From contig NZ_CP020100.1 in NCBI RefSeq assembly GCF_002056295.1, positions 2,255,501-2,319,500 of the forward strand: a stretch of 64,000 nt of DNA. Reading direction: 5' to 3'. Positions 1-64,000 of this stretch are shown in pieces. The translations under genes were made by a program, and so were the position numbers. The stretch is from Halopseudomonas phragmitis (GTDB lineage Bacteria > Pseudomonadota > Gammaproteobacteria > Pseudomonadales > Pseudomonadaceae). The notes beneath the pieces are model-generated. The model ran no database searches, was not told the origin of the DNA, and worked only from the letters and a program-made list of their open reading frames with translations. The stretch's first letter is position 1. Each line of letters starts with the position of its first letter.

Positions 1-469
1 GTTCGTTGCCACCATGCTGCCGATGGCCGAACGTGCCGCTGAACGCCTTGGCATCGACCCACACTACCTGGTAGCCCAGGCAGCTCTGGAGACCGGCTGG
101 GGCCGCTCATTTGCCGGCGGTAACAGCCATAACCTGTTTGGTATCAAGGCTCATGGCGGCTGGCAGGGAGATTCGGCCTCGGCCATGACCCATGAGTTCC
201 GTGACGGCGCGCTGAATCGTGAACGGGCCAACTTCCGTGCCTATGCCTCGTTCGAGCAGAGCTTTGACGACTACGTTGAATTCCTGCACCGCAATGGCCG
301 TTATCAGCAGGCCTTGCAGACTACCGACAACCCTGATGCCTTTTTCCGTGAGCTGCAGCGCGCCGGTTATGCCACCGACCCGCAGTACGCCAGCAAGGTA
401 TCGCGCATTGCCCGCCAGTTGCTCAGCCAGCAGACTACAGCCGGCAATGACAACCGTCAGCTGAGCTGA
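1..469 (+). CDS. flgJ: Flagellar rod-assembly muramidase FlgJ, C-terminal part (5' end outside window)
   Basis: This is the 3' end of flgJ; the frame is open from base 2, so the start lies before the window. The visible part is the peptidoglycan-hydrolase (glucosaminidase-type) domain, which opens a hole in the wall for the flagellar rod. The motif LVAQAALETGWGRS holds the conserved catalytic Glu, followed by NLFGIKA and then YASFEQSFDDY and a YATDPQYASKV segment, all typical of the family. The rod-capping N-terminal domain is not visible. It lies 14 bases before flgK, in the usual flgJ-flgK-flgL order, so it should be the distal part of a flgBCDEFGHIJKL-type operon. The in-frame ATG at 14 is internal to the domain and is not the real start. 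Confidence 0.93.
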   Translation, partial: FVATMLPMAERAAERLGIDPHYLVAQAALETGWGRSFAGGNSHNLFGIKAHGGWQGDSASAMTHEFRDGALNRERANFRAYASFEQSFDDYVEFLHRNGRYQQALQTTDNPDAFFRELQRAGYATDPQYASKVSRIARQLLSQQTTAGNDNRQLS

Positions 470-483
470 ACAGGGAGTAAAGC

Positions 484-2466
484 ATGGCAGACCTGTTATC
501 GATTGGCCTGAGTGGCCTGTCCATCGCCCGAACCAATCTGGCGGTCACCGGACATAACATCACCAACGTCGACACCCCCGGCTTTTCCCGCCAGGGCGCG
601 ATCCAGTCCACCCGTCCGGCCCAGTTCACCGGTGGCGGCTATATCGGCTCCGGGGCGACCATCGTCGATGTGCGGCGGATATACAACTCGTTCTATACCA
701 ACCAGTTGCAGGTCAGCAGCGCGATCAGCAGCGACGTCAAGGCTTACAAGAGTCAGATCGATCAGCTCGATGCGTTGCTCGGTGGGACCACCACCGGTAT
801 TGGCCCGGGTATCCAGAAGCTGTTTGCCGCGCTACAGACCGCTGCCGAAGATCCGGCCAATATTCCGGCCCGGCAATTGGTTATTTCCGAATCCCAGGGG
901 CTGGCCAGCCGTTTCAACAGCCTGTATGCGCAACTGGAAACCCAGAACAACTTCATCAACAAGCAGATGGGGTTGGTTTCCGATCAGGTCAACCGGCTGT
1001 CGGCGAGTATTGCCGGTTATAACAATGCGATTGCGGTAGCTGCGTCCAGTGGTCAGCAGCCTAATGATCTGATCGATGCCCGCGACGAGGCGATCCGTCA
1101 ACTGAGCACCTATATCGGGGTGACCGCGGTTCCTCAGGATGACAACACTATCAACTTGTTCATTGGTTCCGGTCAGCCACTGGTGGTTGGTAATAGCGCG
1201 TCGCGGCTGGAAGTGGTGCCGGGTTTGCGTGATCCGTCACGCTCTGAGGTGCAACTGGTCAATGCCGGGTCGCGGCAAGGGGTAACCGACCTGATTACCG
1301 GTGGGGAAATGGGTGGTTTGCTGCGTTATCGTAGTGAAGTGCTGGATGATGCCTTCAATACCATCGGTCGGCTGGCGCTGTCGATTTCCGAACAGATCAA
1401 TAACCAGCTGGGCCAGGGCCTGGATCTGCTGGGCAATGCTGGTGGCAACCTGTTCACCAATATCAACAGCCCCGAGTATGTTGCTCTGCGCAGCCTGGCC
1501 CGGGCCGGCAACAGTGATGACAGCGCACTGCTTGGGGTGAATATCACCGATACCAGCAAGCTGACCACCTCCGACTACGCTCTGGAGTTCACCAGTGCCG
1601 ACACCTTCACCTTACGCCGGCTGTCGGACAATACTCAGGTCGGGGTATTCAACATCAACGATGTGCCACCACCGGAAGTCGATGGGTTCAGCATCTCTGC
1701 ATTGAACGGCAGCTTTGCCGCCGGGGACCGTTTTGTCCTGACGCCGACCCGAAATGCCGCCGCCACCATCGGCACGGTGATGACCCAGCCTGAGCAACTG
1801 GCACTAGCTCTGCCAGTCACGGCCGAGGCAGCGCTGAACAATCGGGGTAACGGTACCATCAGTCAGCCTGAGATCATTGATGGTCCGCAGCCGCTGGACA
1901 CTGCCGCGTTGCAGGCCATGCTGCCATTCAGCTTCACGGTCAATAACAATGAGTTGACGGCCAGTAGCGGCAGCTTCGTGCCCTCGCCACTGACCATTAC
2001 CCCAGGGCAGCCGAATCAGGTCGAGTGGACCGATGGTACTCACACGCTGCGTTTCACTGTGGCCGGTAACCCCCAGGATGGCGATAGCTTCAGCGTTAAC
2101 TACAACGCTGATCCGGCAACCGGTACACCAGGTGTATCGGACAACCGCAATGCGCTGAAACTGCTGGAGTTGCAAAACAAGGCGGTGATTGGCTTGCAGG
2201 GCGGTGCCAGCGGGATCTCCTTCGTCGACTCCTATGGCGATATGGTGCAGCGGGTCGGAACCCTGACCGCTCAGGCGCGCATGGATGAACAGGCCAGTGG
2301 CGCAGTGCTGGCCCAGGCCCAGAACAACCGTGATTCGGTTGCCGGGGTCAACCTGGATGAAGAGGCGGCCAACCTGATCAAGTTCGAGCAGTACTACAAT
2401 GCCTCGGCGCAGATCATTCAGGTTGCTCGCTCCTTGTTCGATACATTGATCAGTTCCTTCCGTTAA
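484..2466 (+). CDS. flgK: Flagellar hook-filament junction protein FlgK (HAP1)
   Basis: 660 residues. FlgK forms the first junction ring between hook and filament and is exported by the flagellar type III system. The N-terminus has the flagellar rod/hook signature (LSIGLSGLSIARTNLAVTGH, then NITNVDTPGFSRQ). The C-terminus has the matching helical segment LDEEAANLIKFEQYYNASAQ ending in FDTLISSFR. Such paired terminal helices are diagnostic of axial proteins, and the variable centre (about residues 340-560) is the exposed domain. A GGAG ribosome site lies 8 bases before the ATG. It follows flgJ and is separated from flgL by only a few bases, so translation is probably coupled. Length fits Pseudomonas FlgK proteins. 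Confidence 0.97.
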   Translation: MADLLSIGLSGLSIARTNLAVTGHNITNVDTPGFSRQGAIQSTRPAQFTGGGYIGSGATIVDVRRIYNSFYTNQLQVSSAISSDVKAYKSQIDQLDALLGGTTTGIGPGIQKLFAALQTAAEDPANIPARQLVISESQGLASRFNSLYAQLETQNNFINKQMGLVSDQVNRLSASIAGYNNAIAVAASSGQQPNDLIDARDEAIRQLSTYIGVTAVPQDDNTINLFIGSGQPLVVGNSASRLEVVPGLRDPSRSEVQLVNAGSRQGVTDLITGGEMGGLLRYRSEVLDDAFNTIGRLALSISEQINNQLGQGLDLLGNAGGNLFTNINSPEYVALRSLARAGNSDDSALLGVNITDTSKLTTSDYALEFTSADTFTLRRLSDNTQVGVFNINDVPPPEVDGFSISALNGSFAAGDRFVLTPTRNAAATIGTVMTQPEQLALALPVTAEAALNNRGNGTISQPEIIDGPQPLDTAALQAMLPFSFTVNNNELTASSGSFVPSPLTITPGQPNQVEWTDGTHTLRFTVAGNPQDGDSFSVNYNADPATGTPGVSDNRNALKLLELQNKAVIGLQGGASGISFVDSYGDMVQRVGTLTAQARMDEQASGAVLAQAQNNRDSVAGVNLDEEAANLIKFEQYYNASAQIIQVARSLFDTLISSFR

Positions 2467-2477
2467 CGGTGCCGGTT

Positions 2478-3716
2478 ATGCGTATTTCGACCATTCAGGC
2501 TTTCAATAACGGCGTCAACGGCTTGCAGACCAACTATGCGAGCCTGACCCGAACTCAGCAGCAGATCAGTACCGGGATGCGCATACTGTCGCCTGCCGAT
2601 GATCCGGTGGCCTCGGTGCGGCTGTTGCAACTGGATCAGGAGGCCTCCAGGCTAAGCCAGTACAAGGCCAATCTTGATGCTGCGGAAAACAGTCTGACTC
2701 AGGAAGAGATCGTGTTGCAGTCGGTGGTCAACATCATGCAGCGGATCCGCGAGATTGCCGTACAGGCTGGTAATGGCGCTCTGGACAGCGGTGATCGGGC
2801 CAGTCTGGCGCAGGAACTCAAGCAGCGTGAAGACGAGCTGTTCGGGCTGTTCAATAGCCAGAATGCCCGTGGCGAGTATCTGTTTGCCGGTTATCAGGGC
2901 AAGACTCAGCCGTTTATCCGCGAGCCCGATGGCAGTTACAGCTATCAGGGTGATGAGGGCCAGCGGTTTCTCGAGATCGCCAGCGGCAACCAGATTGCCA
3001 TCAATGATAACGGCAAGGCGCTGTTTCTCGATATTCCCAATGCCAACCGGGTCGATACGGCTGCTGATCCGGGTAATACCGGTAGTGCGCGGATTTCTCT
3101 TGGGCAGGTGGAGAACAAGCTGGCCTTCGACAATCAGCTCTATCCGCTGGGTGGGGTACAGATCGTCTTTTCCAGCACCACGGACTACGAGATTGTCGAC
3201 AGCAACGGCGATCCGTTGGCGCCCCCGGTCACCGGTCAGCTAAGCCCCAACGAGGACAATGAATACACCATCCGCTATGGTGGGGTAGCCATTACCCTCA
3301 ATGGCGAGCCCGCAGCGGGCGACAGCTTCAGCATTACCCCCAGTGGAGAGGAAAAGCGAGGCATCCTCGACAGTATCCGGGTGTTGCGCCAGGCACTGGA
3401 AAATGCTGAAGACACTCCCGACGGTAATCTGGCCACCCGCGACGCAGTGGCGGTGGGTCTGCTCAATATCGACAATGCCATCGGCACGGTGTTAAGCAAA
3501 CAGACCGAACTGGGTGCGCGGCTCAACGTGATCGATACCCGGCGTGATGAGAACCTTGATCTGACCCTGATCAACCAGTCGGTTACCTCGGAGCTGCAGG
3601 ATCTGGACTATGCCGAGGCACTCAGCCGTCTCAGCCTGCAAACCGTGCTGCTGGAGGCGTCACAGCAGAGCTTCGTCAAGATCAACGGCCTGAGCCTGTT
3701 CAATCTGCTGCGCTGA
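2478..3716 (+). CDS. flgL: Flagellar hook-filament junction protein FlgL (HAP3)
   Basis: 412 residues from the ATG at 2478. FlgL is the second junction protein, placed between FlgK and flagellin. The N-terminus (MRISTIQAFNNG, then LTRTQQQISTGMRILSPADD) and the C-terminus (LQDLDYAEALSRLSLQTVLL ... LFNLLR) are the conserved flagellin-like coiled ends. An in-frame GTG at 2469 would add three residues, but family members begin MRIS, so the ATG is preferred. Neither start has a strong ribosome site, consistent with coupling to flgK, which ends 11 bases upstream. This is the last flagellar gene here; the next gene converges and overlaps its 3' end by 17 bases, so the operon ends at this point. Confidence 0.96.
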   Translation: MRISTIQAFNNGVNGLQTNYASLTRTQQQISTGMRILSPADDPVASVRLLQLDQEASRLSQYKANLDAAENSLTQEEIVLQSVVNIMQRIREIAVQAGNGALDSGDRASLAQELKQREDELFGLFNSQNARGEYLFAGYQGKTQPFIREPDGSYSYQGDEGQRFLEIASGNQIAINDNGKALFLDIPNANRVDTAADPGNTGSARISLGQVENKLAFDNQLYPLGGVQIVFSSTTDYEIVDSNGDPLAPPVTGQLSPNEDNEYTIRYGGVAITLNGEPAAGDSFSITPSGEEKRGILDSIRVLRQALENAEDTPDGNLATRDAVAVGLLNIDNAIGTVLSKQTELGARLNVIDTRRDENLDLTLINQSVTSELQDLDYAEALSRLSLQTVLLEASQQSFVKINGLSLFNLLR

Positions 3717-4617
3717 GGCGTTGACGGTTCTCGTCTTGCAATAATCGTATGAAAGCCCGGGCGGCCGGCGACAGTGGTCGTCCGACCCGGGTTACCAGGC
3801 CATAACTGGTACCGGGCAGCAGTTCCGGCCAGTCCAGCAATACCAGCTCTCCACGTGCCAGGTCCGGGTCCAGAATGTCTCGTGTGGCAAAGCTCAGGGC
3901 GTCACTGTGGCGTACCAGGCGCATCAGTACGTCCAGGTTGTCGCATTCCAGGTTGATCAGTGGCTCGCGGCCGGCAAGTGTGCGGCTCATGTAATCATGC
4001 ACCGGTTGCGGCAAGCGGAAGCTTGCCAGTGGATAGGTGTTGAGGTCGGCATTGTTTAGTCCGGCCTTGTTGGCAAGCGGATGGCCGGCCCGGCAGAACA
4101 GTACGCTGGGGTTTTGGCGTAGCGGCAGCACATGCAATTGCGGATCCTGCTCCAGCTCCCGGATATCGGCGACGAACAGTTCCAGGGTGTCAGCCAGCAA
4201 GCGCTCGCGTAACTCTTCCCAATGCTGGATGACCAGCTTCAGCGCCACGCCGGGGTGCTGGCGATTGAACCGGCCCATGGTTGCAGGCACCAGTCGGGCA
4301 GCCGGGAAGGGACCGGCGCCAATCAGCAGTTCGCCTGACTCCAGATCGTTGAACTGTTGCAGGGCGTTTTTCAGCGCTGCACTGCCGGCCAGCAGGCGTT
4401 TGGCGTGTTCAAGTACCAACTGTCCCTGTGGGGTCAGTTCCACGCCCTTGCCGCCACGAATGATCAGTGGGCAACCCAGGCGCTGCTCCAGGTTCTGGAT
4501 GCTGCGGGTTAGTGCAGGCTGGCTCAGGCCGATGGCTTCCCCAGCGCGAATAAAGCCCTGGTGTTCGACCAGGGCAACAAAATGGCGCAGGGCGCGCAGG
4601 TCGATGGGCTGACTCAT
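3700..4617 (-). CDS. LysR-family transcriptional regulator
   Basis: 305 residues. An N-terminal winged helix-turn-helix (LRALRHFVALVEHQGFIRAG, then AIGLSQPALTRSIQNLEQRLG) is followed by a periplasmic-binding-protein-like effector domain (about residues 90-295), the standard LysR layout. The effector is not predictable from sequence. The start overlaps the cueR stop by four bases (ATGA), so it is translationally coupled as the third gene of a copA-cueR-lysR transcript. LysR genes usually stand divergent from their targets, so this placement is unusual and suggests that its level follows the copper response. Its 3' end overlaps flgL by 17 bases in convergent orientation. Confidence 0.9.
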   Translation of the reverse strand: MSQPIDLRALRHFVALVEHQGFIRAGEAIGLSQPALTRSIQNLEQRLGCPLIIRGGKGVELTPQGQLVLEHAKRLLAGSAALKNALQQFNDLESGELLIGAGPFPAARLVPATMGRFNRQHPGVALKLVIQHWEELRERLLADTLELFVADIRELEQDPQLHVLPLRQNPSVLFCRAGHPLANKAGLNNADLNTYPLASFRLPQPVHDYMSRTLAGREPLINLECDNLDVLMRLVRHSDALSFATRDILDPDLARGELVLLDWPELLPGTSYGLVTRVGRPLSPAARAFIRLLQDENRQRLSAAD

Positions 4618-5018
4618 TGGTCGTTGCTTCCGGTAGCGGCCAGGTTGTCGAGAATCGGACAGTCTGGCCGGGTATCACCATGGCAACAGTGCGCCAGGTG
4701 GGCGAGGGTGTCTCGGATAGCCTGAAGATCAGCAATCTTCTGTTCCAGCTCAAGCACATGTCCCTGGACCAGGGTTTTGACCTCCGCGCTGCTGCGTTCG
4801 CGGTCCTGCCACAGAGCCAGAAGCTGGGCAATCTGTTCGATCGAAAAGCCCAGACCACGGGCGCGATGAATGAACCGCAGGGTATGCAGGTCGCGTTCGT
4901 CATAGCGGCGATAACCTGCCGCGCTGCGAGCGGCATCGGGCAGCAGATCGATGCTCTCGTAATGACGGATCATGCGCGGGGTCAGACCACTGTGTTTGGC
5001 TGCTTGGCTGATATTCAT
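4614..5018 (-). CDS. cueR: Copper-responsive MerR-family activator CueR
   Basis: 134 residues. The protein has a MerR helix-turn-helix ([20 protein letters not shown], then [19 protein letters not shown]), a dimerisation coiled coil (about residues 78-108) and a metal loop. C112 and C120 lie seven residues apart before PIL, the arrangement that binds Cu(I) in E. coli CueR; an extra Cys sits at 111. Known CueR proteins twist overlong promoters into an active form when Cu(I), Ag(I) or Au(I) binds. The gene overlaps the end of copA by four bases (ATGA) and the start of the lysR gene by four. It would therefore be autoregulated through the copA promoter at 7456-7486. Confidence 0.92.
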
Positions 5019-7426
5019 TGCTGTTCTCTATCCAGGTCTGGCCGCCAGCGCTTGAGCAGCAGGGCATTGGTCACCACACTGACGCTGCTGGCCGCCATCA
5101 TGGCGCCGGCCATCATCGGATTGAGCAGGCCGATGGCTGCCAACGGGATGCCCAGACTGTTGTAGATGAAGGCCCAGAACAGATTTTGACGGATTTTGCG
5201 CCAGGTGTGCCGGGAAATATCCAGTGCCGCAGGGACCAGTTGCGGTTCACCGCGCATCAGGGTGATACCGGCGCTGTGCATGGCCACGTCGGTGCCGGTA
5301 GCCATGGCCATGCCGACATCGGCGGCGCTCAGGGCTGGGGCGTCATTGATGCCGTCGCCGATCATCGCCACCACCCGGCCTTGTTCGCGTAGACGCTGAA
5401 CGTGTTGAGCTTTGTCCTCGGGCAGTACTTGGGACTCAACATGCTTGATTCCCAATTCAGCGCCGACGCTGTTGGCGGCAGCCTGACTGTCGCCACTAAT
5501 CAGCCAGGTGTCTATACCCTGCTGGCGCAACTGTGCGACGGTATCCCGGGCGCCGTCCTTGATCTGGTCGGCATAGGCCAGCAGGGCCTGGGCTTTGACT
5601 TGCCCGGGCTGCCCGGCAGCCAGCCAGGACAGGGTATGGCCCTGGGCTTCGTGGTTGTCGGCCTGGGCCTGGCTGGAGTTCAGCTCCACGCCCAACTCAT
5701 TCATCAGCAGGCGGTTGCCAAGCCAGACTGACTGACCGTTGACCAGACCGCTGGCACCGCGACCGGCCTGAACCCGGAACTGCTCGGCGTCGGCGCTGCT
5801 GATTCCGTGCTGGATGGCATAGTCACGCAGGGCCGCGGCCAGTGGGTGTTCGGCCTGACGCTGAACCGCCAGGGCCAGGCTTAGCGCAGCATCATGCTCC
5901 GCCCCATTCAGTGGCTCAAAGGCTTGAACCACAGGCTTGCCCAGGGTCAGGGTGCCAGTCTTGTCGAAGATCACCGTATCGACCCGATGGGCCTGCTCCA
6001 GCGCTTCAGCGTCACGAATCAGAATGCCATGGCGGGCGGCCACCCCGGTACCGACCATGATCGCGGTAGGGGTGGCCAGGCCGAGTGCACAGGGACAGGC
6101 AATCACCAGCACGGCGATGGCATTGAGCAAGGCCTGCTCAGGGCCGAACCACAGGCTGCCCAGCGCCCAGGCCGCAACGGCAATGACCAGAACCACCGGC
6201 ACGAACACTGCACTGACTCGGTCTACCAGGCGCTGGATCGGCGCCTTGGACGCCTGGGCGTTTTCCACCAGCCGGACGATTTTCGACAACAGGGTGTCCT
6301 GGCCGATGGCGGCGGTATCGAGCAGCAACATGCCGTCCTGATTCATCGCTCCGGCACTGACCCGGTCGCCAGGCTGCCGGCTGACCGGCAGGCTTTCACC
6401 GGTCAGCATCGATTCATCCACATGGCTGCCACCTTCGAGCACCAGGCCATCGACCGGAATGCGCTCACCGGGTTGAACCACTACCTGGTCACCAATCCTG
6501 ATCTCGCTCAGGGCGACCAGTTCATCACCCTGGGCTGTTCGCCGCCGAGCCTTGTCCGGGCGCAGGGCGGTCAGAGCTCGGATTGCTTCCAGAGTCTGGC
6601 CCTTGGCCCGGCTTTCCAGATATTTGCCCAGCAGCACGAAACTGATGATGATCGCTGATGCTTCGTAATAGAGCACCGGCATCTGACCGGCCGGGGTGCT
6701 GAACACATGCCAGGTGCTCAGGCTCCAGCCAGCCGATGTGCCGATGGCCACCAGCAGGTCCATGTTGCCGGTACGGTTGCGCAGGGCATGCCAGGCGCCC
6801 TGATAGAAGCGGGCACCGAACACGAACTGGACGATTGAGGCCAACAACAGTTGCAACAGGGCAGGCAGCATCAGGTCGTGGCGGCCGAACAGTTCCGGCA
6901 GCATGCCCAGCGCCAGCGGCGCGCTGAGCAGGGCTGCAGCGATCAGGTGTCGGCGTTCACGTTGCAGGCGTTGGTGTTGGGGATCTGTTTCACTGCCGCC
7001 CGTCGTTTCCTGCTGGTTCAGCCACTGACCGGGGTAGCCGGCCTTGACCAGTGCCTGTAACAGACTGTCTGGGTCAGTGCCTGCGAGCAATCTGACTCGG
7101 GCCTGTTGACTGGCCAGATTGACCTCGGCGCTGAGTACGCCAGGGACTTTGAGCAGGGCGGTTTCGCTGCGGCGTACGCAGCCGGCGCAGGTCAGGTTGC
7201 TCAGACTCAGCAGGCGCTCTTCGATAGCCACGCCATAGCCAGCATGCTGCACAGCCTCGCAGGCGGCCGCGAGTTGTTCAGGTTGTTCAAGTTGCAGTTG
7301 GGCAGTTTCCGCGGCCAGGTTGACCTGGGCGGTCCCGATCCCGGGAATTGCGCCCAGCGCCTGCTCAATCCGGCGCACGCAGCTGGCGCAGTTCATGCCG
7401 CTGATATGGAGGGTGACTGTGCTCAT
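5015..7426 (-). CDS. copA: Cu(I)-exporting P1B-type ATPase CopA
   Basis: 803 residues, inner membrane, ATP-driven export of Cu(I) to the periplasm. There are two N-terminal heavy-metal-associated domains with CxxC sites (GMNCASC near residue 13 and NLTCAGC near residue 80), then eight predicted membrane segments. The actuator contains MLTGESLPV, the transport site is the CPC of [15 protein letters not shown], the phosphorylated Asp is in DKTGTLT, and the hinge is [13 protein letters not shown] together with two HMA domains defines the Cu(I) subgroup. It is the first gene of a leftward operon with cueR and a lysR gene. An AGGAG ribosome site lies just before the ATG and a CueR-type promoter 30 bases further upstream. 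Confidence 0.97.
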
Positions 7427-7455
7427 GATCCAGCTCCTGAAGATAGGACAACCAG

Positions 7456-7486
7456 ATCATGAGCCTTGACATGATGTCAAGGTCAA
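7456..7486 (-). promoter_or_regulatory. copA promoter with CueR/MerR-type operator
   Basis: Reading leftward: a -35 hexamer TTGACC (7486-7481), a spacer of exactly 19 bases, and a -10-like CATGAT (7461-7456). The spacer is almost filled by the perfect palindrome CCTTGACAT-G-ATGTCAAGG (7464-7482). An overlong 19-base spacer holding a dyad is the hallmark of MerR-family activated promoters, and the -35 overlaps the palindrome as in E. coli PcopA. It stands immediately upstream of copA, which is co-transcribed with cueR. Confidence 0.85.
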
Positions 7487-7511
7487 CAGCCCCTAGTATT
7501 TCCCCAACGGC

Positions 7512-8447
7512 TCAGCTCGGCTTGCTGGGATCGACAAAACCGTCCGGTTTGACCACCAGCACATCGCAGGGGACATCATCGAGTAGTCGCTCGGCGGTGT
7601 GTCCAAGCAGGGCGCTGTCCAGACGTGAACGCGATACCGCCCCCATCACCAGCAGGTCGATATCCTGGTCGCTGGCGAACGCCGGAATTGCCTCTTCCGG
7701 ATAGCCCTGCAGCAGATTTCGGTGTGAGGCGTCTACTCCGGTCTGATTGGCCAGTTGCTCAAAAGCGCTGGCGTGGCGTTGGCGAACATCATCGGCATAA
7801 CCATCGTAATCGGTGATCACACTGGCATCGAAAACCAGGGTGCGCGGCAGCGGGTTATAGCAGTGCACGACATGGGGCTGGCTGTTGGTTAGCTTGGCCA
7901 GACCCTGGGTCAGGGAGATCAGTTTCAGGTCCAGTGCCGCCGGTTTGTCCGCCTCGTGCAGCGGATCGACGCTGGCGCAGAGTTTTTGCAGCGGTCGATC
8001 GGCCTGCTTGACCAGCCAGACCGGTACTTCGCTATGGCGGATCAGCTGCCAGTCGGTATTACTCAGTAGCAGGCGCTTGAGCACATTGTGGTGGTGGGTG
8101 GTTTTCAGCACCAGATCAGCCTGGTATTCAGCGATGGCGCGCAGAATATGGCGGTCCAGACGCTTGCCCCAGAGTGCTTCGGTATCGACTTTGAGGCCCT
8201 TGTCGCGCAGTGGTTTGGCCAGCCGCTCGAGAAAGCCTTCACGATGTCTGATCAATGATGCGCGCGCCTTCTCCAGGCCGGGGGTGTCGAACAGAACACC
8301 CCCGTCGAGCGCAGGAATGTAGTCGCACAGAAACAGGGTGATCCGAGCCTGCGGATAGTGAGCGCTCAGCTGCTCGGCACGACGCAGGCAGGGTTGCTCA
8401 TCTTCACTGGTGGGGTCGATGACTACCAGCATGTGTCGAATATCCAT
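7512..8447 (-). CDS. Tandem-domain universal stress protein (UspE-like)
   Basis: 311 residues made of two Usp domains in tandem, as in E. coli UspE. The first begins IRHMLVVIDPTSEDEQ; the second (about residues 155-305) ends with the ATP-binding type motif GAVSRSRLDSALLGHTAERL followed by PCDVLVVKP. The first domain lacks the clear G-2x-G-9x-G motif, which is common in tandem Usps. It is probably cytoplasmic. It is transcribed alone, leftward, away from the lipoprotein gene. In P. aeruginosa several usp genes belong to the Anr regulon and support anaerobic survival; the Anr-like box at 8504-8517 suggests the same here. Confidence 0.9.
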   Translation of the reverse strand: MDIRHMLVVIDPTSEDEQPCLRRAEQLSAHYPQARITLFLCDYIPALDGGVLFDTPGLEKARASLIRHREGFLERLAKPLRDKGLKVDTEALWGKRLDRHILRAIAEYQADLVLKTTHHHNVLKRLLLSNTDWQLIRHSEVPVWLVKQADRPLQKLCASVDPLHEADKPAALDLKLISLTQGLAKLTNSQPHVVHCYNPLPRTLVFDASVITDYDGYADDVRQRHASAFEQLANQTGVDASHRNLLQGYPEEAIPAFASDQDIDLLVMGAVSRSRLDSALLGHTAERLLDDVPCDVLVVKPDGFVDPSKPS

Positions 8448-8503
8448 GATCTACTCCTTTCAAGGGAATGTTCCAAGGTTAGGCCATTGATCAGAGCCTT
8501 ACA

Positions 8504-8517
8504 CTGATCTGGGTCAA
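8504..8517 (-). promoter_or_regulatory. Putative Anr/FNR box upstream of the usp gene
   Basis: On the minus strand the site reads TTGACCCAGATCAG, matching the FNR/Anr consensus TTGAT-N4-ATCAA at 8 of 10 positions. Its centre lies about 63 bases before the usp ATG. A class II start 41.5 bases downstream would fall near 8469, with TAACCT at 8481-8476 as a weak -10. Regulation by oxygen limitation is inferred. Confidence 0.5.
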
Positions 8518-8587
8518 TTTGACCGTTGCCCTTGAGAAACCTCGGGACTGGCCGATAACCTGACAAACCATCGCAAAGATCATTGCC

Positions 8588-8959
8588 ATGTCAAAAACTC
8601 TGCTAGCCGCACTTGCCCTGGGCATTTTGGCCGGTTGCGCCTCGAACGCCCATAACAGTCACCTGAATCAGGCCTATCAGGCCTATGATCGGGGCGACTG
8701 TGCCCAGACCATTTTCCAGTTGTCCCGGGCCGAGCGGGCCAGCCGTTCGCGACCGCATCTGCAACCGGAAATCTCATTGTTGAGGGGGCTGTGTCTGGAG
8801 CGTCAGGCTCTGTACGTGGATGCCGCGCAGACTTACCGTTACCTGCTCCGGCATTACCCCAATAGTGAGTATAGTTATCGGGCCGGCGCACGCCTGGAGA
8901 CCCTGCGTCAATTGGGTCATTACCAGCCGGATCAGCGCTTGCCGCCCGAGCGCCCCTGA
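8588..8959 (+). CDS. Small lipoprotein with TPR-like helical repeats
   Basis: 123 residues. A lipoprotein signal peptide ends in the lipobox LAGC (lipidated Cys near residue 18). The mature part is helical with two probable tetratricopeptide-like units (LNQAYQAYDRGDCAQTIFQL; then AAQTYRYLLRHYPNSEYSYR). Proteins of this kind often act as small envelope scaffolds, but no specific function can be assigned. There is no strong ribosome site before the ATG. It stands alone, divergent from the usp gene and about 100 bases before the DUF4124 gene. Confidence 0.78.
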   Translation: MSKTLLAALALGILAGCASNAHNSHLNQAYQAYDRGDCAQTIFQLSRAERASRSRPHLQPEISLLRGLCLERQALYVDAAQTYRYLLRHYPNSEYSYRAGARLETLRQLGHYQPDQRLPPERP

Positions 8960-9058
8960 GTGTGCGGTTCACTATATGGCCCTTGGCCGTACTTGGGGGC
9001 TGGGCTATGCTTAGCGAACTGATACCCGACTGGTATCAGCTCCTGGACCCTAGCGGCT

Positions 9059-9490
9059 ATGCGAATTCGTCAGCTTGTCATCATCTGCCTGGTGCTGTGG
9101 TTTGGCCCGGTTGCCGCCAGCGAGATCTATCGCTGGGTGGACGAGCACGGCCAGGTCCATTTCGGTGAGCGCCCGCGCGAGGGCGCACAACGGGTTGAAG
9201 TGAGACCTCAGGTGGTCGAACGTGATGCCCAGGTGCGCCAGCGGGAACAGAATCTCCAGCGTCTGATGGATGTACGCACCGAGGAACGTGCGGCGCGACA
9301 AACCGCTGTACTTGAACAGCGGGCCAGGCAACAAAGCCATTGTGATGCTCTGCGCCGAGAGTTGGCGCGGTTCGATGGCCGGGTCCTCTGGTACGAGGAG
9401 GATGCCAACGGCAAGCGGATGGAGGTGGAACCTAAACGAGTCGAGGCGCGCAAGAACGCCTTGCAAGCTGAAATCAGGGAGCGTTGCTGA
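9059..9490 (+). CDS. Exported DUF4124-domain protein
   Basis: 143 residues with a Sec signal peptide (about residues 1-20, ending VAAS) followed by the DUF4124 signature EIYRWVDEHGQVHFGERP, a short beta domain common in Pseudomonas periplasmic proteins. The rest is a charged helical region (about residues 55-143) with probable coiled coil and a Cys near each end (SHCDAL and the final ERC), which might form a disulfide. Function is unknown. It ends three bases before the PilZ gene start, so the two are probably co-transcribed. Confidence 0.75.
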   Translation: MRIRQLVIICLVLWFGPVAASEIYRWVDEHGQVHFGERPREGAQRVEVRPQVVERDAQVRQREQNLQRLMDVRTEERAARQTAVLEQRARQQSHCDALRRELARFDGRVLWYEEDANGKRMEVEPKRVEARKNALQAEIRERC

Positions 9491-9492
9491 AT

Positions 9493-9882
9493 ATGCAGAC
9501 GACGCCTGTTCCGGAGTCCCCGGAGCATATCGAAAAACGCCAGATCACCCGGCATCAGCTAGGAGCTTACCTGCAGGTTTTCAATCAGTGCACCGGTCGG
9601 CCGATAGGCTATTTGGGTAATGTATCGCGTCAGGGTCTGATGCTGATCAGCCCGTTGCCGTTGATGGTCGATGAACTGTTTGAACTGCAATTGCGCCTGC
9701 CGTCCAGTTTGCACCCCTATCAGCGGTTGGACTTTCAGGCCCGAAGCCACTGGTGTCGCGAAGATGTCACTCCGGGGCACTTCGATACTGGCTTCAGCCT
9801 GGTGGGTAACCAGCCGGCTTTTGCTGAACTGACCGATGCGCTGACCCGCTACTTCAGTTTCATGCGCACGGAAGATGCCTGA
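9493..9882 (+). CDS. PilZ-domain protein, probable c-di-GMP receptor
   Basis: 129 residues, a single PilZ domain. Both c-di-GMP motifs are visible: RxxxR (RQITR, near residue 18) and the D/NxSxxG element NVSRQG near residue 42. This predicts c-di-GMP binding; the output is not evident. A TTG at 9484 would extend it by three residues, but the ATG at 9493 is preferred because GGGAG lies ten bases upstream. It is cytoplasmic, with no signal peptide. It follows the DUF4124 gene closely. It may belong to the same second-messenger network as the Lap locus 25-35 kb away, which is inference. Confidence 0.85.
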   Translation: MQTTPVPESPEHIEKRQITRHQLGAYLQVFNQCTGRPIGYLGNVSRQGLMLISPLPLMVDELFELQLRLPSSLHPYQRLDFQARSHWCREDVTPGHFDTGFSLVGNQPAFAELTDALTRYFSFMRTEDA

Positions 9883-9930
9883 ACGCCCAGCATCGGGTAC
9901 CCTGCGGCTTTGTGTTGCAGGGAGAGGGGT

Positions 9931-11379
9931 ATGGCCGAGAGTTTTTTCTGGTACGACTTCGAGTCAACCGGCATCGATCCGCGTCGTGACCGGCCTCTGC
10001 AGGTGGCCGGCGTTCGCACCGATGCAGAGTTGAACGAGGTCGACGATCCACTGTGCATCGATTGCCAACTGTCGCCGGATATTCTGCCGCATCCGATGGC
10101 CTGTCTGGTTACCGGGATAGGCCCGGAACGGGTCATGGCGGGGCTGCCCGAGGCTGAATTCATTCAGCGTCTGCATCATGAAATGGCTACGCCGGGCACC
10201 TGTAGCGTGGGTTACAACAACCTGCGCTTCGACGACGAGATGACCCGTTTCAGCCTGTACCGGAATTTCTATGATCCCTATGCCCGTGAGTGGCAGTCAG
10301 GCAATAGTCGCTGGGACCTGCTTGATGGCTTGCGTGCCGCCCACGCCTTGCGCCCCGAGGGCATCGAGTGGCCACAGCAAGACGGGCTGGTCAGCCTGCG
10401 CCTGGAGCTGCTGACGGCCGCCAATGGCATTGATCATGGTCAGGCTCATGATGCTTTGGCCGATGTCCGTGCGACCATTGCCATGGCTCGCCTGTTGCGT
10501 CAGACCCAGCCGAAACTGTTCAACTATCTGCTGGGGCTGCGCCGTAAGCCGGCGGTTAATGCCCTGATTGATCTGCGCAACGTTCGACCGCTGGTCCATG
10601 TGTCTGGTCGTTTCGGGCGTGAGCGTCACGGATTGGCGCTGGTGTTGCCGCTGGGCTGGCATCCGGTCAATCGCAATGCATTGATTGTCTATGACCTCGC
10701 TGCCGACCCGGGCCTGCTCAATGAGCTGACGGCCGAGCAGTTGCGTCAGCGCCTGTACACTCGTCAGGAAGACTTGGCCGAGGGGCAGCAGCGTCCGGGG
10801 CTGAAGTTGGTGCATATCAATCGCTGTCCGTTTCTGGCCGACCTCAAGGTGTTGCGCGCTGAAGATATTGCGCGTCTGGGGCTGGATATGCCGCTTTTGC
10901 TGGCTAATGCCCAGGCTCTGGGGACATGGCGGGAAACCGGCCAGGCGCTGCTCAGGGAAGTTTACAGTGATACGGCTGAGCAGAAGGAGGCTCAGTCTGA
11001 TCCAGAGTTGCAACTCTATGACGGGTTTCTTAACGATACGGACAGGCAGTTGCTGCCGGACATTCGCCAGGCTGACCCCGATACACTGGCTCGACACTCC
11101 TGGCCCTTACGTGACCAGCGGTTGGTTGATCTGTTGTTCCGTTATCGGGCGCGTAACTTTCCCGATACTCTGACTGCAAGCGAGCAGGAACAGTGGCGGC
11201 AGTTTTGTCGGCAGCGGCTTCAGGGGCGGCTGCCCGGAGCACCATTGACCCTGGCAGACTTTAATCGGGTCTTGAGTGAGGCGATGCCCCAAGCTTCTGC
11301 TCAACAGCAGCAGTTGCTGCAAGACTGGCAGCGCTATGCCGAGGATCTAGCCCGTTATCTGGCCGTGAAGATGGAGTGA
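9931..11379 (+). CDS. sbcB: Exodeoxyribonuclease I (SbcB)
   Basis: 482 residues, close to the 475 of E. coli ExoI, which digests single-stranded DNA 3' to 5' in recombination and mismatch repair. The DEDDh exonuclease motifs are visible: FFWYDFESTGIDP at the N-terminus, GYNNLRFDDEMTR near residue 100, and HDALADVRATIAMA near residue 175. The ExoI-specific middle and C-terminal domains follow. An in-frame TTG at 9910 exists, but the ATG at 9931 directly follows GGGAGAGGGG and begins MAESFFWYD like the family. A strong bidirectional terminator closes the gene. Confidence 0.95.
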   Translation: MAESFFWYDFESTGIDPRRDRPLQVAGVRTDAELNEVDDPLCIDCQLSPDILPHPMACLVTGIGPERVMAGLPEAEFIQRLHHEMATPGTCSVGYNNLRFDDEMTRFSLYRNFYDPYAREWQSGNSRWDLLDGLRAAHALRPEGIEWPQQDGLVSLRLELLTAANGIDHGQAHDALADVRATIAMARLLRQTQPKLFNYLLGLRRKPAVNALIDLRNVRPLVHVSGRFGRERHGLALVLPLGWHPVNRNALIVYDLAADPGLLNELTAEQLRQRLYTRQEDLAEGQQRPGLKLVHINRCPFLADLKVLRAEDIARLGLDMPLLLANAQALGTWRETGQALLREVYSDTAEQKEAQSDPELQLYDGFLNDTDRQLLPDIRQADPDTLARHSWPLRDQRLVDLLFRYRARNFPDTLTASEQEQWRQFCRQRLQGRLPGAPLTLADFNRVLSEAMPQASAQQQQLLQDWQRYAEDLARYLAVKME

Positions 11380-11390
11380 TCCGAGTCAAT

Positions 11391-11420
11391 AAAAAACGCC
11401 CAGATCAATGGGCGTTTTTT
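11391..11420. terminator. Bidirectional intrinsic terminator between sbcB and mvaT
   Basis: A perfect 12-bp stem with a 6-base loop (AAAAAACGCCCA, GATCAA, TGGGCGTTTTTT). The A-run on one side and the T-run on the other give a U-tract in both directions, serving the convergent sbcB and mvaT transcripts. Confidence 0.92.
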
Positions 11421-11435
11421 ATTGTTTCAGTGCTT

Positions 11436-11813
11436 CTAGCCAAGCACCTTGGCCCAGCTTTCAACAGTATCGGCACCGTACTGCTCTTTCCAGGCTTTCA
11501 GGGTCTTGTGGTTGCCGCCTTTGGTTTCGACAACTTCACCAGTGTTCGGGTTCTTGTACTGTTTGACCTTGCGCGCGCGCTTGGCGCCTGCAGTGGCCTT
11601 GCCGGCCTTGGCAGCGGGGGTCAGTTTGTTATCCGGGTCGAGCAGAGCGACTACATCTTTCAACGACTTCCCGTATTGGCTCATCAGCCCTTTGAGTTTT
11701 TCTTCAAACTCGATTTCTTTCTTGAGCTTGTCGTCGTTCGACAGAGACTTCAATCGTTCGGAAAGTTCACGGATGGTTTCTTCGATCTGACGATACTCTT
11801 GCAACTTGGACAT
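11436..11813 (-). CDS. mvaT: H-NS-like nucleoid protein of the MvaT/MvaU family
   Basis: 125 residues. MvaT proteins replace H-NS in pseudomonads; they bind AT-rich DNA and silence acquired and virulence genes. The N-terminal half (YRQIEETIRELSERLKSL to about residue 60) is the oligomerising coiled coil. A lysine-rich linker follows, and the C-terminal DNA-binding domain carries KQYKNPNTGEVVETKGGNH with the GN reading loop before KTLKAWKEQYG. Length matches P. aeruginosa MvaT (124). It is monocistronic, with its own promoter in an AT-rich region and a shared terminator with sbcB. Whether the orthologue is MvaT or MvaU cannot be settled here. Confidence 0.93.
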   Translation of the reverse strand: MSKLQEYRQIEETIRELSERLKSLSNDDKLKKEIEFEEKLKGLMSQYGKSLKDVVALLDPDNKLTPAAKAGKATAGAKRARKVKQYKNPNTGEVVETKGGNHKTLKAWKEQYGADTVESWAKVLG

Positions 11814-11855
11814 GGAAGTTGATCCTTGTTTCCTGAAATTGGGGATGACGTGGCA

Positions 11856-11884
11856 ATCATAGTTAAAACGACAAAGTTATACAA
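11856..11884 (-). promoter_or_regulatory. Probable sigma-70 promoter of mvaT
   Basis: On the minus strand: TTGTAT (11884-11879), a 17-base spacer, then TATGAT (11861-11856). This puts the start near 11849 and gives a leader of about 36 bases containing AAGGA before the ATG. The region is AT-rich compared with its surroundings. Called by eye. Confidence 0.5.
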
Positions 11885-11963
11885 TGTGTCGGTTGGAATG
11901 AGGTTGATTGAAAATTACAACTATGTGACTGCGTCGATAGGTCGCAGGCCTTTTCGACAAGTG

Positions 11964-11992
11964 CTGAAAATATTCATCAGGCCGGCTAGAAT
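11964..11992 (+). promoter_or_regulatory. Probable sigma-70 promoter of purU
   Basis: CTGAAA (11964-11969), a 17-base spacer and TAGAAT (11987-11992), about 50 bases before the purU ATG. Both hexamers are near consensus and the spacing is ideal. It is divergent from the mvaT promoter about 100 bases away. Confidence 0.5.
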
Positions 11993-12044
11993 GCCCGCCT
12001 TGGTCGCGTCAACTTTGTCAGGCGCGCAGTGTGGGAGTTGAGTA

Positions 12045-12896
12045 ATGCGTACCTATCGTTTGGTAATCGCCTGTCCGGATCGGGTAGGTATTGTGGCTAA
12101 AGTCAGTAACTTGCTGGCCACCTATAATGGCTGGATCAGTGAAGCCAATCATCATTCGGATAACCTGTCGGGCTGGTTTTTCATGCGTCATGAGATCCGG
12201 GCTGATTCCCTGCCATTTGATCTGGATGGTTTGCGTACGGTTTTTGCTCCTATTGCCGCCGAGTTCTCAATGGACTGGAGGGTAAGTGATTCCTCCGAGC
12301 GCAAGAAAGTTGTGTTGATGGCCAGCCGCGAATCGCACTGTCTGGCCGACTTGCTACATCGTTGGCACAGCGGGGAGCTGGCTTGCGATATCACCAGTGT
12401 GATTTCCAACCATGATGATCTGCGCAGCATGGTCGAGTGGCACGGTATTCCTTTCCATCATGTGCCGGTTGATCCGCAGAACAAACAACCGGCCTTTGCC
12501 GAAGTGACCCGCCTGGTGGATGAACAGGGTGCCGACTGTATTGTGCTGGCGCGCTATATGCAGATTCTGCCGCCGGAGCTGTGCCAGCGCTATGCGCATC
12601 GGATCATCAATATTCACCACAGCTTCCTGCCGTCGTTCGTCGGCGCCAAGCCGTATCACCAGGCTGCTCAGCGCGGGGTCAAGCTGATTGGCGCCACCTG
12701 CCACTATGTGACCGAGGAGCTGGATGCCGGCCCTATCATTGAGCAGGATGTGGCCCGGATTACCCACCGGCACAATGTTGAAGACATGGTGCGGCTCGGG
12801 AAAGACGTGGAAAAAATGGTACTTTCGCGCGGTTTGCGCTATCACTTGGAAGACAGGGTACTGGTTCACGACAACAAAACCGTGGTTTTTAACTGA
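12045..12896 (+). CDS. purU: Formyltetrahydrofolate deformylase PurU
   Basis: 283 residues. The enzyme hydrolyses 10-formyltetrahydrofolate to formate and tetrahydrofolate, balancing one-carbon pools and supplying formate to purine synthesis. An N-terminal ACT regulatory domain (RLVIACPDRVGIVAKVSNLL, residues 4-75) is followed by the formyltransferase-fold catalytic domain, with IINIHHSFLPSFVGAKPY holding the active-site His and ELDAGPIIEQDV the catalytic Asp. Pseudomonads often carry several purU paralogues and which one this is cannot be told. The start has only a weak purine-rich site. A CBS-domain gene follows after about 50 bases. Confidence 0.95.
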   Translation: MRTYRLVIACPDRVGIVAKVSNLLATYNGWISEANHHSDNLSGWFFMRHEIRADSLPFDLDGLRTVFAPIAAEFSMDWRVSDSSERKKVVLMASRESHCLADLLHRWHSGELACDITSVISNHDDLRSMVEWHGIPFHHVPVDPQNKQPAFAEVTRLVDEQGADCIVLARYMQILPPELCQRYAHRIINIHHSFLPSFVGAKPYHQAAQRGVKLIGATCHYVTEELDAGPIIEQDVARITHRHNVEDMVRLGKDVEKMVLSRGLRYHLEDRVLVHDNKTVVFN

Positions 12897-12944
12897 TGGT
12901 GAATTGAGGTTGTGGCCGGACCCTCCAACAAGAGAGGAGGCCCT

Positions 12945-13358
12945 ATGCTCAAGTCAGTCAAAGTGCGCGACTACATGACGACTGATCTGGTGACATTCAG
13001 CCCGGAAACTGACCTGTTCCGGGCTATTGACACCCTGATCGAACATCGTATTTCTGGTGCGCCGGTAGTGGACGGTGAGGGCCACTTGCTTGGCCTGCTG
13101 TCCGAAAGTGACTGCCTCAAGGGCATTTTGTCCGGGAGTTACTTCGAGGAAGCCGGTGGTCGGGTTGAGTCGGTGATGACGGTGGTGGTGGAAACCATCG
13201 ATGCCGATGCCGATATCATCAAGGCTGGTGAACACTTCATTCAGAAACATCGACGGCGTTTGCCGGTGATGGATGAAGGCCTGCTGGTGGGGCAGATCAG
13301 TCGTCGGGATATTCTGCGCGCGGTCAAGGCCTACAATCATCACGGTGCTCCCAAATGA
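12945..13358 (+). CDS. Two-CBS-domain protein
   Basis: 137 residues consisting of a pair of CBS domains, a Bateman module that binds adenosyl nucleotides. The first begins VRDYMTTDLVTFSPETDLFR and has the RISGAPVVD core; the second begins VESVMTVVVETIDADADI and has RRLPVMDEG. There is no attached effector domain, so it would act on a partner. The ATG at 12945 follows a strong AGAGAGGAGG; the upstream in-frame GTG at 12912 is not needed. Its stop overlaps the ATG of the next small ORF (ATGA), implying coupled translation. Confidence 0.88.
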   Translation: MLKSVKVRDYMTTDLVTFSPETDLFRAIDTLIEHRISGAPVVDGEGHLLGLLSESDCLKGILSGSYFEEAGGRVESVMTVVVETIDADADIIKAGEHFIQKHRRRLPVMDEGLLVGQISRRDILRAVKAYNHHGAPK

Positions 13359-13579
13359 CCGACCTCTGGCGCGATGATGATCAGGACTATGACCCGTTGG
13401 GGCAGGCGGTGGCTGGTTTGCCACCGGTCATAGGTGGCGTTTGTCTCGCGCGCTTCGATCCTGAAGCTATGAACGCTGACAGCGGTACCGACTTTGCTGC
13501 GGTAGCCGATCTGGCGGCGACCCAGGAGGCCGCCGCCGACTCGGATTCAGATCCGGAAGCTGCCGACCAGCTCACGTAG
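13355..13579 (+). CDS. Small acidic hypothetical protein coupled to the CBS gene
   Basis: 74 residues, strongly acidic (19 Asp or Glu) with an Ala/Asp/Glu-rich tail and no recognised domain. Support for it being real is the ATGA overlap with the CBS gene and in-frame continuity with codon choice like its neighbours. Its 3' end overlaps the convergent chemoreceptor gene by 33 bases, and its low-complexity tail partly lies opposite that gene's end. It may be a lineage-specific partner of the CBS protein or a fortuitous ORF. No function is proposed. Confidence 0.45.
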
Positions 13580-15418
13580 TCGGTTGACCTGCTGCTCCAG
13601 TGAGGTACAGGCGCGCAGGGTCGATTGCAGGTTTTCCACCCCTTCCTGATTGAGGGTGTTGATCTCGGTGATGTCCATATTCAGGCTTTCGATCACCGAT
13701 GTCTGTTCTTCGGTGGCGGTGGCGACCGACTGATTCATGTTGTCAATCTCGCCAATCCCCTGGGTGATCTCTGTCAGCCGCTGCCCGGCCTGACTGGCTA
13801 CTTCGACGCTGTGCTCGCTGTAGCGCTGACTCTCCTCCATGTTTTTCACCGCGGTGCTGGCATCGCTGCGCAGTTCTTCAATCATGTCATGGATTTCCTT
13901 GGCCGAGCTCTGAGTCCGGTGAGCGAGGCTGCGGACCTCGTCAGCGACTACGGCAAAACCGCGACCGGCCTCACCGGCACGGGCGGCTTCGATCGCCGCA
14001 TTGAGTGCCAGCAGGTTGGTCTGCTCGGAAATCCCCTGGATAACGTCGAGGATCTTACCGATATCTTCGGTGCGGTGGCTCAGGGACTGGATGGTCTGGC
14101 TGGAAGCGGTGATCTTGGCCGACAGGTCCTGCATGGCCTGAATGGTCTGGGCCACGACCTGACTACCCTGGTCGGCTCCACTGCGCGCGCCGCTGGCCTG
14201 CTGTGAGGCATCTGCTGCGTTGCGGGCAATTTCCTGGGCGGCGGCGCCCAACTCATTGATCGCGGTGGCTACGCTGTTGGTGCGACTGGCCTGTTCATCT
14301 GAGCTGGCCATATTGGCATTGGAGGCGTTGACCACATTCAGTGCGACATCGTTGAGTTCCTGGCTGGTGGTTGCCACCTGGCGAATCGAGGCGTGAATCC
14401 GCTCAACGAACTGGTTGAAGGCGGCAGCCAGGCGGCCAAATTCGTCGCGGCTGGTGACCGGCAGGCGGCGGGTCAGATCGCCTTCGCCCTGGGCGATATC
14501 TTCCAGCGCCGAGCCTAGCGAAGTCAGGGGTGTTAGCAGGTAGCGAATCAGCAGGCTGAGCAGCACGACAATGGCGATCAGGGCAATCAGTGCGGCGATC
14601 AACGCGGAAATACGGAAGCTGGTCAGGCTGGCAAAGGCCTGATCACGACTGATCGACAGCCCGACATGCCACTCCACGCCTGGCAGTCCTGTGACCGGGA
14701 TGAAGGTCAGCAAGCGGGCTTCGCCGCCCATTACTGCATCCTGTAGCTCGCTGTTGATGCGTGGCGTGTCTCCAGGGTAGATCTGGCTCAGAGTCTGGGT
14801 TTGAAGGCTGGCATTGGGGTGTACCAGAATGGTGCCATCGCGGTTGACCAGGAACGCATAGCCCATGCCGTTGAAGTCCAGTGCGTTGATGATGGTCGAG
14901 ATAGTTTTCAGGTTCAGGTCACCACCCACCACATCGTTGCCCGACGGGGTGGCGATGGTCATGATCAGGTCGCCAGTGGCGGCGTCGGTGTAAGGCTGGG
15001 TAAGAACGGTACGTCCGGCGGCCTTGGCGTCCCTGAACCAGGGCCGGGTGCGTGGATCATAGTCAGCCGGCATTTGTGAGTCCGGCCGCATGGTGAAGGC
15101 GCCGTTCATTTCGCCCAGATAACTGAAGTCGAAGGTGCGGTTGAGCGTGCGTTCTTCCAACAGCTCAATCATACGACTGCCATCGTCGGCGGCCAGATTG
15201 GAGGCCAGGTTCTCGAGTAACAGAACCCGGCCCGACAGCCAGTTGCTGATATTGGCCGCAGTCAAGCCGCCAGCATCACTCAGATAAGTGCGCAGATTGT
15301 CCTGCAGCGTCTTGCGCTGCAGGTAATCGTTGTAAAGGGAAAATGCCGAAAAGGCCGCGATTACCACAAGGCAAGCGGCGATCAGGATTTTCTGGCTGAA
15401 ACTGAGTTGGTTGGGCAT
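13547..15418 (-). CDS. Methyl-accepting chemotaxis protein with dCache sensor
   Basis: 623 residues. A transmembrane helix (about residues 8-28) is followed by a large periplasmic domain with Cache-type features ([15 protein letters not shown], then [20 protein letters not shown], and [17 protein letters not shown]). A second helix (about 270-295), a HAMP domain and the cytoplasmic signalling domain follow, with the hairpin tip [20 protein letters not shown]. dCache receptors commonly bind amino acids or other small ligands; the ligand here is unknown. The ATG at 15418 is preferred over a TTG nine bases upstream, and the ribosome site is weak. It is divergent from a second chemoreceptor 230 bases away. 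Confidence 0.92.
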
Positions 15419-15651
15419 GGGGCGCAAGTCTCGTTAAAACAGAATAGGAAAGCATCACCTTGATAACGTCCAGGCGGCCAAAAACTTTAATCAGGGGGAA
15501 CGCAGTGTTGTTTTTTTTGCCCCAGTCAGATGTCTGGTGATGGCGCTAAGCTATCATTGGCGGCGAGTCGGTTTCAGTTAACCGACAAAGGGTTCGCATT
15601 ATAACCGTGAGCGCGATCATTCGGGCGCTCGTTCATCGATTAGGGATTCTT

Positions 15652-17277
15652 ATGCTGTTGAGAAACTATTCCATCGCTGCCCGGCTGGCGGCGGGTTTTG
15701 CCGTGATGGCAGTAATTGTTTTGTTGTTAGGTATGCTGGGCATGCGTGAGATGGGACAGATGCGCCAGCAGGCTGAGGAGGTGGACAGCCACTGGGTGCC
15801 CGGCATGCAGTTGATCAACAGTTTTGGTCAGAACTTTATGCGGGTACGGATTTTTACCCTGCGCATCATGCTGGATGAGGACGGCAGCGATGCGGCCAGG
15901 CTCAACACGCAGATCAACGAAATGACTCGGCAGGTCGATGCCGACCGGCAGCGCTATGCAGCTCTCATAAGTTATCCGGATGAGCAACGCTTGTTCGAAC
16001 AATTCAACCGCGGCTACGAGGGTTACCTGGCGGCCCAGCGTGAGGCATTGGATCTGGCATTGAACAATCGTTTTGATCTGGCCCTACAGCATGTTGACCA
16101 GGTATTGAATCCGCAGGCCGATCAGGTGACCCAGGCACTGCTGGCCCTGGAGCGTTATACGGTTGAGAGGGTGGGCGCTGCCGCCGATGAGTCTGCGGCG
16201 AGCTACTCCAGTGCGCGCAGCATGGTGATAGTTGCGGTCATTCTGGCGGCTCTGCTTACGGTTTTGCTGGCCTGGACCCTGACCCAGAGCATTATCGGTC
16301 CAATTCGCCAGGCCGTGCAGGTCAGTGAAACTGTGGCCAAGGGGGATCTGACCCGCTTGATCCAGGTTCAGGGTCGGGATGAACCGGCCCGCCTGTTGCG
16401 GGCGCTGGCGAGCATGCAGGAGCAGTTGCGCGACACTATTGTGGGCATTTCCAACTCCTCGACCCAACTGGCTTCGGCGGCCGAAGAGTTGAACGCCGTG
16501 ACCGAGGATGCCACCCGTGGCCTGCAGCGCCAGGATGATGAAGTTCAGCAGGCGGCTACGGCGGTCAACGAGATGACTACCGCTGTCGAGGAAGTGGCCA
16601 GCAATGCTGCGTCCACCTCGGATCTCTCACAGCAGGCTACCCGGATTACCGAAGAAGGGCGTCAACAGGTCGGCAATACCCTGACCAGCATAGGAAAACT
16701 GACTGAAACCATCGGTGCTTCGGCAGATGAAGTACAGGATCTGGCCGCTCGGGCTCAGAGTATCAGCCAGGTGCTTGATGTGATCCGGGCAATCGCCGAG
16801 CAAACCAATTTGCTGGCACTCAATGCAGCGATCGAAGCGGCTCGTGCCGGCGAGGCCGGGCGCGGCTTTGCCGTGGTTGCCGATGAGGTGCGGGCGCTGG
16901 CCCATCGAACCCAACAGTCAACCAGCGAGATCGAAGAGATGATTTCCTCGATTCAGCAGGGCAGTGAGAGAGCGGTAGAGGCCATGGGTATCAGTCGTAC
17001 CATGTCCGGCAATACCCAGGCCTTGGCCGATGCGGCGGGGCAGGCATTGCGTAGCATCAGTGAGGCAATCGGCCAGATCAACGAGCGCAATCTGGTGATC
17101 GCCAGTGCAGCTGAGGAGCAGGCCCAGGTGGCGCGTGAGGTTGACCGCAATCTGGTCAATATTCGAGACCTGTCTACCCAGTCTGCAGCCGGTGCCGAGC
17201 AGACCAGCAGCTCCAGCCGCGAGCTGTCGCGTCTGGCGGTAGAGCTGAATGACCTGGTAACGCGCTTCAAGGTCTAG
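15652..17277 (+). CDS. Methyl-accepting chemotaxis protein with four-helix-bundle sensor
   Basis: 541 residues. The first transmembrane helix is [19 protein letters not shown] periplasmic helical region of about 150 residues resembling the 4HB_MCP sensor comes next, then a second helix ([20 protein letters not shown]), HAMP, and the signalling domain with [20 protein letters not shown] at the tip. The ligand is unknown. The ATG at 15652 has TAGGGA at the right distance, so it is preferred over the GTG at 15607. There is no C-terminal pentapeptide for CheR binding. It stands divergent from the dCache receptor and ends at a pair of hairpins. Confidence 0.92.
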
Positions 17278-17283
17278 GCAGGT

Positions 17284-17304
17284 CCGGCCCCCGAAAGGGG
17301 CCGG
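17284..17304 (+). terminator. GC-rich hairpin downstream of the chemoreceptor gene
   Basis: CCGGCCCC (17284-17291) pairs with GGGGCCGG (17297-17304) around a CGAAA loop, starting seven bases after the stop. There is no T-tract, so it may pause polymerase or protect the 3' end rather than act as a full intrinsic terminator. Confidence 0.5.
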
Positions 17305-17318
17305 AAGAGGCTGAATGA

Positions 17319-17338
17319 ACGGCGCCCAAGGGCGCCGT
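17319..17338. terminator. Hairpin between the convergent chemoreceptor and acylase genes
   Basis: ACGGCGCCC (17319-17327) pairs with GGGCGCCGT (17330-17338), a 9-bp perfect stem with a very tight loop, followed by CTTGATT. It lies six bases from the acylase stop, so it could serve both convergent transcripts. Confidence 0.55.
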
Positions 17339-17344
17339 CTTGAT

Positions 17345-19906
17345 TCAGGGCAGGGTCAGCTCCACCACCCGCAGGGTGGCGGCGTCGATTTCACTGTCGG
17401 TCAGTGGCATCGAACGCCACTGCTTGTTGCTGAACAGCTCGGTCTGGTCGGCGAAGAACTCAGACTCCGGATCGTGAGCCTGGCCGTAGGTCACGTAGAC
17501 CTGAGCCTTGGGGCCTTGCTCGTCGTAACTCAGCGCCAGGGCAAAACTGGTACCGTAGTTGATCCGGTAGGCGGCAACCGGTCCGTTACCCTCGTCCAGC
17601 AAATCCAGGCTGGCGCTACCGGCAATGTCCTGACCGGTCAGAATGGTCCCGGTCTGGGCAAGGCTGCGGGCATTCTTGCTGATCATGTTAAAGATCCCCT
17701 CGAACGACTGCCCGCCATGAATAGGGAAGCGATGGTTCGGGTCGGACGATTTCAGCACGTACTGCACATCACCCAGTGCCACGTCCAGGGCAACGTTATT
17801 GTCGCTCAGGCGCTTGGCAGCCTTATGCAGGGCCTGGAGTACCGGATCGGTCAGCGGGTCGGCCGCCAGCGGCGCCAGGTCGCGTGGGGTGTCAGCCGGA
17901 CTGTCCGGGTCGAAAGGTACTGCGAACAGGTTGTTGTGCAGATCGCGGTGAGCGCTGACTCGGAACTCCTGAAGAAACTCACGCATCATGGCGGCGCCAC
18001 GACTGTCCAGGTTGTAGAGTCCATCCCAGTTGGCCAGCACGTTACAGGGCGTTGCCAGGCTTTCCAGTTGACCGTCGACTTCAACCTGCGGGTTAGCCTG
18101 GCAGCGCTGGACCAGTTGCTGGCGGAAGCTGCCACCAAACAGCGAGCCGTTGTGGTCCAGGGCCAGTTTCAGGGCCTCGATATCGAACACCTGATCGGCC
18201 AGTGTCAGGCCAAAAGCGTGAGGGTCGCTGATCAGTTGGGCGTTGTAGCGGGTCCGCGGACTGCGCACCACCTGCTCAGGGCCGAAGGCAATGCTGTAGC
18301 CTTCCAGTGGCTCCTCGACATGCGACAGCCAGTGACTGCTGTTGGCATTGTAGGCATAGTCGCGGCGGGTCACCTTGGGTGCCAGGCTGTAAGGCACGAT
18401 GCCCGGCGCTACGGCCTCGGGGTGGTTGACCCACTCGAACTGCGACAGGTGTCCTGGCAGCAGAATTTGGCCGGCACCGTCCTGCCACAGTGCCTGGGCC
18501 GCAGGATCGTTAGCTATTGCGTTGCGCCAGAATCCTTCGGCCTGCGCTGACAGCAGAGGGGTGACTGAGGCGTCGATATAAGAGGCGTTGCCATCCTTAT
18601 CGATCATGATGGTGTTGACCCAGGGTAGGCCCTGGATCTCAGCCAGTGCGGTTTCCAGCTCAGCAGTGCTGGTGGCCTTGTTCATCGCCAGCCACTGATC
18701 GAGCATCCGGTGGTTGCCGAGGTTGGCGTCGCGGTAGGTGATTGCCGTCGTAGTGCTCCAACCGAGTGCCGGGTTCACGGAAGACAGGTCGATCATCGGG
18801 CCGTAATGACTGAAGAATACCCGGCGAGTGAACGGTGCCAGCGAGTCATCGGGCAGCTTGACCTCGACTATGACGTCTTTGTAAGTGATGTCGCGCAGTT
18901 CGCCGTCATAGAAGTAGCGCTGGGCATTGGATGGGTCCAGTTGCAGCTGGTACAGGGTGAAACGCTTGGCCTGGGAGACCGTATGGGTCCAGCCCAGATG
19001 CTGGTTGAAGCCCAGGGTCACGATCGGAATGCCGGTCATGTTGGCACCGTGGGCCTGCAGTTCACCGGGAATGTTCAGATGGATTTCATAGAAACGCGAA
19101 GCACCGTCCCAGGGAAAGTGCGGATTGCCAAGCAGCAGGCTGTTGGCGTCGCGGACCCGGTCCGTACCTAGGGCCCAGCCATTACTGCCGATGCCTTCAT
19201 TTTTCAGCACCAGCTCCGGATCAAGCTGGGCAGTCAGGTCAAAGGCGCTGGCCAACGGTTTGGGCTGGTCGTCGGCCTTGGCCAGTTGAGATTGTTGCTC
19301 GCTGTTGTTCTTGAGCTGAGTGATTCCGCCTGGCGGCTGGGCTGCGGCCATGGCCTGGAGGAAATTGCGGGTACTGGCCAGGGTGGCCATGTCCAGATAC
19401 GTGGCCAGCAGGGTATTGGCAGTGATTGGTTGGACCCATTCGGCGCCGCGACAGGGTGTAGGGTAGTCCTGCGGGCTGTGGCGCTCGGCCAGTGCGTTGT
19501 TGTAGCCCTCAGCATAGCCGTTGATTAGGGCCTGGGCATCGCCGGATAGCAGTGAAAAGCGTTCCTCGGCCATGCTTTCAAAATCGATGGCCTTGTAGGC
19601 GACATCCGACAGCAGATTGGCGTTGTTCGTACCGGGCCCGAAGAATTTGGCCTTTTCGCCTTGCAGTGTCACTACCTGTTCGGCCAGGGTGCAGAGGTTA
19701 TGCTCGGCCTGGGCGTGGGCGACGCCATAGCCGAGACCGAAGTAGTCATTGGCTTTGACATGGGGCACGCCATGGGTGGTGTAGGTGATGGTTACATCGG
19801 CGCTTGGGCTGGGGGCCGGAGAGCTGCTGGAGGAGCCGCCGCTGCTGAGGCAGCCTGACAAAATGACGGTGCCGGCAACCAGAGTGCCGGCCAGCTTCTT
19901 ATGCAT
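17345..19906 (-). CDS. Exported penicillin-acylase-family Ntn hydrolase (acyl-homoserine lactone/lipopeptide acylase type)
   Basis: 853 residues from the ATG at 19906, where the N-terminus forms a lipoprotein signal (lipobox LSGC, Cys about 19) and a Ser/Gly/Pro linker. This is the penicillin G acylase superfamily: a precursor cleaves itself so that a Ser becomes the beta-chain N-terminus. That Ser is S241 in the motif GIGSNGWALG, preceded by an alpha chain with GVPHVKANDYFGLGYGVAHA. Relatives include PvdQ, QuiP and aculeacin A acylase, which remove long acyl chains from homoserine lactones or lipopeptides. Length and motifs fit, but the substrate cannot be read from sequence. The lipid anchor is unusual; PvdQ and QuiP use ordinary signal peptides. 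It is monocistronic. An upstream TTG would add 32 residues and mask the signal, so it is rejected. Confidence 0.88.
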   Translation of the reverse strand: MHKKLAGTLVAGTVILSGCLSSGGSSSSSPAPSPSADVTITYTTHGVPHVKANDYFGLGYGVAHAQAEHNLCTLAEQVVTLQGEKAKFFGPGTNNANLLSDVAYKAIDFESMAEERFSLLSGDAQALINGYAEGYNNALAERHSPQDYPTPCRGAEWVQPITANTLLATYLDMATLASTRNFLQAMAAAQPPGGITQLKNNSEQQSQLAKADDQPKPLASAFDLTAQLDPELVLKNEGIGSNGWALGTDRVRDANSLLLGNPHFPWDGASRFYEIHLNIPGELQAHGANMTGIPIVTLGFNQHLGWTHTVSQAKRFTLYQLQLDPSNAQRYFYDGELRDITYKDVIVEVKLPDDSLAPFTRRVFFSHYGPMIDLSSVNPALGWSTTTAITYRDANLGNHRMLDQWLAMNKATSTAELETALAEIQGLPWVNTIMIDKDGNASYIDASVTPLLSAQAEGFWRNAIANDPAAQALWQDGAGQILLPGHLSQFEWVNHPEAVAPGIVPYSLAPKVTRRDYAYNANSSHWLSHVEEPLEGYSIAFGPEQVVRSPRTRYNAQLISDPHAFGLTLADQVFDIEALKLALDHNGSLFGGSFRQQLVQRCQANPQVEVDGQLESLATPCNVLANWDGLYNLDSRGAAMMREFLQEFRVSAHRDLHNNLFAVPFDPDSPADTPRDLAPLAADPLTDPVLQALHKAAKRLSDNNVALDVALGDVQYVLKSSDPNHRFPIHGGQSFEGIFNMISKNARSLAQTGTILTGQDIAGSASLDLLDEGNGPVAAYRINYGTSFALALSYDEQGPKAQVYVTYGQAHDPESEFFADQTELFSNKQWRSMPLTDSEIDAATLRVVELTLP

Positions 19907-20269
19907 TGTCACATCCTTTTGTTTTACGTTGTTATTAGGGGTGGTCGACGGGGGAAGTCGACCTGTGCTCACCCAATTGGGTGAAGCCTGCCCACTCTCC
20001 AAAGCGGGCTGGAAGCTGTCAATTGAGGCGGCTGATGGGTGAATCTGGTGTGGTTTTCAGTTTTTGCTTGTGGAGTGACTTGGACAGGCATTCAAACCCT
20101 TATTGTTGAAGGATTATTGCCTTCATTTTTCAGTTATTGATTTTTTGTTGCGCAAAGGGGGCGGGCGTGGTGAGCGCCAGATTGGCGTGAAATGCACTGG
20201 GAGGCATGCTGAGGGAGCTGTCTGGCAAAGTGCTACCCGGGGTGACCCGGGCAGCGTTCAGAGTACTGC
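19907..20269. other. Intergenic region upstream of the acylase gene
   Basis: About 360 bases between the acylase start and the ahpF stop. The middle (about 20040-20150) is AT-rich and probably holds the leftward acylase promoter, but no convincing hexamer pair was found. A CCCGGG-GTGA-CCCGGG hairpin (20236-20251) lies just beyond the ahpF stop and may end ahpF transcription, although it lacks a T-tract. No coding potential was seen. Confidence 0.5.
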
Positions 20270-21865
20270 TCAGACGGTTTCGGTAGCCGAGCTGGACTGC
20301 ATCAGTTTGGCCGTTTCTGGAGCCGGAGTGCGGATCAGATGATCAAAGGCACCCAGAGCTGCGGTGGAGCCGGCACCCATGGCGATGATGATCTGCTTGA
20401 ACGGGACGGTAGTGACATCGCCAGCGCCGAACACGCCGGGGATGTTGGTTGCACCACGGCTGTCGATCTCGATCTCGCCAAAGCGGGTCAGGTTCAGCCC
20501 TGAATCCTTGAGCCACTCGGAGTTCGGCACCAGACCGATCTGGACGAAGATGCCAGCCACATCGACCTGCTTGCTTTCGCCGTTGGTGCGGTCGGTGTAG
20601 GTCAGACCTACCACCTTGCTGCCATCACCACGTACTTCGGTGGTCTGGGCATTCATGATGATCTCGACATTCGCCAGCGAACGCGCCTTGCGCTGCAGAA
20701 CTTCATCGGCGCGCAGGCTGTCACCGAACTCCAGTACGGTGACGTGTTCGACGATACCTGCCAGGTCAATCGCCGCCTCGATACCGGAGTTGCCGCCGCC
20801 GATCACGGCCACGCGCTTGCCCTTGAACAGCGGGCCGTCGCAGTGTGGGCAGTAGGCTACGCCTTTGCCCCGGTATTGTTGTTCGCCGGGTACGTTCATT
20901 TCCCGCCAGCGAGCACCGGTGGCCAGAATGACGCTGCGGCTGGACAGAGTGGCGCCGCTTTCCAGGCCGATCTGGAGGTAGTCGCCCTGGGTCAGGCTGG
21001 CGGCCTTCTGCTCGGTGATCACCTCAACATCATATTCCTTGACGTGTTGTTCCAGGTGCGCCACCAGCTTCGGACCCTCGGTGTAGGGAACCGAGATGAA
21101 GTTTTCGATACCCACGGTATCCATTACCTGGCCACCGAAGCGATCAGCGACGAGGCCGGTACGGATGCCTTTGCGTGCGGCATAGATGGCCGCTGCCGCG
21201 CCAGCCGGGCCACCACCAACGATCAGTACATCGTACGGGGCTTTCTCGTTCAGTTCGGCGGCCTTGCGCTTGGCTGCACCACTGTCGACCTTGTTGACGA
21301 TTTCCGCCAGGCTCATGCGGCCCTGGCCGAACGGCTGACCATTGAGGAACACCGAAGGTACGGCCATGATCTGGCGCTGTTCGACTTCATCCTGGAACAG
21401 GGCGCCATCGACCATTGCATGGGTGATGTTCGGGTTCAGCGTGGCCATCAGGTTCAGTGCCTGGACCACGTCCGGGCAGTTCTGGCACGACAGGGAAATA
21501 TAGGTTTCGAAGTGGAACTCGCCATCGAGGTTGCGGATCTGCTCAAGCAGAGCTGGGTCGGCCTTGGACGGGTGGCCACCGGTTTGCAGCAGGGCCAGGA
21601 CCAGCGAGGTGAACTCGTGGCCCATCGGCAGGCCGGCAAAGGTGACTCGTGGCTGCTCGCCAGTGCGCCCTACCGACATGCTCGGAGTGCGCGGATTGGC
21701 GGCGTCAACCAAGCCGATCTTGCCCGACATTTCGGCAATTTCGTTGGCCAGTTCGTGCAATTCTTTGCCCTTGGGGCTGTCATCGACGGACACGCTGATT
21801 TCAATCGGGTTAACGATATGCTGCAGGTACGTGTCCAGTTGTTTCTTCAGATTGGCGTCCAACAT
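20270..21865 (-). CDS. ahpF: Alkyl hydroperoxide reductase subunit F
   Basis: 531 residues. AhpF is a flavoprotein that passes electrons from NADH to the peroxiredoxin AhpC. The N-terminal tandem thioredoxin-fold domain holds CQNCPDV near residue 128. The FAD-binding [17 protein letters not shown] follows near residue 217, then the redox centre CPHC in [13 protein letters not shown], the NADH-binding [15 protein letters not shown] and the C-terminal FAD motif GAGDVTT. It lies 103 bases downstream of ahpC in the same direction, with an intrinsic terminator between them. Expression is therefore probably by read-through from the OxyR-controlled ahpC promoter, giving less F than C. Confidence 0.97.
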
Positions 21866-21903
21866 GTGCGTGTCCCTTGTGACAAAGCATAAATTTCAGG
21901 CGT

Positions 21904-21955
21904 AAAAAACCCGGCCCGCCGGAGGCAGCAACACAGCGCTGCAACGGGCCGGGTT
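21904..21955 (-). terminator. Intrinsic terminator/attenuator between ahpC and ahpF
   Basis: On the minus strand an 11-bp GC-rich stem (AACCCGGCCCG with CGGGCCGGGTT at the two ends, 21908-21918 and 21945-21955) encloses a smaller GCAGC/GCTGC hairpin and is followed by six U residues. It lies 13 bases after the ahpC stop and 38 bases before the ahpF start. Partial read-through would give excess AhpC over AhpF, which suits the known stoichiometry. Confidence 0.85.
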
Positions 21956-21968
21956 GGCAGGACGGGTC

Positions 21969-22532
21969 TTAGATCTTGCCGACCAGATCCAGCGAGGGAG
22001 CCAGAGTGGCTTCGCCTTCTTTCCACTTGGCCGGGCAGACTTCACCCGGGTGGGCGGCAACGTACTGAGCGGCCTTGACCTTGCGCAGCAGGTCGCTGGC
22101 GTCGCGGCCGATGCCTTCAGCAGTGATTTCAACGGCTTGGATGACGCCTTCCGGGTCAACGATGAAGGTGCCGCGGTTGGCCAGGCCCTGATCTTCACGC
22201 AGTACTTCGAAGTTGCGGCTGATCTGCATGGTCGGGTCGCCGATCATGGTGTACTGGATCTTGCCGATGGTTTCGGAGCTGTCGTGCCAGGCTTTGTGAG
22301 TGAAGTGGGTGTCGGTGGAGACCGAATAGATCTCAACGCCCAGCTTCTGGAACTCTTCGTAGTGATCAGCCACGTCGCCCAGTTCGGTCGGGCAAACGAA
22401 GGTGAAGTCAGCCGGGTAGAAGAAGAATACCGACCACTTGCCTTTCATGTCGGCTTCGCTGACCTGGACGAACTCACCGTTTTTGAACGCTTGAGCGGTA
22501 AACGGCTTGATCTGAGTGTTGATAACGGACAT
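21969..22532 (-). CDS. ahpC: Alkyl hydroperoxide reductase subunit C (2-Cys peroxiredoxin)
   Basis: 187 residues, the same length as E. coli AhpC. It reduces hydrogen peroxide, organic peroxides and peroxynitrite. The peroxidatic Cys47 lies in [13 protein letters not shown] and the resolving Cys166 in [14 protein letters not shown]-like (EGIGRD) and C-terminal helix elements typical of peroxide-sensitive 2-Cys peroxiredoxins are present. An AGGAG ribosome site lies six bases before the ATG. Transcription should be driven by the OxyR site at 22613-22649. It works with AhpF, encoded downstream beyond a terminator. Confidence 0.98.
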
Positions 22533-22583
22533 TGCAACTCCTTGTCTGAGTAAATTAGTCAGTGGGTTGTGAAGACGGAGCGT

Positions 22584-22612
22584 ATGTTAGGGCTCTGTCA
22601 TGGATACTTAAA
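22584..22612 (-). promoter_or_regulatory. Probable ahpC promoter
   Basis: Reading leftward: TTTAAG (22612-22607), a 17-base spacer, and TAACAT (22589-22584). The poor -35 abuts the OxyR site, as expected of an activator-dependent promoter. The transcript would start near 22577, giving a leader of about 45 bases. Confidence 0.55.
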
Positions 22613-22649
22613 ATAAATTTCAACTAAATCTTGGATAGTCTTTCTCTAT
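22613..22649 (-). promoter_or_regulatory. OxyR-binding site upstream of ahpC
   Basis: Four tetramers at perfect ten-base phase: ATAA (22613), CTAA (22624), ATAG (22635) and CTAT (22646), each separated by seven bases. The OxyR consensus is ATAG-N7-CTAT-N7-ATAG-N7-CTAT, so 14 of 16 positions match. It sits about 36-72 bases upstream of the inferred ahpC start, where oxidised OxyR normally binds to recruit polymerase. Confidence 0.88.
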
Positions 22650-22774
22650 CTATGGTCATTGTTGATTTTTTCAAGGGGGCTTTCAAGCTTCCCATTGGGT
22701 CTCTGCACTACATGGCAGCCTGGCACGATGGCGTGTCATTGCAGTGACAGACTGCTGGTCAATGCCTGCATCAA

Positions 22775-22788
22775 TTGACCGGCGTCAA
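22775..22788 (+). promoter_or_regulatory. Putative Anr/FNR box upstream of ubiUVT
   Basis: TTGAC-CGGC-GTCAA is a perfect dyad with the spacing of the FNR/Anr/Dnr consensus TTGAT-N4-ATCAA and 8 of 10 matches. Its centre is 67 bases before the ubiU ATG; a class II start would fall near 22823. The downstream genes act in oxygen-independent ubiquinone and molybdopterin synthesis, so control by oxygen limitation makes sense. Confidence 0.68.
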
Positions 22789-22848
22789 GTCCCCGGGTTC
22801 AGCCATCGGGCAGAGTAGCAGCCAGATGTGTTCCGCTTGGGAGGGTTT

Positions 22849-23844
22849 ATGCAACTGGTGTGTCCTGCTGGCAGCCTGCCGGCGCTCAAGGCTGCGGTGC
22901 GCCAGGGTGCCGATGCCGTCTATACCGGTTTTCGCGATGATACCAATGCCCGGCACTTCGCTGGACTGAATTTTACCGAAAAGCAATTGCAAAGTGGCCT
23001 GGAGCTGATTCGCCGGGAAGGGCGACAGCTGTATATCGCGGTCAATACCTATGCCTTGCCCGATGGCTGGCCTCGTTGGCAGCGAGCAGTAGACCAGGCC
23101 GCGGATCTTGGGGTCGATGCGCTGATCGCGGCTGACCCCGGGGTGCTGGCTTATGCCAGCCGGCGTCATCCGGCGCTGCGGCTGCATCTGTCGGTCCAGG
23201 GTTCGGCGACCAATGCCGCGGCGCTGACGTTTTATCACGAGCGCTATGGCATTCAGCGGGCGGTCTTGCCACGGGTGCTGTCGTTGGCTCAGGTGCGCCA
23301 AGTGGCGGCGGGCAGTCCGGTACCGATCGAGGTATTCGCCTTCGGCAGCCTGTGCATCATGGCTGAGGGGCGCTGCCATCTGTCTTCCTATGTCACTGGC
23401 CAGTCGCCGAACTTGTGCGGCGTCTGCTCGCCGGCCAGTGCGGTGCGCTGGACCCAGGAGCCCGAGGCGCTCAGCTCACGACTTAATGAGGTGCTGATCG
23501 ATCGCTATGTCGAAGGTGAAGCTGCCGGTTATCCCACCCTGTGCAAGGGTCGGTTCATGGTCAATGGCAAGCGTTTTCACGCGTTGGAGGAGCCGACCAG
23601 TCTCAACACCTTGGCACTTATTCCGGAGCTGGATGCAGTCGGAGTGGTAGCAGTCAAGGTCGAGGGCCGGCAGCGCAGTCCGGCCTATGTTGAGCAGGTG
23701 GCCAGGGTTTGGCGTCAGGCGCTGGACAGTTATGCCCGGGCGCCGGATCGGTTCGCGGTCGAGGCTGGCTGGAATCAGGCGCTGGCCTCGGTGTCAGAGG
23801 GCAGCCAGACCACTCTGGGTGCCTATCACCGGGCCTGGCAATAA
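22849..23844 (+). CDS. ubiU: O2-independent ubiquinone biosynthesis protein UbiU (U32 peptidase family)
   Basis: 331 residues from the ATG at 22849, which has GGGAGGG just upstream. UbiU forms a complex with UbiV that hydroxylates the ubiquinone ring without oxygen, with prephenate as hydroxyl donor in E. coli. Each subunit holds a [4Fe-4S] cluster. The four cluster cysteines fall at C169, C176, C193 and C232, the positions I recall for the E. coli protein, within SLCIMAEGRCH, NLCGVC and TLCKGRF. The family is labelled peptidase U32, but UbiU is not a proteolytic enzyme. It is first in the ubiU-ubiV-ubiT cluster behind an Anr-like box. Confidence 0.95.
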   Translation: MQLVCPAGSLPALKAAVRQGADAVYTGFRDDTNARHFAGLNFTEKQLQSGLELIRREGRQLYIAVNTYALPDGWPRWQRAVDQAADLGVDALIAADPGVLAYASRRHPALRLHLSVQGSATNAAALTFYHERYGIQRAVLPRVLSLAQVRQVAAGSPVPIEVFAFGSLCIMAEGRCHLSSYVTGQSPNLCGVCSPASAVRWTQEPEALSSRLNEVLIDRYVEGEAAGYPTLCKGRFMVNGKRFHALEEPTSLNTLALIPELDAVGVVAVKVEGRQRSPAYVEQVARVWRQALDSYARAPDRFAVEAGWNQALASVSEGSQTTLGAYHRAWQ

Positions 23845-23859
23845 TCGAGAGAAATGACG

Positions 23860-24750
23860 ATGAAACTGACATTGGGGCCGATCCTGTTCTACTGGAGTCG
23901 TGAGGCGATCATCGACTTTTATGCCGATATGGCTACCCAGCCGCTGGACGTTATCTACCTGGGTGAAACCGTATGTGCCAAGCGCCGAGCTTTGTCGCTG
24001 GATGACTGGCTGGGCCTGGCGCGTGATCTGCGCGAGGCCTGCGATGCTGAGGTTGTGGTGTCCGGGCTGGCCTTGATCGAAGCGGCTTCGGAGTTGTCGA
24101 GTTTGCGGCGGTTATGCGACAACGGCGATCTGCTGGTCGAGGCCAACGATATGGCCGCGGTGCAGTTTCTCAGCGAACGCAAACTGCCTTTTGTCGGTGG
24201 GCCGTCGCTGAATCTGTACAACGCCTTTGCCGTGGCCGAGCTGATGAACGCTGGCATGCTGCGCTGGGTGCCGCCGGTTGAGTGCTCGCAGGCCCTGCTC
24301 GAGCATCTTCAGCAGCAGGCCCGTGACCAGGCGCTGAGCTTGCCGGAACTGGAAGTGTTTGCCTGGGGCTACCTGCCGCTGGCTTATTCGGCGCGCTGTT
24401 TTACCGCCCGCGCGGAAAACCGGCCCAAGGACGATTGCGGTTTCATCTGCCAGCACTACCCCGAAGGTATTCCGCTGTTGACCCAGGAGGGCCAGCCGCT
24501 GTTTACCCTCAATGGCATCCAGACCATGTCGGCCGGGGTCTGCAATCTGTTGGCCGAGTATCCGAAAATGCGGACCATGGGGGTCGATGCCTTGCGCCTG
24601 AGCCCGCGGGCGACCGATATGGGCGAGGTCATTGCGCAGTTTCAGGCTGTGCGCCAAGGCCAGCAGCCGCCCGTGTTGGTGGATGGCTGCAATGGCTACT
24701 GGCATGGCCAACCGGGCATGCTGCGGGTTGAGGAGGTCGGGTTATGCTGA
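23860..24750 (+). CDS. ubiV: O2-independent ubiquinone biosynthesis protein UbiV (U32 peptidase family)
   Basis: 296 residues from the ATG at 23860. An ATG six bases earlier is nearly touching the GAGAG ribosome site, whereas 23860 is well spaced. With this start the cluster cysteines fall at C39 (GETVCAKR), C180 (SARCFTA), C193 and C197 (DDCGFICQHY), agreeing with the E. coli numbering I recall. It is the partner of UbiU in anaerobic ring hydroxylation for ubiquinone. It is 15 bases behind ubiU and overlaps ubiT by seven bases. Confidence 0.94.
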   Translation: MKLTLGPILFYWSREAIIDFYADMATQPLDVIYLGETVCAKRRALSLDDWLGLARDLREACDAEVVVSGLALIEAASELSSLRRLCDNGDLLVEANDMAAVQFLSERKLPFVGGPSLNLYNAFAVAELMNAGMLRWVPPVECSQALLEHLQQQARDQALSLPELEVFAWGYLPLAYSARCFTARAENRPKDDCGFICQHYPEGIPLLTQEGQPLFTLNGIQTMSAGVCNLLAEYPKMRTMGVDALRLSPRATDMGEVIAQFQAVRQGQQPPVLVDGCNGYWHGQPGMLRVEEVGLC

Positions 24751-25274
24751 ACCTGGGCTCTGTGCTTTTGCGACTCAGCGAACCGCTGCTGCCAATGAGT
24801 CGGCATGTACCGTTTCTGCTCCAGCAGTGGGTACTGGAAGCGCTGTTGCGGCGCTGGCTGGCCAGACCGCTGGAGGAAGGCGAGTTCGATCTGTTAGCCG
24901 GACGCTGGTTACGGCTGGAGGTCAACGATCTGGGGCTGGCCTGGAACCTGACCCGGGACCAGCATGGCCTGCGTTTGGCCGACCGCTCGCCGGCAGATGT
25001 GTTGATCAAGGGCAACTGGCGTGAATTTCTGCTGCTGGCCAGCCGGCTGGAAGACCCCGATACCCTGTTTTTCCGGCGCCGGTTGGTGATTGAGGGCGAC
25101 ACCGACCTGGGGCTGGCAGTGAAAAACCTGATGGACAGCCTGGACCCTGAAGAGTTGCCGCCAAGGCTATGGGCTTTGCTTCAGCAGATGGGCAAGGCTG
25201 TGCAGCATCGGGCTGGTACGGATGCTGCTTGTCAGTCACAGGCTGAGGAGGCGAGAGCTCTGCGCAACGGCTGA
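24744..25274 (+). CDS. ubiT: SCP2-domain ubiquinone biosynthesis accessory factor UbiT
   Basis: 176 residues with an SCP2 (sterol carrier) fold. LLAGRWLRLEVNDLGLAWNL and ADVLIKGNWREFLLLASRLE are followed by the conserved DPDTLFFRRRLVIEGDTDLG. UbiT is the anaerobic counterpart of the lipid-binding scaffold UbiJ and is thought to hold the hydrophobic quinone intermediates. The ATG overlaps the end of ubiV by seven bases, so translation is coupled. The Gln/Ala-rich C-terminus (about residues 150-176) is probably disordered. Confidence 0.92.
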   Translation: MLNLGSVLLRLSEPLLPMSRHVPFLLQQWVLEALLRRWLARPLEEGEFDLLAGRWLRLEVNDLGLAWNLTRDQHGLRLADRSPADVLIKGNWREFLLLASRLEDPDTLFFRRRLVIEGDTDLGLAVKNLMDSLDPEELPPRLWALLQQMGKAVQHRAGTDAACQSQAEEARALRNG

Positions 25275-25410
25275 GGCTGTCAGGGGTGCCCCAAAGTTGG
25301 GCGCGCGCTGTACCTGTTTGGTGCTTTATCGCCTTGCTTGGCCCGGGCGCGGGCAGACATGCTAGAGTGTCGTTTTGCAGCAACCAGCCTGTCGGCGGTG
25401 GAGACAGATC

Positions 25411-26403
25411 ATGACAGACGCAACTTTGACAGACGGCCTGGGCCGGCGCATTGATTATCTGCGCCTGTCTGTGACTGACCGCTGTGATTTTCGTTGCGTT
25501 TACTGTATGGCCGAGGATATGACCTTTCTGCCTCGGCAGCAGGTCTTGAGCCTGGAAGAGATCGAGCGTCTGGCTCGGCTGTTTGTTGCCCAGGGGGTAA
25601 GCAAGATCCGGATTACCGGCGGTGAGCCGCTGGTGCGGCGTGGTGTGGTTGAACTGTGTGAGCGGATCAGCGGCTTGCCCGGACTGCGCGAACTGGTTAT
25701 GACCACCAATGGCTCGCAACTGGCCAAACTGGCCGGGCCGCTGGCCGCCGCCGGGGTCAAGCGCCTGAACATTAGCCTCGACAGCCTTGATCCGCAGCGC
25801 TTCAAGGCGTTGACTCGTACCGGGGAGCTGCAGCAAGTGCTGGCTGGTATTGAGGCCGCTCGCGAGGCCGGTTTTGCCCGGATCAAGCTCAATGTGGTGG
25901 CGCTCAAGGGCCGCAACGCCGATGAACTACCTGCGCTGGTTGACTATGCTCTGGCTCGAGGGCTGGACATCAGTTTCATCGAGGAAATGCCGCTCGGGCA
26001 TGTTGGTCGTTCACGGGCCGAGACCCTGTGCAGCAGCGACGAAGTGCGGGCGCTGATCGCCGAGCGTTATGCGCTGCTCGACAGCGCCGAAAGCTCGGGT
26101 GGTCCGGCGCGCTATGTACGCGTTGAAGGCTATCCCGAGTCGCGTATTGGTTTCATTTCACCCCACTCAAACAATTTTTGCGCTACCTGCAATCGGGTGC
26201 GCCTGACCGCTGAAGGGCGGCTGCTGCTGTGCCTTGGGCACGAAAACTCTCTTGATCTGCGAGCTCTGGTTCGCCGTCACCCAACCAGTGATGCGCCGAT
26301 TCTCAAGGCGCTGCAACAGGCACTGCTGCGCAAACCGGCCCGCCACGAGTTTGATGTGAATGAGGTGCAGGTAGTGCGCTTTATGAATGCCAGTGGTGGT
26401 TAG
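25411..26403 (+). CDS. moaA: GTP 3',8-cyclase MoaA (molybdopterin biosynthesis)
   Basis: 330 residues. MoaA is a radical-SAM enzyme that converts GTP to 3',8-cyclo-GTP, the first step of molybdopterin synthesis. The N-terminal cluster motif has C25, C29 and C32 ([10 protein letters not shown]); the C-terminal cluster motif is [18 protein letters not shown]. The C-terminal GG tail that enters the active site is present (NASGG). The ATG at 25411 follows GGAG and is preferred over an in-frame ATG at 25375. It lies 136 bases after ubiT. In pseudomonads ubiUVT and moa genes are often neighbours, since both feed nitrate respiration. A mobile-element remnant starts right at its stop. Confidence 0.96.
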
Positions 26404-26455
26404 GGTCTGTTGCCGACCGGGCTATTAGGCTTTCGTGCAATTAATCAGTGTTCCC
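26404..26455 (+). mobile_element. Remnant (copy A) of the CACTGATTAA MITE-like family
   Basis: The right end of the family: a CCGACCGGGC segment, a spacer ending CGTGCAATTAATC, and the terminal repeat TTAATCAGTGTTCCC (26441-26455). The left terminal repeat and central palindrome are missing. It begins immediately at the moaA stop. It resembles copy E (59365-59435) more than the full-length copies. Confidence 0.7.
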
Positions 26456-26574
26456 TTAAGGACCATAACAGTTTGCCGCATTCTGTCAGCTCAGCTGTAA
26501 CTGTTTGGCCGTCTGGACGCGCCCTAGAATAGTGCAAGTCTGTTTCCCTCCTGCGTTCATTTTCGGGTCTTTCC

Positions 26575-27555
26575 ATGCACGTCGCATCCGGCCGCTGGCT
26601 GTACGGTTTTCTATTGGCAATGACCACCGCCACGCTGTGGGGGGTATTGCCGATTCTGCTTAAAGAAGTGCTCAAGGACATGGACCCCTTTACCGTGACC
26701 TGGTACCGGATGATCAGTGCTGGTCTGGTTCTGTTCATCTGGCTGGCAGCGCGGCGCCGGCTGCCTTCGATTCGCGCGTTGTCGTCCACCAACAAAGTCC
26801 TGTTGGCTGTGGCAGTGTTGGGGTTGGCCTGTAATTACGTACTGTATCTGATGGCGCTTAACCGGCTGACCCCGGGTACCATGCAACTGATCATTCAGGT
26901 TGCGCCGATCATGCTGATGATTGGCAGCATGCTGGTGTTTCGTGAACGCTTTGGGCTTGGTCAGGTGTTGGGGTTGGCGGTCCTGATGCTGGGGTTCGGA
27001 CTGTTTTTCAATCAGCGCCTGGGTGAGCTGTTTACCCAACTGAGCGGTTACACCCTGGGTATTCTGATTGCTCTGGCAGCGGCGTTTTCCTGGACGCTGT
27101 ACGGTTTGGCGCAAAAGCAGTTGCTGACGGTCTGGTCATCGGTCACGGTGATGATGGTGATTTATCTGGGCAGTTCGGTACTGTTGTTGCCGCTGGCCGA
27201 GCCGGCCCAGATTCTCAGACTGTCCCATCTGCAGTTGTGGCTGCTGGCTGGTTGTTGCCTGAATACCCTGGTGGCCTATGGTGCCTTTGCCGAGGCACTG
27301 GTTCACTGGGAGGCTTCGCGGGTCAGTGCTACGGTGGCGACCACACCGCTGCTGACCTTCAGCATGGTGGCGCTGGGTGCGCTGTTGTGGCCGAGCGTGG
27401 TCGAACCTGAACTGCTTAACAGCCTGGCCTATATCGGGGCGCTGCTGGTGGTGGGCGGTTCGGCTCTGATTGCCCTGGCTCCAAGTCTGATCCAGAACCT
27501 GCGCAATCGCCGCCTGCGGCGGCTAAGTGTCACGCCGCCACCGGCCGGTTCTTGA
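26575..27555 (+). CDS. EamA/RarD-type DMT-superfamily permease
   Basis: 326 residues with about ten hydrophobic helices arranged as two EamA repeats (first about residues 8-145, second about 157-300), the layout of drug/metabolite transporters. Examples of the helices are LLAMTTATLWGVLPILL and LGILIALAAAFSWTLYGLA. Substrates of this superfamily are diverse, so none is assigned. The basic C-terminal tail is RNRRLRRL. The ATG has only a weak ribosome site. It follows a 170-base gap holding a mobile-element remnant, and its stop codon lies at the edge of the next element (copy B). Confidence 0.88.
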   Translation: MHVASGRWLYGFLLAMTTATLWGVLPILLKEVLKDMDPFTVTWYRMISAGLVLFIWLAARRRLPSIRALSSTNKVLLAVAVLGLACNYVLYLMALNRLTPGTMQLIIQVAPIMLMIGSMLVFRERFGLGQVLGLAVLMLGFGLFFNQRLGELFTQLSGYTLGILIALAAAFSWTLYGLAQKQLLTVWSSVTVMMVIYLGSSVLLLPLAEPAQILRLSHLQLWLLAGCCLNTLVAYGAFAEALVHWEASRVSATVATTPLLTFSMVALGALLWPSVVEPELLNSLAYIGALLVVGGSALIALAPSLIQNLRNRRLRRLSVTPPPAGS

Positions 27556-27703
27556 TTGGCAGCACAAAAGCGCAGTAGCCCGGTTTGTTGTTGACCTGTT
27601 CTGGACCGTTAGATGCCAGGGATGGCATCTACGAGCCCCCAGGGATGGGTTTACGGCGTGTCCAGAACAGGTCAACAACAAACCGGGCTGGCAGTGATCT
27701 CGA

Positions 27704-27717
<14 letters not shown>
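27549..27717 (-). mobile_element. MITE-like element, copy B, with perfect 29-bp internal inverted repeat
   Basis: A non-coding element of about 170 bases in inverted orientation relative to copies C and D. A 29-base arm at 27577-27605 is repeated exactly in reverse complement at 27661-27689, around a loop that contains a second hairpin. The terminal repeat TTAATCAGCGCTCC (27704-27717) is clear on the fumC side and is followed by CTAA; the opposite terminus is degenerate (CTTGATT). It lies between the convergent DMT permease gene and fumC and overlaps the fumC stop. Confidence 0.82.
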
Positions 27718-29095
<1,378 letters not shown>

Positions 29096-29181
29096 GGTCG
29101 GACCTCCCTTGACTGGCGATGTGGGGGTGGGACTGTCAGTATAGGGGCTGGTGGTCACTGATATCGAGTTGGGAGAGGGGT

Positions 29182-29685
29182 ATGCGGGTTTTTCTGCTGG
29201 GACTGGTGCTGGGCAGTTGGGTGATGCTGGTCCAGGCTGATGAGGCCAGTCATCGGGCCAGTGCCGAGCGATTTCTCAAACTGGCCAAGGCCGAGGGTAT
29301 GACCGCAACGGTTTACGAGCAGGTCGGGCGGGCGCTGACATTGCAGTTCGCCCAGATGGGTGGCTCGATGCAGCACGAGGATCTGCTGCGTGACTATCAA
29401 CGCCAGGCCCGTGCGCTGCTTGACACAGAGCTGGCCTGGGAAGCGATGCGTGACGAGTTGATCGATTTGTATGTACCGCTGTTCAGCGAGGCTGAGTTCG
29501 AGCAGTTGGCCGAATTCTACCAGTCGCCGGTTGGGCGCAAGCTGATGGACAATCTGCCAGAGCTGACCCAGAGTTCGCTGGCCATTACCCGAACACGCTG
29601 GGAGGAACGCCTGGCGCCCCAGATCGAAGAGTTGGTGGAGCAACTGGCCGCCGATCTGGAGGATCGCCAGGGTGGCCTGCGCTAG
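29182..29685 (+). CDS. Exported DUF2059-domain protein
   Basis: 167 residues from the ATG at 29182, behind GGGAGAGGGG. A Sec signal peptide (about residues 1-20, ending VQAD) precedes a helical domain. The core [20 protein letters not shown] and [17 protein letters not shown] are typical of DUF2059, found in periplasmic proteins of unknown role. It is divergent from fumC with an 86-base gap. A MITE-like element starts about 26 bases after the stop. Confidence 0.83.
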
Positions 29686-29711
29686 AGTCAATAGCCCATT
29701 ATTTGCCGAAT

Positions 29712-29883
29712 AAAACGCTGATTAATTGAGTTTTAGTGTTAGCCCAATTGGCGCTGACCTGTTCTGGACACGCCGTGAACCCATCCCTGGGGGCTTGACG
29801 ATGCCCGTCCAGGGCATCGACAGTCCAGAACAGGTCAGCGCCAACTGGGCTGCTTGGCTTTTGTGTTATTAATCAGTGTTCCC
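29712..29883 (+). mobile_element. MITE-like element, copy C
   Basis: 172 bases, non-coding. The right terminal repeat is TTAATCAGTGTTCCC (29869-29883); the left is an imperfect AAAACGCTGATTAA. The internal arms at 29741-29769 and 29823-29851 are inverted repeats of 29 bases with one mismatch. A GATGCCC/GGGCATC hairpin sits in the loop. It is followed by TTAA, but the left flank is not a matching duplication. It lies between the DUF2059 gene and bolA, 17 bases before the bolA ATG. Confidence 0.85.
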
Positions 29884-29900
29884 TTAACTGGAGTAATCCC

Positions 29901-30215
29901 ATGAGTAGCACCCAAGTAGCCTTGAATCAGGCCCTGCAAGCGCTGGAGCCGGTTCATCTGGAGCTGGTCAATGAAAGCCACATGCACAGCGTACCGCCTG
30001 GCTCGGAGTCGCATTTCAAGGCCGTGGTAGTCAGTGCGCGGTTCAACGATCTGAGCAAGGTCCGTCGTCATCAGGCGGTCTATGCGGCGCTGGGTGAGTT
30101 GATGCAGCGCATTCATGCGCTGGCATTGCATACCTACACCCCGGATGAGTGGCAGGCCCGCCAGCAGGCACCGGATTCGCCCAATTGCATGGGCGGTAGT
30201 AAAGCTGACCACTGA
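29901..30215 (+). CDS. bolA: BolA-family protein
   Basis: 104 residues, within the size of BolA. The fold elements EPVHLELVNESHMHSV, HFKAVVVSARFNDLSKVRRH and IHALALHTYTPDEW are the BolA signature; the conserved His-rich loop (SHMHSVPPGSESHF) is where monothiol glutaredoxins and [2Fe-2S] clusters bind. BolA proteins act in iron-sulfur handling, morphology and stress response. The C-terminal SPNCMGG includes a Cys. The ATG has GGAG eight bases upstream, only three bases beyond the end of mobile copy C. The gene is bracketed by copies C and D, which replace its normal flanks. Confidence 0.93.
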   Translation: MSSTQVALNQALQALEPVHLELVNESHMHSVPPGSESHFKAVVVSARFNDLSKVRRHQAVYAALGELMQRIHALALHTYTPDEWQARQQAPDSPNCMGGSKADH

Positions 30216-30258
30216 ACGTTCAGTCATCTCCTGCTGTTTGATACACTGCGCGCCCTAA

Positions 30259-30431
30259 GGAAACACTGATTAAATCAGTTTCGGTGCTGGCCCGGTTGGT
30301 GCTGACCTGTTCTGGACACGCCGTGAACCCATCCATGGGGGCTTGGCGATGCCCGTCCGGGGCATCGACAGTCCAGAACAGGTCAGCGCCAACCGGGCTG
30401 TTGAGCTTGTGTGCAATTAATCAGTGTTTCC
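30259..30431 (+). mobile_element. MITE-like element, copy D (best-preserved, CTAA target duplication)
   Basis: 173 bases. Perfect 15-bp terminal inverted repeats GGAAACACTGATTAA (30259-30273) and its complement (30417-30431) are flanked on both sides by CTAA (30255-30258 and 30432-30435). The internal arms (about 30289-30317 and 30371-30399) form a 29-base inverted repeat with two mismatches. The loop carries a GATGCCC/GGGGCATC hairpin. There is no ORF of useful size. The YTAR-type 4-bp duplication and GGAA termini recall IS5-group elements. It lies between bolA and trhO. Confidence 0.88.
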
Positions 30432-30481
30432 CTAATTGGTGCGCCCTTTACGCGGGCGATAACTGAATGTACGAGGTAGGC

Positions 30482-31426
30482 ATGTCCAAGATTGTAGTGG
30501 TGGCGTTGTACAAGTTCGTCACGCTGGAAGATTTCGAGGCTCTGCGTCAGCCGTTGCTGGATGTCATGGTCGATAATGACGTCAAGGGTACGTTGCTGCT
30601 GGCCCGGGAAGGAATCAACGGGACCATTTCCGGCCCGCGGGCCGGGTTGGATCAAGTGCTGGCCTGGTTGCGCAACGATGCCCGCCTGGCCGATCTGGAC
30701 TGGAAAGAGTCGCTGTGCGATGAGCAGCCGTTCTACCGGACCAAGGTCAAGCTGAAAAAGGAAATCGTTACCCTGGGTGTGCCGGGCATCAGTCCCAACG
30801 AGAAGGTGGGTACCTATGTTGAGCCCCAGGATTGGAATGCGCTGATCAGCGATCCTGAGGTGCTGCTGATCGACACCCGCAATGACTATGAGGTGTCGAT
30901 TGGTAGCTTCAAGGGTGCCATTGACCCAAAAACCAAGACCTTTCGTGAATTCCCCGAGTATGTGAAGCAGCATTTCGATCCGGCCAGGCACAAGAAGGTT
31001 GCGATGTTCTGCACTGGTGGCATCCGCTGCGAAAAGGCCTCCAGCTATATGCTCAAGGAAGGTTTTGAGGAGGTCTATCACCTCAAGGGCGGCATTCTGC
31101 AATATTTCGAGGACGTGCCGGCAGAGCAGAGTCTGTGGGATGGCGAGTGCTTTGTGTTCGACAACCGGGTTACCGTGCGCCACGATCTGGCTCCCGGATC
31201 CTTTGGTCAATGTCACGCCTGTCGTCATCCGGTTTGCGCCGAAGATATGGCATCGCCGCAGTATGAGGAAGGTGTCAGTTGCCCGCACTGTTACGACAGC
31301 CTGCCAGAGAAGACCCGCCAGCGGGCGGAGGAGCGGCAGCGGCAGATCCAGTTGGCCAAGCTGCGCAACCAGCCGCACCCTATCGGCCTGCCGCAGGAAC
31401 TGGCTTCACCCAACGCCAAACGCTGA
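30482..31426 (+). CDS. trhO: tRNA uridine(34) hydroxylase TrhO (rhodanese family, YceA-like)
   Basis: 314 residues. TrhO hydroxylates wobble U34 to ho5U using molecular oxygen. An N-terminal acylphosphatase-like domain ([18 protein letters not shown]) precedes a rhodanese domain with the active-site loop [15 protein letters not shown] (Cys177). The C-terminal part carries Cys pairs (CHACRHPVC and CPHCYDSL) resembling a metal-binding knuckle. The ATG at 30482 has GAGGT upstream and fits family N-termini ([12 protein letters not shown]); the ATG at 30467 is not needed. Its promoter region is partly mobile copy D, which ends 50 bases before the start. The next gene follows after 15 bases. Confidence 0.94.
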
Positions 31427-31441
31427 CGGAGACTGACACTA

Positions 31442-32080
31442 ATGACCCAGCGCCTGATCTATGTGATGGACCCTATGTGTTCCTGGTGCTGGGGCTTTGC
31501 TCCGGTGATCGATGCTATCCAGGCTCGTTATCCCGAGCTGACTATTCATCTGGTTGCCGGTGGCTTGCGACCAGGGCAACGTGAACCTGTCGATACTGCC
31601 ACCCGCCAGGTTCTGGCTGAGCACTGGCAGGCGGTTGAACAAGCGTCAGGGCAGCCCTTTCTTCAGCCGCAGCAACTGCCGGATGGTTTCGTCTACAACA
31701 CCGAGCCGGCTTGTCGGGCTCTGGTTGCCGGGCGCGAGCTGGACAATCAACTGGTCTGGAATCTGGTCAAGGCGATTCAACAGGCGTTTTACGCCAGCCT
31801 GGCAGATGTGACCCAACCTGGGGTGCTGGTCGATTTGGCAGAGAGCTGTGGCTATTCGCGAACGGCGTTTGCCGCCAGTTACGATGCTGAATCTACCCGT
31901 GCGGCACTGGCGGCCGATTTTTCCTGGACCCGGGACCTGGGGATTGCAGGTTTTCCGACGTTGCTGGCCCAGCGCGACGGCCAGTTGGCATTGCTGACCA
32001 ACGGTTATCAGTCTGCTGATCAGGTGCTGGCGCTGTTGTCACGCTGGTGCGAGGCTGGACAGGCAGCATCGGCGTCATGA
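31442..32080 (+). CDS. DsbA-family thioredoxin-fold protein (FrnE-like)
   Basis: 212 residues with the CxxC motif CSWC (C13, C16) at the first helix (YVMDPMCSWCWGFAPVI) and a helical insertion, as in cytoplasmic DsbA-like proteins of the FrnE/YwbO group. The cis-Pro region is GIAGFPTLL. There is no signal peptide, so it is probably cytoplasmic. The substrate is unknown; relatives act as disulfide oxidoreductases or isomerases in oxidative stress. It lies 15 bases after trhO and overlaps the next gene by four bases (ATGA), suggesting one operon of three. Confidence 0.86.
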   Translation: MTQRLIYVMDPMCSWCWGFAPVIDAIQARYPELTIHLVAGGLRPGQREPVDTATRQVLAEHWQAVEQASGQPFLQPQQLPDGFVYNTEPACRALVAGRELDNQLVWNLVKAIQQAFYASLADVTQPGVLVDLAESCGYSRTAFAASYDAESTRAALAADFSWTRDLGIAGFPTLLAQRDGQLALLTNGYQSADQVLALLSRWCEAGQAASAS

Positions 32081-32412
32081 TGGTCAGTCTGAGTACCCTG
32101 ATTCACCTGGCGTTGCATGCACTGGTGCCGCTGCTGGTGGCTTGGGTGTTTTTTCGCAGTCGGTGGCGCAAGGCCTGGCTGATCATGTTGGCGACCATGC
32201 TGGTGGATCTTGATCATCTGCTGGCCGACCCGCTATTCGATCCCAATCGTTGCTCGATCGGCTTTCATCCGCTGCACAGCTATACCGCGATCACCTTCTA
32301 TCTGCTGATGTCGCTTTGGCAGCCGACCCGCTTGGTGGGCCTGGGGCTGCTGATTCACATGCTGGTGGATGCCAGTGATTGCTGGCGCATGGCTGGTTTT
32401 CCATTGCCATAA
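32077..32412 (+). CDS. Small inner-membrane protein (DUF6122-like)
   Basis: 111 residues with three or four hydrophobic helices (for example LHALVPLLVAWVFF and LVGLGLLIHMLVDASDCW). Conserved polar positions lie in MLVDLDHLLADPLFDPNRCS followed by IGFHPLHSY, and a His/Asp pair recurs in HMLVDASD. The D-x-D-H and H-x-x-H pattern recalls membrane-bound metal-dependent hydrolases and suggests metal binding, but no activity is proven. The family name is from memory. The start ATG is the ATGA overlap with the DsbA-like gene; the frame also opens earlier, inside that gene. It converges on lapC with six bases between stops. Confidence 0.72.
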   Translation: MMVSLSTLIHLALHALVPLLVAWVFFRSRWRKAWLIMLATMLVDLDHLLADPLFDPNRCSIGFHPLHSYTAITFYLLMSLWQPTRLVGLGLLIHMLVDASDCWRMAGFPLP

Positions 32413-32418
32413 AATGGC

Positions 32419-33780
32419 TTAGCGTTCGCGCAAGGCCTCGGCACGCGCCCTCAGCACCGGCTTGAGTAGATAACTGAGAATGCTTTTCTGGCCGGTGATG
32501 ATGTCCACGCTGGCGATCATTCCGGGGATGATCAATAGCGGGTGGTCGCTGTCGCCCAGGTAGTTGCGTTCGGTACGCAGGCGGATCAGGTAATAGCTTT
32601 CGCCCTGTTCATCGGTCACGGTGTCAGCGCTGATGTGCTCCAGTTCACCCTTGAGCCCGCCGTAGATGGTGAAGTCATAGGCGGTAATCTTGATCATGGC
32701 TTCCTGGCCGGGATGCAGGAAGGCGATGTCCTGCGGACGAATCCTGGCCTCAAACAGCAGGCTGTCATCCAGCGGAATGATTTCCACCAGATCATCGCCC
32801 GGCTGGATGACCCCGCCCACGGTGTTGACCAGCAACTGCTGGACGATGCCATTGACCGGTGAGGTCACCAGAGTGCGGCGCACCCGGTCTTCCAGTGCCA
32901 GGCCTGAGGCCTGGGTTTTTTCAAGTTCCACGCGGGTCTGATTCAGTTCGCCCAATGCTTCGCTGCGGAACCGGTTGCGGGCTTCCTCGATTTTGCGTTC
33001 GACTTCCCGCAGGGCCGATTCGGCTCGAGGAATGGCCAGGGTGGTGCCGTCCAGGTTGCCCCGGGTTTCTACTTCGGCACGGCGCAGGCGCAACACTTCC
33101 ACTTCAGAAATTGCTCCATCGGCCACCAGTGGCGCCGACATGTTGATCTCCTGGCGTAGCAGAGCCAGGCTGTTACGGAACTGGCTCTGCTTGGAGCGCA
33201 GCTCACTCAATTCCTGGGCGCGCTGGCGGCGTTGCTCCTCAAGAATGGCCAGTTCATCATTCAGGCGCCGTTGTCGGCTGTCGTGCAATGCCAGTTCGGC
33301 AGCGGCCAACTCGGGTGCCTCTTTCAAGACATTCTCCGGCAACACCAGATCTATACCTTCGGTTTCGGCGGTGAGCCTGGCCAGTTTGGCCTGCTTGCCC
33401 AGACGTTCGGCCCGGGTTTCCTGCACGTTCGAGGCAAACCGGGTGTCGTCCAGCCGCAGCAAGGGGTCGCCACGGTTGATGATCTGGCCTTCACGGACCA
33501 GGATTTCGGCTACGATTCCGCCTTCCAGGTTCTGGATGCGCTGCAGCTTGCCGGAGGGTATCGCCTTGCCCTGGCCGCGGGTCAGCTCTTCGACTTCGGC
33601 AAAGTGAGCCCAGGTCAGGCCGGTCACGATGAACGCGACCAGAGCCCAGAGCATCATCCTCGCCGAACGGGGTGAGTCTTCCAGGATTGCGTGGGCCAAG
33701 TCTGGAAGTGGGGCCTCGGTGATGGTCCTGGCCGTTGGTTTGGCGGTAGTTTTGCCGTTGTTTTCAGGGGCGGGCGACAT
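32419..33780 (-). CDS. lapC: Type I secretion membrane-fusion protein LapC
   Basis: 453 residues, HlyD family. A short cytoplasmic N-terminus is followed by one membrane helix (MMLWALVAFIVTGLTWAHF, about residues 41-60), a biotinyl-lipoyl-like half-motif (IQNLEGGIVAEILVREGQII), a long coiled-coil hairpin (about residues 130-290) and the second half (VNGIVQQLLVNTVGGVIQPG). It bridges the LapB ATPase in the inner membrane and LapE in the outer membrane to export LapA. The ATG at 33780 lies 17 bases inside the end of lapB and has AGGGGCAAG upstream, so translation is coupled. It is last in the lapE-lapB-lapC operon. Confidence 0.94.
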   Translation of the reverse strand: MSPAPENNGKTTAKPTARTITEAPLPDLAHAILEDSPRSARMMLWALVAFIVTGLTWAHFAEVEELTRGQGKAIPSGKLQRIQNLEGGIVAEILVREGQIINRGDPLLRLDDTRFASNVQETRAERLGKQAKLARLTAETEGIDLVLPENVLKEAPELAAAELALHDSRQRRLNDELAILEEQRRQRAQELSELRSKQSQFRNSLALLRQEINMSAPLVADGAISEVEVLRLRRAEVETRGNLDGTTLAIPRAESALREVERKIEEARNRFRSEALGELNQTRVELEKTQASGLALEDRVRRTLVTSPVNGIVQQLLVNTVGGVIQPGDDLVEIIPLDDSLLFEARIRPQDIAFLHPGQEAMIKITAYDFTIYGGLKGELEHISADTVTDEQGESYYLIRLRTERNYLGDSDHPLLIIPGMIASVDIITGQKSILSYLLKPVLRARAEALRER

Positions 33781-35953
33781 TGACTTGCCCCTTGCGCAAG
33801 GCTTCCAGGACCTGCTCCTTGGGTCCGTCGGCGACGATTTTTCCTGCGTCGATAACAACCAGGCGGCTGACCAGAGCCAGCATCGAGGCCCGGTGGGTAA
33901 CCAGAATCAGGGTTTTTTGTGCAATTACCTGAGCCAACTGACGCTTGAGGCGTTCCTCGCTGCTGTTATCCAGCGCGCTGGTGGGTTCATCAAGGAGCAG
34001 TATCGGTGGGTCCAGCAGCAGGGCACGGGCAACCGCCACTGCCTGGCGTTGGCCCCCGGAGAGGTTCTGGCCGCGCTCACCAACCTCCAGGTTCAGGCCC
34101 TGGGGATGCTGGCGGGCAAACTCGCTGACCCCGGCCAGGTTGCAGACCTGTTGCAGGCGCTCGTCATCGACATAGCGGGCACCCATAGTCAGGTTGTCGC
34201 GCAGGCTGCCGCTGAACAGTTGGATATCCTGGGGGACGTAGCCGATATTGTGGCGCAGGTCAGCGACATCAAGCTGGTGGATGTCCAGGCCGTCGATCAG
34301 CAGGTGGCCGCTGTCGGGTTGATAGAGATTGAGCAGCAGTTTTTCCAGGGTGCTCTTGCCCGAGCCGCTGCGGCCGATAATGCCAACATGCTCGCCGGGC
34401 ATGATCTTCAGACTGATATGGTCCAGCGCCGGATACTGCTGCTGAGGGTAGGTAAAGCTCAGGTTGCGGACTTCAATCGCGCCGTGCAGGTTTTGCCGGT
34501 GGGTTGGCAGGCTGTTGGCCTGACGTTCCTGGGGCATGGTCATCATCTGGTCGGTGGTCGAGACGGTCAGTTTGGCCTGCTGGTAACGGGTCAACAGGCT
34601 GGCGATCTGTGACAGCGGCGCCAGTGCCCGGCTATTGAGCAGGTAGCAGGCGATCAGGCCTCCCATGCTCAAATTGCCCTGCATGATCAGGTAAACACCG
34701 CCGACAATGACTGCCACTCCCGACAGTTGCTGAATGAACAGGGTGCCGTTGACGGCCAGAGTCGATAGCTTGCGGGCCTTCATTTCCAGTCGACTGAGGC
34801 TACCAATGGTGGTTTCCCACTGCCGCTGGCGCTCGCTTTCGGCGCCGGTCACCTTGATCAGGTCGATACCGCCCAGGGTTTCGATCAGCATGGCCTGACG
34901 TTCGCTGGCCAATTGCAGGCTTTGCTGGATCGCGCGTGATAGCGGGCCCTGAATCAACCACCCCAGCAACAGGGTCAGGGGGAACGCCAGTAGCGGGATC
35001 AGTACCAGTGGGCCGCCGATCAGGCCGATAACCAACAGGATCAGTAAGGCGAAGGGCAGGTCGATCAGGCTGGTCAGGGTCAGCGAGGTGAGAAAGTCGC
35101 GCAGGCTCTGGAATTCGTGAATGTGTTGGGCAAAGCTGCCGACCCGCTCGGGGCGGGCCTTGAGATTCATGCCGGTGATGCGTTCAAACAGGGTGGCGGA
35201 CAGGATCAGGTCGGTTTTCTTGCCGGCCAGATCAAGGAAGTAGCTGCGCAGGGTACGCAGAATCAGGTCGAACAGCAGCGCCAGGGAAATGCCGATGGCC
35301 AGGACCCAGAGGGTGGTCAGCGCCAGGTTTGGCACGACCCGGTCGTAGACGTTCATGACGAACAGCGGGGTACTCAGGGCAATCAGGTTGATCAGAAAGC
35401 TGGCGACCATGGAATCGGCATAGAGCCTGCGCGACAGACGCAGGGTATCGCGGAACCAGTGCCGGGTACGGGGTATGGGCGAGCTGTGCGGCAGCTCCGA
35501 ACGATGCCGTGGTTGGGCGAAGAAGGCCTGTCCAGAATACAGCTTGGCTAGCTTGGTGCGTTCGATCTGCTTGGCGCCGCCGGCGGATTCGCCTGTCAGT
35601 ATCCGAGCCTGGTTGGTATCGATCCAGGCCTCGAGAACAACATAGCGGCCATTGTTCAGAAACAGCAGGGCCGGGAGTGCTATGTCGTCGATAGCCTCCA
35701 GCGAGCGGCTCAGAATACGCCCTTGCAGGCCGGCACGTGCCACCGCACGGGGCAGCAGTTCGGGGACCATGCGTTGGTCCAGCAGGGGCAGGCCGGCGGT
35801 CAACTGGCCTTTACTGGTTTTGACCTGCAGGCAGTCACACAAGGCCAGCAGGGTATCCAGCAAAGGATCATCGAAGCGCCCGCGTGGATCATCGCGGGTG
35901 CCGGTTTTTGCCTCTTGGTCGGGGCTCGGCGGCCCCGACAATACGTCAGGCAT
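33764..35953 (-). CDS. lapB: Type I secretion ABC transporter LapB
   Basis: About 729 residues. The N-terminal C39-peptidase-like domain (about residues 20-165) lacks a recognisable catalytic Cys, as expected for a substrate-docking CLD of RTX exporters. Five to six membrane helices follow (about 190-470), then the ABC ATPase: Walker A IGRSGSGKST, signature LSGGQRQ, Walker B PPILLLDEPTSALD. It powers export of the LapA adhesin. The start is uncertain: ATG at 35953 or TTG at 35959, both a few bases after the lapE stop and without a strong ribosome site. It overlaps lapC by 17 bases. Confidence 0.94.
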   Translation of the reverse strand: MPDVLSGPPSPDQEAKTGTRDDPRGRFDDPLLDTLLALCDCLQVKTSKGQLTAGLPLLDQRMVPELLPRAVARAGLQGRILSRSLEAIDDIALPALLFLNNGRYVVLEAWIDTNQARILTGESAGGAKQIERTKLAKLYSGQAFFAQPRHRSELPHSSPIPRTRHWFRDTLRLSRRLYADSMVASFLINLIALSTPLFVMNVYDRVVPNLALTTLWVLAIGISLALLFDLILRTLRSYFLDLAGKKTDLILSATLFERITGMNLKARPERVGSFAQHIHEFQSLRDFLTSLTLTSLIDLPFALLILLVIGLIGGPLVLIPLLAFPLTLLLGWLIQGPLSRAIQQSLQLASERQAMLIETLGGIDLIKVTGAESERQRQWETTIGSLSRLEMKARKLSTLAVNGTLFIQQLSGVAVIVGGVYLIMQGNLSMGGLIACYLLNSRALAPLSQIASLLTRYQQAKLTVSTTDQMMTMPQERQANSLPTHRQNLHGAIEVRNLSFTYPQQQYPALDHISLKIMPGEHVGIIGRSGSGKSTLEKLLLNLYQPDSGHLLIDGLDIHQLDVADLRHNIGYVPQDIQLFSGSLRDNLTMGARYVDDERLQQVCNLAGVSEFARQHPQGLNLEVGERGQNLSGGQRQAVAVARALLLDPPILLLDEPTSALDNSSEERLKRQLAQVIAQKTLILVTHRASMLALVSRLVVIDAGKIVADGPKEQVLEALRKGQVNVARP

Positions 35954-35962
35954 GCTCAAGAT

Positions 35963-37315
35963 TTACTGTCCGGCTGGCAGGAGTGTGCTGTGCACCTCGG
36001 ACAGTGCCATTGCTTCGGCTGGTGCGACAATCGACTGGCTACGCAGCAGGTCACCGGTTACCGCCAGGAGCCGGTACTGGGAAAAGTACTCGACAAAGCG
36101 GGTTTCGGTCAGGCGACGCTGGGCGGTGAACAGTTCGTTTTCACTGTCGAGCAGGTCGAGCAGAGTGCGTTCGCCAATGTTGAATTGCTGTCGATAGGCT
36201 TCACGGACCCTGACACTGTAGTCGACATACTGTTGAGCGATCGGCACCTGCTGGCTCGCGCTGTCCATCGCGTTCCAGGCCAGACGCAGCTCTTCGGTCA
36301 GTTGCCGGTAAGCGTTGTTGCGTATCTCCAGGGCTTCGTTCATCTGGTGGGCGCTGGAGTGCATACGTGCTTGGTCACGCCCGCCGCTGTAGAGGTTGTA
36401 GCGCATCCGCAGCATTGCCTGCCATTCGTTGTAATGGCCTGGGCTGCCGTCGAGGTTATTGTCGACGTTGCGCGACAGTTCCAGATCGAAGCGCGGGTAG
36501 AACGGAGCCTTGGCTGTTTCATATTGCTTTTGGGCGGCCTGATGATCAGCTTCGGCGACCTTTATCAGCGGGTTGTTGGTGATATTGGCCAGGGCCGACT
36601 CCAGAGAGCCAGGGAGGTGGTGGGCAATCGGCCCCGGCAGGCTCAGGTCGCCGGGAAGCTGACTGACCACGCTGTAGTAGACCGCTTCGGCATCGATCAG
36701 GTTGGCCTGTTCGGTGACCAGGTTGTTGCGGGCCAGGGCCAGACGGGCCTCGGCCTGATCAAGGTCGGCTGTACGGCCGACGCCGCGCTCACTGCGCAGC
36801 CGAATCTGATCATGCACACGTTGGTGGCTACTCAGATTGTCTTCGGCCAGTCTAACCATTTCCCGGCGCATCAGCACTTCGTGGTAGGCCTCCACTGTGG
36901 CCAAAGCGATCTGCTCGGCGGTACTCAACACGCGGTAGGCTCTTGAATTTACCGTGGCTTCGTTGCGTCGCACATCATTGGGTGTGGCAAAGCCGTCGAA
37001 CAGCATCTGACCCAGTCTCACCTGTCCCTCGCCACGGGTCAGACGCCTCCAGTGATCTCCTCCAGCCCGTGTGGCAGGGCTATCGGTACCTTCGCGGCCA
37101 TAACCGGCACTCAGGTCAATGGTTGGTAGGTAGCCGGCCCTCGCTCCCTTGAGATCCTCATTGGCCGCCAGCCGGCTGTTGGCGGTGGCCCTAATTTGCG
37201 GGTGGGTATCAAGAGCTGTCTGAATCGCCTGCGGCAGGGATTGCCCCTGAGCTGCAAGGCTGACTGACAGCGCCAGCGGCATGATCAAGTATTGCCAGGT
37301 CGTGATCGTGCGCAT
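35963..37315 (-). CDS. lapE: Outer-membrane TolC-like exporter LapE
   Basis: 450 residues with a signal peptide (about residues 1-25, ending AQGQS) and two outer-membrane-efflux-protein repeats (SLPQAIQTALDTHPQIRATA near the start; GERTLLDLLDSENELFTAQR near residue 385). This is the TolC/AgeE-type trimeric duct of type I secretion. The ATG at 37315 follows ACGGAGG, so it is preferred over an upstream start at 37369. It is first in the leftward lapE-lapB-lapC operon and divergent from lapA, the substrate. In P. fluorescens LapE also helps retain LapA in the outer membrane until LapG cleaves it. Confidence 0.93.
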   Translation of the reverse strand: MRTITTWQYLIMPLALSVSLAAQGQSLPQAIQTALDTHPQIRATANSRLAANEDLKGARAGYLPTIDLSAGYGREGTDSPATRAGGDHWRRLTRGEGQVRLGQMLFDGFATPNDVRRNEATVNSRAYRVLSTAEQIALATVEAYHEVLMRREMVRLAEDNLSSHQRVHDQIRLRSERGVGRTADLDQAEARLALARNNLVTEQANLIDAEAVYYSVVSQLPGDLSLPGPIAHHLPGSLESALANITNNPLIKVAEADHQAAQKQYETAKAPFYPRFDLELSRNVDNNLDGSPGHYNEWQAMLRMRYNLYSGGRDQARMHSSAHQMNEALEIRNNAYRQLTEELRLAWNAMDSASQQVPIAQQYVDYSVRVREAYRQQFNIGERTLLDLLDSENELFTAQRRLTETRFVEYFSQYRLLAVTGDLLRSQSIVAPAEAMALSEVHSTLLPAGQ

Positions 37316-37732
37316 AAATCCTCCGTTGAATGCCAGTTTCTGTTGTGTCCATGCACTGCAGTGCCTCATGCGCCTAATCCCAGTTTAGATGGGGCTGGTG
37401 ATGGCACAACGCTGTTTCGAAAGCATTCTGATATCAAAAGGAAGTGGCTGAACGCCCCGATATTTCCAATGCATCTAATGCTTTCCAGGCACATGCCAGA
37501 TCTGTGTAGTATATTTTTTGAGCAAAAGCCAATTATCTGGCATGAGGCCTATTTTTCGTTGGTTGTTGACGGTTTTGTGACGCTGTGCTGGCGCCATTAA
37601 TTTGCCGCTGCTTTGGGTGATGGAAGGCTTTGTTGAACCCCAGGATTGGCTGTTCGGGAATGGAAACAGGTTGGCTCTCGACTCTCTGGTGAGCGGGGGC
37701 GTTGTCATCGGTTGCGAAAGGGAGTCATTCAC
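37316..37732. other. Intergenic control region between lapE and lapA
   Basis: 417 bases, AT-rich in the middle (about 37420-37610) compared with its neighbours, holding the divergent promoters of lapEBC and lapA. A possible -10 TAGTAT lies near 37508, but no convincing -35 was found. A TGGC...TTTGC match near 37590 has the wrong spacing for sigma-54. In other pseudomonads lapA and lapEBC are controlled by FleQ and c-di-GMP; no FleQ motif could be assigned by eye. The lapA ribosome site AAGGGAG (near 37720) is good. No coding sequence was seen. Confidence 0.55.
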
Positions 37733-40700
37733 ATGGCTGGCATCAATGCAGTGGTAATCAAGGTTATCGGTCAGGTATTCGCGGTTGGTCCTGGCGGGGA
37801 AAGGCGCCTGCTGGTTGAGGGAGACCGGGTTTTGGCCGGAGAAAGGGTGATCACCGGCGAGGCTGGTGGTGTTTCTTTGGCTCTGGATGACGGTCGAGAG
37901 CTTGATCTGGGCAGAGAGTCTTCGTTCCTGTTGAGTGACTCGCCTCCTGCGGCGGATGAGCCGATGGATATCGAGGCTATTCAACAGGCCATTGCAGCAG
38001 GTGCTGACCCGACCTTGCTATTTGAGGCTACGGCCGCTGGCCTGGGTGCTGGCGCAGCCGGTGGTGGTGAAGGCGGGGGGCACAGCTTTGTATTGCTTGA
38101 CCGCCTGGATCTGCGGGTCAACCCGCAGGTAGGCTACGATACGGCCGGTCCCCAGTTCGCTACGCTCGATATTCCCCAGGATGAAGATCTGTTCTTCGCG
38201 CAGGATGAGGAGTTACCGCCGCAAGAGCCGCCAGTGATCAGTATTCAACCAATTGGCGGTGCCGATGCTTCGGTGACAGTGGAAGGCGGAGTGCTGGAGT
38301 TTCTGGTGACCTTGTCGGCTCCCAGCTCTGTACCCATTACCTTCACCTGGACCCTGAGTTTTGGCACTGCCGAATTAGCTGATCTGCAAGCCGGGGTGCT
38401 GCTGACCAATACGGTGACCATCCCTCCGGGGGTTACCAGCTATGTAATTTCGATTCCCACTTTTGATGACGATATCTATGAAGGTGGCCCAGGTACCTTT
38501 GAGGACCTGTTTATCACCATCAGCGACGTGATCGCCGCAACTCCCGGGCAGACCCAGGTTACCGGGCTGATCGAGGACAATGATCCGTTGCCGGTGGTCA
38601 ACATCGTTGAAGTAGCCGAAGGCGTTGGTGCGGTGACGGTGGAAGGCGGCAATCTGGTGTTCCAGATCAGCCTCAGCGGTCCGTCCAGCGAACCGGTCGA
38701 GGTGTTCTGGGAACTGGTGCTCGATGGCACGGCTGAAGAAGCCGACCTGATCACTCCGGTGACCTACAGCGGTTCGGTGATCATTCCCGCCGGTGAAACC
38801 AGTGCCCAGGTCATTGTCCCCACCTTCGATGACGACATTTTCGAGGGCGGCCCCGGCACCTTCGAGGATCTGAGTTTCAACCTGACCGGGGTAACTGGTG
38901 CCGGGCTCGGCACGGCCTCCAGCGTCAGCGGCCAGATCGAAGACAACGAACAACTGCCGGTGGTCAACATCGTTGAAGTGGCCGAAGGCGTTGGTGCGGT
39001 GACGGTGGAAGGCGGCAATCTGGTGTTCCAGATCAGCCTCAGCGGTCCGTCCAGCGAACCGGTCGAGGTGTTCTGGGAACTGGTGCTCGATGGCACGGCT
39101 GAAGAGGCTGACCTGATCACTCCGGTGACCTACAGTGGTTCGGTAATCATCCCCGCTGGTGAAACCAGTGCCCAGGTCATTGTCCCCACCTTCGATGACG
39201 ACATTTTCGAGGGCGGCCCCGGCACCTTCGAGGATCTGAGTTTCAACCTGACCGGGGTAACTGGTGCCGGGCTCGGCACGGCCTCCAGCGTCAGCGGCCA
39301 GATCGAAGACAACGAACAACTGCCGGTGGTCAACATCGTTGAAGTGGCCGAAGGCGTTGGTGCGGTGACGGTGGAAGGCGGCAATCTGGTGTTCCAGATC
39401 AGCCTCAGCGGTCCGTCCAGCGAACCGGTCGAGGTGTTCTGGGAACTGGTGCTCGATGGCACGGCTGAAGAGGCTGACCTGATCACTCCGGTGACCTACA
39501 GTGGTTCGGTAATCATCCCCGCTGGTGAAACCAGCGCCCAGGTCATTGTCCCCACCTTCGATGACGACATTTTCGAGGGCGGCCCCGGCACCTTCGAGGA
39601 TCTGAGTTTCAACCTGACCGGGGTAACCGGTGCCGGGCTCGGCCCGGTCTCCAGCGTCAGTGGTCAGATCGAAGACAACGAACAGCTGCCGGTGGTCAAC
39701 ATCGTTGAAGTGGCCGAAGGCGTTGGTGCGGTGACGGTGGAAGGCGGCAATCTGGTGTTCCAGATCAGCCTCAGCGGTCCGTCCAGCGAACCGGTCGAGG
39801 TGTTCTGGGAACTGGTGCTCGATGGCACGGCTGAAGAGGCTGACCTGATCACCCCGGTGACCTACAGCGGTTCGGTAATCATCCCCGCTGGTGAAACCAG
39901 CGCCCAGGTCATTGTCCCCACCTTCGATGACGACATTTTCGAGGGCGGCCCCGGCACCTTCGAGGATCTGAGTTTCAACCTGACCGGGGTAACCGGTGCC
40001 GGGCTCGGCCCGGTCTCCAGCGTCAGCGGCCAGATCGAAGACAACGAACAACTGCCGGTGGTCAACATCGTTGAAGTGGCCGAAGGCGTTGGTGCGGTGA
40101 CGGTGGAAGGCGGCAATCTGGTGTTCCAGATCAGCCTCAGCGGTCCGTCCAGCGAGCCGGTCGAGGTGTTCTGGGAACTGGTGCTCGATGGCACGGCTGA
40201 AGAAGCCGACCTGATCACTCCGGTGACCTACAGCGGTTCGGTGATCATTCCCGCCGGTGAAACCAGTGCCCAGGTCATTGTCCCCACCTTCGATGACGAC
40301 ATTTTCGAGGGCGGCCCCGGCACCTTCGAGGATCTGAGTTTCAACCTGACCGGGGTAACCGGTGCCGGGCTCGGCCCGGTCTCCAGCGTCAGTGGTCAGA
40401 TCGAAGACAACGAACAGCTGCCGGTGGTCAACATCGTTGAAGTGGCCGAAGGCGTTGGTGCGGTGACGGTGGAAGGCGGCAATCTGGTGTTCCAGATCAG
40501 CCTCAGCGGTCCGTCCAGCGAACCGGTCGAGGTGTTCTGGGAACTGGTGCTCGATGGCACGGCTGAAGAGGCTGACCTGATCACTCCGGTGACCTACAGT
40601 GGTTCGGTAATCATCCCCGCTGGTGAAACCAGCGCCCAGGTCATTGTCCCCACCTTTGATGACGACATTTTCGAGGGCGGCCCCGGCACCTTCGAGGATC

Positions 40701-43700
40701 TGAGTTTCAACCTGACCGGGGTAACCGGTGCCGGGCTCGGCCCGGTCTCCAGCGTCAGTGGTCAGATCGAAGACAACGAACAACTGCCTACCCTGGATTT
40801 GGAGGTCAATGCCAAGGGGATTGGCGCGGTGGTCGAGGAGGGGGGTGATCTGGTGTTCAAGGTCAATCTCAGCGGTCTGTCAGCCTTTGAGACCAGCGTG
40901 GACTGGACCATTACCTTTGGCACTGCCAGCCCCGATGATTTGACCGATCCGCTAACCCTTAGCGGTACCCTGATCATTCCCGCTGGCAGTGCCTCGGGCA
41001 ATATCGTGATATCCACCTTCGATGATCTGCTGTTCGAAGGTGGTCCAGGTACCTTTGAGAGCTTGTTCCTGACCCTCAGTAATCCGGTCGGGGCTCAATT
41101 GGGTGTCAGTGTGGCCAAAGGGCTGATTGAAGATAATGACCTCCTGCCCGAAGGCACTGCGGACAAGTACAAAGTTATCGAAGGGCAGGTGCTGGATTCG
41201 GAAGCTGACGGAGCGATCCAGGGCGTGCTGTTCAATGACCAGCCAGGTTTGAGTGTTGCCAGTGTTTCACTCAATGCCGATGGCAGTGACCCACAAGCGG
41301 TAGGTCCTGGCGGCCTGGTGTTCATGACTGCTTTGGGAGGGACGTTGACGGTCTACGCCAATGGCGAGTTCGTCTATCAGGCGCCGGTGCTGAATCATCC
41401 GTTGGATCAGGACTATCTGCTTGATAGCTTCTACTATCTGGCCTCCGATGGCACCAACCTGTCTGAGCCGATTAAGGTCAGCATCAAGGTCTTCGATACC
41501 GAGCCGGTCATTGAGGCGGTCGAAAATCTGGTAGTGGACAATACCGCAGGAGTGACCATCGGAACCTGGAGCTATGACCCCGGTGCCGATGGCTTGCGTC
41601 AGCAGATGGCTGACCTGGAAAGCGGCATCAACCTCAGCTTCGACAGCTCTGGTTTGAACGGCACCTTTATCAGTGAGCGCGAAGATGTCTATCAGGGCGG
41701 CGACTATCTGGGTGAGAAGCTGACGGTCAAGGTCCAGGATGGAGATAATGTCTATACCTTCTTCACCCTGTTCATGAAGGTGGACGGCACCTACGAGTTC
41801 GACCTGATCACGCCCAATCCGACTCTGTCTGAGACTAATACCTTCGACAAGAACATCGGCGGCAATTTCTCTGAGTTGTGGACCGAGCAGATCTTTGGCG
41901 CCAGCTTCAATTCCTCCACGGATATCCGTTTCACCGGAGGCGGTGGGGCCTCGGTCAACTCCAGTACTCAGGGCATTGGGGTTGGTAACAACTTCATCAG
42001 CGCTGGCCAGTCACTGAACATGGCGTTCTTTGTCGCTGATGGCGATGGCAACACCGCAACACACCCGACTGAGCAAAAGGAAATCAACATCGCCAGTCTG
42101 AGCTTCTTCTTCGCCGGAGGCTCGGGATCGGCAGTGATCAACATCCTGGTCAAGGATGAAAATGGGGCGACTATAGCGACCCTCAATGGCGTCGATATCA
42201 GTCATGGCGCTCCGGTGGCGGTCAATGCCCAGGACCTGAATATCCAGGGGTTCTACGAGCTGACTGTGCAGCATGTTTCCGGTGACCAGATGCGTCTGCG
42301 CACCTTGAGCACGGAGGTGGAAATTCTGCCGGCGGATCAAAAGCTCAACTTCAATGTTGAGATTGTTGACGCCGACTTTGACGCAGATGATTTCGACTTT
42401 ACAGTCGATATAGCCACACCGGTGATGAGTCAACTGCTGGTCGGTACTTCTGCTGATGATGTGCTCCCCACTGGGACGGGGGATGCCATCGCAATTGGTG
42501 ATGTGAAGGGCATTCTGAGTGTTGAGAATCCTGACAACTACAACATAGTTTTGATTGCTGACTTGTCCGGCAGTATGGCGTTCAACTCAGGAACGCCAGG
42601 TCTGACCCGGGTCGAGCTGATGAAGCAGGCCCTGACCAAGCTGGTCAATGATCTGGCCCAGCACAACGGCCAGGTCAATGTTCATCTGGTGCCGTTTGGC
42701 ACCAATATCGCTACGCCTCAAACCTTCAACCTGGGCAATCCAGCTGAAGTAGCGCTGTTGCTGGCTGCGATCATGGCCATGGAGGCTACTCTGGGTGGCA
42801 CCAACTATCACGCGGCCTTGCTGGCAACCGAGCAGTGGCTGGATGGGCAGGTGCCGACGACACAGGGGTTCCACAACAAGGTGTTGTTCCTGACTGATGG
42901 CAATCCTACCTACCATTTGAATAATGGTGGTAACCCGGTCTCTGGAGGGGCCGGAGATACGACCAGCGCTGCCAATTTGTCCAATGCAGTATCGGCCATG
43001 GCGTCGCTGGTTGGCAGCCACGATGTGGCAGTCAGCGCGATTGGTATCGGCGCCAATATCAATGAGAACTACCTGCGGTTCTTCGACAATACCTCGGTGA
43101 CAGGAAATGCCACGGTACGGATTGGCGGAACCAATATTTCCGGTCCGGTCGGTCAGGTCGAAATCGTCAATACCGCTGAGGATCTGGAGTTGGCTCTGAG
43201 CGGTGCGGTCGACCTGGTACCCTTTGTTGGCGATGACATAGTGATCGGCAGTGATGGCGATGACATCCTGTTCGGTGACACCATCAGCTCCGATGCGCTG
43301 GGCGCGGCCTACGCCGGGCAGGGCTATCAGGGATTGGTCAATTATTTGACCGATCAGCTTGGCCGGGCTCCCACCACTGAAGAGCTGATTGCCGAGATTC
43401 GCAGCGATCCGCTGAAGTTTTACGATCCGAACAACCCGCTGGGTGGTGACGATGTGCTGATTGGCGGTGCCGGTAATGATCTGCTGTTCGGAGGGGCCGG
43501 TGATGACGTGCTGATTGGCGACCCGGGCAACGACATCATGTATGGCGGTCTGGGGGCCGACACTTTCGTCTGGCAGTCCGGTGATCAGGGTAGTGTCGAT
43601 AGCCCGGCCGTTGATATCGTCATGGATTTCAGCCTGGCCGAGGGTGATCGTCTGGATCTGAGTGAGTTGCTTGGCGGTATCGACGCTGGCGATATCTTCA

Positions 43701-43879
43701 GTTACCTGCAAGCGGAGGGGACGGTGTTCGAGGGAGTGAACAGCACCCTGCTGAAGGTCAGCAGCAGTGGCGATGTGGCCGATGCGGTGGATCAGCAGAT
43801 CCTGCTCAAGGGCGTCAGTTGGAGCAATGCCGACATCAGCAACATGCTGGCAGATCCGGACCCGAGTCTTCTGGTCTGA
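37733..43879 (+). CDS. lapA: LapA-type RTX adhesin with LapG cleavage site, tandem repeats and vWA domain
   Basis: 2048 residues. The N-terminal retention module ([20 protein letters not shown] onward) keeps the protein plugged in LapE; it ends with FEATAAG, where T100-A-A-G103 is the TAAG site that LapG cuts between the alanines. A Gly-rich linker follows. Residues about 165-1140 hold eight Calx-beta-like repeats of about 120 residues, the middle six nearly identical (DNA 38594-40789). Next come a bacterial-cadherin-like region (about 1140-1260), less defined domains, a vWA domain with the MIDAS motif DLSGS (near 1610), RTX nonapeptides ([20 protein letters not shown], near 1905) and the C-terminal type I secretion signal. 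It is small for LapA (several thousand residues in P. fluorescens and P. putida). The start at 37733 has AAGGGAG and fits the family; an upstream ATG is rejected. Confidence 0.95.
38594..40789 (+). repeat. Six tandem 366-bp repeats inside lapA
   Basis: Units begin at 38594, 38960, 39326, 39692, 40058 and 40424, exactly 366 bases (122 codons) apart. The encoded units begin [20 protein letters not shown] and are nearly identical; units 1-2 have GTASS and units 3-6 GPVSS near the end. Most DNA differences are silent and shuffle between units, which points to recent expansion or gene conversion. One diverged unit precedes them and one follows (ending near 41150). Each unit contains DDD and GGPGTFEDL features of calcium-binding Calx-beta-type folds. 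Confidence 0.95.
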
Positions 43880-43892
43880 GCCGTAAGAGGTG

Positions 43893-43931
43893 AACAAGGG
43901 CCGGCCTGGGTGACCAGGACCGGCCCTTGTT
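43893..43931 (+). terminator. Terminator downstream of lapA
   Basis: AACAAGGGCCGG (43893-43904) pairs perfectly with CCGGCCCTTGTT (43920-43931), a 12-bp stem with a 15-base loop, starting 13 bases after the lapA stop. The run after the stem is short (TTCT), so efficiency may be moderate, but the position is right. Confidence 0.75.
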
Positions 43932-43973
43932 CTATAGTGGCTGCACTACCAGCGGTAAAAGCCGGGGGCGAGG

Positions 43974-44312
43974 ATGTTTGTCAAACGCGATGAACGGGGC
44001 TGGATCATCGATGCGTCACTGGACGCGCAGGCTGGTTACCACGAGCAGTTGGCCGATGATCATCCGGAATTGCTCGACTGGGGACGTCAGCAGGCGGCTC
44101 TGGCCAGTCTGCAGCGGCTGCGTGACAGCGACCAGGATCTGGTCCGGGTGATCGAGGATCTGGTCGATGTGCTGTTGCAGCGCGGAGTAATCCGGATCAC
44201 CGATCTGCCCGAGGCGGCGGTGGCCAAACTGGATCGCCGCTCCCAGGCTCGTGCCCGGCTCAGCGAACTGGCGAACCTGATTGATCAGGATGAAGGCGGT
44301 CCGCTGATCTAG
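43974..44312 (+). CDS. Conserved small hypothetical protein between lapA and lapD
   Basis: 112 residues, acidic, with no signal peptide or membrane segment. The N-terminus VKRDERGWIIDASLDAQAGY and the core DLVRVIEDLVDVLLQRGVIR, then ITDLPEAAVAKLDRRSQA, look like a pseudomonad family sometimes mislabelled as a tryptophan synthase beta-like protein; that recollection is uncertain. It has no catalytic features of TrpB. A purine-rich GGGGGCGAGG precedes the ATG. It lies 42 bases after the lapA terminator and converges on lapD with a 17-base gap. Its position inside the Lap cluster could be accidental or functional. Confidence 0.7.
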   Translation: MFVKRDERGWIIDASLDAQAGYHEQLADDHPELLDWGRQQAALASLQRLRDSDQDLVRVIEDLVDVLLQRGVIRITDLPEAAVAKLDRRSQARARLSELANLIDQDEGGPLI

Positions 44313-44329
44313 GAAGCCTGATTAGCCGC

Positions 44330-46276
44330 TCAGCCAGCCTGCTCCTGCCAGCTTGCCGGCTCTGCCAGGGCCCGTCCCTGCATGGCTTCGATTCCCAGGC
44401 TGATCAAGGCCTGAATCTCTCCTTTGGTTTGTACCTGCTCGGCGATCAGCGGCAGATCAATCCGTTGTGCCGTTTTGACCAGGGCTTCCAGGTACAGATG
44501 TTTTTCCGGGGCCTGGTCCAGGTCTCGAATAAAGCTGCTTTCGATCTTGAGATAGGCCAGCCCGATCAAAGCCAGTTCACCAATCAGGCTGAGTTGGCGG
44601 CCAAAGTGCTGCAGGGCCAGTTGGCAACCACTGGTTTTCAGCTCGGCTGCCAACTGGCCGACATCCTGGCTGTTTTGCAGGTAGCGAGCGTCGATCTCTA
44701 GAGTCAGATAATGGGCGCCGTTGTGTTTGTCCAGTTGCTGACTTAGTCGTTGCCGCTGCTCAGGATTATGCAGGGTGTCGGCGGTGATGCTCAGGGCCAG
44801 GGCGCCAGGGTGTTTGTCCAGATGTGCCAAAGCCATGCTCAGCATGCACTGATCAAAGGCTCCTGCCAGCCCCAGACGTTCGATCCAGGGCAGGAACTGC
44901 CCGGCACTCATCAGTTGGCCCTGGGTGTCGGGGAGTCGTACCAGCAGCTTGTGATGCAGTACCTGGGTCTGGCCCTGGCCGCCCATGGCTGGTTGGAAAT
45001 GCAGGACGAAACGGCGCTGCTCGATTGCCTCGCTGAGCAGGGTACGCCAGCCGTGGGCGGTATCGACTATTTGCCCGGCATCAGCCGGGCGATAGCCCGG
45101 TTTGATTCTCTCGCCTGCGGTGCTGGACTCGGCCAGCGCCTGATCCATACGGCTCAGTACCTGGGCATTACCATCGCCTGGCCGGTAACCGGCAATTCCC
45201 AAGGCTATCGGCTGATGCTCCACCTGGCTGATCAGGTCTTCCAGGCTGCTGGCCTGGGTCGCCAGTTGGCCGGCGAGCGCCTGAATGTCTTCCAACTGAC
45301 TGCCGGGTGCCAACACCAGAAACTCTCCTCCGCGTGAACGGCAGCACAGCCAGGTCGGATGGGCCGCCTGAATAGCTTGCAACGGGACGGCCATGGCCTG
45401 GAGGATGGCGTCGGTACGAGCGGCGCCCAGGGTCTGATTGAGCTGATTGAGATTGCCCAGGCGCATCGCCAGAAGAAAGCCATCGGGCGTTTCGCCTGGC
45501 GTTAGCGCGGCCTGCAGGCCGTGCTCAAAGGCCAGTCGGTTGGGCAGGTCGGTCAGGCTGTCATGGTAGGCCTGACGGCGGTAAAGCTCGGTTTGCGCGG
45601 CCTCCTGTTCGAACAGATTCTTGAGTTTGCCGACCATCTGATTCATGGCCAGAACCACATGGCGCAGCTCTGGTGTGCGTGGCACCCGGGGCAGAGTGCG
45701 ATATTCGCGCCGGGTAATGGCTTCGGCCTGGTCGGCCATGGCCAGTAGCGGACGCAACTGGCGTTTGAGCAGCAAGGCGCCGAGCAGGGCGCTAATCACG
45801 CCACACAGCAGCAGCCAGCCGAGAGTGCCCAAGGCACTGTCCCACAACCGGTTAAGGGCGAACTGCGGGTGGCTCAACACCTCGACCCGGGCGAACTGTT
45901 GCCAGCCGCGCATGATCAGCGCATCGCCGCCCTGGGCCTCTAGGTTGACCAGTCGTACGAACCAGCCAGGTGCGCGGGTTTCGTCGAGGCTGCGGGTGCG
46001 CTCGACCAGCACCTGGCCGTCGGCAATAGCGACTACCCGGATGCTGGCGAAATAGCCGCTATCAAAGATCGAGCTGACCATCAGCTCAATCATGGCTGGA
46101 TCTTCGACATGGGGCGTCAGCGATAGCCCGAGGGCCGTGGCCGCGTCCTGGGCGTGCGAGCGTAGCTGAGTCTGGAGCTGATCTCGGGAGTTTTCCACAC
46201 TGACCAGAAAACTCCCGCTGAACGCTATCAGCAGGAACAGGCAGATGGCCAGGAGAAGCTGTTTTACCAACGACAT
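44330..46276 (-). CDS. lapD: c-di-GMP receptor LapD (inside-out regulator of LapG)
   Basis: 648 residues. One membrane helix (LLLAICLFLLIAFSGSFLV), a periplasmic domain (about residues 25-150) that binds LapG, a second helix (about 155-175), HAMP, then degenerate GGDEF and EAL domains. The GGDEF motif is reduced to RGGEF and the EAL Glu is lost (KLL in HHKLLVRLPD), so it should neither make nor break c-di-GMP but bind it, as known for P. fluorescens LapD. When c-di-GMP is high, LapD holds LapG in the periplasm and LapA stays on the surface. The ATG at 46276 follows GAGGAGT and lies 16 bases after the lapG stop. Confidence 0.95.
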   Translation of the reverse strand: MSLVKQLLLAICLFLLIAFSGSFLVSVENSRDQLQTQLRSHAQDAATALGLSLTPHVEDPAMIELMVSSIFDSGYFASIRVVAIADGQVLVERTRSLDETRAPGWFVRLVNLEAQGGDALIMRGWQQFARVEVLSHPQFALNRLWDSALGTLGWLLLCGVISALLGALLLKRQLRPLLAMADQAEAITRREYRTLPRVPRTPELRHVVLAMNQMVGKLKNLFEQEAAQTELYRRQAYHDSLTDLPNRLAFEHGLQAALTPGETPDGFLLAMRLGNLNQLNQTLGAARTDAILQAMAVPLQAIQAAHPTWLCCRSRGGEFLVLAPGSQLEDIQALAGQLATQASSLEDLISQVEHQPIALGIAGYRPGDGNAQVLSRMDQALAESSTAGERIKPGYRPADAGQIVDTAHGWRTLLSEAIEQRRFVLHFQPAMGGQGQTQVLHHKLLVRLPDTQGQLMSAGQFLPWIERLGLAGAFDQCMLSMALAHLDKHPGALALSITADTLHNPEQRQRLSQQLDKHNGAHYLTLEIDARYLQNSQDVGQLAAELKTSGCQLALQHFGRQLSLIGELALIGLAYLKIESSFIRDLDQAPEKHLYLEALVKTAQRIDLPLIAEQVQTKGEIQALISLGIEAMQGRALAEPASWQEQAG

Positions 46277-46292
46277 GGTGTACTCCTCATCC

Positions 46293-46964
46293 TCATGGTG
46301 CCGTGAACTCGGTGAAACCTTCGTCACGCATTTTCCGCAACAGGTCCTGCCAGCGTGACAACTGCTTGGCTGAGCCGGTTTGGGTACTGCCGCCGGCGCT
46401 GGCAAGCCAGAGCCCTTCGGCGTTGAAGCTGTAAACCGGGATCAGGTCTGGGCGCTGCGAGGCAGGACGGATCTCGTCAATCAGGTTGTCCAGTACCAGC
46501 GGCTCGCTGTCCGGTGTCCGGTAATAGGTCAGTACCATGTGGGCCTGATTCAGCTCCACAGCCTTGACGTAGGTCAGACGCAGATGATCATTGGGAATGC
46601 CCAGTCGGCGCAGGCTGAAATATTTGGCGATGGCGTAGTCTTCGCAGTCACCGGCGCCTTTGACCAGCGATTCGACCGGGGTGGCCCAATAGTCAATCTC
46701 GCCCCAGATGTCGATGTCGTCGGCAAAACGCAGGCGCTGGTTAAAAAAGCGGTTGACGGTGTTCAGCAGGCTTTGGGTGTCGCCATTGCCCGGATTCTCA
46801 AGCAGCGCCTGCCATTCCTGCAGGCGCCAGCGGGCCTGCATATCCAGGCTATAACGCTGCTCGGCACGGGCGATGATTCGGGAAAAGTCCCAGCCGTAGC
46901 CAGCCAGTGATACCAGCATCAGGCAGGTCAGAACAATGGGCCAGAACCTGGGGCGAACTTTCAC
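46293..46964 (-). CDS. lapG: Periplasmic cysteine protease LapG
   Basis: 223 residues, bacterial transglutaminase-like cysteine protease (BTLCP). An N-terminal signal/anchor (FWPIVLTCLMLVSLAGYGWD) sends it to the periplasm. The catalytic triad is readable: C107 in GAGDCEDYAIAKY, H142 in NQAHMVL, D159 in VLDNL. Acidic residues around the Cys and a DDIDIWGEIDYW segment are expected calcium ligands. It cleaves the N-terminal TAAG site of LapA and releases the adhesin when c-di-GMP falls. It is first gene of the leftward lapG-lapD operon. There is no strong ribosome site before the ATG. Confidence 0.95.
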   Translation of the reverse strand: MKVRPRFWPIVLTCLMLVSLAGYGWDFSRIIARAEQRYSLDMQARWRLQEWQALLENPGNGDTQSLLNTVNRFFNQRLRFADDIDIWGEIDYWATPVESLVKGAGDCEDYAIAKYFSLRRLGIPNDHLRLTYVKAVELNQAHMVLTYYRTPDSEPLVLDNLIDEIRPASQRPDLIPVYSFNAEGLWLASAGGSTQTGSAKQLSRWQDLLRKMRDEGFTEFTAP

Positions 46965-47020
46965 TGTGGCGGGCTCTCACTCGGTCGGGAGCGCTAGGCA
47001 AACTCTGAACAGGGTTGCTT

Positions 47021-47061
47021 TCGTCATTGCGAGGGCTGTAGGCCCGTGGCAATCCATGACG
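47021..47061. repeat. REP-like palindromic intergenic repeat (GTCATTGCGAGG type)
   Basis: The unit begins CGTCATTGCGAGGGCTGTAG and ends GGCCCGTGGCAATCCATGACG; GGGC and GCCC form the inner stem and GTCAT/ATGAC with TTGC/GCAA the outer one. This belongs to a widely scattered bacterial palindrome type recognised from memory. Only one unit was found in the window. It lies between lapG and the UPF0149 gene. Confidence 0.65.
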
Positions 47062-47156
47062 CGTTTTCAGCGGTTCCCTGAGTCCGATGACCACAGTGTA
47101 GGCAAGGGATGCCGTCCTTGCATAATGATGGCACCGGTCTGACCGGTGCCGGCGGT

Positions 47157-47744
47157 TCAATGGCGTGACAGCAAGGCGGGCTTGGGCTTGTCTTCCGGGG
47201 CGTGGAACAGCAGGAACAGTTGAGTCAGGACTTCCGGAATATGGGCCAGCATGTCCTCGACCATTTCCTGGTCACGGGCGATCTCGGCGAACTCGGGCTG
47301 ATCCTCGAACAGACCGGAGCCGACCATGACCGGTAGCAGCAGTTCGCTGACCGCTTCTTCTTCATTGTCGAACCAGTCTTCTTCGCGCAGGAAGACGCCT
47401 TCCATGAAGCCGATACACCAGCTACGCAAATCGGACTCATCCGGCTCGTCACCCAGACTCAGTTCACAAGGCAGTTCGATATCCTCGTCGCTGGCCAGTT
47501 CCCGGGCGATGCGAGCCTTGAGTTCGACCAGAGTCCCCTCGATGTCGGCCTGTTCCTGATCGTCCTGATAATTCGGCTCTTCAGCGAACAGTTCGGCGAT
47601 CCACTCGTCTTCCGGAACTTCGACCGGGCTGATGCACAGCGCGGTCAGGTAGCCATGCCCGGCAAGATAGTCCAGCGCCTCGTCATGCAGGTCGTCGGCG
47701 TCGAGGAACTGTTGCAGGCGTTCAAGTTTGGCAGCAAAGGACAT
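47157..47744 (-). CDS. UPF0149 (YecA/YgfB-like) family protein
   Basis: 195 residues, very acidic. The family core is visible: LERLQQFLDADDLHDEALDY, then LAGHGYLTALCISP and DLRSWCIGFMEGVFLREEDW. YecA/YgfB proteins are small helical proteins of poorly known function; some P. aeruginosa members influence antibiotic resistance regulation. This one lacks the C-terminal SEC-C zinc motif of E. coli YecA. The ATG at 47744 follows CGAGGTG; an upstream start at 47795 is rejected. It is divergent from recQ with a 165-base gap. Confidence 0.82.
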   Translation of the reverse strand: MSFAAKLERLQQFLDADDLHDEALDYLAGHGYLTALCISPVEVPEDEWIAELFAEEPNYQDDQEQADIEGTLVELKARIARELASDEDIELPCELSLGDEPDESDLRSWCIGFMEGVFLREEDWFDNEEEAVSELLLPVMVGSGLFEDQPEFAEIARDQEMVEDMLAHIPEVLTQLFLLFHAPEDKPKPALLSRH

Positions 47745-47825
47745 GGGAACACCTCGTGGTCGATGATTCAGGCATTGTACGCATGGCCGGCGCAATTGCC
47801 AAAGGCTGAGTGCGTCCCGTCAACA

Positions 47826-47857
47826 TTGACTATATGGCTGTGCAAGGCTGGTATAAT
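47826..47857 (+). promoter_or_regulatory. Probable extended -10 promoter of recQ
   Basis: TGG-TATAAT (-10 at 47852-47857) has the extended -10 TGn motif. TTGACT at 47826-47831 is a good hexamer but 20 bases away, so the promoter probably relies on the extended -10. The start would be near 47864, about 45 bases before the recQ ATG. Confidence 0.55.
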
Positions 47858-47909
47858 CGTCGGCTTTCGACCGCCGAGCCCGCTCAGGGGCTATTGACCA
47901 AGGGGAAGC

Positions 47910-50048
47910 ATGCGCGAGCAAGCGTTACAACGGCTGCGGGAGGTATTTGGCTACAGTCAGTTCCGTGGCCAGCAGAGCGATATTATCGATCAGGTAGCCC
48001 AAGGTGGCGATGCCCTGGTGTTGATGCCGACCGGTGGCGGTAAATCGCTGTGCTACCAGATCCCCGGCCTGTTGCGTTCAGGGCTGACAGTCGTGGTGTC
48101 GCCGTTGATCGCGCTGATGGACGATCAGGTCGCCACGCTCAACGAGCTGGGCCTGCGAGCGGCAGCCTTGAATTCAACCCTGGATGAGCAGGCTCAGCGT
48201 GAGATTGCCGATAGCATGCGCCGCGGCGAGCTGGAATTTCTCTATTTGGCTCCTGAGCGCTTGGTCAAGCCCCGAACTCTGGCCTTTCTGCAGAGCCTGG
48301 AGATCGCCCTGTTTGCGATTGACGAGGCCCACTGTGTGTCCCAATGGGGGCACGATTTCCGTCCGGAATACCTGCAACTCGGGGTGTTGGCCGAGCAGTT
48401 CCCCGGGGTGCCGCGCATTGCCCTGACCGCTACTGCCGATGAGCGTACCCGTCAGGAAATGATCCAGCGTCTGAAGCTGGAGCAGGCGCGCTGCTTCGTA
48501 TCCGGTTTCGACCGGCCGAACATCTTCTACCGGATCGTACCCAAGGACCGGCCTCGCCAGCAGTTGCAGCAGTTCCTGGCCCAGCACCGGGGCAATGCCG
48601 GCATTGTCTATTGCATGTCGCGCAAGAAGGTCGAAGACACTGCCCAGTGGCTCAGTGAACAGGGCTGGCCGGCTTTGCCCTATCACGCCGGGCTCTCGGC
48701 GGAGCTGCGCAGCTATCACCAGAAGCGTTTTCTCAACGAGGAAGGGCTGATCATGGTCGCTACCATTGCCTTCGGTATGGGAATCGACAAGTCCAATGTG
48801 CGCTTTGTTGCCCATCTGGACCTGCCCAAGAGCGTTGAGGCCTATTACCAGGAAACCGGCCGGGCGGGGCGGGATGGCTTGCCGGCCGATGCCTGGATGG
48901 CCTATGGGTTGCAGGATGTTCTGATGCTCAACCAGATCATGGCCAACTCCGAAGGTGATGAGCGGCACAAGCGCATTGAGCGGCACAAGCTGGATGCCAT
49001 GCTGGCTCTATGCGAGTTGACCAGTTGCCGGCGCCAGACCTTGCTGGGCTATTTCGACGAAACGCTGGCCGAGCCTTGCGGTCATTGTGATAACTGCCTG
49101 GAGCCGGTAAGCACCTGGGATGGCAGTGAAGCGGCGCGCATGGCACTGTCGACGGCCTACCGCAGCGGCCAGCGTTATGGCGTTGGGCATCTTATCGATA
49201 TTTTGCTGGGACGCGACAACGACAAGATTCGCAGCGCCGGTCATCAGCACCTGTCTACATACGGGATTGGCAAGCAGCTTAGCGAGGCAGACTGGCGCTC
49301 GGTTTTTCGCCAGTTGATTGCCCGCGGCCTGATGGATATCGATCTGGATGGATATGGCGGGCTGCGTCTGAACGATAGCTGTCGTCCTTTGCTGCGCGGT
49401 GAACAGGGGCTGGCGTTGCGTCGCGATCCCAGTCGCTCGGCACCGTTGCCGGGCCGCAGCAGCGATCGCCCGGTGATCGCCGACGCCGATCGGGAGCTGT
49501 GGGAGCGACTGCGGGCGTTGCGCAAGCGCCTGGCTGAGGCCCACAGCGTGCCGCCTTATGTGATTTTCCCGGACTCAACCCTGGTCGATATGCTGCGTCA
49601 ACGGCCTGCGACGCTGCAGGATATGGCGCTGGTCAGCGGGGTGGGTGCCCATAAGCTGGAGCGTTACGGGGCCGAATTTTTGCAGGTATTGCTTGAGGGG
49701 CAAGGCCGTGATCCGGCGGCTGAGAGTGCCCAGGGCAGCGCTCGCGAGGCTGTAGCACTGGCCTTGGCCGGAATGGGGGCGGAGCAGATTGCGCACCAGC
49801 TCGGCCAGCCGGTCAAGCAGGTCTGGATGCAGTTGGCGCAGGCGATCAGTCTGGGGCAGTTGGCGTTGGAGCAGGTGCTCGATCTGCCGGCCGAGCAAAT
49901 CGAACGCTTGCAGGATGCCTTTCTCAATGATGGCGGCGATGAGCTGCCTGGAGTGCGGACCTTGGCCCGGCAACTGGATGAGCCGGTGGACGAAGGCATT
50001 CTGCACTGTATCCGGGCTGCTCTGGAGCTGGAGATTTCTGGCGCCTGA
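47910..50048 (+). CDS. recQ: ATP-dependent DNA helicase RecQ
   Basis: 712 residues, 3'-5' helicase of the RecF pathway. Walker A is [15 protein letters not shown], the DEAH box is [16 protein letters not shown], and motif VI is [13 protein letters not shown] zinc-binding region with four Cys follows ([10 protein letters not shown] ... CGHCDNC), then the RQC winged helix and an HRDC domain ([20 protein letters not shown], about residues 528-600). Beyond HRDC a C-terminal region of about 95 residues has a helix-turn-helix look ([20 protein letters not shown]), as in the longer RecQ type; E. coli RecQ is about 610. The ATG has AAGGGGAAG upstream. Confidence 0.95.
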
Positions 50049-50076
50049 GGCTCTTGCCAGGGCGCCAGAACTATCG

Positions 50077-52260
50077 TCAGAAGGTCTGCCCCAGATTCAT
50101 GTACAGCGCCCGCTCACCCTCCTGGTTGGCGCCAAAACCGAGGAACAGCGGGCCGAGCAGGGTGTCCATGCCAACCATCAGGCTGCCGGCACCCATATAA
50201 CCGGTGTCGAAGCCATCGTCGTCCTTGTTGTAAACCCGCCCGTACTCGAAGCTTCCGCCCAGATAGAGCGGCAGACTGACCGGCAGGAAATTGCCCGGGT
50301 TCAGTTGCCGGTAGTAGATTACCCGACCCATATTGTAGTTCTGACCGGCCAGGCCATTCTGGCGGAAACCGGAAAACCTGCCGATGCCGCCGAGCAGGAA
50401 GCTGCTCTGGGCCACATCGACCTTGCTGTCGGTACGGCCAAGGAAGGCGCCCAGTTGCCAGGTGTTGGCTCCGAGACTGAACACCCGGTTGTACTTGAAC
50501 TCGGCCTGGCGGTAACGCTCGTTGGCTCCCAGATCCGGTTCTGACAGACGCCAGACCAGTTTGCCCTCGTCACCCGCGCGCGGGAAGTTGACGTTGTCCA
50601 GCGTGTCGCGCTCAAGCTGCAGGGTGTAGAACGCTTCCTCGAAACTGAAGGACGGGGAGTCGGGGTCGCCAACCCGGACCTTCGATTCGCCCCAGTAGCG
50701 TGACAGGCCGAAACGTACCTCGCCGTTGTTGGCGATTTGTCGGCCCAGATTGATACCGCCGCCGTAGCGTAGCTGCCGGTAGTCGACGACCGGATCGTTG
50801 TCGATGATGACTTCGACGTTCTGCGATTCGACATCGATAAAGGGCGCAACGAAATAGCGTGAGCCAAAATCCAGGGGCTGGTAAAACTCGCTGTAAACGA
50901 GCTGGTGCTGGCCGATTTGCAGGCGAGTCAGCCATTCGGCGCCCAGGGGGTTGACGCCGTTGACCCGGTAACTGGCACCGATATTGAAATAGCTGCCGCC
51001 ACGGAAATCATCGACCAGGTTGAGGCCCAGGCGCAGATAGTCGGTCCCGGTTTCCCGGCCGCTGGTGCGCACCAAAAGAACATTGCGCTCATCTTCGTTG
51101 ACGATCTCATAATTGACCCGGCTGAAATAGTCGGTGCCGTAGATGGTGCCCATGTCCTTTTCCAGTCGCTCGATATTGAGCGGCTCGCCAATTTCCTGGC
51201 GCAACAGGTTGCGTACGACCTGATCGGACACCTTGCCACTGTTGATAATGCGAATTTCATCGATCACTGGGGTACGGACCGGGCGAGTGCTGGCCAGATT
51301 ACCGCCTGGCTCAGCCTGAGAACGCAGTGCCAGTAGGGTTTGACCGTTGCTGTCTCTGAGACTCTGCTCGCCGGCGGCAATCGCTTCGGCAATTTCGGAG
51401 AAGCTGCTAAAGCCCATATCGCCCAGCGCTGGCTGCAACAGAAGATCATTGGGGCCGAGGGTCGCCAGCTGTTTCTCGGTATTAGCCCGGGTCAGCAGAG
51501 TGGTGGTCTGATCCATGATGTCGAGGATCGAGTTGAGATCGCTGGCGGATTTGAGCGGGGTGCCGATGTCGACCACGATTACCCGGTCAACACCCATGCT
51601 GCGGGCAACATCCACGGGCACGTTCTTGCTCAGCACCCCATCGACCAGTAGCCGGTCACCGATCTTGACCGGCGAGAAAAAGCCGGGCAGGGCGATACTG
51701 GCGCGAATAGCCTGGGGCAGATGGCCCTGGTCGAATACCACGGCCTCACCGGTGGCGATATCGGTAGCTACTGCCCGGAACGGAATTGGCAAACGGTCGA
51801 AGTTTTCGACATCGTTGGTGTGAACCAGCAGGGTCTCCAGAGCCAGGGTCAGGTTTTGGCCCTGCAGCAGGCCCAGAGGCAGACCCAAACGGCCACGGTC
51901 GAAGGTCAGGCGCTGCTTGACCAGGAAATCGCGGTCATCCTGTTTGCGCCGGTAGGGAATGTCCTCGCGCATGGGATTGTCGCTGAGGGTGTTCACCCAG
52001 TCCAGTTCCAGCGCTATGGCCTGCAGCTCATCGGCACTGTAGCCGGCGGCGTACAGACCGCCAATCACCGCACCCATGCTGGTGCCGGCGATCGCATGAA
52101 TGGGAATGTTGAGTTCCTCGATCTGTTTGAGGACGCCAATGTGGGCCAGGCCGCGGGCGCCGCCGCCCGACAGTACCAGACCAGTGCGCAATTGATCTGC
52201 CTGCGCCTGCAGTAGCGGCGTCAGGACAACCAGCAGAACGAAAACAAGGCGTTTGAACAT
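50077..52260 (-). CDS. Patatin-like phospholipase autotransporter (PlpD type, type Vd)
   Basis: 727 residues. A signal peptide (residues about 1-22) precedes a patatin domain with oxyanion loop GGGARG, nucleophile S61 in GTSMG and catalytic D207 in LLVDGVLSKN. A POTRA-like domain follows (about residues 330-405, VIDEIRIINSGKVSDQVVRN) and then a 16-strand-type outer-membrane barrel that ends in Phe (MNLGQTF). The layout matches P. aeruginosa PlpD, a phospholipase A1. The patatin domain would be presented outside the cell, although cleavage and release vary between homologues. The ATG at 52260 starts the signal peptide; a longer form is rejected. It stands alone, divergent from the metallophosphoesterase gene. 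Confidence 0.92.
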   Translation of the reverse strand: MFKRLVFVLLVVLTPLLQAQADQLRTGLVLSGGGARGLAHIGVLKQIEELNIPIHAIAGTSMGAVIGGLYAAGYSADELQAIALELDWVNTLSDNPMREDIPYRRKQDDRDFLVKQRLTFDRGRLGLPLGLLQGQNLTLALETLLVHTNDVENFDRLPIPFRAVATDIATGEAVVFDQGHLPQAIRASIALPGFFSPVKIGDRLLVDGVLSKNVPVDVARSMGVDRVIVVDIGTPLKSASDLNSILDIMDQTTTLLTRANTEKQLATLGPNDLLLQPALGDMGFSSFSEIAEAIAAGEQSLRDSNGQTLLALRSQAEPGGNLASTRPVRTPVIDEIRIINSGKVSDQVVRNLLRQEIGEPLNIERLEKDMGTIYGTDYFSRVNYEIVNEDERNVLLVRTSGRETGTDYLRLGLNLVDDFRGGSYFNIGASYRVNGVNPLGAEWLTRLQIGQHQLVYSEFYQPLDFGSRYFVAPFIDVESQNVEVIIDNDPVVDYRQLRYGGGINLGRQIANNGEVRFGLSRYWGESKVRVGDPDSPSFSFEEAFYTLQLERDTLDNVNFPRAGDEGKLVWRLSEPDLGANERYRQAEFKYNRVFSLGANTWQLGAFLGRTDSKVDVAQSSFLLGGIGRFSGFRQNGLAGQNYNMGRVIYYRQLNPGNFLPVSLPLYLGGSFEYGRVYNKDDDGFDTGYMGAGSLMVGMDTLLGPLFLGFGANQEGERALYMNLGQTF

Positions 52261-52419
52261 GATGCAAGCCTGAGATGGGCGGACGACAAATCCAGCTATT
52301 GTATACGAGGCTGGGAGTCGCGGCATGTGCAGATCCTTGTCACTGGGCGGTCATGTTTTCGCCATGTTGCTGTCACCAGGCGGGGTTAGCTTGGACTCAG
52401 GCTGAAGAGGAGAGTCCTC

Positions 52420-53235
52420 ATGACCCAGGTAGAAACCCGGCGCCCCGGCGCCAAACAGCGGGTTCGCACCCTGTGGATATCCGACTTGCATCTGGGTACC
52501 CGCGGCTGTCAGGCCGACAAGCTGACGGCTTTTCTCAAACGCTACGACTGTGACCAGCTTTATCTGGTCGGCGATATCATCGATGGCTGGCGGTTACGCA
52601 AGGGCGTCTACTGGCCGCAGAGCCACACCAATGTGGTGCGTCGGGTGCTGACCATGAGCAAGCGGGGAACACGGGTCACCTATGTCACCGGCAACCATGA
52701 CGAGTTCTTGCGCCGTTACTCGGTGCTTATGCTGGGCAATATCGAGCTGGTGGACGAGGCTGAGCATGTTACAGCCGATGGTCGGCGCCTGCTGGTCATT
52801 CATGGCGATCAGTTTGATGTCATCACTCGCTGCCACCGCTGGCTGGCGTTTCTGGGCGATCATGCCTACGAGTTCAGTCTGGTACTCAACCGCTGGTTCA
52901 ACCATTGGCGCAGCCGGTTCGGTTACGGTTACTGGTCGTTATCGGCCTACCTCAAGCAGCGGGTCAAAAAGGCCGTCAACTTTATCAGCGACTTCGAAGA
53001 TGCGCTGGCCCACGAGTGCGTCAAACGTGGCTACCAGGGTGTGGTTTGCGGGCATATTCATCACGCCGAGATTCGTGAGGTCAGCGGCATCGACTATCAC
53101 AACTGTGGCGACTGGGTGGAATCCTGCACCGCGTTGATCGAGCACTGGGATGGACGGATCGAGCTGTACCAGTGGCACGAAACAGCCAGCCAGCCTGAGT
53201 TGCAGATGGTCGAGGGTGAAGCGGTCGCTAAATAA
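52420..53235 (+). CDS. Calcineurin-like metallophosphoesterase (LpxH-like UDP-diacylglucosamine pyrophosphatase family)
   Basis: 271 residues. Metal-binding motifs are in order: ISDLHLGTRG (DxH), VGDIIDGW (GDxxD), TGNHDE (GNHD), IHGDQFD and GHIHHAE. This set defines calcineurin-like phosphoesterases, and the DLHLG/GDIID spacing is that of LpxH-related proteins often annotated as UDP-2,3-diacylglucosamine diphosphatase. Because pseudomonads have a canonical LpxH of about 240 residues elsewhere, this longer form with a C-terminal extension may be a paralogue with another substrate. Its 3' end overlaps the convergent adenylate cyclase gene by eight bases. Confidence 0.88.
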   Translation: MTQVETRRPGAKQRVRTLWISDLHLGTRGCQADKLTAFLKRYDCDQLYLVGDIIDGWRLRKGVYWPQSHTNVVRRVLTMSKRGTRVTYVTGNHDEFLRRYSVLMLGNIELVDEAEHVTADGRRLLVIHGDQFDVITRCHRWLAFLGDHAYEFSLVLNRWFNHWRSRFGYGYWSLSAYLKQRVKKAVNFISDFEDALAHECVKRGYQGVVCGHIHHAEIREVSGIDYHNCGDWVESCTALIEHWDGRIELYQWHETASQPELQMVEGEAVAK

Positions 53236-54604
53236 TTACCTTGTCGCGCAGCTTGCGAGCAGCCTGCTCCAGAGCCTCGACAATATCGTCCTTGTCATAA
53301 TTGCGGATGTGGCTGGTGTCCAGGTACATCGAGAAGCCCGGTTTCTCATGCTCGACAAAACTGGGCGCGGCACCCAGGTCGCGCCGTAGACCGACCACTT
53401 CGTAGATCTGCACTGGCTTGGAAAAGCCCTTGACTCCGATTTGCCCCTTGTCGCGGCACATGATGGTGTCCTTGATCAGGGAGTAGGTCTCGTGGGAAAT
53501 CAGGATTTCACCCGCCTCGGCGGCGCTTTCCAGGCGACTGGCCAGATTAACCTCGCGGCCGATGATGGTGTAGTCCATGCGGCTGTGGGCGCCGAAGTTG
53601 CCGACCGTGCAATAACCGGTGCTCAGGCCCATGCGGATTTCCAGCGGACGAGTGATGCCCTGGCTGCGCCATTGCTGGCGCAGTACCTTCATATGTTTGC
53701 GCATGGCAATGGCCATGGATACCGCTGCCTCGGCGTCCTGCTTGGCTCCCTGGGTGAGCGGGTCGCCAAAGAACACCATCACGCAATCGCCGATGAACTT
53801 GTCGATGGTCCCGCCATATTGCAGGGCGATGCGCGCCATTTCGTTGAGATAGTTATTGAGCAGGTCGGTCAGGGCTTCAGCTTCCATCTCCTCGGCCAGC
53901 TCGGTAAAACCGCGAATGTCGGAAAAGAATACCGTGAGCTTCTTGCGTCGGGTCTCTAGGGTGACACTGCGCTTGCCGGAGAAAATAGACTCCCAGACCT
54001 GCGGTGACAGGTATTTGGACAGATTGGTGGCCAGCCGGGCGGTCTTTTCCTGCTCGACCCTGATGGCCCGTTGAGCCTGCTCCAGGCTGTTGCTCTGGCG
54101 GTAGACGAAGGTGGCGATCAGGCCGATGAACAGGCCGCCACTGAGCAGGCTGGCCAGCGATACCAGCAGGCTGCTGTGCAGCATCGGTTCAGGCATCAGT
54201 AGCAGGGCGCTGGCAACCAGTCCGATCAGTACCAGCAGCCAGGCACTCAACAGATAGAACGGGCCTCCGCTAATCAGGCAGGCAAAGCTGATCAGTAGCA
54301 GAAACATCAGGCTGGGCACCAGATTGAACTGGGCCAGGGTGATGAATACGCCAACGTGCAGAGCATCGATGGCCAGCAGACCCAGGCGCTGGTTTGGGCG
54401 CGAGTGAACCAGGCGCGGGCCGATCAGGCGAATCATCAGTGGGTAGAGCAGGGCATAGCCAATAATGCCCAGGTAAACCAGGTCATAGCCCTGCTGGTAG
54501 CCCATGGCCGCGAAGCTGATGGCGACGCACAGGTAAGCGATCATCCGCGAATGGTAGCCTTCCACAGGCGGTTTGGCCTGTTGCATACGGGGCTCGATGC
54601 TCAT
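53228..54604 (-). CDS. cyaB: Class III adenylate cyclase with N-terminal MASE2-like membrane domain (CyaB-like)
   Basis: 458 residues. Six or so hydrophobic helices (about residues 20-170) form a MASE2-type membrane sensor, followed by a short coiled linker and the class III cyclase domain (about 215-420). Metal-binding and substrate residues lie in VFFSDIRGFTELAEEM and FIGDCVMVFFGDP, and the transition-state region is GYCTVGNFGAHSRMDYTIIG with REVNLASRLE. In P. aeruginosa CyaB is the main cAMP source controlling Vfr-dependent genes; this assignment by domain order is good but not proven orthology. The gene is monocistronic and converges on the phosphoesterase gene with an eight-base overlap. 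Confidence 0.9.
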   Translation of the reverse strand: MSIEPRMQQAKPPVEGYHSRMIAYLCVAISFAAMGYQQGYDLVYLGIIGYALLYPLMIRLIGPRLVHSRPNQRLGLLAIDALHVGVFITLAQFNLVPSLMFLLLISFACLISGGPFYLLSAWLLVLIGLVASALLLMPEPMLHSSLLVSLASLLSGGLFIGLIATFVYRQSNSLEQAQRAIRVEQEKTARLATNLSKYLSPQVWESIFSGKRSVTLETRRKKLTVFFSDIRGFTELAEEMEAEALTDLLNNYLNEMARIALQYGGTIDKFIGDCVMVFFGDPLTQGAKQDAEAAVSMAIAMRKHMKVLRQQWRSQGITRPLEIRMGLSTGYCTVGNFGAHSRMDYTIIGREVNLASRLESAAEAGEILISHETYSLIKDTIMCRDKGQIGVKGFSKPVQIYEVVGLRRDLGAAPSFVEHEKPGFSMYLDTSHIRNYDKDDIVEALEQAARKLRDKVII

Positions 54605-54737
54605 GCAGTTCCCTGATCAGATAGGTCCGGAGTCCGCAGCGGCGTGGGGCCGGCTGCTCGGACTGACCGGGCCGATCATAATATGCAAGACGGCCCAGGG
54701 GAACACTGGGCCGCTGATTCGGTTTGCTCGGAGCTTC

Positions 54738-55319
54738 TCAGGCCTCCTGAGCTTTGGCGTACATCGAGTTGCGTGGAGCGGCGAACACCCGGCGCAGCAT
54801 GGGTTCGAAAAACTCCAGTTGCTCGTTCGGGTAGTCCGGATCAAACGCCGGGGCATCGTACTTGGCGCAGAACTCGGCGGTGTAGGCGTACAGCGGGTGA
54901 TCCTTGAACTGGTCGCGCAGATGGCGATCCATGCCCAGGTGATGGAAAAAGTAATAGCCCTGGAAGACGCCGTGCTTTTCCACCATCCACAGGTTTTCCG
55001 GTGAGACGAAGGGCTTGAGAATGGCGGCGGCAATGTCAGGGTGGTTATACGAGCCCAGGGTGTCGCCAATATCGTGAAGCAGGGCGCAGACCACGTATTC
55101 CTCGTCACGACCGTCGCGGTGGGCACGTGTGGCAGTTTGCAGTGAGTGCTGCAGGCGATCGATCGGGAAGCCCCCGAAGTCGCCGTCGAGCAGTTTAAGG
55201 TGGGCCAGAATACGCTCTGGCAATTCCTTGGCGAAGGGACGGAAGTGGCCGGAAATGATATTCCAGTCTTCGGCGGTTCCTTCCTGCATGGCACGGAAGC
55301 TGGCGCGTTGTTCGCCCAT
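54738..55319 (-). CDS. HD-domain protein, possibly of the diiron HD oxygenase/phosphohydrolase group
   Basis: 193 residues from the ATG at 55319, preceded by GAGGAG. Conserved metal ligands are seen as QHSLQTATRAH, VVCALLHDIGDTLG, NHPDIAAAI and a late FDPDYPNEQLEFFEPMLRRV. The H...HD...H...D order is that of the HD superfamily. The spacing and the late segment recall the small HD enzymes related to PhnZ and inositol oxygenase, which use two irons; this is inference from pattern alone. No phosphonate genes are nearby. A frame continuing 70 codons upstream has no family support. The DUF962 gene precedes it in the same direction by 94 bases. Confidence 0.75.
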   Translation of the reverse strand: MGEQRASFRAMQEGTAEDWNIISGHFRPFAKELPERILAHLKLLDGDFGGFPIDRLQHSLQTATRAHRDGRDEEYVVCALLHDIGDTLGSYNHPDIAAAILKPFVSPENLWMVEKHGVFQGYYFFHHLGMDRHLRDQFKDHPLYAYTAEFCAKYDAPAFDPDYPNEQLEFFEPMLRRVFAAPRNSMYAKAQEA

Positions 55320-55413
55320 CACGGTTCTCCTCGGTTGTTCTTGGTTTGTCGAGGCAGGGTAATCGCTAACCTGGGTGGGGACTGTCGCGTCCCCGACAGT
55401 TGGCACCAGAGCC

Positions 55414-55749
55414 CTAGAAACGAATCCGCCCGGTAAAGGCATCACGCAGCATGACCCAGTCGCCAATGAAGCTGTACAGTGGGTACTTGAACGTGGCCGG
55501 CTTGTTCTTCTCGAACAGGAAGTGACCAACCCAGGCGAAGCCGTAGCCGGCTACCGGCAAGGCCAGCAACCACCACCAGTTTTGGCTAAGCAGGGCGTAG
55601 GCCAGAATCAGCAGTACCAGACAACTGCCGACATAGTGCAGGCGGCGGCAGGTGTCATTGCTGTGTTCGCTGAGGTAGTAAGGGTAGAACTCGGCAAATG
55701 ACTTGAATACCGGAGTGTCGTTGGCGTTTTGGGACGTGGGTGCTGACAT
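55414..55749 (-). CDS. Mpo1-like/DUF962 membrane protein
   Basis: 111 residues. The family core is clear: SFAEFYPYYLSEHSNDTCRR with LHYVGS, two or more hydrophobic helices (LVLLILAYALL and WWWLLALPVAGYGFAWVGHF), and FEKNKPATFKYPLYSFIGDW. Yeast Mpo1 is an iron-dependent dioxygenase acting on 2-hydroxy fatty acids in the alpha-oxidation of phytosphingosine; the His of LHYVG and GHF are the conserved ligands there. Whether bacterial members share that reaction is unknown. It lies 94 bases upstream of the HD-domain gene in the same direction, so the two may form an operon. Confidence 0.82.
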   Translation of the reverse strand: MSAPTSQNANDTPVFKSFAEFYPYYLSEHSNDTCRRLHYVGSCLVLLILAYALLSQNWWWLLALPVAGYGFAWVGHFLFEKNKPATFKYPLYSFIGDWVMLRDAFTGRIRF

Positions 55750-55840
55750 GGCGGTTTCTCCAGGCTTTTCCCGTCACTATAGTGTAGCTCCCCTGGTGCC
55801 CGGCATGACCTGGGTGGCCAAAGCTGTGGCGTAGACGGTT

Positions 55841-55868
55841 TTTACCCTTGGCCGGTTTGTTCTATGAT
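55841..55868 (+). promoter_or_regulatory. Probable promoter of the AraC-family gene
   Basis: TTTACC (55841-55846), a 16-base spacer and TATGAT (55863-55868). This lies about 67 bases before the ATG at 55935 and predicts a start near 55875. Confidence 0.5.
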
Positions 55869-55934
55869 CGTGCCTTTTACATATTGACCATAACAACAGG
55901 CTTCAGGGGCACGACTCCTGGCTGCGAGAGAGCT

Positions 55935-56981
55935 ATGCCGCATTCTGAACGCACCACATCATCCAGTTGGGCGCTGGCGATTGTCCAGGCGCTGGAGCTG
56001 AGTGGTCTTGATGGCCGAGCGTTGTTTGTCGAGCTGGGCGTTGATCCTGGACTGCTGAACGACCCTGATGCCCGCATTGCCCAGGATCAAATGACCCGGC
56101 TCTGGCAATTGGCGGTCGAGCGCTCGGGGGACCCGGCCATTGGTTTGAACATGGCCCAGGTGATTCGTCCTGCACATTTCAATGTAGTGGGCTTTGCCCT
56201 GATGTCGAGCCGTACCTTAAAGGATGGCTTTGCCCGCATTGTGCGTTATCAGCGGCTGATCGGTGAGGCGGCTGATCTGGCGCTGGAGGTACATCCGGAC
56301 TGTTATCGGCTGGTCATGTCGATTCATGGTGATCGCTTGCCAGCGCCAGCCCAGAGCCATGATGCGGCGATGGCTTATGCCCTGGCTTTCTGCCGCTGGA
56401 TGACCGGCCGTGTGTTGATGCCCCTGGAGGCTCATTTTGCCTATCCGGCGCCAGCCGAGCTGAGCGCCTATCAGGCTTTGTTCGGTTGCCCACTGGTGTT
56501 TGGTGCGCCGAGCTACAGCCTGAGTTTCTCCCGGAGCATGATGGAAGAGCCGTTGGCCACCGGCAATGAAACCCTGGCTCAGTTACACGATCAGTTGGCC
56601 GCCGACTACCTGATGCGGTTCGAACGTGACAGGGTGACTCATCAGGCCCGTCAGGTACTGTGTCGTCTGTTGCCGCAGGGCGAGCCCAAGCGCGAGGCAG
56701 TGGCCAGTGCGCTGCGCATGAGCACCAGAACCTTGCAGCGGCGCCTGCAGGACGAAAACACCAGCTATCAAGCGCTGCTTGATGAAACCCGGCGTGAGTT
56801 GGCGTTGCAGTATCTGGGGCAGCGACAACTGACCTTGCTGGAGATCGCCTATTTGCTCGGTTTTGCCGACCCGAGCAATTTTTTTCGGGCCTTCAAGCGC
56901 TGGTTCGGCATACCTCCCGGGCAGTATCGTGAGCGGCAATTGGCTCGTCGGCCAATGGTGAATAACGAAGAGGATCGATGA
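55935..56981 (+). CDS. AraC-family transcriptional regulator (OruR/ArgR-like architecture)
   Basis: 348 residues from the ATG at 55935 with GAGAGAG upstream. A large N-terminal ligand domain of the arabinose-binding type (about residues 15-205; HFNVVGFALMSSRTLKDGFA) precedes a C-terminal AraC double helix-turn-helix (about 245-335; ALRMSTRTLQRRLQDENTSY and the signature EIAYLLGFADPSNFFRAFKR). This layout is that of OruR, MmsR and similar pseudomonad regulators of small-molecule catabolism. The inducer is unknown. It overlaps the nitroreductase gene by four bases (ATGA), making that enzyme a likely partner or target. Confidence 0.9.
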   Translation: MPHSERTTSSSWALAIVQALELSGLDGRALFVELGVDPGLLNDPDARIAQDQMTRLWQLAVERSGDPAIGLNMAQVIRPAHFNVVGFALMSSRTLKDGFARIVRYQRLIGEAADLALEVHPDCYRLVMSIHGDRLPAPAQSHDAAMAYALAFCRWMTGRVLMPLEAHFAYPAPAELSAYQALFGCPLVFGAPSYSLSFSRSMMEEPLATGNETLAQLHDQLAADYLMRFERDRVTHQARQVLCRLLPQGEPKREAVASALRMSTRTLQRRLQDENTSYQALLDETRRELALQYLGQRQLTLLEIAYLLGFADPSNFFRAFKRWFGIPPGQYRERQLARRPMVNNEEDR

Positions 56982-57538
56982 TGGATGCGCTCAAAGCGCT
57001 GCATGAACGGGTTTCGGTTCCGCGCCTGACGGGCCCAGCCCCGACCCAGGCTCAGCGCGAAGCATTATTCCGGGCGGCCTTGCGGGCGCCGGATCATGCC
57101 TATCTGCGACCTTGGCGTTTTCTGGTGGTGGAGGGCGACGGGCTGGAACGGTTGGGAGAGTTGTTCGGTCGGGCGGCCTTGAGTGACTGCGCCGATATCA
57201 CGACGGAAACTCTGGCCCGCTATCAGGGTTTGCCACTACGGGCACCGATGATGGTGATTGCCATCAGTTGCCATCAGGCGCACCCCAAGGTTCCTGAAAT
57301 CGAACAGGATCTGGCCTGTGGTGTGGCGGTTGGCAATATGCTGCTGGCTGCCCATGCGCTGGGGCTGGGCGCGGTCTGGCGCACCGGCGAGCTGGCTTAT
57401 CACCCGGTGGTGCGTGAGGGGCTGGGCGTGGCCGACAACGAACGGATCATCGCCTTTCTATATTTGGGCCAGCCGCTTGGGGCGCGCAAGGCCCTGCCAG
57501 AGTTGACGGTCGAGGATTATTTCCAGACCTGGGGATAG
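56978..57538 (+). CDS. Nitroreductase-family flavoprotein (YdjA-like)
   Basis: 186 residues, within the size of the small YdjA type. FMN-binding landmarks are visible: the N-terminal RAALRAPDHAYLRPWRFLVV, the central DLACGVAVGNMLLAAHALGL and GAVWRTGELAYHP, and the terminal FLYLGQPLG. YdjA-like enzymes are dimeric NAD(P)H-dependent FMN oxidoreductases with poorly defined natural substrates. The start is the ATGATG overlapping the stop of the AraC-family gene, so the two are coupled. It converges on the histidine kinase gene with three bases between stops. Confidence 0.88.
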   Translation: MMDALKALHERVSVPRLTGPAPTQAQREALFRAALRAPDHAYLRPWRFLVVEGDGLERLGELFGRAALSDCADITTETLARYQGLPLRAPMMVIAISCHQAHPKVPEIEQDLACGVAVGNMLLAAHALGLGAVWRTGELAYHPVVREGLGVADNERIIAFLYLGQPLGARKALPELTVEDYFQTWG

Positions 57539-57541
57539 AGC

Positions 57542-58876
57542 TCAGGAGGCGTAATAGTCCTGGGCTGCCAGCTTCAAGCTAATACGTGCCTTCAGGCCAC
57601 CAAGATCGCTGGCCGCGAAGCTCAGTTGGCCTTGATGGCGCTCCACCGCCCGACGGGCGATCGCCAACCCTAGTCCATGGCCGCTGTCGGTGGCCTGACC
57701 GGGTAGCCGGACAAAGGGTTCGCCAAGCTGACTTAGCCAGTCTTGCGGTACTCCGGGGCCCTGATCGTCGACTTCAATCAGGCAGTTCTGACCCTGGCGT
57801 GACAGGCGGACCCGGATCAGCCCTTGGGTAGGACTGAAGCGCTGGGCGTTGCGCAGCAGATTGTCCAGGGCGCTATAGAGCTGTTCTGGCCAGCCTTGCA
57901 GAGTGGCCTGGGTTCGCCCTTCAAGCACCAGCTCGCAATCTTCGGCGGCAAACTGAGCGTCATCGACCGCACGCGCCACCAGATTGTCGAGCTCGAAGGG
58001 TTGGCGTGGCTGATCCTGGGTATCCAGCCGGCTCAGGGTCAGGATGTCGTCAATCAGTGCATCCAGCCGACTGCATTCGCGGTCAAGCCGAGCCCACAGA
58101 GGGTCGTCCTCGGATAATTGCTGTTTGCTGCCCAGCGCCAGACCAATCCGCAGTCGGGCCAGTGGTGAGCGCAGTTCGTGGGAGATGTCGCGCATCAACT
58201 GTCGCTGGCTGTCCAGCAGGCTCTGTACCCGGTTGCCCATGCTCTCGAACTGCCTGGACAATTCACCGAATTCATCCTGGCGTTGGCCCAGATCCTGAAG
58301 CTTGGCTGCGTCGAAGTTACCCTTGGCCAAGGCTTGGGCAGCCTGGCCGAGTTTGGCCAGTGGTGCGGTCAGGTAACGGCTGAGCAGCAGGCTCAGCAGC
58401 GCTAGTACGGTCATGGCCAGTAGAACATTGGCAATTAGCGCCAGTGGTGTGCGTTGCCAGCGGAACAGCTCGGGACTGGGGACATGCAGGGTCAATTGAT
58501 AGGTGCTGTCGGGTGAATCCCAGACCAGTTGGAACAGGCGTCCGTAACGAGGGGTTTCGCTGCCGGGCTCGCCTCGGGGATCGGCAAATCGCGGGGAGGT
58601 GGGCAAGGTGCCAGGCAGCAGCAGTTGCCCACTGGTGTCATACAGATTGGCCCGTAGTCGGTATTCCCGGCGTTGTTGTTCCAGCCAGCTCTGGGCGGCA
58701 CGTGGGCCGCGCTGTTCGTAATGCTCGACCAACTGTTCGGCGAAGTCCCGTAGCTGTGGATGGAACTGCAGTAGCAGCCAGTCCTGTTGAAGGGTGCGGC
58801 TGACCAGAAAGCCCGATCCACCGACCAGCAGGGTTGCCAGCCAGAGTACCGCAAAGACTTTCCAGAACAGCCGCAT
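57542..58876 (-). CDS. Sensor histidine kinase, CpxA-like
   Basis: 444 residues. Two membrane helices (VFAVLWLATLLVGGSGFLV and ALIANVLLAMTVLALLSLLL) flank a periplasmic domain of about 130 residues. HAMP, HisKA with DISHELRSPLARLRIGL (phosphorylated His), and HATPase with N box DNLLRNAQRFSP, G1 DDQGPGVP and G2 GHGLGLAIARRAV follow. The order and the neighbouring Spy/CpxP-like and OmpR-type genes match the CpxA/PA3206-like system for envelope stress. It is last in a leftward operon, 11 bases after the Spy-like gene. The stimulus is inferred from family, not shown. Confidence 0.9.
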   Translation of the reverse strand: MRLFWKVFAVLWLATLLVGGSGFLVSRTLQQDWLLLQFHPQLRDFAEQLVEHYEQRGPRAAQSWLEQQRREYRLRANLYDTSGQLLLPGTLPTSPRFADPRGEPGSETPRYGRLFQLVWDSPDSTYQLTLHVPSPELFRWQRTPLALIANVLLAMTVLALLSLLLSRYLTAPLAKLGQAAQALAKGNFDAAKLQDLGQRQDEFGELSRQFESMGNRVQSLLDSQRQLMRDISHELRSPLARLRIGLALGSKQQLSEDDPLWARLDRECSRLDALIDDILTLSRLDTQDQPRQPFELDNLVARAVDDAQFAAEDCELVLEGRTQATLQGWPEQLYSALDNLLRNAQRFSPTQGLIRVRLSRQGQNCLIEVDDQGPGVPQDWLSQLGEPFVRLPGQATDSGHGLGLAIARRAVERHQGQLSFAASDLGGLKARISLKLAAQDYYAS

Positions 58877-58887
58877 ATACGTTTACC

Positions 58888-59238
58888 TTAGCTTCTGTGT
58901 TGGTGTTTGCGCGGGCGATCGCCATCCCGATGGGAGCGACGCTCCTGCATACGTTCCTGCCGTTTTTCGCGCAGTTCGGCCATTTTGGCGCGTTGCTCAT
59001 CGGTCAGCACGGCATCGACGCGGCTGATGCTTTCTTCGCGCAGGGCCTTGTGTTTTTCCCGTTGCTCGGCATGAATGCCGTGCAGTTGCTCCTGTTGCTC
59101 TGCTGTTAGTTCCAGAGCTTTGGCCATACGTTCCATATGGCGCTCATGGCGGGGTTCGGCATCTCCCGATGCAGCGAAAGCGACGGTAGCGATACCCGTA
59201 GACAGTGCCAGCAGACCGGCGATCAGGGCTTTCTTCAT
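58888..59238 (-). CDS. Periplasmic Spy/CpxP-like chaperone-type protein
   Basis: 116 residues from the ATG at 59238, preceded by CAGGAG. A signal peptide (KKALIAGLLALSTGIATVAF, cleaved near AFA|AS) is followed by a helical, Glu/Arg/Lys-rich domain with two LTxEQ-type motifs (ALELTAEQQEQLHGI and AVLTDEQRAKMAEL), the mark of Spy/CpxP proteins. These bind unfolded periplasmic proteins or the sensor domain of CpxA. The C-terminal basic His-rich tail (SHRDGDRPRKHQHRS) could bind metal. It lies immediately before the kinase gene; a MITE-like element separates it from the response regulator gene. Confidence 0.86.
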   Translation of the reverse strand: MKKALIAGLLALSTGIATVAFAASGDAEPRHERHMERMAKALELTAEQQEQLHGIHAEQREKHKALREESISRVDAVLTDEQRAKMAELREKRQERMQERRSHRDGDRPRKHQHRS

Positions 59239-59364
59239 AATCTCTACTCCTGGTTCAGGGCTGGCCGGCTTGTCCGGCCATTGACTGCAGAGTGTAGAGA
59301 TCGCCATGTCAAGCAGGGCTATCCTTTGGTAAAGGCAGTGTAAAGCTTAATGAGCCTGTGCAAA

Positions 59365-59435
59365 GGAAACACTGATTAAATCTGTTCCGGCGCCAACCGG
59401 GCTGCCGGGCTTGCGTGCAATTAATCAGTGTTGCC
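59365..59435 (-). mobile_element. MITE-like element, copy E (71-bp internal-deletion form, CAAA duplication)
   Basis: 71 bases with terminal repeats GGAAACACTGATTAA (59365-59379) and TTAATCAGTGTTGCC (59421-59435), flanked by CAAA on both sides (59361-59364 and 59436-59439). The flanking identity demonstrates a 4-bp target duplication. The central 29-bp inverted repeat and its loop are deleted compared with copies B to D, leaving the CGCCAACCGGGC end. It lies between the response regulator stop (8 bases away) and the Spy-like gene. The orientation mark is arbitrary. Confidence 0.88.
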
Positions 59436-59447
59436 CAAAGTATGTCA

Positions 59448-60137
59448 TTAGCTGTAAAGATAGCCGCGACCACGGATCGACTGGATGCGGCTACGGCCGT
59501 CGGGATGGTTGCCCAGTTTGCGCCGCAGGTTGCTCATGTGCATGTCCAGGCTGCGGTCGTAGGGGCCAAGGGGTTTGCCTAACGCTTCGCGTGACAGTGA
59601 CTGGCGGTCGACCAGTTGGCCGTGGTTGTTCAGCAGGCAGCGCAGGATCAGTGCTTCGGTCTGGGTCAGCGGCAGTGGTTGTTCGCCCTGCCAGGCCAAC
59701 AGGCTGTCCGGGTCCAGGCGAATATCGCCGGCTTGCAGTGGTTGGTGTCCTGTGCTGGTGTTTTGGCTGCGGCGCAGCAGCGCGCGTAGTCTGGCGACCA
59801 GCTCGCGGGGGTCGCAGGGTTTGGCCAGGTAGTCATCGGCACCCAGTTCCAGGCCAAGAATCCGATCCACCGGTTCGCCTCGGGCGCTGAGCATAAGTAG
59901 CGGGGTCTGGAATTCCTGGCGCAACGCGCGCAAAACATCCAGACCATTCATACCGGGCATCATGACGTCGAGGATTACCGCCTCGAACGGTTCGGCACGC
60001 AGTGCCTCAAGTCCGCTTTCGCCATCGTGGCGTACGGTCAGGCTGAAGCCTTCAACTGCCAGCCAGTCGCCCAGGAGCTCACAGAGCTCCTGGTCGTCAT
60101 CGATCATCAATATCGGGTGTGAATTCAATTCAGCCAT
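59448..60137 (-). CDS. OmpR/CpxR-family response regulator
   Basis: 229 residues. The receiver domain has the acidic pair in MIDDDQELC, the phosphorylated D57 in VILDVMMPG and the switch residues in LMLSARG and YLAKPCDP. The C-terminal winged helix (about residues 130-229) has LTQTEALILRCLLNNHGQLV and the wing HMSNLRRKLG ... RIQSIRGRGYLY. This is the CpxR/OmpR type. It is followed by the Spy-like gene and kinase, but with a MITE-like insertion in the 209-base gap, so regulator and kinase may now be partly uncoupled. The start overlaps the end of the upstream coiled-coil gene by 13 bases. Confidence 0.93.
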   Translation of the reverse strand: MAELNSHPILMIDDDQELCELLGDWLAVEGFSLTVRHDGESGLEALRAEPFEAVILDVMMPGMNGLDVLRALRQEFQTPLLMLSARGEPVDRILGLELGADDYLAKPCDPRELVARLRALLRRSQNTSTGHQPLQAGDIRLDPDSLLAWQGEQPLPLTQTEALILRCLLNNHGQLVDRQSLSREALGKPLGPYDRSLDMHMSNLRRKLGNHPDGRSRIQSIRGRGYLYS

Positions 60138-60529
60138 TCGCTACGTTTACGGCGGCCACCGATCCTGGCAAGCAGGAAGCCCAGCAGTAAACTGCCGGCG
60201 ACGGTGGCTCCGCCAATAATGAACCATTGTTGACGTTGCTCTTCGAGCCTGGCACGGGCGCCAAGTTCCGCATCCAGTTGCCGAGCACGCAGGTTTTGGT
60301 TTTCTTCACGCAAACGCTGTAGTTCAAGGTTGGAGTCGTTTCCACCGGCCAGTTGTTCTGCCAGTTGCTGACGTTCGGCCTCAACCCGGGCCAGTTCGGC
60401 CTGGAGTACGCCGACATCTTGTGCGTTGGCGCTTGGTGGCGACTCTGGCTGGGTTGCACTCTCGTCAGCTATCGCCTGGATGCAAAGCAGGGCCGTGCCG
60501 CACAGCAGCGCAATCATCAATCGGGGCAT
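60125..60529 (-). CDS. Membrane-anchored coiled-coil protein, hypothetical
   Basis: 134 residues. A signal peptide (about residues 1-21, ending AIADES) precedes a low-complexity stretch, then a coiled coil (about 40-100; LQAELARVEAERQQLAEQLA and LQRLREENQNLRARQLD) and a C-terminal membrane helix (IIGGATVAGSLLLGFLLARI) with a basic tail. The layout resembles the C-terminal half of YgiM-type proteins but without the SH3 domain. It overlaps the response regulator gene by 13 bases and is probably first in that operon, so an envelope role linked to the two-component system is plausible. No function is assigned. Confidence 0.75.
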   Translation of the reverse strand: MPRLMIALLCGTALLCIQAIADESATQPESPPSANAQDVGVLQAELARVEAERQQLAEQLAGGNDSNLELQRLREENQNLRARQLDAELGARARLEEQRQQWFIIGGATVAGSLLLGFLLARIGGRRKRSEWLN

Positions 60530-60540
60530 CGCTGAACTCC

Positions 60541-60843
60541 TCAGGCCGGCAGCACGGGTTTAAAGGGTTTGATAAGTACTTCGGCATAGACTCCGGCGCT
60601 GACATAGGGGTCGGCATCGGCCCAGGCCCGGGCCTGTTCCAGAGACTCGAACTCGGCGACCACCAGGCTGCCGGTGAAACCAGCCGGGCCTGGGTCGTTG
60701 CTGTCGATGGCCGGATGCGGACCGGCCAGTAGCAGGCGCCCGGCGTTTTGCAGAGCTTGCAGGCGAGCCAGGTGATCAGGACGCGCCGCCAGGCGTGCGT
60801 CCAGTGTGTCTGGAGCGTCGCTGGCCATGATGGCGTAGTACAT
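60541..60843 (-). CDS. yciI: YciI-family protein
   Basis: 100 residues, the size of YciI. The core [20 protein letters not shown] with [20 protein letters not shown], then [20 protein letters not shown], contains the conserved His and Asp of the ferredoxin-like fold (RPDHL and DADPY). Its role is unknown; related domains are fused to enzymes or regulators. It is transcribed leftward, 11 bases before the coiled-coil gene, so it may be part of the same transcript. Pseudomonads often keep yciI near yciK/trpS-region genes, and yciO- and yciV-like genes lie just to the right here. Confidence 0.9.
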
Positions 60844-60982
60844 GAAGCTTCCTTATCTGTGATAGATAGTGAGGTTTTGATAGTAGTTTAGTAGTTGGCG
60901 GGCCTAAGTTATTGCATCGGCTGGGCCTTGTCAGCGTTCAACAGGCATAATAGTGAAAATATTTTGTCGGGCTGGAATAAAC

Positions 60983-61840
60983 GTGATTGCTGATTTGCAC
61001 ATGCACAGTACCGCCTCGGATGGAGTCTTGGCTCCGGCTGAGTTGATGCGCCAGGCGGCCGAGGCAGGTGTCGAGCTGGTCGCTCTGACTGATCACGATA
61101 CGTTGGAGGGGCTGACTGAAGCTCGGGCGGCGGCGTTGGCTGCCGGCATCCGTTGGGTCAGTGGGGTAGAGCTGTCGGCGCAGTGGCAAGGCCACACACT
61201 GCATGTCTTGGGTTATGGCTTTGATCCGGCTGCGCCGGCATTGCTTCAGGCCCTGGAAGAGGTGCGTGCAGGGCGCTGGCAGCGGGCGCAACAAATAGCC
61301 GAGCGGCTGGCGGCCAAGCGCATGCCTGGGGCCCTGGAAGGGGCGCAGGAGGTTCAGTTGGCCATGGGCGCGGATGCCGATGCGCCGCCAGCGCGCCCGC
61401 ACTTTGCCGACTGGCTGGTGCGTGAAGGTCATGTAAGTGACCGGGCCGAGGCTTTTCGTAAGTGGTTGGGAGCTGGCAAGCTGGGCGATATCAAACAGCA
61501 CTGGCCGGCTTTGGGCGAGGTGGTCGGGCAGATTCGTGCCGCCGATGGCATGGCGGTGTTGGCGCACCCCTGGCAGTATGGCTTTACTCGCAGCAAGCTA
61601 CGGCGTCTGCTGCGTGAGTTCGCCTCTGCCGGAGGGCGGGGCATTGAAGTGGTCAATGGCCGACAGCCGCCAGAGCAGGTAGCTTACCTGGGCAAGCTGA
61701 GCAACGAGTTCGGGTTTCTGGCCAGTTGTGGCAGTGACTTTCACCATCCCGGTTCGCCATGGATGGCGTTGGGCGTGATGACTGCCATGCCGTCAGACTG
61801 CGAGCCAGTCTGGGCCGACAGGTTGTTCAACTACACTTGA
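60983..61840 (+). CDS. PHP-domain nuclease/phosphatase (RNase AM, YciV-like)
   Basis: 285 residues from a GTG at 60983 (an earlier in-frame GTG at 60953 is possible). PHP metal motifs are ADLHMHSTASDG, VALTDHDTLEG, VSGVELSAQ, AVLAHPWQY and CGSDFHHPG. E. coli YciV (RNase AM) is a 5'-3' exoribonuclease that matures rRNA 5' ends and also acts on 3',5'-bisphosphate nucleotides. The chosen start puts ADLHMHST near the N-terminus, as in the family, with a GCTGGA site upstream. It is followed closely by a YciO-like gene and trpS, the same order as in many gamma-proteobacteria (yciV-yciO). Confidence 0.9.
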   Translation: MIADLHMHSTASDGVLAPAELMRQAAEAGVELVALTDHDTLEGLTEARAAALAAGIRWVSGVELSAQWQGHTLHVLGYGFDPAAPALLQALEEVRAGRWQRAQQIAERLAAKRMPGALEGAQEVQLAMGADADAPPARPHFADWLVREGHVSDRAEAFRKWLGAGKLGDIKQHWPALGEVVGQIRAADGMAVLAHPWQYGFTRSKLRRLLREFASAGGRGIEVVNGRQPPEQVAYLGKLSNEFGFLASCGSDFHHPGSPWMALGVMTAMPSDCEPVWADRLFNYT

Positions 61841-61864
61841 TGTATGCATGCAACGGATGATGAT

Positions 61865-62500
61865 GTGAGCCAATACTTTCAGATACACCCCGAAAACCCG
61901 CAGGCGCGTCTTATTCGTCAGGCGGTTGAAATCATTCGCCAGGGTGGGGTGATCGCCTATCCCACCGATTCGGCCTACGCGCTGGGTTGTCATCTGGGTG
62001 ATAAGGACGCGCAGGAGCGCATACGCCGATTGCGGCAACTGGACGACAAGCACAACTTCACCCTGGTCTGTCGCGATCTTTCTGAATTGAGCGTTTACGC
62101 CAAGGTCGACAACAGCATCTTTCGCCTGCTAAAGGCCAATACCCCCGGGCCTTACACCTTCATTCTCAATGCCACCACCGAAGTCCCGCGCCGGCTGCTG
62201 CACCCCAAGCGACGGACTATCGGCCTGCGGATTCCCAACCACCAGATCACCCTGGACCTGCTTGAGGCTTTGGGCGAGCCACTGATGAGTGTGACGCTGA
62301 TGCTGCCGGGCGATAGTCTGCCGTTGACCGATCCGCAGATGATTCGTGACCGCCTGGGCAAGCAGCTCGATTTGATCATCGACGGTGGGGCCTGCAATAT
62401 CGAACCGACGACCGTGGTCAGTCTGCTGGATGGTCAGATCGAGGTTCAACGGCTTGGACTGGGTGACCCCGAGCCGTTTGGCGCAAGCCGTGAACACTGA
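61865..62500 (+). CDS. yciO: Sua5/YciO-family protein
   Basis: 211 residues from the GTG at 61865, whose product begins SQYFQIHPENPQARLIRQAV, matching the E. coli YciO N-terminus; the ATG at 61844 would add seven residues without a ribosome site. The Sua5 fold features are VIAYPTDSAYALGC, KHNFTLVCRDL, PGPYTFILNAT and RTIGLRIPNH. The family makes or hydrolyses threonylcarbamoyl-AMP for tRNA t6A; YciO itself cannot fully replace TsaC. It lies 24 bases after the PHP gene and is probably co-transcribed. Confidence 0.9.
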   Translation: MSQYFQIHPENPQARLIRQAVEIIRQGGVIAYPTDSAYALGCHLGDKDAQERIRRLRQLDDKHNFTLVCRDLSELSVYAKVDNSIFRLLKANTPGPYTFILNATTEVPRRLLHPKRRTIGLRIPNHQITLDLLEALGEPLMSVTLMLPGDSLPLTDPQMIRDRLGKQLDLIIDGGACNIEPTTVVSLLDGQIEVQRLGLGDPEPFGASREH

Positions 62501-62515
62501 TTGGGCCTGACGCCG

Positions 62516-62543
62516 CTGACGTCTGGCCCAATCCGGGTATAAT
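62516..62543 (+). promoter_or_regulatory. Probable sigma-70 promoter of trpS
   Basis: A perfect TATAAT (62538-62543) preceded at 16 bases by CTGACG (62516-62521). It lies 16 bases after the yciO stop and 40 bases before the trpS start, followed by an AGGAGA ribosome site. Confidence 0.65.
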
Positions 62544-62582
62544 CGCGCCACAACATACTGATGAGACCTTCAGGAGATACCT

Positions 62583-63800
62583 TTGAGTTCCGTTGATTCC
62601 CAGCGCCGTGTCCTGTCCGGCATGCGTCCGACCGGGCGCCTGCATCTTGGTCACTACCACGGAGTGCTGAAGAACTGGGTCAAGCTGCAGCATGAGTACG
62701 AGTGCTTCTTCTTCGCCGCCGACTGGCATGCGCTGACCACCCATTACGAAAACCCGCAGGATATCGAACAGAATGTCTGGGACATGCTGATTGATTGGCT
62801 GGCGGCTGGCGTCAGCGGTAACTCGGCGACTCTGTTCATCCAGTCTCAGGTGCCTGAGCATGCGGAGCTGCACCTGCTGCTGTCGATGGTCACTCCAGTC
62901 AGTTGGCTGGAGCGGGTGCCGACCTACAAGGACCAGCAGGAAAAACTCAAGGATCTGGATCTGGCAACTTACGGGTTCCTCGGTTATCCACTGCTGCAAA
63001 GTGCGGATATTCTGATTTACCGGGCCGGCCAGGTGCCGGTCGGGGCTGATCAGGTAGCGCATGTCGAGATCACCCGTGAGGTGGCGCGACGCTTCAACCA
63101 TCTGTATGGCAAGGAGCCGGGCTTTGAAGACAAGGCCGAAGCCGCGATCCACAAAATGGGCAAGAAGGCCGCCAAGCTGTACAGCAGTTTGCGCAAGGCT
63201 TATCAGGAGCAGGGCGATGCCGATGCGCTGGAAACTGCCCGGGCACTGCTCAAGGAACAGCAGAACATTACCCTGGGCGACAAGGAGCGACTGTTCGGCT
63301 ACCTTGAAGGTGGCGGCAAGGTGATCCTGCCCGAGCCCCAGGCGCTGCTGACCCCGGATTCGAAAATGCCGGGGCTGGACGGGCAGAAAATGTCCAAGTC
63401 CTACAACAACACCATCACCCTGCGTGACACCAGCGACGAGGTCAACGAGAAGGTCCGGCGCATGCCAACCGACCCGGCCCGGGTCCGCCGTACTGATCCG
63501 GGTGACCCGGACAAGTGCCCGGTCTGGCAACTGCACCAGGTGTATACCGACCAGGCAACCCATGACTGGGTGCAGCAGGGTTGCCGTAGCGCCGGGATTG
63601 GCTGCATTGACTGCAAGAAGCCGGTGATTGATGCGATCGCGACCGAGCTTGCACCCATGCAGCAGCGTGCCCGTGACTATGAGGGCAACCCCGATGCGGT
63701 TCGATTAATCCTCAACGAAGGAACCGAGCGGGCCCGTGAAGCGGCGCGCGATACTCTGGCCGAAGTACGCCAGGTCATGGGCCTGGAGTACCGTCGATAA
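62583..63800 (+). CDS. trpS: Tryptophanyl-tRNA synthetase
   Basis: 405 residues, class I synthetase. The HIGH-equivalent is GRLHLGHYHGVL and the KMSKS loop is DGQKMSKSYNNTI. SGMRPTGRLH and LLQSADILIYRAGQVPVGAD are typical of the longer TrpRS form with an extra region (about residues 180-250) absent from the 334-residue E. coli enzyme. The start is a TTG at 62583: it has AGGAGA seven bases upstream and no in-frame ATG precedes it. A further start at 62622 would truncate the N-terminus. scpA follows after two bases, as in many pseudomonads. Confidence 0.94.
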   Translation: MSSVDSQRRVLSGMRPTGRLHLGHYHGVLKNWVKLQHEYECFFFAADWHALTTHYENPQDIEQNVWDMLIDWLAAGVSGNSATLFIQSQVPEHAELHLLLSMVTPVSWLERVPTYKDQQEKLKDLDLATYGFLGYPLLQSADILIYRAGQVPVGADQVAHVEITREVARRFNHLYGKEPGFEDKAEAAIHKMGKKAAKLYSSLRKAYQEQGDADALETARALLKEQQNITLGDKERLFGYLEGGGKVILPEPQALLTPDSKMPGLDGQKMSKSYNNTITLRDTSDEVNEKVRRMPTDPARVRRTDPGDPDKCPVWQLHQVYTDQATHDWVQQGCRSAGIGCIDCKKPVIDAIATELAPMQQRARDYEGNPDAVRLILNEGTERAREAARDTLAEVRQVMGLEYRR

Positions 63801-63802
63801 CC

Positions 63803-64000
63803 ATGAGCGGACCGGAGCAGGCACAGGATTCGCCAACTCCGGCCGCCACGGCGGCTGATGCGTCTGTCATGACGCCACGTCAGCATGAACTGCCGTTCGC
63901 CATGGTCTATGGCCAGGCGGTGACTGAGCTGCCGCAGGATCTCTACATCCCCCCCGAAGCCCTCGAAGTCTTTCTGGAAGCCTTTGAGGGGCCGCTTGAC
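63803..64000 (+). CDS. scpA: Segregation and condensation protein ScpA (N-terminal part, truncated by window end)
   Basis: 66 residues are visible and the gene runs past the window. A Thr/Ala-rich leader is followed by ELPFAMVYGQAVTELPQDLY and then VFLEAFEGPLD, the conserved ScpA kleisin N-terminus that binds the SMC neck. ScpA works with ScpB and Smc in chromosome condensation and segregation. The ATG at 63803 lies two bases after the trpS stop. The rest of the gene, and probably scpB, is beyond the window. Confidence 0.88.
   Translation, partial: MSGPEQAQDSPTPAATAADASVMTPRQHELPFAMVYGQAVTELPQDLYIPPEALEVFLEAFEGPLD

Follow-up and report, generated by a model that had tools for sequence, protein, structure and literature searches.

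A probable IS5-type MITE family of Halopseudomonas phragmitis and the widespread two-hairpin core in its interior

The 173-bp repeat analyzed here lies in a 64,000-nucleotide stretch of the Halopseudomonas phragmitis genome (the window), and it raises the questions of what kind of element it is and what its long palindromic interior might do. The preliminary description of the window had read it as copy D of a non-coding, MITE-like family with five copies (A to E), moved by an IS5-group transposase. The perfect 15-bp terminal inverted repeats and the CTAA flanks of D were both verified. The 29-bp internal stem was confirmed by folding, but its arms enclose two hairpins and not the single one described. 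Copies A to E were located correctly (Table 1). The left end of B is unrecognisable (8 mismatches), and that of C is decayed. Copy A was rightly called a remnant: G018, the nearest relative among the genomes searched (about 91–98% identity at the D locus), holds an intact 173-bp element there, beside another inverted repeat. Allowing up to three mismatches, the 15-mer of D (GGRAACACTGATTAA) has 10 matches in the window against 0.63 in shuffles, and those at 11819 and 58050 fall outside copies A to E. Copy B sits between a converging EamA-family gene and fumarase-like gene, and C and D have short ORFs on either side, with a DUF2059 gene and a UPF0176/rhodanese gene next to these. The fumarase-like gene (27704–29158, minus strand) takes its final four codons (GSAD) and its stop from the right end of B (27704–27718).

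Table 1. Positions in the window of copy D, its parts and its sister copies.
Feature	Position	Strand	Remarks
Copy D, full 173-bp element	30259..30431	+	perfect 15-bp ends; CTAA each side; empty site in G018
Left CTAA duplication of D	30255..30258	.	single CTAA in G018
Right CTAA duplication of D	30432..30435	.	single CTAA in G018
D internal stem, left arm	30289..30317	+	from fold; its final 3 bases are the first 3 of the core
D internal stem, right arm	30371..30399	+	from fold; its first 3 bases are the final 3 of the core
D 59-bp core, GAC...GTC	30315..30373	- (GGA strand)	covariance-model match 30299-30389, minus; alignment of cores
D hairpin 1	about 30328-30339	GGA strand minus	within 59-bp core
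D hairpin 2	about 30347-30367	GGA strand minus	within 59-bp core
Copy C	29711..29883	+	left end decayed; core 29767-29825, GGA strand minus
Copy B	27549..27718	-	right end alone recognisable; core 27604-27662, GGA strand plus; also in G018
Remnant A	26404..26455	.	single end (26441-26455) fused to the end of another inverted repeat
Copy E, short form of 71 bp lacking the core	59365..59435	+	CAAA each side

Searching the whole 4.035-Mb genome showed that the family recurs well beyond the window. With up to two mismatches, the 15-mer of D gave 84 matches as opposed to 0 for a reversed control, which excludes a chance origin of the repeated ends, and D itself as query returned at least 81 matching pieces (from the best 40 of 85 candidates). 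Pairing ends in the stretches around these D and 15-mer matches yielded at least 34 two-ended elements of 71–301 bp, a collection that misses copies with both ends decayed because it derives from such stretches. Eight of these are 71–94 bp long, eighteen 161–174, six 250–251 and two 301. The expectation of an abundant family held genome-wide, but the window is denser than the genome, as 34 elements in 4.035 Mb amount to about 0.5 per 64 kb. Twelve of the 34 lie between exact 4-bp duplications, where chance identity is 0.55% per pair; ten are YTAR and the remaining two TTAC and CAAA. YTAR makes up 37 of the 68 flanking tetramers, against a background of 0.2% in 54 host loci and in the window, and the YTAR-type duplications proposed from a handful of copies hold in this larger sample. 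Eight of the 34 two-ended copies are short forms that lack the interior described below; copy E is of this kind, and two further sites have a short form in the host but still the hairpin in G018.

Comparison with G018 also provided an empty site. Where the host reads CGCGCCCTAA, then D, then CTAATTGGTGCG, G018 reads CGCACCCTAATTGGTGCG with one CTAA; this is the one orthologous empty site examined for a full copy, and it is clean, so the element does not always occupy the same position. G018 has a truncated copy of its own after TTAA at a place without any copy in the host. The lack of a transposase in the element was upheld and extends to the host genome, which gave 0 matches to the PF05598 (DUF772) transposase, while 19 of 37 genomes of the genus have matches. 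A full insertion sequence with like ends, suggested earlier as something to look for, was found in congeners as 1.2-kb IS5-family elements. The 1229-bp element of G033 carries GGAAACGCTGATCAA at one end and GGAAACGCTGCACAA at the other, with flanks that resemble TTAG one base out of step; that of G031 has CTAG on both sides, and the transposases of both exceed the cut-off of the NCBIfam IS5 model NF033581. G019 contains pieces of a G033-like element at 92–98% identity, and there the right end of the IS and both ends of two MITEs (L385 and L386) are the identical 15-mer GGAAACGCTGATCAA, the left end of the IS being different (GGAAACGCTGCACAA). No core was found at the ends of the IS copies searched.

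Abundant copies, YTAR duplications, an empty site and congeneric insertion sequences with like ends together support the original IS5-type reading, and we consider the D family very probably a non-autonomous IS5-type MITE. An IS5-family transposase would act on the 15-bp ends, move the MITE and leave the 4-bp YTAR duplications; since the host itself has no such transposase match, we can only infer that a congeneric one does this in trans. Like MITEs derived from IS5-family elements (NF033581; PF01609 + PF05598), the host family has 15-bp GGAA ends, YTAR duplications and no internal transposase, and it differs from them in holding a two-hairpin core with a distribution of its own. REP and REPIN sequences with their RAYT genes are likewise short intergenic palindromes in many copies, but the sole Y1 transposase match of the host is surrounded by other repeats (by eye), and a RAYT was rejected on this ground as the mover of the core. 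That gene (L096, G000:C1:1877469-1877717) is RAYT-like and lies amid its own GGGAGC-type palindromes.

The interior of the MITE is a separate and widespread two-hairpin core, which the first reading missed. In D the two hairpins lie within 59 bp (GAC...GTC) enclosed by the arms, and among the matches listed exactly these 59 bases recur in the genus at 92–100% identity while the flanking query is unmatched. Elsewhere in the order, other families have the core on different arms and without MITE ends (by eye). Scanning genome contigs for a 31-base core pattern gave at least 120 stretches, with records that include Marinobacter, Stenotrophomonas, Xanthomonas, Lysobacter, Arenimonas, Alcanivorax, Haliea, Cellvibrio and Rheinheimera. 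A covariance model (E ≤ 1e-6) found the core in at least 27 of 184 genomes of the class, host included, and at least 37 uninterrupted cores in the host, all lower bounds because 150 of 1464 candidates were scored in the host and at most 23 per genome in the class survey. Both MITE ends lie within reach of 23 of the 37 host cores, one end in 3 cases and none in 11, as opposed to both ends at 21 of 3000 random places. The core therefore exists independently of the MITE in many Gammaproteobacteria, and the family is an element of known kind with an unusual passenger. Searches of the open-access literature with the letters of the core and ends returned, among the matches listed, only papers whose excerpts appear unrelated, and broader MITE searches gave general MITE papers or nothing on the core. 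Three contigs with cores typical of other groups (L131, L134 and L180) are labelled as a Klebsiella pneumoniae MAG, and this label may be wrong.

It is very improbable that the interior is functionless in the host, with a captured hairpin as the accidental filler of an ordinary MITE. The short forms without a core fit such a reading, particularly the one at 2593082 with an exact TTAG duplication, but the core is conserved in genomes beyond this genus and at least 37 uninterrupted copies can still fold in the host.

To describe the fold, 147 cores were collected, of which 134 passed and 131 entered the alignment (22 from this genome and its MITE kin and 109 others). In these, 97.1% of cells pair; double changes number 1062, as opposed to 307 after shuffling, and sliding the partner by 1–3 columns lowers pairing to 27–45%. 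The pairing figure is partly built in, because pairing was a criterion in choosing the arms and the search pattern had set hairpin 1 in most rows, which leaves hairpin 2 and the pair 21-51 (C-G in 106 cores, U-A in 23) as the fair parts. The layout of two GGA-tipped hairpins on an outer stem is present, hairpin 1 again being partly fixed by the pattern, and GGA stands at the tip of hairpin 2 in 131/131 cores. Among 60 further rows it falls in the expected zone of hairpin 2 in 47 and of hairpin 1 in 53; many of the misses are cut or interrupted copies and some are real departures (e.g., L138). At tip 2, several D-type copies depart from ANGGA and read CGGAC or UGGAC, which counts against the account favoured below.

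The arms were chosen by Watson-Crick pairs only and therefore favour neither strand, while an A-C on one strand is a G-U on the other, so an excess of one over the other can tell the two strands apart. Read on the GGA strand, the 109 non-host rows have 49 G-U against 14 A-C (p about 1e-5, cells treated as independent), and thinning similar arms to 57 rows leaves 29 against 11 (p 0.006). The 22 host rows, with 6 and 2, are too few to tell, and the 60 further rows, with 38 and 14, are not counted as support because the model that retrieved them tolerates G-U. By the excess in the non-host rows the GGA strand looks like the constrained RNA, and from the G-U excess and the conserved tips we think that the core probably acts as RNA, which would fold with two adjacent GGA hairpins. 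Against this, the non-GGA strand of D has the more stable predicted fold, at −90.1 kcal/mol vs. −80.3 for the GGA strand.

Arms usually differ between loci yet pair well, and cores often come as outward-facing pairs: in 27 of 28 pairs of neighbouring cores starting within 600 bp, the GGA strands point outward, a count made on 114 of 125 model matches. With the 11 weakest matches included, the tally would by eye rise by four outward pairs, a same-strand pair (L138) and an inward one (L196, truncated where the locus ends). At 16 loci with two aligned cores, mean sharing is 88% in the core and 44% in the arms. The arms are not unrelated everywhere, as eight copies in G129 have related arms that vary mostly by matched changes (by eye). 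Copying of the arms from the target at insertion was considered and is unsupported at the gltD locus, where neither the element nor, by eye, either arm is present in G009 and G026. In G039 (L097–L101), words resembling GTGCCA...TGGCAC are frequent in the spacer between outward cores and may form an outer structure common to the pair.

Turnover in place was followed at 25 host loci matched to G018, of which 23 aligned; 7 of 32 G018 loci have no partner among the host loci compared. A long related element is found in both genomes at 15 sites, B and C counted in, and its interior is inverted at three of them: at 84802 (97% identity, a clean inversion), at 1006301 (90%) and in C (81%, another core type). 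Loop inserts are present in the host and absent from G018 at two sites, and hairpins are absent from the host at two others. Between host and G018 the left arm of B has four differences, three matched on the other arm and one not, and L038 has two unmatched changes, so matched arm change is common but no rule. One 2601-bp stretch shared by host and G018 (L056 vs. L351) is 99.96% identical where other compared loci are mostly 92–98%, perhaps through recent transfer. The two 301-bp copies (L041 and L056) carry an additional two-hairpin insert inside the loop of hairpin 2, and similar inserts fill the same loop in the cores of other bacteria (L132, L134 and L147; by eye).

These changes speak for a core that works as DNA. 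Template switching between arms and conversion between copies would maintain its perfect palindrome, and some recombinase might process it as a cruciform or single-stranded hairpin. The inverted interiors, the hairpins gained in loops and lost elsewhere, the three matched changes in B and the contrast of 88% and 44% within paired cores are all consistent with this reading, as is the absence of gene-strand bias described below. We nevertheless consider it unlikely, as a DNA-level process does not predict more G-U than A-C, nor the retention of GGA on one strand.

In tandem gene contexts no strand bias to the neighbouring genes was seen, with 17 cores sense and 17 antisense, and cruder gene calls gave 11 and 11; the gene calls for both tests were made within this analysis, and 30 of 90 groups were unclear in the main one. 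A cis role with fixed orientation was rejected on these counts, which also weigh against the RNA reading. They also bear on a role between genes as a transcript-end device, either a terminator or a REP-like stabiliser of 3′ ends. The folds are very stable, convergent contexts outnumber divergent ones (14 to 6 in the 54 single cores whose gene calls were usable), and an outward pair would offer one GGA-strand core to either reading direction. A terminator, however, needs neither conserved GGA tips nor unpaired core letters, and the lack of strand preference in tandem contexts also speaks against this role, which makes it improbable, more so than action as DNA.

Returning to action as an RNA of the GGA strand, no known Rfam family identifies the core: 14 sources, the window included, gave 0 matches at gathering score. 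The weak matches are mostly to microRNA models, plus Yersinia Ysr224, and to TwoAYGGAY (RF01731), whose scores at two core sites, 32.0 and 31.9 bits, fall short of its gathering score of 43. Excerpts of the literature list TwoAYGGAY as probably RNA and not cis-regulatory (PMC2864571) and predict that it binds CsrA (PMC4333381). It shares with the core a like order of two GGA-tipped hairpins on a long outer stem (RF01731; PMC2864571), and it differs in that the core letters are other ones and that the host core is high-copy, paired and inside a MITE. The CsrA/RsmA-binding consensus is given as RUACARGGAUGU in an excerpt of PMC6849547, and some core copies read GUACAGGGAUGU, which fits it. As in CsrA/RsmA-binding hairpins, GGA stands at the hairpin tips; the core differs in its very long arms and in being a predicted binder only. 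The host has a csrA gene (one PF02599 match), and CsrA/RsmA is a candidate partner of the core whose chances we put a little below even. Coxiella MITEs, compared by description only from an excerpt of PMC5896051, are similar in being a MITE family discussed for small-RNA evolution.

The account we favour, with moderate confidence, is that of an IS5-type MITE carrying a captured, structured module, namely a long stem and two hairpins with GGA tips on one strand, which would fold as an RNA of that strand and whose likeliest partner would be the regulator CsrA/RsmA. Every new copy of the MITE would then add a potential site or decoy for CsrA/RsmA, and if the core does bind CsrA/RsmA, transposition would distribute sites for a global regulator. 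More tentatively, and less likely than not, the 59-bp core could be a class of its own: a conserved cassette across Gammaproteobacteria, with locus-specific, well-paired arms and mostly in outward pairs, that takes hairpins into its loops and was captured and multiplied by an IS5 MITE in this genus as putative transposon-borne CsrA/RsmA sites. A transposon family is here joined to a conserved, RNA-like fold, and a seemingly empty MITE may spread ready-made RNA structures around a genome. Because the sites shared by host and G018 include hairpins that have been inverted, enlarged by inserts or lost in place, the origin and upkeep of perfect palindromes become testable, and the wide family of cores is material for settling what TwoAYGGAY-like RNAs do.

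A second inverted repeat, GGGTCTGTTGCCG...CGGCAACAGACCC (26404–26416 in the window; near 1284–1375 in the G018 locus L273), adjoins the intact element of G018 at the site of copy A. The host counterpart of this site holds the fused remnant only, and the inverted repeat looks like a second MITE-like family.
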